Shown here: positions 1-64,000 of the stretch, piece after piece | Layout of the letters: each line of letters starts with the position of its first letter | How positions within the stretch are numbered: position 1 is the stretch's first letter | Source: Pagrus major | Taxonomy: Eukaryota > Chordata > Actinopteri > Spariformes > Sparidae | DNA length: 64,000 nucleotides | Assembly: GCF_040436345.1 (NCBI RefSeq) | Contig: NC_133223.1 | Span: 15,004,113-15,068,112, forward strand | Direction: 5' to 3' | Notes under the pieces: model-generated | Seen by the model: the letters and a program-made list of their open reading frames with translations, nothing else | Databases searched by the model: none | Told to the model about the DNA's origin: nothing | Program-made: the position numbers and the translations under genes

Positions 1-292
1 CATAAATGAGGAAATCAGCTATAGAGACATAAACCGGTTTTTGTACCAGGCTGTAAACATGTTTATTTCTGCTATGAATTATTGATTTAACACACTGAAA
101 GGTACAGATGATCATAATGAGAACTTATTTTTGACACATTTGGCAAAAGCCCGAAACATACATGGAAACAAAAAATGTACCCTTCACCACCAATAAACAC
201 ACACAAAATAAAATGTACATGTTGCATTAGTGCATTAAAAGTAAATAAACTGCACCTCTTCAACATAATAATTATATATTTCTCTGACCCAG

Positions 293-403
293 GATGCATT
301 GCAGGAGATCGCCCAGAGAGAACACTTCATGACAACAGTAGATGGCAGCAACATGTTTGGAAAAGCAACCCGGGTCTCACTCCAACAGACGGTCGTCTTT
401 TAG
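293..403 (+). CDS. Terminal coding exon of an unrecognised gene
   Basis: A pyrimidine-containing acceptor ending CCCAG is followed by 36 open codons and TAG: DALQEIAQREHFM... ending ...SLQQTVVF. The upstream exons lie outside the window. The codons read as an amphipathic helix followed by a short polar tail; I do not recognise the family. An AATAAA at 678-683 gives a plausible 3' UTR of about 290 bases. The orientation matches pdzk1 downstream. It could be a chance open stretch, but acceptor, frame and poly(A) signal all agree. Confidence 0.45.
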   Translation, partial: DALQEIAQREHFMTTVDGSNMFGKATRVSLQQTVVF

Positions 404-677
404 GTCTTTAAATGGTGTTGATCCCCTCAGTCCACAGCAGCTACATCATAATTTTGACTCTACTTAATGTCAAAAGTGTTGTTATCACTGTCTAATTAAA
501 TGGCTTTACCCTGACTGAGAACAGTCTCCGACTCCTGTTATGAAACAGAGCCGATCCATAAAAAAGCGTCTGCATTTTCAGTGCAGTGATTAACTTTTAC
601 TGTTTGCAGTTTTGTTATGCTTGGCTTTGGTGGAGTTTTCTGTCACCTTTGTCCCATGCCCAGGATAGCAGTATCAT

Positions 678-683
678 AATAAA
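678..683 (+). terminator. Poly(A) signal AATAAA of the first gene
   Basis: AATAAA about 275 bases after the stop codon at 401-403. Beyond it, 700-1680 shows no gene and no clear repeat. Confidence 0.4.
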
Positions 684-1689
684 CCTTTTATAACCGAAGG
701 ACTCTCCCATAGCAACCATAAACCTGGAGAGCTAAACTACATCCCAGCCTACCCTGAACCTGGTTCACCTTGTGGATGTTTGTTCAGAAAATAAATATTC
801 ATTTAGTCCACTCTAGTAGAGGGTTGTTCAAGTAGACTTTTATTATTGTTTTGGATTGACATGGACATTTATTTTGCAAGAGTTGCATCAAGGCAATAAG
901 GTTAAACTTTAACCTGAGTTGACATTAAGGTGCAAGACTGGGAGCTGCTTCTTTGAATATTATCTTTTATATCAGCAAGTTTTGACAAAGCTGCTATGCT
1001 GACAGATGTGAATAAGGTGATGTGCCCATTTTTAAGTGAGATATAGACAACCACCCTCACTGTTTCTGAAATCACAGTGTAACTGTTGGTTTTTCTCTGC
1101 ACAATGTCTCAATAAACTCTTCAGTTCTCTTGTTTTAGAAAAAACATTGTCATGCGGACCATTCCGGTCATTTAATTGACCAGATTTCCAATTTTTAAAA
1201 AGTTGTGTTTTAATAGGTTTAATGGATTACAAGTCGATGGGACGTAAACTCATAAGTTTTACTTCATTTTAAGATATGCTCCTGGTACACCAAGACGACC
1301 CAGAATTATATTGTTTTCCTGTTTTCAAGTAGCTTAAAATAATGTGATACTGACAAGATCTGCAGTTGATTTAACTGTGCATGCTCATTTTTGTTCCACA
1401 AAGCTGAACCAATCAGGATTAAAGCAGCAAGATTTATGCAAATGAATATGCACATGATGCGTTTCTCTTGATCTACGTGCTGTGTTATAATAATTCCCGA
1501 CATTGCTGATGTCCCCTTGCGTCATGTACCTGACCACCAAACAGATGACTGCTTCATGGTCAAATCTTCGTCCCTGAGGACAGATTGTACAGGCCATCCC
1601 CTCCTGAGACATTCCTTACACGAGACACTGTTAAATAACTCAACCTTTAGGCTCACCTTTGGCCTGTCAAAGTCCCTGGAGAGAGAGGG

Positions 1690-1790
1690 AGAAGAGGGAG
1701 GGGGGAAGGAGTGGGGAGGAGGAGGACAGGTTGAAGATACAAGCAGATGAGCTCCTCCTTTGGACTGGGATACTGAACAGAGAAGAGCTG
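1690..1790 (+). promoter_or_regulatory. pdzk1: Probable non-coding first exon and promoter-proximal region of pdzk1
   Basis: A purine-rich stretch (GAGGGAGAAGAGGGAGGG and similar) is followed by ...AGAAGAGCTG|GTGAGTTTGA, a strong splice donor at 1791. The next coding acceptor is at 5331-5333, so this would be an untranslated first exon joined across a 3.5 kb intron. The transcription start was not located; the upstream bound is approximate. Confidence 0.4.
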
Positions 1791-2727
1791 GTGAGTTTGA
1801 TTTATAAAAACACTTATTTATATAGTTTTACCTGAGATCAAATAATCATTTAAGATATATAGCAAAAAATTTTGTATAAAGACCCATTTCAGATTGCTAA
1901 AACTATCTAACATTACGTAGAGCGGTGGCTCCTGGGGGCCAGAACACCCACAACGGGTGCCAAGATAAATCTGAAGGGGTGTTTTTCTGACTCTCTGCTA
2001 ATCTTTGCTGGTTTATTATTGGTGAATGGTTCATTATTTGACCTCTATAGGCCTTTGAAAATAAAGCAAAAGCTCACTTTTTGGTTGAACCAGTTCCAAA
2101 CGTTGCTAAGGGGTTACACGTAGACGTTGCTTCGTTTTAAGAGGTTCACACAAGCCAAACAGGTTGAGGACCACTACCTACAGTAGAAAAAGGTTCCTCT
2201 ATATTAACATAGATTCAACTGTTGAGGGTGAGCTGTGTTGATTTTGCGGAATAAACTTTTATGAAGGCAATTATGTTAGCTTGCAGTGCATTTACATTAT
2301 CTCAGTTTATACAATTATTTCTGATCATTCTGGTACTGATTCTGACGCTGGATGTATTAATTCCTGCGTTGTGTTTTTCAAATTAAAAATTAACGCACAA
2401 ATACACACTGAGACAAGACAGAAGGAGCTGTAGGACTTTAACAGAACTTTTAGGATCTGTTAACTTCTGTATGTCTGTCGGTCGGCGTGTACATCAGCTC
2501 ATACACACACATTCCAACAAACACATCCTTTATGCTCATACGGAAGTCTAATAAGATTATTACATGGCATTCATAGTCCAGGCTGTCTTTTAAAGGACTC
2601 TCGTCACCACAGTCAGCTGTTTCTGCTATTAACCATTAACTGCCACTGCTGCACTGACATGAAAGATTAACTTTTCATCTGAAGCTACAGGTGTATGGGT
2701 GTTTAAAGGGTGGGGTTACATTAAAAC

Positions 2728-4759
2728 CAGTGGCGGATCGTGCCTATCAGAACTGGGCCTTCTGTCCCCCCCCCCCCAAAAAAATCACTAACTAAAAATA
2801 TGTTAAGCTTTAGGCAAAATATAATTTTACTGCTCCATCTTCAAAAAATGTGTTGTTCTAGTTATGCACACAGCCACACACACAGCCACACACACGTACA
2901 CACACGCACACACTATCGGACGTCAGGTAGTCACTTTATGAACAATCATTTAACAAGTGTGTGGAGCAAAACACTGCAGCAAAAACAGCAATAAAAAATC
3001 AGTTCCACTCACCAATGACGTTCACTTAAAGACAAAATCCATCCTCCTGTCCTTTTGGATGAATTTTTCAATAACCCGGTCATAAAGCTGACCACTGGTT
3101 TTCAGATCCAAGAGAACCTGCTTTTCAATAGCTATGGAAGCTAATGCAGAGAGTCGGGATTGTCCTGTTGTGTTCCTCGCATATGTTTTTATCCTTTTGA
3201 GGGCAGAAAATGTCCTTTCCACGGATGCAGTGGTGACAGGGATCGTTAAAACTAAACATGTTAGTGCATATAGCTAGTCAAACTGCTAAGATTATCATAG
3301 CCTTTCCAATTCCACGCACCCTTGTCGGTCCCAAACAACAAGCACACCCAGCAGTAGAGCCTCTTGCATCGAACTGAGCCTGTAAGCCAAGTGTATCGTT
3401 CCCACTTGCTAGCCTGAAAATGGTGCACATAGCCTGCTTTTGCAGGTTGATTGAGCTCGAGGTGTTCGGGCGTTGGGCGGCCTTTTTTAACAATGTCCAT
3501 CTTTTCATTAAACGGTCGTCTTGAAAAGGGCACTGACAATAAATCCGCAACAATATCATCTCCACCTGTTGCCATTTTCAACGTCGGCTATCAATCACAA
3601 CTCGCTAGTTAAGCTAGGTCTCACGTGACTGAGCAAGCGGGCCTTCTAGAATACCCTGGAGCCGTAGAAAATCTTAACGAATACGCCCATCGGCTACAAA
3701 TCCAAATATGATTGGTTGATCAAATTGTCAATCCAAATGTACACTCTCATTACGTTTAATGGTCAGGGCATTCTATAAAGGAAATAGAATACCCTGGATG
3801 GAGGAAATTCTCCCCAGAGACACCGTAGAAAAATATCTGATTGGTTGAATTTTTTTCCAACACAAAACCACTCAAATGCGCAGTGTACGGACAGAAAACT
3901 GGGCCATGCATTCATACATTTTATTTCCTCCGTTTTCCCGTGATAACGAGTGAATTTCATTTGTTTTCTCAAGATCTCGAGTTATTATCTCGAAATAACA
4001 GCTGCCGTTTTCCCGAGATAATGGGATAATTTTCTTGAGATCTCGAGATAACGAAACTTTGTTTTCCCGAGATAACGATATAATTAATTTGAGAACTCAA
4101 GATAATGACTGTGATATGATAGGCCTGAGATTATGGAGACCTCATAGCTGGTCAGCTATGTAGTTAACGACGACATCAGGCTCACTTAGATTGCGCCGCC
4201 GATATAGCTGAAGCCTTGCTAACCGTCTTTTTAGATTGCGCACACTAATGTGTATATTATCTGTAATAGCAAGGCATAATGCTGTTTCAGCCTGTGTCAG
4301 GCCTTGATTGAAGATATGTGACATGTGGTGATCGACATGCTCCTGCTCCTCTGACATTGCTACACTGAATGATGTTTCCTGCAATGATTTAATATACTAC
4401 ACTATTGTTTTGTTTTCTCGAGATCTCGAATTAATTATATCGTTATCTCGGGAAAACAAAGTTTCGTTATCTCGAGATCTCGAGAAAATTATCCCGTTAT
4501 CTCGGGAAAACGGCAGTTGTTATTTCGAGATAATAACTTGAGATCTCAAGAAAACAAATGAAATGAACTCGTTATCACGGGAAAACGGAGGAAATAAAAT
4601 GTATGAATGCATGGCCCTTTAGGGCTTCCGTAGAAAACTACAGAAACAAGCCGGTGTAACTTTATTTTATTTATAGAATTAATAAGATACGTTTCTTTTT
4701 CATCTGAGGATTCCAGGGCCTTCTCTGAATACCTTGAAGGCCTTGAAGATTGGCCACTG
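2728..4759 (-). mobile_element. hAT DNA transposon copy with 8-bp target duplication, internally deleted
   Basis: It begins CAGTGGCGGATC and ends TTGGCCACTG, imperfect inverted ends, and is flanked on both sides by ATTAAAAC (2720-2727 and 4760-4767), the 8-bp duplication typical of hAT. On the minus strand 3261-3581 encodes an N-terminal TTF/BED-like zinc-finger segment (RPFNEKMDIVKKGRPTPEHL; ...YCWVCLLFGTDKG), and 3022-3222 encodes the C-terminal hAT dimerisation motif (ERTFSALKRIKTYARNTTGQ...RLSALASIAIE). The catalytic core between them is missing. A second inverted-repeat element is nested at 3901-4617. It lies in pdzk1 intron 1. Confidence 0.8.
3901..4617. mobile_element. Nested inverted-repeat DNA element with integrase-like ORF fragment
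   Basis: The ends are near-perfect inverted repeats of about 190 bp: GGGCCATGCATTCATAC on the left and GTATGAATGCATGGCCC on the right, rich in CGAGATAAC-type units. Between the arms, minus strand 4142-4384 encodes 80 residues (…EHVDHHMSHIFNQGLTQAET…ISVRNLKRRLARLQLYRRRN…) resembling the N-terminal part of the integrase-like DDE proteins common in fish genomes (IS3EU-type by recollection). No catalytic domain remains, so the copy is non-autonomous. No clear target duplication was seen. The family assignment is tentative. Confidence 0.55.
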
Positions 4760-5336
4760 ATTAAAACACATTTTGCGATTGATATAATTAATTATTTGGT
4801 CATATATGCAGCAAATTTTTTTTCAACAGTTTTGTCCCTGCAGCCATTACACTGAGGAATAAGTCATAGCTATATTTTGCACAGGTGATTATTTATTGCT
4901 GCTTTTATTTATTCACTCATTGCTGTATTTATTTTATTTACTTATCTTTTTTTTATATTTTATCCATTATGTACGTTTTTTACAACCTAAACAATTTTTA
5001 CTGATTCATTTTGTTTTATTTTCTTTTTACTGTTAGTATTTTAGTTCACTTCAATATCTTAGTATGATCTGGACCTGTAAGAACTTTTTAATTTGCCATT
5101 TTTTAATTTCCACTGTCCTAAGTTGGATGATGTTTGATATGTGCCTCTATGTTTTTCCCATATGTGTGTGTATGAGGACTCTACAGCAAACAAAATCTAC
5201 CTCTGGGTACTAATAAAGTAACTTGAACTTTAATTGTTTATAAACTGACTGCAGAGGTCAACTTGTGTTCACTTCAATTAAAAATTCCAAGAGCCACGTA
5301 TAATTTGTGTATTCACCCTCTCCTCCATGTTAGGAC

Positions 5337-14626
<9,290 letters not shown>

Positions 14627-15094
14627 GAAGGCACTGAAGGACCTCTTGCCTGATTTGTCCTACACCCACCTTATGTTGATCCACCTTTTTTTTAACAATC
14701 AGCTGTAAGTACTTCATACATCCAATTAGAAAGAGAGATGGAGGAAAAAACAGACCAAAGGAAAGACTTTTGAAATTCACTGCCACCATGTCAATCATAG
14801 CTGAACAGTGCCATGTAAAAAAGTGCTGAGAACAAAATGTGAGAATAGATCTACTCATGAATGAACCTCTGCAATGATCTGTCCAAAACCTGAGATTACC
14901 AATGTAATGTGTTCAACATAAAAGCTAGAGCCTGCAGAACCTAAGCTAAGACTGTTAATGTTGCCAATGAAATGTAGAGTTTCATGTATTTTTTCTCTTT
15001 GCAAAGACTGCTGCCTTTATTTAATGCTCAAAAAATTAAGTGTTGTTCCCATTTCTGAAATGAAAGTAAATGAATGACAGCTCCCATGAACACA

Positions 15095-15100
15095 AATAAA
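15095..15100 (+). terminator. pdzk1: Candidate poly(A) signal of pdzk1
   Basis: AATAAA about 470 bases after the stop at 14624-14626, in the 1.0 kb gap between the convergent genes pdzk1 and gpr89. No other gene was seen between 14627 and 15637. Confidence 0.4.
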
Positions 15101-15637
15101 TGAACACGTACTATCCGAGTAAATCTTTATGGGTATTTGTTCCCTATTAAATGACAAGTCTCATTAAAAAGAACAGCCGTTTCAGGACGGAGATCACGTG
15201 TGACACCGTGATCTTTCCTTCATAAAGTCCATTGACACCTCAGTGAAAAAGAAGAAGGGATGTGCTGTGAACAGAACAGCTCCAGTGTGTTCAGACAAAA
15301 GAGTAAAGATCATTTTGGCCAAAATAATAAACATTTAAGAGCACAGAGAAAAGAAAAGTGGTTGCATTTATGGGTAAAATCTAATTCTTAATAATAATAT
15401 TTGTTCTGTAAGTATTTTGATTGAAGAGAAGTCCAGTTTCAAAGCTGTTTCCTCATGTGCTCCGATAGTTCCCCATCACTCGCACCCAACAATTAGCCAT
15501 TCCTGATTCAGGAATAGGCAATCCATAGAATTATGTCCTATATATAAAAAAAGCGATTTCTGGATATCTCTTAAATCCAGAGTCAAAGTCACACCAGTGG
15601 TCAGGAGTCACATCCATGTGGGTAGACATGTGGAGAA

Positions 15638-16562
15638 TCACAGGGTCATGTGTTTCTCTGGCGCCTGCTTGTGGGCGAGATACAGGAAGAGGATGCTGGA
15701 CAGGGCGCTGACCAGGAAGATGACGTCAAACCAGCGGTGGTAGAAGTTGAACTGCAGTTCTCCCAGCACCTCTGTCACGATGGAGCGATACTCCAGCGGC
15801 ATGCTCATACGCATCAGCAGTACAGATGATACAAAATACATCCCCTGAGACACAAAGAGAGAGAGAAAGTTTTGCTTCATCTGTTTGTAATGGAGGCTTT
15901 TAAGGGCCAAAACTAAATATATACATAAACATATAAAAACATGAATAAAATGCTTAAATAAATGAATGAATATAGAATAATATAATACAACGTTTAAACA
16001 AAAAAGTGAGTGCAACACACTCACCATGATCTGAGCGAGGACAAGCACGATGACATTGGAGGACTTGCTGCTTGATATTGCGTAGAAGAACTAAAAACAA
16101 ACAGACGTACCACTCAAAAAAAATGATCTCTGATTTGTAGCCATTTCACTGTGCATCATGTGATACTTTTACCTTTGTGAGGGTGATGAGTAAGCCACGG
16201 ATGGATGTAACGATTATGATTCCCACCAAGATGAAAGAGATGTGTTGGGACCAAAATTTTACCTGAGGGGGGAAAAAAGAGAACAAAAAAAATATGAAAA
16301 ACAAAGCAATGAAAAGAAACAGAGGCTGATAGCTTTTAATCTGCATTCATCATTTATTCATTAAAATTTTAACATGATGCCATCCTCTGTGAGTGTGAGC
16401 TATGTGAACTCAATCAAATAACCGTCTACGTGGTGAAAAGATTAAAAGCAATCATGACCAGCTTCACTGCTGAGAAAGCAGGCAGAGAGATGATAATGGG
16501 CCAGCGATTATCTTTACAGGAGGCCATGCAGCATGACATGTGACTGTTTCTGCAGGTGTGTG

Positions 16563-16619
<57 letters not shown>

Positions 16620-17576
16620 ATCTTACATCAAACTGGATACCCAAGTAGTTCACTGTAATTTCAATGCCCCTCGTCACTGGATCTGTCTTTCCAACTCGAT
16701 CGAACACAATGTTTATAGTGGCCTGACAAAACAAGAGGGATTTTAAGTTAAAATTTAATCTGTAATAAACAACACAAAAATGATGTATCATGGCTGAAGC
16801 ACTCACAGTATCTACGGCTTAGTGTGAGGGAAAGACACAATGGCAGAATACAACTGTGGATGTTCTCACCATGAAGATTTTCCAAACACAATAGATGGAA
16901 AAGAAGTAGCCGAGGAAGTTGAAGTATTTCCCCTGGAATGTCTTTGAGTACTCAATTCGCTCCTAAGATAAGATAAGAAGAGATGGTAAATAATTAGCAA
17001 GGGGTCATGTGATGTAACACTGCATGTGGTGATATATAGAGGCAATAAACCTGGCTCAAATTACAGTAGGAGAAATTCTAAGCATTTAAAGGCCCAGTGT
17101 GTGGGATTTAGTGGCATCTAGTGGTGAGGTTACAGATCGCAACTAACTGAAACCCTCTTGTTTCACCCTTAAACAGACTGGCCACTAAAAACATGAAGAT
17201 CTTACACACTGGACCTCTAAATAGAAATAGATCTGTAGCATGTTACAGATGTTTATGTTAAGCACATGCATGGAAAAACTTGAGTTAATGTATCAAATTA
17301 GAGGCTGCTATATTTAAGTGGGTTTGGTGTGGTTAAACCAGCATTAATAAATATCACTGACTACCATTTAATCAAATGACCATGTGTGATGTGAAAGGGG
17401 TCCCTTATAGTACCAGAATGAAAGACATTTTAGTTGGAAGCTCTACTGAGCTCTTTAGCCTCTTCTGGCTTATTGTCCTTTTCGTTTCCCTCCATGATGT
17501 TTGCTTTTAACCAGCTCTGTAATCTTTGACAGAACCGCTGACCACACTGCCCACTGTAATAATCAACGGAGGTAGT

Positions 17577-17610
<34 letters not shown>

Positions 17611-20600
17611 ACAATTGAAAGGAAACACAAACAAGCATGTTAACCTGTACCCAGATTAACAGGTAATAAAGCTCCAGATTGATAAGATTCAGCAAGTGAG
17701 AATTTGTTTTGGGAGATGGGCCTTTGTTGAATGATTATCAGGAGGGATGGACAGACCTTGATGGTCAAAGAAAGCACAGAGATTAGGCTTCAGCTGAGCC
17801 TTCACAGGAGTCATAAAATAGTCAGAGCTATCAACCGTGCAAGTCGAGACACATTCAAAACTTTAAGCATGCGTGAACCTGTAAAAACAGGTTTTTGGGG
17901 CACTTGGGCACCACAGAAATAAGTTGTGAACACAAGATGTGAATATTGTTACCTTTTGATTTGGCAAACCAGTTAGCAAACTGTTGCTTATTTACACACT
18001 CAGCAGTTACAGAGCAACATTGTGATTCATTTGGCGTTTTGTTTGAGTCCACTGTTTGTGTGCATGTGCTTACCTTGGTGGCTTGCAGGTCCACGGTCTC
18101 AAGAAAGAGTTGTCTACTCAGCTCCTCCAGAGCATCGACCTCCTGCTGGATCAGAGAGAGGTCTGGAGGGAAGAAGTTAAGGCTGATATCTGCTACAAAT
18201 ACTGCAGATAATTAGTACATAGGTATCTGGAAAGCTAAAAAAATGAAGCCCTTTTTCAGTCTTTTTCAATATAAGTATAAAGGATACTTTCGCTTCCTGT
18301 TTGTGTGGAGGTGACACTCTTGATCATGCCCCAGAATCCTGTCTGTTTGTTCTGGTCTTCCCCACGCTGGTACATCTGCCTCCGTGTCATGGCAATTCTA
18401 GACGCACAGAAAAATTTGTTGTGGCACAATAATTCATTTTATCTATGAAAAAATGAAATCATGTTTTGTTAACTCACCGTTTCTTCTTGCTGACAATCAT
18501 GTCCATAGTCTGGAGCAGCCGTCTCTCCAGAGCAAGAATGTCGCTGTCTGTTACATTTCTGTGAAAAAAACAACGCAGGAAGCATGATTCAGGATAGTAA
18601 TGTGTGATGCATAAGGAGGCCCAGATTAACACTGTGTGATATAGCTGCTAAGGGTAAAATAAGAATAAACCCACAGCTGAGCTTACCTGAGGAAATAGGA
18701 CATGTATGTGTAGGGACAGTTGACGGCACCAAACCCAGACAACAGAGCCATGAGTGTGACTCCAATCACACCAACACGACTGATTAGCTGCTCGATGGAG
18801 AGGATGCCTGAACAAAAGACAACAACAGAGTGAAAACCAACACAGCGTTGTTTCGCTTGCTTTTCAACACCTCTGTGCAGATAACGGGCTATTATTATTG
18901 TCATATGAAAATGTAGGTCATCTTACATTTTGGAAAATGTTATATTGTGATATGGCGTAAGTGTTATCTTTTCCTGGTTTCAAAGGCTGCAATACAGTTA
19001 GTTAGTTAGTTAGTTACAACTAATGCCATTTTCTGATGCACAGTCATAAATTACAGAGGAGAAGGTTGCTTTCTCACCATGTTTTGGACTCAGGATGGGG
19101 AATGGGTCTCCCAACTTCCAGAAGAAATACATGAAGGTGAACCAGACCATGCAAGCGAACAGAAGCTTCTGTCTCTGCACTACACAGACACAAAGCAAAC
19201 AGCTTTCTGTTATATGACATGTGAAATAAAATCTGACAAACAACATCATTAACTTGTGTCTGTCATTTTCAGTGGGCAGCTTATCAGCTATACTCACACA
19301 GGCGTATGTTGCTGACAACAAAGTAACCAATGTAGAAAGGCACCACGAAGATTAGAACCAGCAGTATCACATACAGATTCAACTTCCAGTGGAAATACCT
19401 GGAACTGTTGCAAAGACATAAGGGTTACAATTCTTCACATGCAATAAGTAACAATAAAAAAAGAGTTATATACCACATAAAATGTACTTACCTACTACTT
19501 AAGGCACCAAGAATCTCGAAGATGATGAGCTCAAACATGGTACATGAAAAAGCAAATGTGATGGAGAAAACCACCTGGACGATGTACTGTCGCACCTGTC
19601 AATAAACACAAAAACACTCAAGACTGTTGGCCATCTGTGATTGATGGAAGGCTGCTGCTCTGTTTGTGATGACCAGGTGAAGACTGTCATGAGTTTTTCT
19701 CATTGAGATCATTCTAACATTTGGGCCTTTAGTCAATACACCCATCCTCGTGGTCAATAATAAATGAATGCATTACCTCATAATCTTTGAACAGCTGCCG
19801 CATGAAGAATAACCAGCCAAATCCAAAGAACAGCACCTGTGTTGGTTTACATGGGAATTATTTGGAAGAAGGAGAGAAGGGAAAAATGACATCGTCACAT
19901 TTTTCATTTACTAAAGGCTCTTTGCAGAATGATACTTTTTCAGTCTGTGTTTCATCAAGCAAACAATTTTGAGTAAATTGAAAAACAAATTAGCCAAGGA
20001 TCAAACAAGAGAATTAGCTCATGTCAAGTCTATGAATAAAGATTTGCCATTTTTTGCCTGAATTAAAATATAGTAGCTTCAGGCAGGCCCGCCAACAGAA
20101 ATGGCTGCGCCCCTGAAAAAGTTGAGTGAATGGGCCCCTCACCAAAATCTGCTTTGCTCATATCAATGCATGTGTGTGCTCTTTCCTACATAAACACATT
20201 CAGTAAGTCTTATCTATTATCAAAATAATCCTCTTTCTCACAGGTATTGGTGGCTCCTTCACTTGCGCTAGCTAGGCCTACCTCTTGGCTAATAACAGTA
20301 ACTGTTATGTTAGCTTCCTGGCTATCGTTGTCCCCTCATGAGCCTGGCGAGAGCAGTTTCCCAATCTGACAGAATAAAGTTGGTTATAACATATTGGTTA
20401 TATTATTATTATTTGGGTTTAAATCTCTTGCCAGCACCCTCTTTGGGGTCCTCGCATAAGGAAATTTACACTGACATAGTACAGTGTTTGCCCACAGTTT
20501 ACTATTAACATTTTGAGAGGGGGTTTTCATTCTAGCTTACATTTTACAGAAGGAACAATAAATAAAATGTTATTTTTTTTATGTTTTAATACGTGATGGT

Positions 20601-20970
20601 GAGTTTTCTGTTTAAATAAAACTGGTTATCAGTGCTTATATTATGGTGAACAGGGGGGCTTAAGGGGGGGTTTCCTTCCTCCCCCTAATGAGCAGCCCTG
20701 GGTCCTGCTGACTGTGTGGACAGTTTTAGCATGCTGACTGTTTTCAAGACGTCTTCAGCCATGTCACTTCTACAGGAAGCACTACAGCAACAACACTAGT
20801 TGGAGATCACACAGAACTGCGTAGGTAATAGTGAACATAACATTTGCTTACAACATGCGCTGGGTATTCTCGTTCAATGAAGACACAGACGCTGCTATTC
20901 GTCGAGTTTGTGACAATTAACAAGTTACCTGTGAGGTGAACATGATGACTGAGTCCACCAGAAACGACAT
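15638..20970 (-). CDS. gpr89: GPR89, Golgi pH regulator (GPHR), complete
   Basis: Multi-pass Golgi membrane protein; the mammalian protein is an anion channel needed for Golgi acidification. Coding exons in transcript order: 20970-20929, 19836-19777, 19595-19492, 19398-19298, 19179-19078, 18807-18687, 18558-18478, 18397-18288, 18162-18074, 16962-16870, 16722-16627, 16262-16173, 16090-16025, 15844-15638. All have consensus splice sites and matching phases; the sum is 1362 nt, 453 aa plus stop, against 455 in human. It starts [20 protein letters not shown] and ends [13 protein letters not shown]. Diagnostic segments include [40 protein letters not shown] and the cytosolic loop [19 protein letters not shown]. 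The last intron-rich part holds (GT)n and (CA)n tracts. No defect was seen; single-copy housekeeping gene by expectation. Confidence 0.97.
16558..16618. repeat. (GT)n microsatellite in a gpr89 intron
   Basis: About 30 GT units just downstream, in gpr89 orientation, of the exon at 16627-16722; its near end is 8 bases from the donor. Length changes could affect that donor's surroundings. Confidence 0.95.
17090..17222. repeat. Short MITE (GGCATCTAGTGGTGAGGTT family)
   Basis: Starts AGGCCCAGTGTGTGGGATTT and ends ATCTTACACACTGGACCT, an imperfect inverted end pair around about 130 bp, in a gpr89 intron. Related sequence at 12393. Confidence 0.55.
17579..17608. repeat. (CA)n microsatellite
   Basis: About 14-15 CA units in a gpr89 intron. 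Confidence 0.9.
20085..20720. repeat. Probable dispersed element in gpr89 intron 1, unclassified
   Basis: Begins CAGGCCCGCCAACAGAAATG and contains a G-run near its right end, followed by AGCAGCCCTGGG. The ends recall hAT-type CAGG termini, but no inverted partner could be fixed. No coding sequence. Confidence 0.3.
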
Positions 20971-21250
20971 GATGGTGTCTGTAAAACAACCTTTAGTCCG
21001 CAAAAAAACTGATTGTACAGGTGCAGCGGGGTCGAGGGCCGTTTCAGTTCATGCTGATACGCAAAAATAATCAGGTTTGAAAAGTCTGAAATGTGTGTTA
21101 TGTTGCTATCGAGCTCATTTTAGGAGCAGAGTAGATTCATGGCTGCTTCACTGTCAAGTTACAACGGTCGCTCCTGTGTGTACGTCACCGTGATGAGTCC
21201 GACAAACACACTTCCGTCGCAAAACTGTGACGTGTCATAAAAAAAATTAC
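20971..21250 (-). promoter_or_regulatory. gpr89: gpr89 5' UTR and promoter region
   Basis: Upstream of the ATG on the minus strand. It contains two CRE-like half sites (TACGTCAC at 21181-21188 and TGACGTGT at about 21229). No TATA box was seen. The transcription start is not fixed from sequence. Confidence 0.35.
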
Positions 21251-21647
21251 AAATAGATCACAAGATCGTGCTAAGGATTAAAATATTTCGTAATATTGTA
21301 AAACATGTCTAAACTCATTGTAAATCATGAACTGAACGCGGTTGCTTTATTTAAAGCTGTGAGGATTTTTGAAGTGCCGTTGTAAATACGAGATTTACCC
21401 GCAGAGGGCGACAAAACAGCAAACTACAGTTTTTACTGCTGCTACCCATCACAGCACTACTACTACCACTGCAGGTACATACAGTTTTCTATTGTTTAAT
21501 GTGAAGACTTTTATGAGTTTGACAGAAAACTCATTTTTTAAGACTTTGACAAAATGAGTAAAGTATCAATTTCAAGATTTGAGACTGTCTCAGCCTTTTT
21601 TTTACATTCTCCCACATCCTGACCTTGAAATAATGCTAACCCATTAA

Positions 21648-21752
21648 TCAGAATCAGAATCAGAAATACTTTATTGATCCCCGAGGGGAAATTGCTCACG
21701 TTACAGCTTTCAAAGTTCAAAGTTCAAAGTTCAGAATATGCAGAAAACAATG

Positions 21753-21786
<34 letters not shown>

Positions 21787-22085
21787 TAATAATAATATCT
21801 ATATATAAACAAGAACACCGAAAACAAAACAAAATACATGAAAAGTGCACTCAGCTAGAATAAATATACATATATACAGAGCAATAAATAATGCCAAAGT
21901 TGAAAACACATTTGCCATTGCACACTGTTTGTCTTAAATTGCAAGAGAGAGAGAGAGAAACAAAGCGTCCAGAGTCCTCCTATTGACCTATTGAGTGAGG
22001 AGTTGAACAGTTTGATGGCCACAGGCAGGAATGATTTCCTGTGGCGCTCTGTGGTGCATCTTGGTGGGATCATACTGCAGGGGAG
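21648..22085 (-). mobile_element. LINE 3' end
   Basis: The minus strand ends in GATCAATAAAGTATTTCTGA and repeated ATTCTG units, a tail common to fish non-LTR elements. Just upstream, minus 21855-22073 encodes MIPPRCTTERHRKSFLPVAI KLFNSS, typical of the end of a LINE reverse-transcriptase protein. A (TAA)n tract lies inside at about 21750-21790. Heavily 5' truncated. Confidence 0.65.
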
Positions 22086-22143
22086 ACTGCAGTATCTCAG
22101 GGAAGAAAAAGTGACTTGACTTGGGATTCGACTTGGCTTAAAC

Positions 22144-23333
22144 CAGGGGCGGAACTAGACGTTTATACAAGGGGTGGCCAGAGGGTGGGCTAGGCTTTAT
22201 CAGGGGGTCCATATACTAATAAAGGAAAATACTGTGTCACCGTTATTCCGGGGTCCGGAATATTGGTGACATAATTAAACTGCCTGTACAAAGTTAATAA
22301 AATGCTGTGATGGTCCATTTTTTCAAATGTTTCTAAAAGACAAGTCCCTAACAGTACCACAACAACACTCATAAATCATATTACGATAACATGACAGTCG
22401 GCATGTAACAGGATCGTACACGGCGTCCGGTCTCTAAATACTCATGTTTGGTCTCCTCTGAAACTAGAGATGCTACCCTCTCCACTGATACCAAGCATAG
22501 CTTAGCCTAGCCCCCAAACAAAAACGCAACTAATATTGTTTCCTTACCTTTTCATGGTCATTTCGAGCCGCTGCATGCATTGCTATGAGCTCCCTTTGTT
22601 TACATCGACACCATGTTGTCACATCACCGACAATGTAAACGGAGAGAGGACCCTGCCTACCTCTGCTGCCATCTATTGGGTTCCCAGTGCTACTGCAGGC
22701 TTGCAGCCTTCCCAGGCTGACCTTTGGAAGCTCATGGACCAATTATACTTGCCTTACCCAGGGCTGCTCATAAGCACTCCATTTGGAGGCAAAATTATAC
22801 AATTTAGTTGTTTCTATTGATTGATTGTTATAATTTAGACCTTCACAATAGCAAACAAGCTACATGGACATTGAGATAATCTCTGAGCATTCATTACAGT
22901 TTATTTTGAGCTCTAGTATGAAATTCTTGCTTACTGAGTTGATTTAAAGTCTCTAAATACCCTTACCGAAAAACTAACTATGATGTGGTTTCCCCACATT
23001 ATCCTAATCTAGTGCTATGTAGCTAACCTACTGTGCGAGTAGGCTAACGGTTAGCCTACTCGCACAGTTGAACTATTGGGGACAAAATCTCTTCTCTAAA
23101 TGTGCAGTCAATTACTCATCAGGAAATCACTTTAAAACTTACTTCAGAATTATATATTTAAAGTAGGTCCTCTTGATCCACCCCTGTTTTGAAAGACGTT
23201 TATTCTGCCTCCCGCGTTTGCCTTTCCCTAATGAGCTTCTTTCAACGAGACGTGCAGTGACCTGTCAATCAACTGGGGTGGCACCTGAGCTGTCCAATCA
23301 AGTTCCCCGGCCACCTCTCTAGCTCCGCCCCTG
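22144..23333. mobile_element. hAT-like non-autonomous element, about 1.19 kb
   Basis: Starts CAGGGGCGGAACTAGA and ends TCTAGCTCCGCCCCTG, inverted ends of about 16 bp. No matching 8-bp flanks were found, so the element is old or the junction changed. No transposase motif is legible. It contains an 18-bp palindromic pair at 23031-23067. Confidence 0.6.
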
Positions 23334-24197
23334 AGGCCATCTCAGCCAAATGGAGGCCAACAATTTAAAAAGTAAAGCATGTTTAGATGTGAAACTGTGT
23401 GGTGAGTGAAAATGAGTTGTGGCTGTGTGTCAGACATAATATTTGGCAAAAAAACCCTAAATAATAATAACGAAAAGGTAAAACGTAATGGTAACAAGAA
23501 CTTAATGTACTTTTACCACACTGGTTTAGTCCTAACCCTATGGTATAGTTGTACAATACCTCATTAAATCTCACTTTTAAATATTTGTGTGTCTTTAAAG
23601 GCCCTGACAACAACATGTCTCAATCAACCTCTTTATATGAGCGGTGGAGTCCTACATGAACATGATTTCTTCTAAATTTGGAGCAGTTTGGGTTATTTCA
23701 CATGAGAATTTCTGTTTTTTTGTGGAAGAATGTTTTACTAAACATTAGATGTGGTTGTTGTTTATTTAGTCATGCATATTTAATGTTAAAGAGAGCTGCA
23801 ATGAGGATACAGGTCACTCAATTAGACCTATTTCATTTAGCTCTGACTCGGTTATTTGTTATTTTATTGTAGTGGTGTGCGTTTATCTTCACACTGTTTC
23901 ATTACTAACCCAGGTTTTAAGATTATAAGCAATGTTTTGTGTTTCTTCTGTTTTGTTAACGCTGTAACACTAATTTTCAACTTACCGATTTTACTCAAAT
24001 GCTCGCCTATTACGAAAACATGCTTCTGAATGCATTTTCATATCACACATTGTTTTCATGTTTTAATTTTCAAGAATTATTTTTAATAATTAGGCTACCT
24101 GTGTTCATGTCTGACATGTCTTCTTCTGGAAAAAATAACAATGTTTTGTTTCTGCCGTTTCCTACTGTATTTAGCCATTTAACCACACAACAATCAG

Positions 24198-24211
24198 ACA
24201 CCAGAGGGCGC
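24198..24211 (+). promoter_or_regulatory. CTCF-like motif upstream of the CD200-like gene
   Basis: ACACCAGAGGGCGC fits the core consensus CCASYAGRKGGCRS except at the first base. It lies about 250 bases before the first splice donor of the CD200-like gene. Confidence 0.35.
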
Positions 24212-25016
24212 TGTTAGCCCAACACTCAGTGGCTCTGCCTGCCCTCGACACCTCCACTCCATCCAGTGAACTGGAGGTTGGAGCTGCCGCCGGCTGGTGT
24301 TCATTGTGCTGGTGGTGGTGCGCAGAATAGAAAACAGTCGGATGAGTAAAAATAGTCCCTCGCTCGTTCTGGAGTGATGTTTCAAAAGACTGCTGGGTCA
24401 TAAGGACGGGGGAGATGTTGCAGAGGTAGAACATCTTCAGCTGTTTACGTTCAGGACAAGTAGAGGTGAGTGTCTCAGCCTCATGGCTGTATAATTTCAT
24501 TTATATGACACAGGGAATAGAAAACGTGTGACAGATAATTCACTTCTCCTCAAATCTCTTGATTAAGTACAGATCATCCCAGTAAATCACAAACTGTGTT
24601 GTAATTGTTGTGTATCTGTGGTGTAGTTCATTAAAAGTTGTTGTATTAGTGTTGATTTTAACCTGGAACACAAAACCTCTGAGAAATGACAGACAAAAAA
24701 AGTCTGTTCAGAGGTTTTAAGAGGTCTCTGACACCTAGTGAATGTTTATTTGAAAATCCATCTACACTGGATGATACACAGTATAGTTAAGAGGAGATAA
24801 TTTTGCGTCCCACTGAATAGTTTAAGTGTGTTGGACAACATCTGGTGACCACAGGAGCTGACTTGGCTCGAAGAGCTGGGGTAAATTGTTAGCACTTCAA
24901 GAGTCTCTCTGAATCTCTGTTGGATCAAAAGTTCATGTTGGGCTGAAGACGATAACTTGAATGTTTTCCACACCTCAGTACCACTCTTCCTCCTCCTCCT
25001 CCCTGTTAAATGAGCA

Positions 25017-28000
25017 ATGAAGAAGATGATGAGGAAAGGTCTGCAGGTGTGTTTATTCCTACTGATGGTGGGAAGACTGCAGGGTGAGTATGGAAAAACT
25101 CAACTGGAGAACTCCCGTCACATCATATTGTAATGTTTTTTTAGTTGTTTTTTTTAAAGGTGCAATATGTAAGAATTTGCCGCCTGTCAGTTCAAAACAA
25201 ATAGCGGGCAGCGCATCACCAGAGCAACTGCTAACTGCTGCTTACTGTAACTGCTGTTAGCTAGTTAGCTCAGTTAGCCGTGCAGTTAGCGATCAAGATC
25301 TGGGGCTTGTAGAACCGGGGGAATGTTGGTGTTTATACCGCTTGCACGGGAGCATTGGGCGGGAACATGGCTAGCTGGTTAGCATGCTGACTTCAGTAGA
25401 TAACATCAGAATTGTAGTTTCTTTACATTCTGTTGATGATGTTTTGTCAATTTCTGAATGTTTTCACCCAAAATTCGTACATATTGAACCTGTAAATATT
25501 GGTTGTATGTTTCAGGCAGGGTAACAGCTCCGGAGCGTCTGGTAGCTCCAGTGGAGAAGCCCTTCAATCTGACCTGCAGTGTTTCGAGGGATCGAGGTGA
25601 GTCTCTGAGGCAGGTGCGCTGGCTGGATGTCCAGAACCAGACCCTGCTGAGCTACCTGCCCGGCCAGAGAGACAGTGTGAGCGGACAGCAGCACGTGGAG
25701 CTCCTCTCCTCCCCGAAAGACACCTCGGCTATCACCATCCGCCGGGTGGGCTTCCGTGATGAAGGCTGCTACACCTGCATCTTTGACATGCATCCGTCCG
25801 GTTCGAAGCAGGGGCAGACATGCCTCACTGTCACCTGTGAGTAAGTCCATTAAGGACAGCAGCTTCGATTTTATAAGCAAAGACGACCAGTTTAGAAAAG
25901 ATCTCTAACCCTGAGAGCCCATACCATCACTCTGGTGGGTGTAGTTCAGCTTCATGCAGGGCAGTGTACTGATACAGTTTAATACATAGTGATCTCTCAT
26001 TTCCTGTCATCGTTTGACGATCATCTTCTGTTTAGATATAAGGAATTTAGTTGGTGCCTTTACCAGAGCAATTTAAAGTGAACATCAGTAGAATAAGCTT
26101 TGCTTCGTGGATCTCCACTGCCAAAATTGACTAATAGTAAGGAGCCATTGTTCATACCATGTCCTGAATGACATGCTGGTATGTGACAGAGTTAGAAATA
26201 CAGTGATAAAGCAAGAACAACACAGCTGTGGGTCTCTGACATGTGTTCAACTCTGACAGGAGAGATTTAGATGAAAAATTATTTTTTTATCCAGGAAGTG
26301 ACTCTGCTATTGTGCCACAAGTCATGAACCAGATGGGAGAAGCCGTCACTTGAGCAGAATGTCAGCAGAATATAAAGAAATGAAAAAACACCCATTATTC
26401 TGATTTGCAAGTGTTCACTGTGGCCTTGTAGCCGCGCCAGATAAATATGAATTAGCTTCTTAAAACTGGATAGAAACCCACTGTGTACCTAAATTAGCTC
26501 AATCATTTGTATTACAGTTAAAGGAGAATTCTGGTATTTTGAAACCAGGGCCCTATGTTTACATATTTTGGTGTGAAGGGAACTAATAGGCAGTCCCTTT
26601 GGGAAATTGTGATGTTGTGATTACCTAAATTGCAAAATTGTTCCGGCCCACACCAGTCACATTCATCCAGCCCACATACTGCGTGGGCTGGATGAGGGTA
26701 TCTAGTACAATTAAGCTAACTGGGAAGGTCATGCAGAATTCACAGGGACTGCAAATTGCAAAACATTGCAACTTCCTGGAGGGACTGAATATGTGCAAAA
26801 AGTTTTGAATTTGGTCTAGAAGATCGCCTTTACACCCATACCAGTCTGTGTCGCATAACATAATCCTCAAGGTCAACTTCGACCTTCAAAGTACCTCCAC
26901 TAAAAGCTCATTTAGAAATATCCCTCCGGAGATAAAGTAGACCTTTTTGTTAAACCAGAAACAGCTGCGCAAAATCCACCAGACTACACTCACAAAAACA
27001 GTAATTTTATTATTAAAAAACACACTACTCAATACAAACTCGACAGAAACAAAATTAAGCTCACCAAAACTGTTTTCTTTCACTGTTACAGCAATCGCCA
27101 GCTCTGGTCTGGTTGAAATAAACCCTTAAATCACCGTGTTGAAGTGGAAATATCAGGGGATTAGTAGAGAGGTCATATATCAGAGAAGCAGCTGGGAAAA
27201 ACAGCAGGTAGAGCCAGAATATTTTCACTTTTAACACACACCAAAATATGTACACTAATGACAAAATAAAAAAAAATACCAGATCTGCCTTCTAATATTG
27301 GATTTTATTTTCTGCCAGCTGTGGTTCATTTGCAGCCATTTAACTGAGAGCTTGTTGACACCTCTCTAGTTATTCTCACAAAGTGGGAGGTATCATCGGT
27401 ATCAGGAATTCCTGACATGTCAGACTGGGAATTACAAGTGAGAGACTGACAGTTTTTCCCACTCCGCTGCTCTGTGGTGAATATGGCACAACAGATTTTG
27501 GATGCCTGCCCTTTGCACCCACCCATTAGGATTAAACAAAACCAACCCTCCAGTAGACTCCAGGGACAGCTACTCCTCCCTCCAACCTGAATATCAATCT
27601 GCTGCGGGGATTTACTGAAAATACTTGACTACAGACGTCCCTAACCTCTGAACACAAGTTGTTGAGGCTCAGCCAGTCATGTTAATAAAGAGCGGTGGAG
27701 CAGTGGGAGAAGGAGGGCTTATTCTTCTAACCAGAAACAGCTGCTGCAGATTCCAGTGACTGGTTTCTGTTTGGGTGCCTCATACTTCTGAATATTAGCA
27801 TCGTCCTGTTTTTCACCCTCTGTCTCCCCTCCCCTCTTCCTTTTTCTTATCCTTTCTCCCTCATCCATCACTCTTTCACTGGATGGTGGGCTCTTTTATT
27901 CCTCCCAGCGCATGTCGCTGCCGACAGCAACAAGACAGCAGTGAGCGGCAAGAAGGCCTTCCTCTCCTGCTCCTACGGTTTGCCCGAAAAGGTGCAGCAG

Positions 28001-31000
28001 ATCACATGGAGACACACGTCAGCGCAAGGAGACTCCACAGAGGTGGCCTCCTTTGCAAAGCGGAGCGACCCCATGATAGAGCCGCCGTACCAGGGGAGAG
28101 TGTGGCTGAGTGCCTCCCTGTCCGACAGTCAGCTCACCATCCAGCCCGTCGCCATCCAGGACGAGGGCTGCTACACCTGCCAGTACACCACACATGCTGA
28201 AGGGCAGAAGAGCTCCACGGTTTGCCTCGCCACTTATGGTAAAAATCTTTTTCCCACCCAGCCATTATTGATCAGTACTCTGTATTAGATTTCAGTATGG
28301 CACACACAAACAAAAAAGGGGGAGGAAAACTTGAGGTCCAGCTGTAGCATCATGAAATGAAGGAATAAAGGCCATGAGGCTGGATTAAAGGATAGATTTA
28401 CCAGATTTAAAAGCTCAATTTCAATAAAATAATTAAATCTCGTGGCTCTACTAGGCTTTCCAAATTTTATTGGACCGAATTATGATAGTCAAATGAGTCT
28501 TTTGCGGTGATTATGACGCTCAAAAAATTGTATCCACCGTTTTACAGCTGCTTCTTTCACAATTTAACCTTAAAGGAAAAAGTCTTTTTGGGCCACTGCG
28601 CATCACGTGATGTTGCAATTACACGGTTTGGCCTGGTGCTCTTCCTGGGGGCTTGGTTTAATTCACCAAGCCTGTGTTTCAGGCACAAAGCTGCAGCTGA
28701 TCACGCCACAAAGACTACAGCCGACAGCCAACTAGCTTGTACATTCTGCACCTGCGTGAGAGGTAATAACCCTCCGTACCACCAGGTGGCGTTAGTCTGT
28801 ATTTGAGATTCAAGAAAGAGAAGGCACAGAATTGCGTATATACAAACCGTTGTTATGATAAAGAAGTGTTTCACTATCATTTCTCACCATCCTCGCTGAA
28901 AGAGCCACTGTTAATCAAGAATATATCTGAAAAAAAGTTGGCTCTGGTGCGCTCCGGCACCACGACACCCATGGTTATTTATCATGTGTTGGACAAGTGG
29001 AAGCGTGAAGTGTCAAGGAGATCACATGAGTTAAAAGCAGTCTTAATATGGGGGTCATGAATGTCTGTATCAAATTACACACCAGATTTCATGGCAATCC
29101 ATCCAATTGACATATTTTACTGTGTTATTTTAAGTGTCGAACCAACAGACTGACCAACATTCCTGAGGGCACGCTGCGAAAACAGCTAAAAGTCTGGCAG
29201 ATAAATGTATCTTTTTTGTTAACCGGCAGATGTTTTCTTTTTCTGAAAAATAGGTAGTGGTTGTTCTGATTCACGTTTTCACAAGGCTGTCGTTTTTGAT
29301 TAGATATCCTACAGTAGATAAAGGAGCTGCAGAGACAGGCTCCTGTGGGGAAAATGAAGGGCTGAGATGCATGTGGATGAGGTCCGAAGAGATTCAACAA
29401 GGTGGACCAGGAATGTTGATCTTTTCTTTCTGATCGTAGCTGCTGAATGTTTTCATGATGCAGCAGGGCTGATTTGTTAACACACACACACACACACACA
29501 GAACAGTGTGTCCATGTGAAGAATGGAGCATTGGAAAGAAGGATGGAGGCAGGGAGCGAGGTCCTGATGCATGACTGTGTCAGTGTTTGCAGCAGACAGT
29601 GATTCCCTCTGTGCTTTGTCTCGCTCTCTCTTTGCTCATTTGCTTTCACACTTTTCTCCCGTTCCCTTTCTCTCACAGTAATCTCAACAAACAGATGTGC
29701 TTTTGTTTGAAATCGAACTGTACAGTACAGTAGGTGTTTCTGGTAGTGAGGCACTATTAGTATTAATGTGATTTATTCTTGCACACCCCCCTCCCCATCC
29801 TACTCTGGATGATGTGATGCCCCCTCCTTTACTCCCACTCTCACAGCCAACAAACAGTGTTAGCTAAAATGGACTTCTCTCAGAACACAATAGAAAAAAG
29901 ATGTAACGAAGAATAAAAAGGCTGCCAGTGGGTTTGATTTGGCTGAGAAATTTCAATTACTTCAAGTGGTTATAATCTTTATTTTTAGTAATGTATCAAA
30001 GAACAATGTGACAGGGGAGCTACCCTCAGATTTACAATGCTTTATAACAAGTGTCAGCTGTCTAGTGGCGTGGCCCACAACATTTTTGGTTCACTCTCCC
30101 CGGTCTCATGGCATTGTTTCATTGTCTCATGGCAGCACCAAACAGCAGGAAGACAAGCTGGTGAACATAGTGGAGCATTTAGCTGCTAAAGAGACGGATA
30201 CAATTTTTCCAGGAGTTGTTGAAGACCAAGTTAGTTAAAAGATAGTGAATGTTGGTCTGTAACTGCTGGATGTACCAATAAGCAAATGTTGGCAAACGAA
30301 AGCAGAAATAGACAACTTTGTTATGATATCATGAAAAAAAAGATTTTCTAAACGGTTATCATCTCACCATGTTATGCTAAATTCTTGTCATAACATTAGC
30401 TAGCTCGTATATGTTCCATGCATTCTGAGCGTACAGTATCGCACTCGCTTTACTCGCCTAAAGTGAGCATCCATTAATGTTCCCATCAGTTGTTTATGGG
30501 ACACTTATTATTGTAACACCGTACCAACAATGACAAGTATTTTGTTGGAAATTTTAGTATGCCTACATATTCAACAGTTACTTTGGTGGGACTTGTTTAA
30601 TACACATTTTTGTTTCCTTCCTTTTTTTTTGTATTTTATAGATTTAGTATTCAGAATGTCATTTTCTTCTTCAAGTGTTTTTGTCTGTTGCAGGTAGCAG
30701 TCCCCCCTCCCTCCTCTCTACGTCACCACACTTGCACAACTTCTTTTTTTCGAGGCAGCTCTCTTTGCCTGTTTCTAATCTTCAAGCGTGTCTCATGATT
30801 TGGCCTTATTGGTAGTATAAACCGTCACCAGGAGTGCTGGGATTGGTAGCGTTCCCTGTTCCACCATTGCCAGTGTAGGTACCAGAACAGGAGGGTCCTG
30901 CTCTCTGCGTGTTTACCGAGCAGATGGGACCACCCCTTTATAAAGTTCTCTGTCCTGTCCGGATAAAGCGGGCATGAATACCAGAAAATGTCTTTTCTCT

Positions 31001-34000
31001 TTTGCTGGATGAGCAGGGGAGGTTTGCTGACCAAATACTCTGTAACAGTGGAATTCAATTTAAAATAAGAGCCCAGATTTCACACTAGTTTTGAGCTAAT
31101 TTACAGGGAATTATGGTTTGGATGGTTAGGAGAATTTTTCCTGTTGCGGTTTGACCCACCCTGAAATCTGATCCAGACTGATAGTGGGTGAAGTTCTCCA
31201 CCTAGAACTCTGAGAAGACACTCTGAGGGCCAAATATCTGTGGCTAAACGTGTCCTTGCCAACAACAATGTTCTCGATTCCAGTGTATCACATTCCTCAG
31301 TCAGCACCAAGAATGGAGAATTGAAAACAGCCAAAGATTTACTTATGGATCTTAAGTTGGCAGGAATTCACATACCTTAGCTGATCCAGAGGCTTCAAGG
31401 TTTTTCACAGGTAAATACAGAATAAACTACACTCTGGATTTTTGCCAGTTTTTGGATTAAAATAATACACCTCATATGCCTGTCATCCCACAGTGTTCTC
31501 ACTTAGTGTTTGATCATCATGTGAGAACATTTCCAGAAAGTTTCGCCCATTCTGGCCGAACAAAGGAAGTTGATGGAATGAATTAATACCTCAGTGCATT
31601 TCAGTGAAACTGTTATATCTGCCAAATGTATAAATCTCAGGACGAGTTTCTTTGTGAGTAAATGTCTTCCAGTGTTTTGTGATACTCATTCCAGCCGTTT
31701 CTGTTTATTTGTCCCAGTGCTGCCCAAACCTCAGGTGAGCTACAAGACTACCTCTCCAGGTGTGATCGAAGCCAACTGCACGTCAGTGTCACGCCCCCCT
31801 GCAGAGATAGTGTGGAACGTGGAGAGGGATAACCGCACCATGGGTCCCCCTGTGACGACACAGCTCCCGCAGGGAGACGGGACCACCCTAGTCATCAGTA
31901 CACTGACTGTCCAATCAGGGCTGCTGAAAGACGTGTCCGTCAAATGCTTGGTGCACCACAAAGGGCTTGAGTCACCGATTGCTGTATCCATGAACACTAA
32001 AAGTGAGTTTGTGTCTGCAAACTCCTCTTTATTCGAAGTTTTTGATAGCATTGTGTCTTTTTTTCCAGCATACACCAAAAATAGTTTATATCATCATTAC
32101 CTAAAAGGTAACAGGAGACAGTGTGTGTTGACGGGTCTTTGGGAGTTCTACTGCATGTGTGAAAAAAGTAGTATAAAGCCTTTTGTGGCTCCAGAGGAAG
32201 CTGCATGTAATCTGATAATCTGATGAAATGCCTCCAGTGATGTCACTCAGTGGCTAAATTGCATGGTGGGTAAGGCACAGTTTTTAAGAGCAGTCCACTG
32301 GTCTAACATTGTGCTCCTGTTGGACTCATTATAGACAGTTTAAAAAGAAATGATCAGATTCAGCAGAACCAGATAGTCTGCTTCCTTTTCAAACATGGCG
32401 CCTTCATTACCCACAATGCAACTTAGCCACTTAGTGGCATCACTGGAGGCAATTTATCAGATTACATGCAGCTTCCTCTGGAGGCACAAAAGGCTTTATA
32501 CTACTTTTGTTTAACATATGCAGTAATACACCCCAAGACCTGTAAACACACTTTAATGGGTACAATTGGTTGAGTTACCCTTTAAGTAATGATGATATAA
32601 AGTACTTTCGCAGTATTCTGGTAAAAATAAAGACACAATACTACCCTTAAAGATGTGTTTTGTAAAAGAAGACTACTAGCACGCCAGGCTAAAACTAAGA
32701 ATGCTAAACAAAGCCAACAGAGGTTGGTTGAGACAAAACTTTGACGGGTGCTTGATCAAAAATCAAACTGACAACAAAAGACAGAGAAAGTTCTGAACAT
32801 TGTACTGATAACTCTCAGTAAATTGAATTTAACAGCAACGATTCAATTTAAGGTCCACACACACACATCAAACAAACATCAGTGTAATATATTAGATTAT
32901 ACTGAATCTTTGTCATGTGTGAGGTTCAGTCTGTTTTGGCATGTTCAGTCTGTGAGTGATGTTTGTGTCTGTATTGATTGTTCAGCTTTTTTGCTCACTT
33001 TACATTTATGGGGAGCTGTCAGGACAGTGTGTGCTCATCTTTTTTCAGATTTTTCCCGTCAGACTATAAAGGAAAGCCAAAATCACTTGTTCTCAAATGT
33101 ACCATTTGCCCTATACAACAATTTCTAAAATAAAACAAAAACCTGTATTCGTTTTAATGCAGCTATTGATGGGCAGTATGTAAACGTGCTCATATGTGCC
33201 ATGTGTGCGGCTTTAGTTTGCCGGTAACCTGTAGTTAACCTTGGTTTCATGGCTCAGGACTGTACACATTAGGTAAACCAGATAGTAACACTATAGTTAA
33301 TCTCAAATTTAATAAGTGAGGGTCCATAAAAGAGACGCAGTGTCCAGACAAGCGCAGGCTGTTCAGCACACAGACACAAATACCAACAGAAAATTTTACC
33401 CTAATAACATTTAACCACTGAAAGGGCAGGATTTACACACTGTAACTGATTATTAATTTTTGTGTGTGTCTGTCTTTCTCTCTCATAGTTGGGACGGCTC
33501 TCACCATCCTGATCTCAGTCACTACAGTGGCAGCCCTGTTGGTCATGTCCCTCTGCTTCTGCCTTTGGAAGTGTTTCCTGCGCAAAGAAGGTGAGTGCGG
33601 CACAGCGCTTGGTTATTTTCATGTTTGGAAATGCCAAAGTTTATATCAACAACTAAGGGAAATAAATGAGTTGGTAGGCATCATACTACTATACACCTGA
33701 CACACCCTTGGGGCCGTTTAGATACCGATGTATGGAAGCATATTGGGGACAAAATTCTTCTCAATTCCTTAAATGTGGGGAATTTATGTTGATACGACCC
33801 TGAAACAAGAGTTAGATGTTTTTTATTGTTGGTCTCCACCCACACCTCCGTCACCTACATTCATACAAGAAGAAAGAGCACGAGGGAGAAATTAATAAAC
33901 TGGATAAATTATACCTCAAACATATTTTTTTCCAAAATGTAAACCAAGAGATTGCCAACTGATATCCAAAGAAACCTGCTGCTATTATTTTACTAGCTAT

Positions 34001-34840
34001 CCACCTTATAGGACGCTAATCATCTTTCTTAGAGTGACTGGTATGGTGTATCAATCATTCAGGAGGATCTTAGTTAACAACTTTATTGTGTAAATACTAC
34101 TTACACTATTATTATTGCTTAGCCCACTTAGCTAATGCTGCTAAAGCCTAGAAAGTTAATTTGATCAAAGATCAAAGATACTTTGTTGCTAGTTCCGCCG
34201 AGCGTCGAAAGCGTTATCCATAATCGTTTCCCCCCGTTACTTTCACAGTGACTTTCCATGGAAACCGCCTACAAGCTAATGGCGATGGGATACATTTTGG
34301 TAAAAAGGAAAAAGCCTCAATAAATAAGTGATGTCATGTTTATGCCATCAACATATGAGAAAAGACAGCCAGCTTCATTTTTTGCTACCTGCACTCCATC
34401 TGCACTTTAATCGCACACCTCATCAGTGTTCTCTGTCTGTGCATGAAGGATGACAACCATGGATCTGTACAGTAGTGCTATATGATTGTATTGTACAGCA
34501 TGAGGAACTATCTGTCTGTCTTCTATCTTAAGATGCATTAAGTATTGACCTATACATTATAATTCTGATCTGATCTGAGCATAAAAACTGGAACGAAATA
34601 GATTATTTCGTTCCAGTTTTTATGCTCAGCTCCAATGAGAATCAGCTAGACACAGAGCATTTACAGTAACACTGCCCAAGAGGGTCCAACTACAAACCTT
34701 ACATCTATGGACCAATCTATAGGTCAGTGCTAAGTGCAAGTCGTGTTAAAATGCGAATGTTAGTTATAAACATAAATGAAGACAGTTGATAAGGTTATAT
34801 CTACCCAGTATTACTTGAACATTTTCTTTCAGCTGATTAA
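25017..34840 (+). CDS. cd200: CD200 (OX-2)-like membrane ligand with two V-type Ig domains
   Basis: Cell-surface Ig protein; mammalian CD200 engages CD200R on myeloid cells and restrains them. An untranslated exon ends at 24465 (AGTAGAG|GTGAGT). Coding exons: 25017-25083, 25516-25836, 27909-28238, 31718-32002, 33489-33590, 34833-34840, all phase 1, total 1113 nt, 370 aa. The signal peptide is [20 protein letters not shown]1 ends [17 protein letters not shown]...TCLTV, close to human CD200 DEGCYMCLFN...ACLTV. V2 is a second full V exon with [16 protein letters not shown]. The C2 domain begins [15 protein letters not shown] and keeps a Cys pair ([13 protein letters not shown]). The transmembrane segment is [20 protein letters not shown]; the tail is about 10 residues (KCFLRKEAD), without signalling motifs, as in CD200. 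A second acceptor at 34847 would give a different short tail. Human CD200 has one V domain, so V1-V2-C2 is unusual. Confidence 0.85.
25159..25496. mobile_element. TTAA-type MITE directly before a CD200-like exon
   Basis: TTTAAAGGTGCAATATGTAA on the left and TACATATTGAACCTGTAA on the right form an inverted pair of about 20 bp. The right end lies about 20 bases before the acceptor of the V1 exon (25516). Confidence 0.6.
26519..27298. mobile_element. Probable MITE in CD200-like intron
   Basis: TTAAAGGAGAATTCTGGTAT on the left and ATACCAGATCTGCCTTCTAA on the right resemble inverted ends, with AACCAGGGCCCTATGTTTAC next to the left end. No coding content. Confidence 0.4.
28779..28792 (+). promoter_or_regulatory. 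CTCF-like motif in CD200-like intron
   Basis: CCACCAGGTGGCGT matches the CTCF core consensus except the last base. Only a sequence match. Confidence 0.3.
29481..29501. repeat. (CA)n microsatellite
   Basis: About 10 CA units in the intron between the V2 and C2 exons. The long minus-strand frame around it has no coding signature. Confidence 0.85.
32163..32508. repeat. Foldback inverted-repeat element
   Basis: The left arm from AAAAGTAGTATAAAGCC through GAGGAAGCTGCATGTAATCT and GGCATT/GCCTCCAGTGATG is mirrored by the right arm ending GGCTTTATACTACTTTT. Arms are about 110 bp with a spacer of about 120 bp. Non-coding, in the CD200-like gene after the C2 exon. Confidence 0.75.
34576..34628. repeat. 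Perfect 24-bp stem hairpin
   Basis: 34576-34599 is the exact reverse complement of 34605-34628, separated by AGATT. It lies in the last intron of the CD200-like gene. See findings. Confidence 0.95.
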
Positions 34841-35209
34841 TCTTCCAGATGAGACCAGAAGCTGAAAAGAAGAGGAAGGATTGTTTCCCAGCAGCAGCAT
34901 CGTGTCACAAAGGGAAGATGTTCTGACACACCTCCACAGGATGTCAAATACAATCCCATCTACGAGCACCAACTGTACAACGACATTCATCTCTGCTCTT
35001 CTTGCCTCTGCACCTGACTCTTATATAATCTCCAGGCTGTCCTCACATGAAGTCAATGAGGAAATGTTGAGTGAATCTTTTTTTTCCTCTCTCTCTGGTT
35101 CTGTAATTGATTTGAGTTGATGGCCACACATTCCTCAACACAGCAGAGTCAGTGTATGTTTGCTGTAACAGCATATTGCCAACTTCTCTCTGTTTGTCCC
35201 CTATTGATC

Positions 35210-35570
35210 ATTAAAGGATAAGTCTGGCGATATTTTATTTTTTATCATCCAACAAATCCAATAAAAAGACTAAAAAACCTGTTGTCTGTGTGGCCAAAGC
35301 TTGATATAGCGTATTGCTTTGAGACACAGAGCTCTGTTGTAGTCCAAAAACTATTTAAAACACATTAATCATTGATTAAGTTTATACGTCGCCACCAAAT
35401 GTGTATTCATCCGCGGCCAAAAGCAGTCCCCAACAAATTCACAATTTACTCCTGTTCTGGTAACATTTTCTAAAACCTACAGTGCCCAGCTGTTTGAGGA
35501 AACTATTTTGCCTTTTTTAATGCTGAAAGTCTAAGTTTGAATATAAAATATGGCCAGCCTTATCCTTTAG
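35210..35570. mobile_element. TTAA-type MITE at the 3' end of the CD200-like gene
   Basis: TTAAAGGATAAGTCTGGC on the left mirrors GCCAGCCTTATCCTTTA on the right. It holds ATTAAA at its left edge (35210) and AATAAA at 35260-35265, so it may supply the poly(A) signal of the CD200-like gene, whose stop is at 34838-34840. Confidence 0.65.
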
Positions 35571-35787
35571 ATAACACAGCTAATTGGCCCTATTAGCCCA
35601 CCATTAAGGTTTTACGTCTTGTACCTCAGTCAAAGCCGTCCATCACTTCTGTGTGTTTTTAAAACTGGGTGGGGTCGGGGACATTCTTCATGAGTTCAAC
35701 TAAGAGGGCTGAATACTTTGTTGTCTTTAAAGCCTACTGCAAACTTTTCTACATGTTTCAAAGTTTGTTTGAGTGTGTTGTGAGAGA

Positions 35788-35790
<3 letters not shown>

Positions 35791-35866
<76 letters not shown>
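35791..35866. repeat. (GT)n microsatellite, about 38 units
   Basis: Pure GT tract in intergenic DNA. Confidence 0.97.
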
Positions 35867-35868
<2 letters not shown>

Positions 35869-37097
35869 GTTAGAGGTTAGATTCCACGGTCAGATAGCTT
35901 AAAATAATTCCCTGAGGAAGCAACGCTGAAACCTTTTTGGTGCCCCTAAGAGGAATGCGTGTCTTGTGGCTTGTCTACATGATAGAGTCAGTCGCGTACA
36001 TGTGTGTGAGGATGTGAGTGTACAGGTCTGACTGTGATGGGAGCAGCTTAGTGGCTTGATAATGGTTAAAGAGCCAGAAGAGCCACTGTGCTGCTTTCAG
36101 ACTTTTTGAAGAAAACAAACTAAAAGAATTTGTATGTTGCTCTGGATTTGTGGCACCTGAATGCCCAGAATTAAATTGTTATGGGACTTTTGGGATATAT
36201 TGTGTTTGCATGTGTACAGGGGCATTTAAGAAAAAGCTTTATGCTGAAATAATCTTCTATATCAAAGCATATGATATGAATCTGTAAGTTATCAACAGAA
36301 TGACATGCAGGTTATCAGACTTCAAGCCTAGTATTTTAATCGGGCACATCACATTCCTCACTATTAATAAGGGTTCTCTGTCTGCATGTTTTAATTATAT
36401 GCATACAGCACTCATGAGCTCAGACATTAGAACAACTCTGAAATGTGTTTTCAGAAAAAAAAAGTTTAAATATATGGAAATGTAGCTTAGTATCAGCCCT
36501 GAACAAGGAGAAGAAATGTGTTGATGTAATAAATGCAACAAACAGATTAATAAAAATATTAAAAATGACAAGTCTCTGAATCATTATTAATGTTTTAACT
36601 TTCATCTTTTGGAGCTCAGCTTTGTACTCCTCAGAAAAACATCAAATTCCTTTGCCAAACCTGGCTCCCAGATGCTCATATTTTGGGTCCTTTTTCATCC
36701 CAAGCCAGACGGGTTATGATGAACCTCGCAGAGCAAAAACACACACATGTTGTGCGCACACACAGAGCCGGCAGCGCAGGCCAATTCTGTTCAGATGTGT
36801 TCGTAAGCGCAGGGATAACAAAGTATTTATTACCTTGGTTAGATATATGTATGTGTATTTAACTCAGCACTTACTGTATATACACTCATATAATGTGTGA
36901 GTGTGTGTGTGTGATAACATCATATAATATTATTATAATAACATCGCATTACAGTCATACGTCTAAGATTGCTGACATTTGGATAACATGGTTGTCCTCA
37001 TCATAAATGTGTGTGTAATAATCTTGTAAAAATCTGTATTGTACATTTTAAAGCAAAACCAAAAGCTTTTAGCACTGCTGCTCACTGTGTTAGAAGG

Positions 37098-37695
37098 TTT
37101 TAAAGGATATATTCAGCCAAAAATAAGAATTCAGTCATTATCTACTCACCCCCATGCAGATGGAAAGTTGAGTGACGTTTTGTCGTCCACATTTCTGGAG
37201 CCTCACAGCAAAACAGCGTTGCAGCATTCTCCTTAACAACTGAAGTAGCTGGGGACTTGTTTTAAAACAACAGTAACAACCAAAAAACTATAAAATGGCT
37301 CCATAATACTCGTCTAGCGGAACCCAAATCTCCAGAAGACCTGAAATCCCAAAATGATTTGAAAAGATAAAATGCACACTAAGGCTTTTAGCAGCTACAG
37401 GGAAGATTTTGGCTTTAGGTGTAAATAACGTCTTTTCAAATCTATCTGGCTTTGGCTTCCGAAGTCTCCATCTACGTCAGTTGTTTAGGAGACTGCTGCA
37501 AAGCTGTTTTGCTGTGATGCTTAAAATTATTGATTCACAATCATAATAATGTTTTAAGGAAAAGAGATATTTTTTAAATCATTTAAAAAAAATGTGTCTA
37601 CATAGAAATGTTATCAATATGACCTTTAACCTTAACTTTCTATTGGCATGTGGATCAATAATGAATGAATTTTCATTTTCGGCTGAACTTTCACT
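37098..37695. mobile_element. MITE (TTCAGCCAAAAAT family)
   Basis: AAAGGATATATTCAGCCAAA with ATTCAGTCATTATCTACTCA on the left mirrors ATGAATTTTCATTTTCGGCT GAACTTT on the right. Non-coding. Confidence 0.6.
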
Positions 37696-38139
37696 GTGTC
37701 ACTGACCTGACTGTATCTTTTCCAAGTCTGTTTGTATGTGTTGTGAGAGCGTGTGTGTGTGTTAGAGGTTAAATTCCAGAGTCAGAGTTTAGGATCTAGT
37801 CCCTGAAGATTCAGCACTGAAACCTTTTCGCTCCCCTGAAAGGTATGCATGTGTTATTGCTTGTGTCTGCTTTTCATAGTCAAGCGAGTTCATGTGAGGA
37901 AAGAGAGTGCGGGTGTTCAGGTCGGCTGCAGTGAGGTGTTCAGACGGGGTGGATTGATTAATGTTACTGTTACTTAAGGCTGAAGGTTAAACATACAGAA
38001 GAATAACTCAAAACACTATAAAGTGTCCTCGAACAAAACAATAAAATCCTAAAAAAATCATTTGTATGTTGCTCTGGATCAAAGTGGAACTGCAGGCCTA
38101 ACATTTAATGTTAAATCTGTAGTGCAATTTATCCATCTA

Positions 38140-38790
38140 GATTGTTTTGGTGTGAGTTGCTGAGTTCTGGCGATATCCCACGTAGAGATATCTGCCTTCT
38201 CTCACCTATAATGGAACTACACGGAATTTGTTGTGATGCTCAAAGCGCAACAAAAATAGATTTGAAAAACTCAACAGCAATGTCTTTTTCCAGAAATCAT
38301 GACTTGGTTACTCAAGATTATCTTGTTGTGGGCAGTTTCATTTAGGTACTATTTTCTCTCTTCTGAGGCACTCACACCAACCACATCACTGCAGAGACAG
38401 AAGTGTGAAGCTTCCTCACACTCAGGACAACCTACGGTGATACAATCGGGGGGTGAAAGAAAGACAGAAAGAAAGAAAGAAAAAGAGAAAGAATGATAAA
38501 CTGCTCACAACAAGGTCTGTGAATCTGTATATCATTTGTTCTTTATTCAACTGAGAATCCACAATCAGAAAATGAATAAATGACTTGTTTAGTCGAGTGA
38601 GTATTAAGTGAGTATCTTGGTCATGACTTCAAGTAAGAGACATTGCTGTTGAGTTTTTCAAATGTAATTTTTTATTTTTGTTTCGTGCTTTTGGGGCCGA
38701 GTGTCATCTAGTTCTGTTATATTAGAGAGAGGGCAGACATCTCTTTGGCCAGTATCTCCAAAAGTGAGCAACTCACACCCAAATAACCAA
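38140..38790. repeat. Long inverted-repeat (foldback) element
   Basis: The left arm (TTTTGGTGTGAGTTGCTGAG ... TTGAAAAACTCAACAGCAAT) is mirrored by the right arm (ATTGCTGTTGAGTTTTTCAA ... GAGCAACTCACACCCAAATA). Arms are about 150-160 bp. The type is widespread in percomorph genomes by recollection. A (GAAA)n tract lies in the spacer. Confidence 0.75.
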
Positions 38791-39164
38791 CGTAAAATTT
38801 ACTTCAATGTGCTTGGTTTTTAAAATTCCAACTTATGGTCAAAGAGACCCTCCAGATTCTTTTGTTTGAATTACACACATGTCCTCATCATACACTAAAA
38901 ACCCCACTGATCCACTTCTGTTTAAAAATCCTACAGATACAACAACCGTATTTTTCTGGGAGATTTTGGAGTAGGACCACAAGCATTCTTCACTCCTCTA
39001 CAACTTGTCAGATGACTTTGAAGTCCACACACTGTCTGAGTGACCTCAGGCTCGATCTAATCAGGCCTGCGTCAAATGCTGCCTTCGCACAAGCCTCCAC
39101 GCTCTCTGTCTCTCCGCCGTCTAAACCACGGCTTTGTCCACCAGAGCAAAAAAAACAATTACTG

Positions 39165-39239
<75 letters not shown>

Positions 39240-39248
39240 CGAGAGAGA

Positions 39249-39298
<50 letters not shown>
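39165..39298. repeat. Compound (GT)n(GA)n microsatellite
   Basis: About 35 GT units followed by about 28 GA units. Confidence 0.97.
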
Positions 39299-39300
<2 letters not shown>

Positions 39301-41004
39301 ATAAGAGCAGAAGTTGTGAGTGGGCTGTAACTACCAGATGCCGCTTGTCGAGATGAAAAATTTCCACTCAGAGACAGAAAAGTTCACCGACTCATTTCAC
39401 ATGATGTTCAGGACTCACATAAAGCATGTATGCTACTTTTAAACTTTTCACCTCCCTCTCCTCGGTGAGCATGCAGTAAGAAATGTGACAGCAGGGTCAC
39501 ATTATTCAGGAGCATTTCTTGACATTTTTCCACATGCCATTTTTCAGTGAAAGGAACTTTTGTGAGCATCTATAAATGGATTAAAGCGTCAGGATTTGCA
39601 GGATTTGCTCCGCTGGATGTCATCCAAACAAAACTGAATTATCAGCATGTTTGTCAATAGGTCACGCTCTGTGTATTCAGCATGATGAGCAGTGATGGGT
39701 GATTTGTTATCTTAGGGGTTGGATGAGGTGAACAGGTCCATATGGGAACATTTCTGATTCTGTTCTCAACTCTGAGTGAGATTTTTCCTCCAGATTGAAA
39801 ATCAAACAAATCAGTCTGAGGTCTACAGTGTTTATGAAGATATGTTGTGGTATTTCTGGTTTGGCGGCCAGATTGTTACCTAATCAGTTCAAAACGGAAA
39901 TTTATGGCCTTGTTTTGCAGTAATCCTCACAAATATCAGCAATGTTTCACCATTAATAATGATAAATCATGGAAGAATACAACTTTAGATTTCTATGTTT
40001 ATGTTTACATTTTATCTCAATATTGAAGCAATCATGGGTATTGGACCATTAGACCGATTAGCACATATTAAACATGTCTTTGATTTCTGAATATTGATTG
40101 TACATTTGCTGATGGTTTCATGGAGCACAGTCTCCTTGACAGCAATGATTAGATATAGTCATCTACAGTATGTGGTTCCCACAACACATCATACTTAAAC
40201 GACTGAAAAAGTCAATTGTCAGCAACTCCCATACAATGTATATCACCGCTACGAAAACAACATGGCACACAGTTGCAGTTAAGGCAAGAAAACAATTTGT
40301 TTAGGTCCAGGCACTTAAACTACTTGGTTAGGTTAAGGAAAACATTTGGGTTAAAATCACTACGTTACTTCTGAGACTTCCCCTACAAACGTATCTACGT
40401 TACCTAAGTTACTTACGTTTCATTATGCACATCACATTACTAACTAAGTTAATAAGTTGAATGACTCACAGTTATCATCTGCTTTCCCACTGTATACTAC
40501 AGCAACAACAGTCCTGTGCATCCATCCCCGACCCTCCCTTTATGGACTTTTCACTCTTTATATCACAACACTTCACTTCCTCAAGACAACAAACATAAAT
40601 ATGGGTCATAAAAAGTTGCTTTCATTTTTGAGCTGTTTGGCCGTTTCTCTAATGAGGACAGGCTTGGATCGCAACATAACGGTCGGGATAAATCTGATGG
40701 GCCATAAGATGATGTATGAAAATAAACGTATGTAACATTTATGTAAATTTATGTTTAAAAAAAAAGTGTGTAACTTTTTTGTAAATATTGCTTTCATCTC
40801 CTCTTTTTGACTCTTAAAAATTCCTTCCGATTGATTAACCTGAGAGGAAAACTTGTTAGTCCAACTGCTTACAACTCGTGTCTGACCGCCAAACATCTTT
40901 CTTGTATATTATTTATCTTGCTGAACGTGCGACCACCATCATTATAAGACCACTTCCTGAAGTACTACAGCATCTCAGTATCCGAAACCAACTGTGTTTG
41001 GAAG

Positions 41005-41070
41005 GGGGGGGGGGGGTGGTGGGGGTGGTGGGGGTGGGGGGGGGGGGGGTGGTGGTGTTGTTGTTGTTGA
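41005..41070. repeat. G-rich tract
   Basis: Runs of up to about 12 G, interrupted by TGGTGG and GTT units. It could form G-quadruplexes on the plus strand. It lies inside the duplicated 3' flank of BTLA-like A. Confidence 0.85.
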
Positions 41071-41399
41071 TGACAGTAAACATTTGATACTTTTTAACTT
41101 CCTGTATATTGACACTATGTATACACCCACACTTATGTGGACTGTTGATAGGCCAGGTGCTATGTTTCCATGAGTGGCTGTGAAAAACACAGAGGTCTGT
41201 ACGTGTGACAGAAAAATGTGCAGATGAAATGTCGGACATGTCAGTATGTTTGCTCATAATGTTATCTCAGTCTCTTCCTCAGAGAATAAAAAATATTTCT
41301 ATAAAGAATAAAATAGTGATCCTCTCTGAAGAAATGCAACAGTAAACATTACGGACACAATTATATTGCAATGCCGAATTTATTTTTATTTCACATATA

Positions 41400-41620
41400 G
41401 ATATGGAAACAAACAGGAGAACCTTAAATCCATTCTGAACCTTACTGGCAGCCAGTGGAGAGGCCAGAATAGGGGTGAAATGTTCTCTCTTCCAGGTATC
41501 TCTCAGGAGCCTGGCTTTGGCGTTGTGGACAAGTTGAAGACGAGACAGGGAAGACTGACTGATCCCATTACACAAGGAGTCCAAGCAAAGTTTCAACAGT
41601 CCAAGCAAGACACAACATTA
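41400..41620 (-). mobile_element. L2/CR1-type LINE fragment
   Basis: The minus strand encodes LCNGISQSSLSRLQLVHNAK ARLL and KREHFTPILASPLAASKVQN GFKVLLFV, typical of the C-terminal part of L2/CR1 reverse transcriptase (LQLVQNAAARLL ... KREHITPVLASLHWLP). It sits just downstream of the BTLA-like A stop, where gene B has its cytoplasmic exons. Confidence 0.75.
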
Positions 41621-41702
41621 CCAGCTATCATTTGCAAATGCTCCATTGTCACTTGGCAAGATCTAGAAATGTCATCACATTGTTATTTTTAAGTTTCTGA
41701 CC

Positions 41703-43391
41703 TTAAGGAATCAGGATAGTTAACAGTGTTAGAGCGCCAAACAGCAGAGCTACGCCAAGACAGATGAAGAAGTAGGGCAGCCAGGACAGATCCTCATCAC
41801 CAGCAACACTTGGTGGCTCATCTACAAAAGCAGAAGGACAGTTTAAGCAATAGTCCTCCATCCATTACAAGTTAACAATATAATTGAACATATATAGGTT
41901 CTTACCTGTTGTATCGATTGACGTTTTAACCCCCTGGTAGAAGTCTGTAGATTGATGGAAAGAATACAGAATGAACACTTGAAGTCATCTTAAATGAACA
42001 TTTTGGCACTGATGGATAAAAAACTGCCTACCTGACACTGAGATGTTGATGACGTGACTGATCACTTCATATTTGTATCCTTTCAAAGAACATACGTACA
42101 GGCCGTCGTCATGAATGGAAATCCGTTTGAAAGTCAAAAATGAGATCAGGTCATCTTTAACGTGTTTGTCATTCTGTTGTACATTTTCTGTACCATTAAT
42201 CCGTTCACATATGTTTGTGTCACTCAGTTTACACCAGGTGACATTGAGTGATTCCCCGCAGTCGTTGACAGGACACCTGACTGTCACACGTTGTTGTGGG
42301 GCTGCTGTCCATGTCGTGCCTCTCCGGACCAGCAGCCCAACTTCACATGAAGGAGACACGTCTAAAATGATAATTAAAAAAATCAAGAACACTTAAGTTA
42401 ATTCTAACAATTGTTTGTTTTTGGTCAACCTGTCAATGCAAGAAGTCTTGTTATGTTGTCTAAATATATTAAAACTATCTTTCTTTATTTCTATTTGTAA
42501 TGTACTATAGGTACCCAATACTTGTTTTAATGATACCCCATTAATACTTAATAAGAACTCTGTAATTTAGTATACAGTAGCTAGTAAGATGTAAACATGT
42601 CATTATGTCTACCTTTTGTTTTCTTTTTGATGGTTTACTATGTTTGTTATTTTATAGTTTTCTTTTTAACCTTTTACATTCCAGCCCACAGATTACAGCG
42701 TAAATACTTAATACATACCAATAATATTCTTACTGACCACTTATAATGGGAAATGTACAAGAAGGTAAGAGAGTTGCAATCTGTACCATGTAAGTACTCT
42801 TTTAATTACCCAGTAGGCCAACATGTTAAATAAATCTTGTACATACTGAGGACCAGCGAGCTAAAAGAAGTTCTGACAGTAAAACGACATGAAGAAGCCC
42901 TCTTTGCCTGGTCACAAACTGTAATAATATGTACGGTAATATAATAATTTCAAAATAAATTTCCCCCTGGTTACCTAGTAATGCTAATTATTAAATGAAT
43001 ACATGGTGATTAAAATAAACTACTTATTCACATATAATATATTTGTTTTAAACTCTTAGCTTCTACATATACCTCACTTCTCCCGCACTGTCTCAGTGCT
43101 GAAACGTAGTGTGAAGATAGGTCTGTCTGTGTGAGACTAATGCCTCAAATACCGTACTCTAAATAATTACAGTGCAATTTACAGGCTGTAATCTAAAGCT
43201 TTACTTTTTCCCCTTAAGTTAATGACTTTACTCTATTCAAAATGTTCCCTCACGCTCACTTGAAAGTCATATAAGATAAGTGAGTGTTGCATCTTACCTT
43301 GACTTCCTCCATAGATGCAGACAAATGTGACACAGTAAAATACCAGCAGATAGGTACGTGGCAGTCTGTCCATTAGGCTTGACATCTTCAT
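41703..43391 (-). CDS. BTLA-like receptor A, tail-less
   Basis: Single-Ig type I membrane protein. Exons in transcript order: 43391-43298, 42361-42032, 41944-41906, 41821-41703; 582 nt, 193 aa. The leader is MKMSSLMDRLPRTYLLVFYC. The Ig domain carries VRCPVNDCGESLNVTWCKL, close to human BTLA ECPVKYCANRPHVTWCKL, plus DDGLYVCSLKGYKYEV. A 13-residue stalk exon (FYQGVKTSIDTT) follows. The last exon codes DEPPSVAGDEDLSWLPYFFI CLGVALLFGALTLLTILIP then TAA: the membrane segment ends the protein, with no cytoplasmic tail. In mammals BTLA binds HVEM and signals by ITIM; this copy cannot signal alone. It may be a decoy, adaptor-dependent, or lipid-anchored by cleavage. CD160, also an HVEM binder, is a less likely identity given the Cys pattern. 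Confidence 0.78.
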
Positions 43392-43462
43392 CACCGGAGA
43401 CCGTACAGATCATTTGGAACTGCAGCTACTGCAGGGGCACATTTCACTTATGTTCACAGGTT

Positions 43463-43476
43463 AACCACTTCCTGAC
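43463..43476 (-). promoter_or_regulatory. RUNX/ETS-like composite site upstream of BTLA-like A
   Basis: AACCACTTCCTGAC (plus strand) combines an AACCAC RUNX-like half with CTTCCT, the reverse of an ETS core AGGAAG. It is 72 bases upstream of the ATG and conserved at the same place in genes B and the CD200R-like gene. Confidence 0.4.
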
Positions 43477-44755
43477 CTTCTACATACATCCGGAGACCAT
43501 CCTGCACATCTGTGTGCGTCAATATGTCAACAACACATTGGACAATCGATACTTACCTTAACTTTTTTTTTGTAAATGTTGCTTTTATCGCCTTTTAGCA
43601 TCCTTCAAATTGAACAATCTGAGAGGGAAAATCACTGTTTCATCCAACTGCTTACAACTTGTCTGTCACAGGTAGATATTGATTTCTATGAAGGGGTGAA
43701 AGGGCCAAAAAACCTGGGGACGACAACCCCATGGTCTACTGTGACATATCATTGTCTTTAATAAAATAGTTTTGGCCAATCATTTGTTCCTCTTGATCTT
43801 CTTCTCTCTTTATTCCTGTTAACTGTTTATGTTAGTTACAGCCAATCATTACTCCTCCTTCTTGTATGTTATTTATCTTGCTGAACCTGTGATTGCCATA
43901 ATGACCAGACCACTTCCTGAAGTAAAACAGTATCTCAGTATGTAATACCAAGTGTGTTTCAGCAGTGGTGGGACATCTGCTCAACCACAAACGATGTTGA
44001 TGACAGAAATCTTCCGATACCCCCTTACGGTAACTTCCTGCACATTCACAGTAAACCACACTGGAGCGGCTGACAGGCCAGGTACTGCGTTTCCGTTAAC
44101 ACAGAGGTCTGTATGTGGGATAGAAAATGAGTCAGTATGTTGGTTCCTAATGTCATAAGAGTCTCTTTCACAAAGAACAAATTATTTCTCTAAAGAATAA
44201 AGCAGTGATCTCCCCTGAAAGGAATGCAAAAATAAATATGAAGGACACCACATCTATATGCTTTAAAAGAACAAAATGTTTACACAGTAACACATCAGCC
44301 AAGGATTATATTGTAATGCTGCATTTACTTTTATTTTACAAGATATAGAGCCTTGCAAACAGTATTCTTCATATGAGACAGAAGAATCTACATTAAGTAT
44401 CCAGTGTCTGTACTGTACATGGCAAATCTACTCACCCACTGGCTTTTTGAATACAAATCCCCAAAGTATTGGCCAATAAAATTGAATAAGTCAAGCAAAG
44501 CCCTCCAAGTTACCTAATGAAATAACTAGAGGGGGGGGGAGCATATATGAGAATAACAAGAAATGCAGTGCTGCTTCTGGCCTAGCCAGTTTTATTTAAG
44601 ATTACAGTACTGTGTATCTGTATGACCACAGGCCTCCCCCGTTCCCCTCCTCGGCAGTGAGGTTGATCGCTTTCCCTCCGCCTGTTCCATGACACCACCA
44701 CATACTTTTCCGCGCATGTTTTCATCTGCATGTGTCTGTGACAAATCAGAAATGT

Positions 44756-47700
44756 TCAGGAAACATTACCAACAGCATTTTCTGCCTTTTTGTTCTGTAC
44801 AGTCGCAGTGTGCTGTTCTCCGACAGCTACCCCAGACTGCTGGTGCTTGATGACAGCGTACACTGCACGGTGTGGCACTTCCCCACAGCTTTCTGTGTTC
44901 CCCACAGCAGGCTGCTGGTTCCCACTGGTCATCAGGGGTGGTTGAGATGGTGGTCTCTCTGCAGGACTTGGAGGGTGGATGTCATTCCGAAAGGGGGTTT
45001 GCAGGAAAAGAGAGGAAGGAGAACTCTCCTTGGGGAGGTTGGGTATCGTATGATTGGACATCTCCTTTGAAACCAAAACACCAGGACAAGGTTACTAAAG
45101 CCAATCAAGTACTCTTGCTGGACACCTTTATGACTCTTGTACATCTAGGGTAAAGGAATAGTTCAACATTTTGGGAAATTAATTCTCCTGCCAAGAGTAA
45201 AATGAAGATTGATACCACTCTAATGTCTACAAGCTTAAATTTGAAATGATGCTAAAATCCAGCAGCTGCTTAGCTTAGTTTATCTCTAAGACTGGAAACA
45301 GAGGCTAACCTGGCTCTGTTCGAAGGTAACAAAATCACCTATCAGCACCTCCAAGGCTCACTAATTAACCTTTAAATACTCAGTCGTTTTCTGTCAAACA
45401 TTCCTACAAACCTTGGGTCTATAGCGACCCAGCAGTTAACACAGATTAAAACATTGCCCATTTGAAATCAAATTGCTTGGAAACTTCTTACTTACAATAA
45501 CAAGCACAAAAAATATTTATAAAGTTTTTTACAAAAAGTTTTTAGAGGTCAGGCAAACATTCTTTTATTCATTGACACTGGTGGCGTTTGAAAAAACACT
45601 GCGAAAGTGCCCTGTTGGATGCCCCTGTGGTACTGCAGCTAAAAGATGATGAAGTGCCCTCTAGGGCGGCCTTCTGATGCCTTTTCTGCATGCTGGTCCC
45701 TCACAGGCACATCATACAGTGGGTGCCCTTTTTATTTGTTTGGTCCCTGCCCCTAAAACATCCTGAGTCCGCCACTGTTCATTAACATATTTCACTGTAG
45801 CCTGTTATATCTCAGGTTTATACTGTTCTAACTTACACCTAGACTACTATAACCTATCATAGACTGGCAACTACCAATCAAGTTGCAAACAAAGTTAGCC
45901 ACTTGATCGTGGACATTTCAAGGCATTTCACCAGCTGAAGCTTCTGTGTCTGGAGACCAAGACCAAGTACCTGAGATCTTCTGGCTTCCAAAGTTGGAAA
46001 TTTGGCCAAGAAAAATGAGGTACTGGAGATAACTTGAAAAGGTTCCCACAACAGTCTTAACATCTCTCAGGAGGACTGTTTCAGAGCTAGCTTTGTTATT
46101 CAGTGAGCTAATAAAAATCACTATGCCTGTATTTCCTCATAGTAACAGTGAGACAGTGCCACCATGAAGCCAGACAGGAAAACACAACATTACCTGCTAT
46201 TACTTGCATCACACCTCCTATCAACTTTTTTGAGAAACAGACTCGAAAAACAATACTTTTTTTAAAAATAGTTTTTGGGGTTGAGTGCTTAATTGAATGA
46301 AATTATTGAATTAAACAAGCTGTAATTAAGTTCCAGGCTGCTAAAGACCTGAGTTATGCCCTAATCCATACTTAAACAAACGTGTAAAAACTGGCTCTTA
46401 GCAAAACAGTGACTAAATTTGTTTCCCAAAATTTCAAAACATTTCTTTAACTTCACATTACCTGTCCGTTGTTGTGGTTGATAGTCAGTATTCCTGTGAA
46501 GAAGACATGAAACAAATGCTCCATTGTTAGATGGTAAGATCCAGAAATGTTATCACAGTAACTGACTGTGAATAAATGCTAAATCTCTTACGTTTCCTGC
46601 CATAAAAACTCAGGTGGGTAAACACTATCAGTGCAGTGACCAGAAGAGCTATGCCAACACAGATGTAGAAGTAGGGCAGCCAGGACAGATCCTCATCACC
46701 AGCAACACTCGGTGGCTCATCTACAAAAGCAGAGACAAGATCAGTAGTCCTAGTGTGTCCCCATTCAAATTCTACAATACAACAAAACTTCCACCACAAG
46801 ATTGTACAACGATTCAACAAATATAGGTTCTTACCTGTTGTATCGATTGACGTTTTAACCCCCTGGTAGAAGTCTGTAGATTGATGGAAAGAATAAAGAA
46901 TGAACACTTGAAGTCATCTAAATGAACATTTTGGCACTGATGGATAAAAAACTGCCTACCTGACACTGAGATGTTGATGGAGTGACTGATCACCTCATAT
47001 TTGTATCCTTTCAAAGTACATACGTACAGGCCGTCGTCATGAATGGAAATCCGTTTGAAAGTCAAAAATGAGATCAGTTCATCTTTAACGTGTTTGTCAT
47101 TCTGTTGTACATTTTCTGTATCATTAATCCGTTCACATATGTTTGTGTCACTCAGTTTACACCAGGTGACATTGAGTGATTCCCCGCAGTCGTTGACAGG
47201 ACACCTGACTGTCACACGTTGTTGTGGGGCTGCTGTCCATGTCGTGCCTCTCCGGACCAGCAGCCCAACTTCACATGAAGGAGACACGTCTAAAAGAAAA
47301 AGAAGCTGTTCATCAATTGAAGAACTAATACAAGATAACAGGAAAGTGTCTCTCATTACTGTAGTAGATTAAATACATCTACAAAATATTTGTTTAAATG
47401 CAGGAAATCTAGCTTTTTCAAAATATATTAAGACTTTTTAAAAATTATGCAATTTGTTCAATTAAAGGTCCAATAAGTAAAGCAGTTGATTGTTGAGTCT
47501 CAATCCCAACTCTTCAAATATTGACACTTTAGGTTGATGGCTGGCCTGACCTCCCAACCCAAAGTGTTGGTGGTGGCCTCAGGAAGTTTGAGGTGCAGGG
47601 GCAAAAAAATAAAAAGGGCACAAGCTGTATGTGGTGGAGCACTAGCATGCAGAAAGTTTATAGTGAAATAGTTAGATTTTTTATCATGTGATTACAACTA

Positions 47701-48919
47701 CTGCACCTCTGTAATAAAACACATCAGAAACTATGAACTATTGGAGTGGAAGAGCACCCAGAGGACACTTTATCATGTTTCATCTACCAAGAGGGCTCTT
47801 TTTGATGCGATCGCCCCCTCTGGACCCCCTCTGAGTCCACCAGTGAAAAGCGCCAGTATTCGATGAGTTGAGAATGAGACTCACAATTAACTATCTTACA
47901 AACTGGACCTAATATAATCCATCACTGCCACCCCATTTTCAGAATTTTTCCCGTCTTGTTTTATTGTGTATTTCATACAATTACACCCAATAGTATTTAT
48001 ATTAATATGGCATATATACTAAATAATTACACTGTGATAAAGGGCCCGTAATCTAAGGTGTTACTGTTTTCTCTTGTCGAATTTATCACTTAAATCTATT
48101 TAAAATGTTCCCTTATGCTTTTATTTTGGAGGATACATTGTAACTGAATGTATCTACATGTAGACAACGGCACTACCCACTAAGATCATGTCAATTTTTA
48201 AGTGTTTTATTTCTTATTACACAAATTATAGTGTAAATTAGGGCTGTCGCGGCATCACATTTTCACTGCACGATTATCTTATCCTACAGAATTCATCTTC
48301 CACTTTGGTTATTGTTTGTTTTGTCTCTTTTTTGGGAAATAAGTTACACTCAAAATACAAGTGTAAGGAGTTGGAGAGAGAGAAAGTCTGTAACCACATA
48401 ACTGTAACTCTACAAAAGTGTACAAAAAGAGCAGTTACACTTAATTTTTCAGTTTTATGGTGGGTGTTTTATGTTTTACAGCGTTCAGGTTTGTAACCGC
48501 CACGAGTGAGACCAGAAAGACACGGACATAATTTAAGAGGCAATGTCTTATTTCCAAGTCGCTATCATACAAGAATTGTTAACACAATATCAATATCTAA
48601 TTCTAAATATCATGGTTATCGTCAACATCGGTATATTGTGACATCCCTAGTATTGTACGTACAGTGTGCCAATCAACCTGTTTTAACCATTTTTCCTGTC
48701 CTGTAATTCTTTCTTTTCTTTTGTTTTACCTAACCTCTTGTCTTCTTCTTACTAAAAGACTCCCATCCATTCAAAATATCCCCTCCTGCTCTCTTGAAAG
48801 TCATTTAACAAAATAAAAGTGTTCAGCTCACCTTGACCTCCTCCATACACACAGACAAATGTGACACAGTAAAATATCAGCAGATAGGCGTGTGGCAGTT
48901 TGTCCATTAGGCTTGACAT
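44756..48919 (-). CDS. btla: BTLA-like receptor B with ITIM-like cytoplasmic tail
   Basis: Exons in transcript order: 48919-48832, 47289-46960, 46873-46835, 46720-46592, 46493-46462, 45064-44756; 927 nt, 308 aa. Leader MSSLMDKLPHAYLLIFYCVT. The Ig domain is almost the same as in gene A (4 differences in about 110 residues; the N-x-T sequon at INDT is kept). The membrane segment is YFYICVGIALLVTALIVF, followed by FYGRKR. The last exon encodes about 100 residues, proline-rich (NDIHPPSPAERPPSQPPL), with one tyrosine motif HRAVYAVIKH, comparable with the GIVYASLNH ITIM of human BTLA. In mammals BTLA binds HVEM and recruits SHP phosphatases to dampen lymphocytes. The 32-nt exon at 46462-46493 is small but in phase with good splice sites. 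A TTAA-type repeat lies in the last intron. Confidence 0.8.
45140..45500. repeat. MITE-like repeat (AAAGGAATAGTTCAACATTT)
   Basis: Common teleost repeat start AAAGGAATAGTTCAACATTTTGGGAAAT, in the intron before the tail exon of BTLA-like B. The right end is not resolved. Confidence 0.5.
45575..45778 (-). mobile_element. hAT-type MITE (CAGTGGCGGACTCAGGATG end)
   Basis: Ends CATCCTGAGTCCGCCACTG at 45778, read in reverse as CAGTGGCGGACTCAGGATG. Same family as copies at 47570 and 54122. Confidence 0.6.
47565..47850 (+). mobile_element. hAT-type MITE copy, worn
   Basis: GTGGTGGCCTCAGGAAGTTT GAGG..., AAAAAGGGCACAAGCTGTAT GTGGTGG matches the copy at 54122. In intron 1 of BTLA-like B. Confidence 0.5.
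48238..48655. repeat. Probable hAT-N repeat in BTLA-like B intron 1
   Basis: Left end TTAGGGCTGTCGCGGCATCA and right end TATATTGTGACATCCCTAG form a loose inverted pair of a kind frequent in fish. Low certainty. Confidence 0.35.
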
Positions 48920-48996
48920 CTTCCTCACCTGAGACCTTACAGATCGACTGAAACTGGAGCTGCTGCAGGGGCACATTTCACTTGTGTTCACAAGTT

Positions 48997-49010
48997 AACC
49001 ACTTCCTGAC
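48997..49010 (-). promoter_or_regulatory. RUNX/ETS-like composite site upstream of BTLA-like B
   Basis: AACCACTTCCTGAC, identical to the site before gene A, 78 bases upstream of the ATG. Confidence 0.4.
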
Positions 49011-50390
49011 CTCCCACGAACAGCTGAAGACCACCTTTCACATGTGTGTATTTCAGTGTGTCATTAAATAACAGTTCACAATGTGCACACGTGTGAAAAG
49101 TGAATCTTGTGTGTTATCTTTGTAAATATAATTCTGTAATACAGCCTTACAGAAACACTTATTCACACAGATTCAGGTCATCCTCGATATTGAATCTGAG
49201 ACACACAGTTCTAAAGGTTACTGAGTGCGTGTGTCACTTCAGGGGCCCGTAAGCAGCCCAGCAGGAAGTTGTGACATCCTGGCGTCAAAGTCAGACTACA
49301 GCCATGAGTGTACATCATTCCACTGAGTGATGAAATGGAAATTAAATCCATTTTAACAGAAAAAGTATTTCCACACAAGCCAGGTTAGAGACAAAAGCCT
49401 TTGCATACTTATGAACTGCTACCATTAGTCAGCAGCGAGCACCAGAGGCCACTTAAATGTTCTCATCATTTTTATGAAATAATAAGATGCTTGCTTGCTC
49501 CCCTTATCCAATCTGTCCAAATCTCTACAGCTGCTGCAGGGGAAGAAAAAAACAAAAGTCTGCCAGAGTGCAATCACAAGTTAGGTAGTTAGGGTTAGGG
49601 TTTTCTTCACAGGTGGAGAATGTGTATTCACACTACACATGTGGCACATTGATGTCATTCACGCAAGTGTTTTAATTTATTGTTTGCTTCAATGCAGCCA
49701 GTAGATGATGTAAGATGCCACTTCCTTTTCTACAGCCAACTGAGGGCATGTTCATGCTCAGTGGTCTATGAATCACCCAGACTGATCCAACAGCGCCCTC
49801 CAGTGTATGATGTTAGGCTACATATGAAAACATGGTTTGCGTTAATGAATATTCTGGACAATTTACTTACTTTACTTATTTCAAACATCAGATATTTGAC
49901 AGCTGAACTTTAAGAAGACTCTTTTAGATGGATTTAACTGCTTTGTGCTTATGAAAGAAATATCTCTGAAGGATCATAGCATCCATACAGATCTGTCTGT
50001 ACTCTTGACAAAGACAATTTGTAAACTAAAACTGGACTTTCCTCTGAACGTGAAAAAAGATCTGCGACTTCCTCATATTCCTCATCACGAAAATTTGCAC
50101 AATCATGCAAATGAGACAATAGAGCAACAAGAGCAGACATCACAGTTCAGGGTCAGCTAACCTCACCTACTGCTGATCTACCTACCACCTGCTAAATGAT
50201 AGTTTCGGTGAAACCTTGGAGATGTTTTTGAGATGTTTTCTTTCTAGAGGCAAAGTGTTGGTGACTCCACCGACAGATTTTATTTGGGACCATTTCTCAC
50301 AGTAAAAATTGTTAGACCATGTTGCATTTCTTTGATTGATCATTCCTTTGATGTATTTGAGGTTTTTCCCCTACAGCATCAGTGCATGCA

Positions 50391-50393
<3 letters not shown>

Positions 50394-50436
<43 letters not shown>

Positions 50437-50482
50437 TGTGTGTGTGTGTGTGTGTCTGTGTGTCTGTGTGTCTGTGTGTGTG
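50394..50482. repeat. (GT)n tract with TC interruptions
   Basis: GT/TG repeat with periodic CTGTG interruptions, about 300-400 bases upstream of the small adaptor-like gene. Confidence 0.95.
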
Positions 50483-50551
50483 GGTGTTTATCTGGTGTGA
50501 GAAACCACCATGCACAGGAAATAAAAATAACACACAAACAGGACATTGTAT

Positions 50552-50553
<2 letters not shown>

Positions 50554-50585
<32 letters not shown>

Positions 50586-50661
50586 ATCTCTCTCTCTCTC
50601 TGTCATCTCTCTCCCTCTCTGACATCTCTCTCTCTCTCTCTGACATCTCTCTCTCTCTCTC
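50554..50661. repeat. (CT)n tract
   Basis: CT repeat broken by TGTCAT and TGACAT units, ending about 130 bases before the ATG of the adaptor-like gene; it may lie in its promoter. Confidence 0.95.
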
Positions 50662-50787
50662 GGCCTGTGAGCACGGTAGAGAGATCAGTGAGATCAGCGT
50701 CTACCACAGTCCTTCCTTACCAACCAGGCACTAGTACCTGTCACCCGCAGACAAATACAGTGTGGACACAGATTCTGTGGGCACATC

Positions 50788-53309
50788 ATGGGAAACTGCA
50801 CCTCAAGGTAAGTAATCATCCTTAAAACGACTATGAGAGGACACTCTTACATGCCACGGAGAAATGTTTCAGCATGTGGTACTTACATTTTAAAGCTTTC
50901 CTGAAACTGCTGCGTTTATTATGTTTGAATTAGAAGAAAATGTGGGTGAGAACATTTTAAAAAAGAATAAAAGAAACATGAGACAGCTGGAAACGCTTTA
51001 CACTTAGCAACAAGAAACAATATTGCATTCTGGCCCTGTTGCAAGATTCTCCTTCTGCATTCGCTACAGCGAGGAAATAGTGGTTGCTGGCTAAGAATAG
51101 ACTGTTTCTGTCATTAACAGGTCAAACACTAAGCATTCACATGAGCAGCTTTTCTTTTCAAAACAGTATGCATTTGTTATAACATGGTGTTGAGAGCATG
51201 CAAAGTTCCAACTCCCATGTCACAGACATAGACAGTTGGACATGGACAGATGTGGGTTTTAGGCATATGTAAAGTGTTTCCTGTTGCACCACTCGCTGTC
51301 ATCTGTTAAGCTGTCAAGGAAACACTGCTGTGGGGTAAAACTTACACCTCTCTAAAGCTGTTGTAGATATTATCTACTGATGTGTTCTGGTATTTTAAGA
51401 TACAGACAACACCAGAATTCGCTAAGTGGAAGTTAAATTAGCACATTCAATCTTTGTAATTGCTTTGTACGAGGGGTGGTTGACAAGTTCATGGCCTAAG
51501 GTAGAAGGAGATGACTTACACAGTTCTAATCTTTAAGTGATTATCAAGTTTGAAGTTAAAGGGGCTCTATGTGATATTTTCTAGCAATTTACATTTATTA
51601 ATCACTTTTGTATCGGCCTTCTGTCAGTGGATTGTAACCTGACGTGAAGTGTAGACCTTCTCCATCTCTCTCGTTGCCTATACAAGCCCATAGACTTAAA
51701 GCTGCTGTAAATTATATGTGTTAAATAGCTCTATATTCCGAACAGATATGAAGTTAGCTAAAACAACGACAACACTTACAGCAGCTTTAAGTTGTTTAAT
51801 GCTGCTGGACTGTGGATTTTTCTCCAGTGCCTCTCTCTGCTCAGCTCATAGAGAGCAATAGTGGCTTACCTCCGTTCAAGTCCGCCAACATAATGACACG
51901 ACCGGGCCCTTAAATAGCTTTGTTTGGTCTTTATGTTTCCGGTTCATGAGAATTGCAGACAGTTGTTCCAGTCCACAGTGGCGATGAGTGCCATCTAAGA
52001 ATGCAGATTTGAACTCATCCAACATCCGTCCTGTTCTCCCAACCCAATCACGATCTCGTGACAACGCTGTGCTTGCTCTGGTTGGGTTTAGGCACAAAAA
52101 CCACATGGTTAAGGTTAGGAAAATAGTTTGTTTTAGTTGCCACAAACATGGCTCATCCCCTTCCCTCGCCTCCTGACATGAAAGTTAGGTCATAAATGCT
52201 AAATATAAATGTGATATGGCACCTTTTGGTTAACATGTCAATGTGGTACACAGCCTATGACATGCACAAATGTGAGTATATCCGTGATATGCAGAAACGT
52301 TAAGTTCCAACATTTTATCCTGGGGACTGGGCTGAATTTCCTGATTTGACACCCCCAGACTTTTACCACTTCCCTAGTATGAAGAAGGAGCTCGGTGATT
52401 GTGATTTTGATGATGTTGTCACTACTGTGGAGCACTTTGTAGAGGTCCAGGACGTCTGCAAAGAAGAAATTATGTAGGAGGGGACTATGTTGAAACATAA
52501 ATGTGCTAGGTTTTCTGGAACTAACTCCTTCTACCATAGGCCATGAACTTGTCCGTCACCTTTTTGTAGATCTGAATGTTTGTGTCATTATTTTGGTCTC
52601 ATCATTTGTATTTGTTCTACTTCAGGATAAAGAAGAGAAGTAAAGGTAAAACCACATTTTTAGTAAAACAAATAGTTTTAATAGTGGTCACTAAGAAAAA
52701 TTTATCAAAATGTATACAGTTTAGCAATGATTAACATTATATGTATATATACACTGTCTCTTTTAGGGAATTCTGCTCCAGATGATAACAGCGGCACAGA
52801 TAGTAAGGTAAACCTGCACACATCAATGCTGAGTCTATTTTTGTTGAGCATAAATCTTATCAGTTCAAGCTTTTCATGGGACATGGGTGTGTTTCTGTGC
52901 TTTTATGACAGCTCAGTCAGAGGTGCTGCCTCGTCTGATTTGCATACTGGGTGAACATTAGCGTGAGGCTTGTGGTCAAAGAAACTGTGTGGCTGATAAT
53001 TTCACTTATCACATCAAAAACGTGCTTGTTGCAGCTGCACTGCATGAAAAAGTTGAATAAATTATTTGTAACATGTGTTCAGGATTGAGGAATTACCATC
53101 TCACTCTGTGAATTGTCTCATGACAGCCTAAGGAGGATGTAACATATGCCTCGATCGACCACACCTCTGTCAAGAGATCAGGAAGACCCACAGCTACCAC
53201 GGATGATGATTGTGACTATGCTACGGTCAATATCCCAGCAGCACTTCAACCAGAGTCTGAGGGCTCATCTAAAGAAGAAATTGACGATGATTATGTACTG
53301 ATGGGGTAA
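50788..53309 (+). CDS. Small predicted lipid-anchored tyrosine-motif protein (orphan receptor-tail adaptor)
   Basis: Four coding exons: 50788-50807, 52626-52645, 52767-52807, 53127-53309; 264 nt, 87 aa, all with GT-AG sites and matching phases. It starts MGNCTSRIKKRSKG: Gly2 could be myristoylated and Cys4 palmitoylated, followed by a basic patch favouring the inner membrane leaflet. It has no signal peptide, Ig domain or membrane span. Tyrosine motifs: VTYASI (Tyr34, ITIM form), CDYATV (Tyr58), DDYVLM (Tyr83, also YxxM, a PI3K p85-type site). The 60-residue last exon resembles the cytoplasmic tail of fish inhibitory Ig receptors. It lies head to head with BTLA-like B (1.9 kb apart) and between two tail-short receptors. 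I know of no named family. The two 20-nt coding exons make the 5' half less certain; the ATG choice rests on the acylation motif and phase. Confidence 0.65.
51478..52553 (+). mobile_element. Mariner-type transposon remnant, interrupted
   Basis: Inverted ends GACAAGTTCATGGCCTAAGG on the left and CCATAGGCCATGAACTTGTC on the right. Inside the right half (about 52325-52500) the plus strand keeps FPDLTPPDFYHFPSMKKELG-like and later CTTTGTAGAGGTCCAGGACG text, the usual end of a mariner transposase. About 51560-52240 is other repeat DNA inserted in it. Lies in intron 1 of the adaptor-like gene. Confidence 0.65.
51560..52240. repeat. Repeats inserted in the mariner remnant
   Basis: TTAAAGGGGCTCTATGTGAT begins a TTAA-type repeat. 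About 52075-52200 carries TTGGGTTTAGGCACAAAAAC, a common fish repeat also seen at 56450. The limits are approximate. Confidence 0.4.
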
Positions 53310-54121
53310 ACAGAACCAACAGGACAATTTCACTCAGGCTGACGATGCCGATCTAGAAGTTAATTTTGTGTCAAATGTTTTGTCTTGGCATCTAAGAACT
53401 TGTTCCTAGTCGAACTGCTAATCAAGTCTTCATCGTCAATGAAAAAACTGTCAAAATGAAAAAAAAAACCATCCACAGTCTACAGCAGCTGGTCGTGGAG
53501 ACGCCAAGCCCTGTGAAATTTCTCTACGAATTTGAGGTAACACAAGCGTGGTGTTCCTTCATCAAGAAGACAAACTTGCATCACATCTGACCTCCTTACA
53601 GAGGAAACACAACGTCAAGACAAGAATCTGCAGCTCTTTAGTCTGATAAGTCTGGATTCCTGAAACATCATGAGATTAGCACGTTATCTGGAATCAATAC
53701 GTTTCTGAAACTGAATTAAAAAATTTCACCATCTTTAAGTCAACGTCTTCAAGAATAGCAACGTTTCCCAAAGCTTCTGACCTGTACCGTACAAGTTAAC
53801 ACCACGTGCTGAATGACAGAATTTTAAAATCACTGTGTGTTTGCAATTTACGCGATCACTGCATCATTCAAAAAAATTCTGATTGCGCATATTTTTGTTT
53901 GCAGATAAGGCAGTGAACAACATGGATGTACTTGGTTTGTGTAAATACTAAAACTTGATTTGAGCACAATATTTGCGCTGTGACCCAAATTCATACTGAA
54001 AGTCCGAGAAGGTTTTTAGCCACAAAAAAGTATATTCAAAGCACAGTATGCTGACGATACAGTTGTCTTTTGAGTGTACTGTTGAAGGATAAAATTCTCC
54101 CACAACAGAAAGGTGCAAAGC

Positions 54122-54345
54122 AGTGGTGGACTCAGGATGTTTGAGGGGCAGGTGCAAAAAAGTAAAAAGGGCACCAGTTGTATGTGGTGGACAGAAAGTC
54201 TTGATTACAGGGCACTTCACCACATTTTGTCCACTGGAAGGGCACCCAAGACAGCACTTTATCATGTTTTATCTATGATAGGGGCATCCAAGAAAGCACT
54301 TTCGCAGCGTTTTTTCAAACATGGGGCACCAGGGGGAAATAAATT
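54122..54345 (+). mobile_element. hAT-type MITE (CAGTGGTGGACTCAGGATG)
   Basis: Begins CAGTGGTGGACTCAGGATGT and holds several GGGCACC...CACTTTATCATG units. Third copy of the family at 45575 and 47565. Confidence 0.6.
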
Positions 54346-55403
54346 GTGTGTGGTGGTGAAACAGTTCCAAATATGGATTAAGTCATGAGAAAAACACATT
54401 TTGCTTTCTCTTTGTCAAGTTTAATTGGCTAAATAGCTTTCCGTTTTGTTTACAATTGTGTCATTTTCAGTTTTCATACATACTGTACATACATACTGTA
54501 TAATGAGTATGTATAATTATGACTCATTTGGACACATCTTTGGTGTTTTTGCCATTCATGCAAGAAGTTTTTTAAAGATTTTGATGACGTACTTTATTGT
54601 TTGTAGAAAAAAAGGTCTTCAAACTTGGTGCATTCAGTGTGTCACTTTCAGTGTAACAGCTCCATTACCCTGTAAACAGAAAGGGACTTTTTAGTCAGGC
54701 TGGCTTATGTGAGAACATCTGCTGTCACTCTACGATTCTCTACTGCCGATGAAAGTTTGATCTTTATCTGAAGTCTGTTGAAACAGAGCCAACGCTTTGC
54801 TCCACCTTAAACTGAAGTTTTAGTCATTGAATTTTAGCCCAGCGTTAAGCTGTCTCAACCAGCCTTTACTAACGTTTACAAGCCAAAACTAAAACAGTAG
54901 CCATTTGTGCCATTGTCTCAATATCCAATCCATGATGGAAGAATTTCATGTTTATGTTACAGTGTCCACAACAGAAACCTTAATCTGCATTTCAGAGTTT
55001 GTGCTCATCTTGCAGTGCTCATGAGAATTGTTGCACGGCTGCACACCAACCAAATATACTAAGAATAGATACTTAAGACTTGAGAATTTACCTGTTTTTA
55101 TGTTTTGTATGTGTCTGCAGAATGCTAATTTGTTGTCAATGCCTGTATCTATGCAGAATTATTTATACGTTTGACTTGATGTGTATGAAATGGAAGAGAA
55201 GTGTGATATCCTGTAGGTTTCCTTTGTTTCATTGTGGGGTTATTGATATCTTTATTGATTAAAAGTTTACACTTTACCACTTTTGTTCACTATTCTGTTG
55301 AATAGGGTATGACATAACTCATAGCATAATCCCTTTGTTTGAAGGTGGAACCGAGAGCAAATCATGTTACTGTGTTCACCAGAAACGGTCAACTGAGAAG
55401 CCA

Positions 55404-56953
55404 GTGGTGGAATGTAACTAAGTACATTTACTCCAGCACTGTTAAGTACCAATTTTGAGTTACTTTTACTTTACTTGAGTCTTTTCTTTTCATTATTACT
55501 ATAACTAATAATTATTACTATTATATTTCATAATTTATTATATTATTTATATTATTATTATTACATGTCTTTACTAGTTATTTTATAAGTTTTGCATACA
55601 AAACCCACCAAAACCTTAAAAAATATGTTTTGTTTCAAAGTAAACTACACAACAGAATATACTAGTAGGGCTGAAATGATTGGTTTCATTGACATTCAGA
55701 AATGTACAAAAATGATCAACATAATGTGAGGACGTTATGTCAAAGATATCTGTTTTCTGTGCAGGGACATCCAGTGAAGTTCACATGCTAACCAGTGAGC
55801 ATGTGACATGTCTTGCGACACAACTCTGTACCTCAAGAATAGTCCAATATAGCTCAGGCCTCCCCCTGATATGGTATTTTCACCTGGCAGATGTGTGCAA
55901 GCGGTAATTTTGGTATATACCACAAGCTCTCTTGGCTTTTTAATCTAATAAACAGACTAAATAAGCAACTATTTAATAGCTTCCAGTTAAATTTCTGTCT
56001 AATTATAATCAAATAAACTTGATTGGCTACTATAATGATAATCGTCAATGTTATTTTTCATGCAAAAACATTCATGTTTCCACTCTAATATGAAGATTTA
56101 CTGATATTTAAAATTAGTTTAAACATTTTTTATGGTATTTGTCAATTTTTTTGAGGTTTAGACTGTTTGGATGAAACAAACACTGTGAAGGTGTCACTTT
56201 GGACCCTGTGTAATCGTGACTGTATTTCTTACTATATTCAGAATCTCCATAAACCAAACAATCAATCGAGTAATGGAGAAAATAATCAGCAGATTACTAC
56301 ATAAGGAAAATACTTATCAGTCAACCCGGTCATCAGGATTACTGCAGGTACGTTCTGCAAACCACAAAAGTTGCAACTTTACGCTAGTTCAAGTTCAATT
56401 TTTAATTTTTAAAATTTTACTTTGTGCAAATGCTGTGCGTATAGTCTAGTTAGGTTTAACCACAAAAATCACTTAGTTAGGTTTAGGGAAAGATCATGTT
56501 TTGTCCTTCCCGGTTATGCTGCTATAACTGTCACGCCACAATCTCCCCCTCCTCCTCCTGACATGAAAGTCAGCTCATATACATGTAATATGAACCTGAT
56601 GTGAGACGTACTGTAGAGATGTTGATATGACACATATGAAATGAATACATTTATCATAATGACAACATTTTATGGACAGTCATTAGTTGCAAACTTACAA
56701 AGTAGTTCAAAGTAAAACACTGCTTTAACATTAATGCATGAATAAAGACGATCTAAATAGATAAAAGAATAATCATACAAGACATTTTTTGTTTAAGCAC
56801 TTTTACTTTAAATACTTTGAATACTATTTTGCAGATTACATTCACAGACATTTACTTCAGTAACATTTTCAAAGCTGACTTGTAACAGTATTTTTACAGT
56901 CTGGTTACAGTATTTTCACTTAAGTAAAGAATCTGAATACTTCCTCCACCACT
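55404..56953. mobile_element. hAT-type non-autonomous element, about 1.55 kb
   Basis: Begins CAGTGGTGGAATGTAACTAA and ends ACTTCCTCCACCACTG, imperfect inverted ends with the AAGTACATTTACT motif of the family seen at 11280. It contains a further common repeat (about 56440-56600). No transposase motif is readable. Confidence 0.6.
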
Positions 56954-57325
56954 GTGCAAAACTAAAAGAGTTCAAATGTGCCATGTTCTGTGGACAGGAA
57001 TACATTTGTGCGGTTTCCTTTTTTCAGTTCAATGAAATAATCAGTGTGAGGGTCAGGCAAATTATAGATGCAGCAGCCTACAATTTAACAGCAGAAATCA
57101 AACAAGTCTCCAGACTCTGTCTTTCAGGGACTGTGGATACCACTCACCATTATGAAGGAATTACTACAGCAAGCAAAACCAGTTTCAATGAACACCTGAC
57201 TATTGTTTGAAGACAGTTGAAACATTTCAGCTGTTCAAGATTTAAGCTTGATATATTTGCATTATTCAGAGATCTTAGCATGATGCAGTGCATGATCATG
57301 ATGGTGGACGATGTTCTGCTCTCCA

Positions 57326-57339
57326 CCAGTAGATGGCAG
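57326..57339 (+). promoter_or_regulatory. CTCF-like motif, copy 1
   Basis: CCAGTAGATGGCAG matches CCASYAGRKGGCRS at every position. Its duplicate at 62688-62701 is identical. Confidence 0.4.
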
Positions 57340-57587
57340 AGCGATTCCTTGGGAGAGAGAAACATAGAGGTGACATGAACAAAATTCACCAGTGGCAGTA
57401 AAACAGACAGAGCTTTGACCTGCAGAGTTACAGAGAGATGACTCACTGGTGCAGATGTGGTTGGTGACGTGTCAGATTGCTGGCATCGCCTGGCAGAAGG
57501 TGGATACACAAACCAGCTCAGACAAGAACCTTGCAAGTGTAATGTTAGTCATTCATTTTTCAGCAAATGAAAATTCTTACCTCAACA

Positions 57588-59874
57588 TTATTTTCTCTTG
57601 TACAAAAATAAAAATCCTGCCAAAATCACAACGATTGCCAAAACAATAACGACACGCAGCCAAGGATCATAACCTGCTGTGAGAGAGTGAAGATTAATGA
57701 TGTGTTAATAATCTGCTGGACCTCCCATATATTTACAAAGTTATAACTGGAAATATAACATAAAACAACAAGTAATTTCTTTCTCTTGTGCTGTGCTCTC
57801 TAAAAAAGTCTGACCTTTTGTGGGTTTTGGTACCAAAATATGCTCCTCTCTCCAGAACGGGTGGCTGATAGCACAGCTCAGGTTTCCTGTGTCCATTCCG
57901 TCTGAGATCTCCAGACGACTCTCTGCTGTAAAAAACCCATCTAGGTCAGACGATGTTTTCACATCCAATAAGTTTCCCGCATGTCTCCAGAAGATGTTGG
58001 CAGCAGGTTTTCCTCTTTCAGCTTTGCACACTGCCACCATCTTGTTGTCCTCGTGCTCAAACCAGGCTGATATACTGGGAGGAACTGAGCCAGGGAGGAC
58101 AAAACAGAGAAATTAAACTGTTTTCCTTAACCACTGTTTCACTATCTCTTATACTCAGATGAAAATCGTCAACAGGACTGTGAGATCGGTGCAATATGCC
58201 GAGGATCAGAGACATTGTATCTTGAGAGTTCAGAGCAACAGAAAATAAATGACATTATCCCCCATTTTGTAGTGGAAGCAACAGGTTCAGTAGTCGATAT
58301 TTCAAGATCTTGGCAAGTAAAACATAAAACTACCTGCCGTAACGAATAAAAAGTAAGGAAAGGTAAGCAGAATTTGCGTGATTTGGGTGAAGTGGACATT
58401 TAAGAAGTGAACCTTAGTTCATGTTTTCTAAAAAATCATCTATCCTTGTGAGGAGAAAAGTCCTACCTGTGATAGCCACGTTGATCTCATAACGCACACT
58501 TCCTCCTTTATAAACAGTCTCACATTTGTAGACCCCTTCATCACCATTTGTGAAGTTTGGGATGTGCAGGTACGGCCGATCGCTGGATGTGATTCTGAGT
58601 GACTTGCCATCATTGCATGTGTCTACTCTTCGGCCTCCGTCATCTAAGGATATCTTACATTCATCTTTGTATTTCAGCTGCATTGTCCAGATAACATATA
58701 GCGTCTCATCCCATGTCTTATTGCTGCATGTCAAGTCAACATCACTCCATTCGTTGAAGGCTGAGTGTCTGACAACTGAAAAAAAGGAAAGAATAGTTGC
58801 ATTATTTTAACACATAGTGGTGCTCTGATTGTACCAATTGTATATTTTAGGTTTATTCTGTTATAGAACGATACACACAGTGCACATGTCCTGATGAACA
58901 CAAAACATGTAGAAGAGAGATTCAGTTTTCTGCATTGGATGTGGACAAGTGAGGAAAATAAAATAAACTATAAACAGCATGGTACACAGATACAACTTTT
59001 GTTATGAAGCATGGCACAGGATACAAACAGTATCACACAGTACCATATAGTTGCTTTATGTTTATTACTGACCATAACATATCCGCATTTATAAATATGT
59101 TAAGTAAGAACTAAAACCCTTAACTAATGATCCAAAGCAAACAAATTTTCTTCAAAATGGGCAAACATTTGCTATAGTCCCTTAATAGTTTAAAATTACA
59201 ATCCAAAATTGACTAAAGATTAAGATTAAACCTTTCTTCTGCAAAAACAACTTGTTTCAAAGCATTTATTTTAACATCTTACATTCTTTTAAACTAAAAA
59301 AGTGTTGGAAATAATGGTTAATAGGAGAGATGGAAATGTACATTTATATTTTTATCCCCATGTGCCCTCACTAGTATCATTCAATATTTTACTCTTTCTG
59401 CAAAATATCCAGAGAGAAAAGGAGATAAATGAGTTTACCATCACCGCCAATAGAAGAATCGTTAAAGTTCGCAGAGGTGTTAAGATTACTTCCTGTTTGA
59501 GATGGAGATGGATGTAAAGGAAAAAGTTAGTAAAACACAGTGTCCACTTTACAAAGCAACAATCAAGGGTTTATTCATAATCTGCTGGACATCAATACAC
59601 ACACAATGCACATCCTATCTATAAAAAAAGCTATAATCACCACTATATATGTAGACCTCATCAATACCAAACAGTTACACTGTTATTTATGGGCTGAAAG
59701 TTAATGACTCCAACCTAGTCAAAATGTTCCCTCATGCTCTCTTGAAAGTCATTAGATAAAAGAGTGTTATGTCTTACCAGGTCCTAGTCCATAGACACTG
59801 ACAAATGTGAAACAGTAAAACATCAGCAGATAGGCGTGAGGCAGTCTGTCCATTAGGCTTGGCATCTTCATCAT
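57588..59874 (-). CDS. CD200R1-like receptor with a four-residue tail
   Basis: Exons in transcript order: 59874-59778, 59492-59439, 58775-58467, 58084-57815, 57676-57588; 819 nt, 272 aa. Leader MMKMPSLMDRLPHAYLLMFY. A small extra exon (GSNLNTSANFNDSSIGGD) adds two N-glycosylation sequons. The V domain has four cysteines (LTC, DEC, DTC, YKC), as in CD200R with its extra pair, and DEGVYKCETVYKGG. The C2 domain has MVAVCKAERGKPAANIFW, close to human CD200R1 TAVCKAVAGKPAAQISW. The membrane segment VVIVLAIVVILAGFLFL ends YKRK then TAA. Mammalian CD200R1 has a long tail that recruits Dok2; this one cannot. A strong donor follows the stop by 7 bases (see findings). The donor at 57814 (GTCAGA) is weak. 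A ligand gene (CD200-like) is 23 kb away. Confidence 0.8.
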
Positions 59875-59937
59875 CTGAGACCTTAGATATCATCTAAAAC
59901 TGCAGCTACTGCAGAGGCACATTTCACAAGACAAGTT

Positions 59938-59951
59938 TACCACTTCCTGAC
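59938..59951 (-). promoter_or_regulatory. RUNX/ETS-like composite site upstream of the CD200R-like gene
   Basis: TACCACTTCCTGAC, one base different from the sites of BTLA-like A and B, about 64 bases upstream of the ATG. Confidence 0.4.
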
Positions 59952-60265
59952 ATCCTACGTAAATTCGAAGACCATCTTGCACGTGTGTGATGTTCAGTGC
60001 GTCAATATAAAATAGTTCAGGATGTGCATGGACGTGAAAGCTGCATATTGTGTATTATCTTTCCAATTTAATACTGTAATACACCCTTACTGACACACCT
60101 CTTTACACAGATTGAGGTCATCCTCAATACAACATCTTAAACACATAGTTATAAAGGTTATTAAGTGGGCTTGTCACTTCAGTGGACTGGGGATTCACCT
60201 GTAAGCAACCCAGCAGGAAGTCATACAGATCAGTTTATTTTATACATTTACATTCTCTCTTTGAG

Positions 60266-60306
60266 GGAATTCTGCCCCAGATGATAAAAGCAGCACAGAT
60301 AGTAAG
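60266..60306 (+). pseudogene. Relic of the adaptor-like gene: exon 3 copy
   Basis: 41 bases with AG before and GTAAAC after, coding (G)NSAPDDKSSTDSK against NSAPDDNSGTDSK in the gene at 50788. Its flanking intron also matches (AGTGCTAAGTCTATTATTGT, TTGAGCATAAATCTT). Exons 1-2 are absent because the preceding homology jumps from the 49.28 kb equivalent to the 52.76 kb equivalent, and the tyrosine-motif exon was not found downstream. Not expected to make the protein. Confidence 0.7.
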
Positions 60307-60559
60307 GTAAACCTGCCCGCATCAGTGCTAAGTCTATTATTGTTGAGCATAAATCTTCATAGTTATCAGTTCCAGCTTTACATAGGACATGGGTGTGTTT
60401 CTGTGCTTTTATGACAGCCCAGTTAGAGGTGCTGCCTCGTCAGATTCGCATACTGGGTAAACATTAGTGTGACGCTTGTTGGAAAGAAAAAACTGTGCTG
60501 CTTTTTACCACAGGAAGTCATAACCACTCACCACATAAAAAGCATGCTTGTTGAAGTAG

Positions 60560-61030
60560 CACCGTTGGCCTTATTTCAAGGTAAAACAACATTTTTGATA
60601 ACCTGATAGCTGATGTTAGCGTGATGTTAGCAACTTCCTAGCTAACATTACCGTTTGATTACATCCTGTCTGTTTCACTTCCAGGTTTAAACAAATGTCA
60701 GACAGAACTAAATTTCTTTATCAATTCACGTCTTTGCTTATCGTATCGCATCAAAACAGTACTGTATCAAACAGTAACATTCGCTAGAATGTGGCTGAAT
60801 GCTAACGTTTGCTGTTGTCTAATGGAAGCTAAGTTATCAAACTTGTTGTTTTACCTTGGAATATGGTCCGATGCCCCTCCAGATTAAACTATCCGTTGTC
60901 TTTACAGTTGCTAATCAATCAGGAAACAGTGAAATGAGAACAATTTGTCAGATTTTGCACCCTAGAATACAGCAATATGACATTTGAGCTTCCTACCCAG
61001 AGGGGGATGTCAGAGGAAAATGGCCGCCAT
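60560..61030 (+). repeat. Dispersed repeat, second copy of the 12.77-13.2 kb repeat
   Basis: GGCCTTATTTCAAGGTAAAA ... GTTGTCTTTACAGTTGCTAA ... ATTTGTCAGATTTT in the same order as in the pdzk1 tail intron. Confidence 0.5.
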
Positions 61031-62687
61031 ACGTATATGGTCTTTAGCTCTCGACACACGTATTCACCCATGAAAATTTGCATGTGCATAGTCCGACTAC
61101 GTGTTTCACAATATACAAGGCAGCGTAACTGTCTGCCATCCGACAACCTCTTCAGCAAGCGGTGTAGGAGCAGCAGGGTCCACAGATTGAGGGCTCCTGT
61201 GCTTAAAGGGTGGTGTAGGGATGACGTATTTTTGTAAGCTAACCCGGAAGTTAGCATCACCCTGGTTCCCTCCACAAAAAGCCTATGGGATTTGTTAATT
61301 GGATATCACTGAAAATAAGCTCAGTGGCAAACACAAGTTTATGACACTTGGATGTTTTTTTCAGACGGGTAATCTTGAAGCGTGAACTTAATCGCTAAAA
61401 GCAAAAAGCTACAGACTACATTGCGCTCACATGACTTAAACGTCACCACCTCTAAGCATCTTACTACGCAAAAAAATAATTACCATACAAGTTTTCTATA
61501 AACAAATCAATATACAAGTTGTAAAGTTAGAGTTAGAATAGTTTGTAACTAAAGTCGGCCTGTAAAAACGGACCAGTGAGTAGATTAGTCTCTGTGTTCA
61601 GTCTGATGGTGTTTAACGATGTATTTTATTTCATAGAACCAAACGTGTAAACATGTGGTGACCACAGACCTTATTTCAGGTATTTAACTGTAAACCCATA
61701 AACCCACAGTGAATTAGCACCTGGAACTGGGTGGGCCTAACCCAGCAGGGCTCAAAAACATACATCACACATCCTGCACACCACACTTACCAGGTCATCA
61801 CAGAGCACAGGGAAGTGCAGAAGTAAAACATGTCCAAGAGGAGGTCAGGTACCGGACACTCACCAGTCCTGAGTCGTACCAGCAAGTACAGACTGCGAAA
61901 AGGAGCCCGTCTTGTCCAAGAGATAGAAACGTATAAACAAACAGGGTCTATACCATAACACTGCCGTATATATGTTCTCGACACTCATCCCACTAAACAA
62001 GGCTGTTGACAGTGCCACGCTGCATGTAGAGGACATTATCTGGAATGGGAGGAGTTGAAGGAAGCTTTACTTGTTTGACTTGAAGAATATTGCCAGTCAT
62101 ATAAAAGGTTTTAACAGTTCAGAGCCTCTTCAAGATAAGCAACATCTCCAAAGACGTTAACCCCAGAAGCTTCTGACAAACTACTGTTAGTTACACATGG
62201 ACCTGATTGACTGAGTACTTTTTTGTTTGTCGAAAAAATTGTCTTCAAACTATAGCTATTTTTAGCTATAATGAGATTAATATTTATTAATGGCTACATT
62301 TATTTTCAATATCATTTTTGGTCTTTTAATTCCACATTAATTTATTTACTGAAACATTTTATTTATATATTCATTCATTTATTTCTGATTTGGGCAGTTT
62401 CAGCCCTCCATGCCTCAATGTTTATAAGCCCAAACTGAAAATTTGTGCCAATATCCAATCCATGATGTAACAATGTCATGTTTCTATATATGAACAGGAG
62501 GAATTATTACAGCAAGCAAAACCAGTTTTAAATTACAAACTGGTATGTGCACCTGACTATTATTTAAGACAGATTTGAACTGTCAACCTTTCAGCTGTTC
62601 CAGATGTGAGCGTGTATAGTATTATTCATCTTAACAGGACTTTAATACAGCTCATGATCATGATGGTGGACTATTTTTGGATCTCCA

Positions 62688-62701
62688 CCAGTAGATGGCA
62701 G
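62688..62701 (+). promoter_or_regulatory. CTCF-like motif, copy 2
   Basis: CCAGTAGATGGCAG, identical to 57326-57339, inside the duplicated segment. Confidence 0.4.
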
Positions 62702-63810
62702 AACAGACCCTCTTTCCAGTTTCCATTCCTATCCCCATAATGAGTTCCTTCAGAAATGGGTTTACAGTCATTATGAGGGCTGCTGAATGAACCAAATTCT
62801 GAATGAGTCCAAACTCCAGTGCTGATGATTCTGAAACAGGTGACAAGTATCGGTTAGCTTTCTGCTGCGAACAGCACACAGTGAGAGACTCCTTTTAGCA
62901 TTTGTGTCACACTACTGAAACCTCTGATACATTATTCACTATGTTGTACATTGTATGATATGTGATCAAATAAAGATTCTTCTTCTTCTTCTTCTTCTTC
63001 TTCTTCTTCCATTGTCAGCATTGGAAAATTAAATGCAGCCATGCCATTTTTAATTTTGTAGGGCTCAGCTATAATGAAATCAATGTGCTCAGATGTATTT
63101 CTAATACACAAAATGACATAATTATTGACATCATTATAACATGAAAACTTCACATAATTCTTTTCATATTATCTTGAGACAACTGTGTCACTTAATTACA
63201 CCTGTGTTCTCTGCTAAGCACTTTTAATGGGTTAAATGCAGCAATAATTAATAAAAGGAGCACTGTGTAGTTTTGGGGATAACATTTTCATCAGAAGAGA
63301 AAGATATTCATCGATTGATTTTCACCCTTAAACAAGCTAAATAAACAAACTGTCTTGATTTTCATGACTGAATAAACTGAATAAACAAACTGACCTTAAA
63401 GGACAACACAACTTCACACTGTTTTACTTTGTTTATATTTGGCGGACCCTGCCACCTTTCTAGCTTCGTACAGTTCCATTTCCTGTCCCCAGTATCACTT
63501 TCTTCAGAAATGTGCTTAAACTCATTGTGAGAGCCGCTGAGTGAACCAAATTCCATAACTCCAGTGCTGATAATTACTCTTCAAGCGAGTATCGGTTAGC
63601 TTTCTGTTGCGATCGACACACAGTGAGAAACAACCGACTCCTTTTAACATTTGTGTCACACTATTGTAACCTCTGATTCATCATCAGCTTCGGAGAATTC
63701 AATTCAATAGAGTTATTTTTAGCTATAATGAGATTAATGTGCTCAGATATATTTTTAATACACAAAATGACATAATTATACTGTACGACATAACATGAAT
63801 ACTTCACTTT
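62700..63810. repeat. Tandem pair of diverged segments
   Basis: About 62700-63160 and 63470-63805 match in order: CTTCAGAAATG, GAGTATCGGTTAGCTTTCTG / AAGTATCGGTTAGCTTTCTG, CACACAGTGAGA, CATTTGTGTCACACTA, then GCTATAATGA and TACACAAAATGACATAATTA. Non-coding. Confidence 0.6.
62977..63009. repeat. (CTT)n microsatellite
   Basis: About 11 CTT units. Confidence 0.95.
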
Positions 63811-63891
63811 TTTTTTTTTTTCTTATCTTTATTTTTACTGGATCAACTGCAGCAAGAACCCGTCATCTCTTTACAGTTAATATATAAATAG

Positions 63892-63892
<1 letters not shown>

Positions 63893-63927
<35 letters not shown>
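63893..63927. repeat. (ATC)n microsatellite
   Basis: About 11 ATC units, after a poly-T run at 63808-63822. The last 300 bases show no recognisable gene. Confidence 0.95.
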
Positions 63928-64000
63928 ATAATTGCAGTCTGACAACATTAAAAGTCTTTAGTTCTGTAGTCTTGGTGTGCAGCGTCCGACTGAAGAAGGT

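Follow-up and report, generated by a model that had tools for sequence, protein, structure and literature searches.

A gene of four short coding exons in Pagrus major encodes a small, most likely membrane-anchored adaptor that is likely of the HGAL (GCSAM)/GCSAML type, and is probably the ray-finned fish counterpart of these mammalian genes. The gene is located on the forward strand of the 64,000-nucleotide stretch that was analysed (the window; contig NC_133223.1, positions 15,004,113 to 15,068,112), where it extends over 2,522 bases and contains three introns (Table 1). GT donors and AG acceptors are found wherever introns meet the four exons, the intron phases are 2, 1 and 0, and the in-phase join results in a 264-base reading frame of 87 residues plus a stop codon. 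The product, MGNCTSRIKKRSKG...VTYASIDH...CDYATVNIP...DDYVLMG, looks disordered and corresponds to the NCBI entry 'uncharacterized protein [Pagrus major]' with 100% identity over the whole length and the same ATG. An earlier note on this DNA had proposed these exons, with their coordinates, splice sites, phases and 87-residue product, and all of this was reproduced in the sequence; the three tyrosine motifs that it named, VTYASI, CDYATV and DDYVLM, are correct as well.

Table 1. The adaptor gene and neighbouring features, in positions of the window
Feature	Position	Strand	Remarks
BTLA-like receptor, Ig-domain exon region	46817..47368	-	BTLA in all of the top five matches to solved structures, E 4.2e-9 to 5.8e-8 (46967-47296 compared)
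Coding exon 1	50788..50807	+	MGNCTS and two bases of Arg7; myristoylation pattern, Cys4; GT donor
Intron 1 insert	51482..52553	.	29-base inverted repeats (97%) at both ends; takes up over half of intron 1
Coding exon 2	52626..52645	+	basic patch: remainder of Arg7, IKKRSK, first base of Gly14
Coding exon 3	52767..52807	+	linker, polar/acidic; partial copy at 60243-60489
Coding exon 4	53127..53309	+	Y34 VTYASI (ITIM-like), H39, Y58 CDYATV, Y83 DDYVLM (YxxM), stop
CD200R-like receptor, V and C2 Ig exons	57744..58806	-	joined: CD200 receptor 1 E 5.3e-12, CD200 receptor 4 E 2.5e-9
Relic of a copied exon 3 with adjoining intron	60243..60489	+	87% identity to 52744-52984

Protein searches confirmed that the gene is real and conserved. 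A first search with the product gave 82 relatives, all 82 at E ≤ 10 and the best non-self match at E 7.7e-38, so the product is not a chance reading. A profile search gave 164 matches, of which 120 were listed; among the matches listed are zebrafish si:ch211-214p13.7 (40% identity) and a protein of the reedfish Erpetoichthys (36% identity over 76% of the query). The search of fish proteomes that the earlier note had suggested has returned both the identical Pagrus major entry and relatives as far as zebrafish and Erpetoichthys. The name si:ch211-214p13.7 is borne by several relatives, including these two. No paper naming si:ch211-214p13.7 was found by text search of the literature and, as far as the searches show, the gene is unstudied and the zebrafish copy has a clone name alone.

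Three alignments were used, namely 63 of the 82 first-search matches (19, mostly fragments and contigs, were omitted), 17 fish sequences picked for spread from both searches (for the profile search, from the 120 listed), and 29 of the 107 matches of a search with human GCSAM. In the alignment of 63 relatives, M1, G2, C4, Y34, Y58 and Y83 are among the invariant columns, a listing that seems to ignore gaps, since relative P0067 stops short of Y83 and Y83 is listed nonetheless. The ITIM-like tyrosine motif is present in all 63, while the number of tyrosines varies from three (44 of 63) to between four and seven in the remainder. Full-length relatives in one frame are also encoded by short contigs: P0040 (83 residues in 915 bases) and P0036 (88 residues in 1186 bases). 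These contigs look like spliced transcripts, because they are shorter than the 2,522-base, three-intron gene described here. The label lgn is presumably that of an assembly of public reads.

Multiple adaptors with tyrosine motifs, such as LAX, SIT, PAG, LIME, LAT and LAT2, are membrane-spanning. The earlier note regarded an acylated tail without a span as a new design, which does not hold, as HGAL is already such an adaptor; neither HGAL nor GCSAML was on its list of adaptors. HGAL (GCSAM, GCET2, mouse M17) is described as carrying myristate at Gly2, palmitate at Cys43/Cys45, a polybasic cluster, four phosphotyrosine sites, a PDZ-binding end and, at His91, the FBXO10 site (PMC11518702), and according to a 2020 review it 'does not contain transmembrane domains'. 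GCSAML (C1ORF150) is described with a myristoylation start and without a palmitoylation motif or PDZ-binding end, and the same source reports that mouse, rat and lower vertebrates do not have it (PMC11518702). No report of a fish GCSAM was recognised among the 30 papers listed out of 12,606 that matched a literature search, judged by titles and abstract openings.

In sequence, the fish family is closer to HGAL than shuffled controls are. The search with human GCSAM gave 107 matches, three of them contigs; since all named matches, going by their names, appear mammalian and no named fish is among them, there is no one-step link between the fish family and GCSAM. When profiles were compared, the 17 fish sequences matched the 29 mammalian GCSAM sequences with a probability of 72 and E 3.4e-5. 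On trimmed alignments the profile score was 36.8. Shuffling the columns 200 times gave at most 21.7, and 200 shuffles with the tyrosine motifs kept gave at most 27.4, so that 0/200 reached the observed score in either control. With the mammalian GCSAM model, 63/63 fish sequences scored above the 99th percentile of plain shuffles and 49/63 above that of motif-keeping shuffles, which the other 14 did not exceed; in the reverse direction, the fish model placed 29/29 and 28/29 mammalian sequences above these respective percentiles. The window protein itself obtained 12.4 bits under the GCSAM model, above the 99th percentile (8.6) and below the top score (14.4) of 3150 motif-keeping shuffles.

When seven proteins were run against the fish model, GCSAML ranked first (17.8 bits) and GCSAM second (12.6 bits), followed by SCIMP (7.5), the BTLA-like tail (3.5), LAT2 (0.8), SIT1 (-0.5) and LAT (-2.5), so that LAT, LAT2 and SIT1 differ from the fish protein in scoring 0.8 bits or less. 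SIT1 is a weak control, as the sequence used reached 23 bits in its own family against a cut-off of 27.6. The block E-[DE]-[VILM]-x-Y-x-x-[IVL]-x-H is found in 60/63 fish and 24/29 mammalian sequences, and the profiles pair fish Y34 with HGAL Y86, H39 with His91 and Y58 with Y128. The profile alignments cover Y34 and Y58 and stop short of Y83; by eye, Y83 was matched to HGAL Y148.

The phase of the first intron also matches. In the fish gene, intron 1 (phase 2) separates AG from G in the codon after MGNCTS, and mammalian forms with and without the residues SF, together with Arg/Ser changes at residue 10, indicate a phase-2 junction after AG there too. In addition, the goat form P0198 suggests, as judged from proteins, that the ITIM tyrosine lies close to the start of the tyrosine exon, which is also the case in fish.

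The adaptor gene is flanked by a BTLA-like gene upstream on the opposite strand and a CD200R-like gene downstream, the latter assigned with its V and C2 exons joined. The earlier note proposed that the adaptor might serve tail-less receptors nearby; a tail exon assigned to the neighbouring BTLA-like gene has its own tyrosine motif, AVYAVI. A second, very similar BTLA-like Ig exon is located at 41988-42392 (-); the comparison with solved structures covered the one at 46817-47368, and the two are probably a tandem duplication. Among ten neighbouring pieces, only Ig-, PDZ- and ABA_GPCR-type domains scored above the Pfam cut-offs, and the BTLA-like Ig exons remained below them. Further away, receptor exons at 25488-33697 (+), with V and C2 joined, match PVR/nectins (E 6e-14) about as well as CD200/OX-2 (E 2e-13), and the window also contains PDZ-like exons at 9346-12409 (+), one of which was tested with Pfam, a GPR89-like exon at 15638-16090 (-; ABA_GPCR, E 3e-16) and, by eye, long open frames like a Tc1-type transposase at 7778-8852 (+). 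The insert in intron 1 is taken to be the relic of a mariner-like transposon. The relic at 60243-60489 is not accompanied by copies of exons 1, 2 or 4, for which the sequence beside it was searched. Near this relic, at about 59760-59870 (-), lies what by eye resembles a second copy of the BTLA-like signal-peptide exon, and the two are probably the remains of a tandem duplication.

In human, GCET2 has been placed at 3q13.2 alongside TMPRSS7, C3orf52 and SLC9A10 (PMC2997777), and CD200 and BTLA are likewise given at 3q13.2 (PMC10353714; for CD200 also PMC10917927). No locus map showing GCSAM/GCET2 together with CD200 and BTLA came up in text searches of the literature. The shared locus with CD200/BTLA holds at the level of the human band 3q13.2, and the PDZ and GPR89-like neighbours, which we take not to be 3q13 genes, do not fit it.

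The location between receptor genes could also mean that the tail of a BTLA- or CD200R-type receptor became separate early in fish and acquired a start exon, with the likeness to HGAL arising by convergence of tyrosine motifs. The BTLA-like tail AVYAVIKH indeed resembles VTYASIDH and obtains some score under the fish model, but this origin is unlikely: most members are more like HGAL than motif-keeping shuffles are, whichever of the two models is used, the BTLA-like tail scores far lower than GCSAM and GCSAML, and both the start and the first-intron phase match HGAL.

The Pfam matches point in the direction of an HGAL-type adaptor as well. The window protein finds its best Pfam family in HGAL (PF15666; E 0.014), which is also the sole match up to E 1 for the zebrafish protein (E 0.002); the scores are 15.9 and 18.6 bits, respectively, both below the gathering score of 27 bits. 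HGAL is also the family matched by most relatives, 24/63 in the larger and 7/17 in the smaller fish alignment, while Erpetoichthys P0121 showed no HGAL match and exon 4 alone matched no Pfam family. Weak matches were obtained elsewhere, with SCIMP (14/63, best E 0.0011; 1/17) and SIT (14/63, best E 0.014; 4/17), and a few members match unrelated families at equal or lower E (zf-C2H2_16, 3/63, best 9.6e-6). Pfam alone proves little, given the SCIMP and SIT matches and unrelated families with E values as low. Derivation from SCIMP or SIT through loss of the span, to which these weak matches would point, is very unlikely, as both families are matched by fewer members than HGAL and both score below GCSAML and GCSAM under the fish model, SIT1 being the weak control. 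SCIMP, to which the fish protein is weakly similar around the tyrosines, is membrane-spanning, unlike the fish protein; the window protein lacks a span and obtains 13.2 bits against the SCIMP (PF15050) gathering score of 27.

Like HGAL, the fish protein most likely has fatty-acid anchors that attach it to the cell membrane from inside. The earlier note's N-terminal acylation pattern and basic patch stand, with the modification itself a prediction: the myristoylation pattern at Gly2 (PROSITE pattern) was found in 61 of the 63 relatives. An MG start is present in 62 of the 63; only P0030 differs, as its listed sequence starts further upstream and contains MGNC internally. A cysteine near the start is also counted in 62, P0030 aside, which is safer than 63 because P0030 passes through its upstream extension. 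P0112, from the alignment of 17, starts with MGNSFSK and has no cysteine near the start, which makes myristoylation the firmer prediction and palmitoylation the less firm one. A membrane span was found by hydropathy in 0/63 relatives (highest 19-residue value 0.8), and the maximum for the window protein is -0.05, compared to 2.36 for the BTLA-like membrane exon, in agreement with the span-less protein of the earlier note. The gene is also a separate one, as had been claimed, with no upstream Ig domain or span hinted at by the relatives. That the exons form the tail of a larger receptor with missed upstream exons is hardly credible: short phase-linked exons ahead of a tyrosine exon are generally known from receptor tails, but nearly all relatives start with MG at one place, none has a hydrophobic span, and the NCBI protein begins at the same ATG.

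What is new in this probable HGAL-type adaptor is its wiring, and its interest lies in the changed docking sites and in how old the family is. The fish protein shares with HGAL the MG start with (in fish, predicted) acylation, basic residues near the start, the lack of a span, the ITIM-like tyrosine followed by a histidine, more tyrosine motifs toward the C-terminus and the locus with BTLA/CD200. In contrast, it has half the length of HGAL, contains Cys4 and a YxxM site, and lacks the YENV site for GRB2, the CFC palmitoylation motif and the PDZ-binding end. YxxM was found in 62/63 fish and 0/29 mammalian sequences, whereas the HGAL GRB2 site YEN (0/63 versus 29/29), C-x-C, as in the HGAL palmitoylation motif C-F-C (0/63 versus 26/29), and a C-terminal PDZ-binding motif (0/63 versus 16/29, by a loose pattern) show the opposite distribution. 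GCSAML is like the fish protein in its myristoylation start and in lacking a palmitoylation motif and a PDZ-binding end, and has the top fish-model score, but differs in that its YEN site is present.

The SH2 domains of p85 classically dock on YxxM, and GRB2 on YxN. With YxxM present and YEN absent, PI3-kinase and a phosphatase are the predicted targets of the fish adaptor, and not GRB2 or PDZ-RhoGEF. In the mechanism that we infer, as regards acylation, phosphorylation, partners and expression or cell type alike, Gly2 would be a substrate of N-myristoyltransferase and Cys4 of a palmitoyltransferase, and the acyl groups together with the basic patch would keep the chain at the inner leaflet. 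Once immune receptors are activated, their kinases would phosphorylate Y34, Y58 and Y83; Y34, in the ITIM form and aligned to HGAL Y86, may then recruit SHP-type phosphatases, and Y83 (YVLM, the YxxM form) the p85 subunit of PI3-kinase. The protein is probably an early-branching HGAL-type adaptor, with PI3-kinase as its putative partner.

HGAL, a mammalian lymphocyte adaptor that binds SYK, has been studied as an adaptor of the B-cell receptor and in lymphoma. Tentatively, this germinal-centre adaptor, known from mammals only as far as the literature search shows, may be far older than germinal centres, with fish from reedfish to sea bream keeping a minimal acylated YxxM/PI3-kinase form and mammals having exchanged YxxM for GRB2 and PDZ-RhoGEF docking. 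If true, the fish form would show the role of the adaptor before mammalian germinal centres, and the docking logic, PI3-kinase versus GRB2, would become testable in zebrafish, where the gene has a clone name only.
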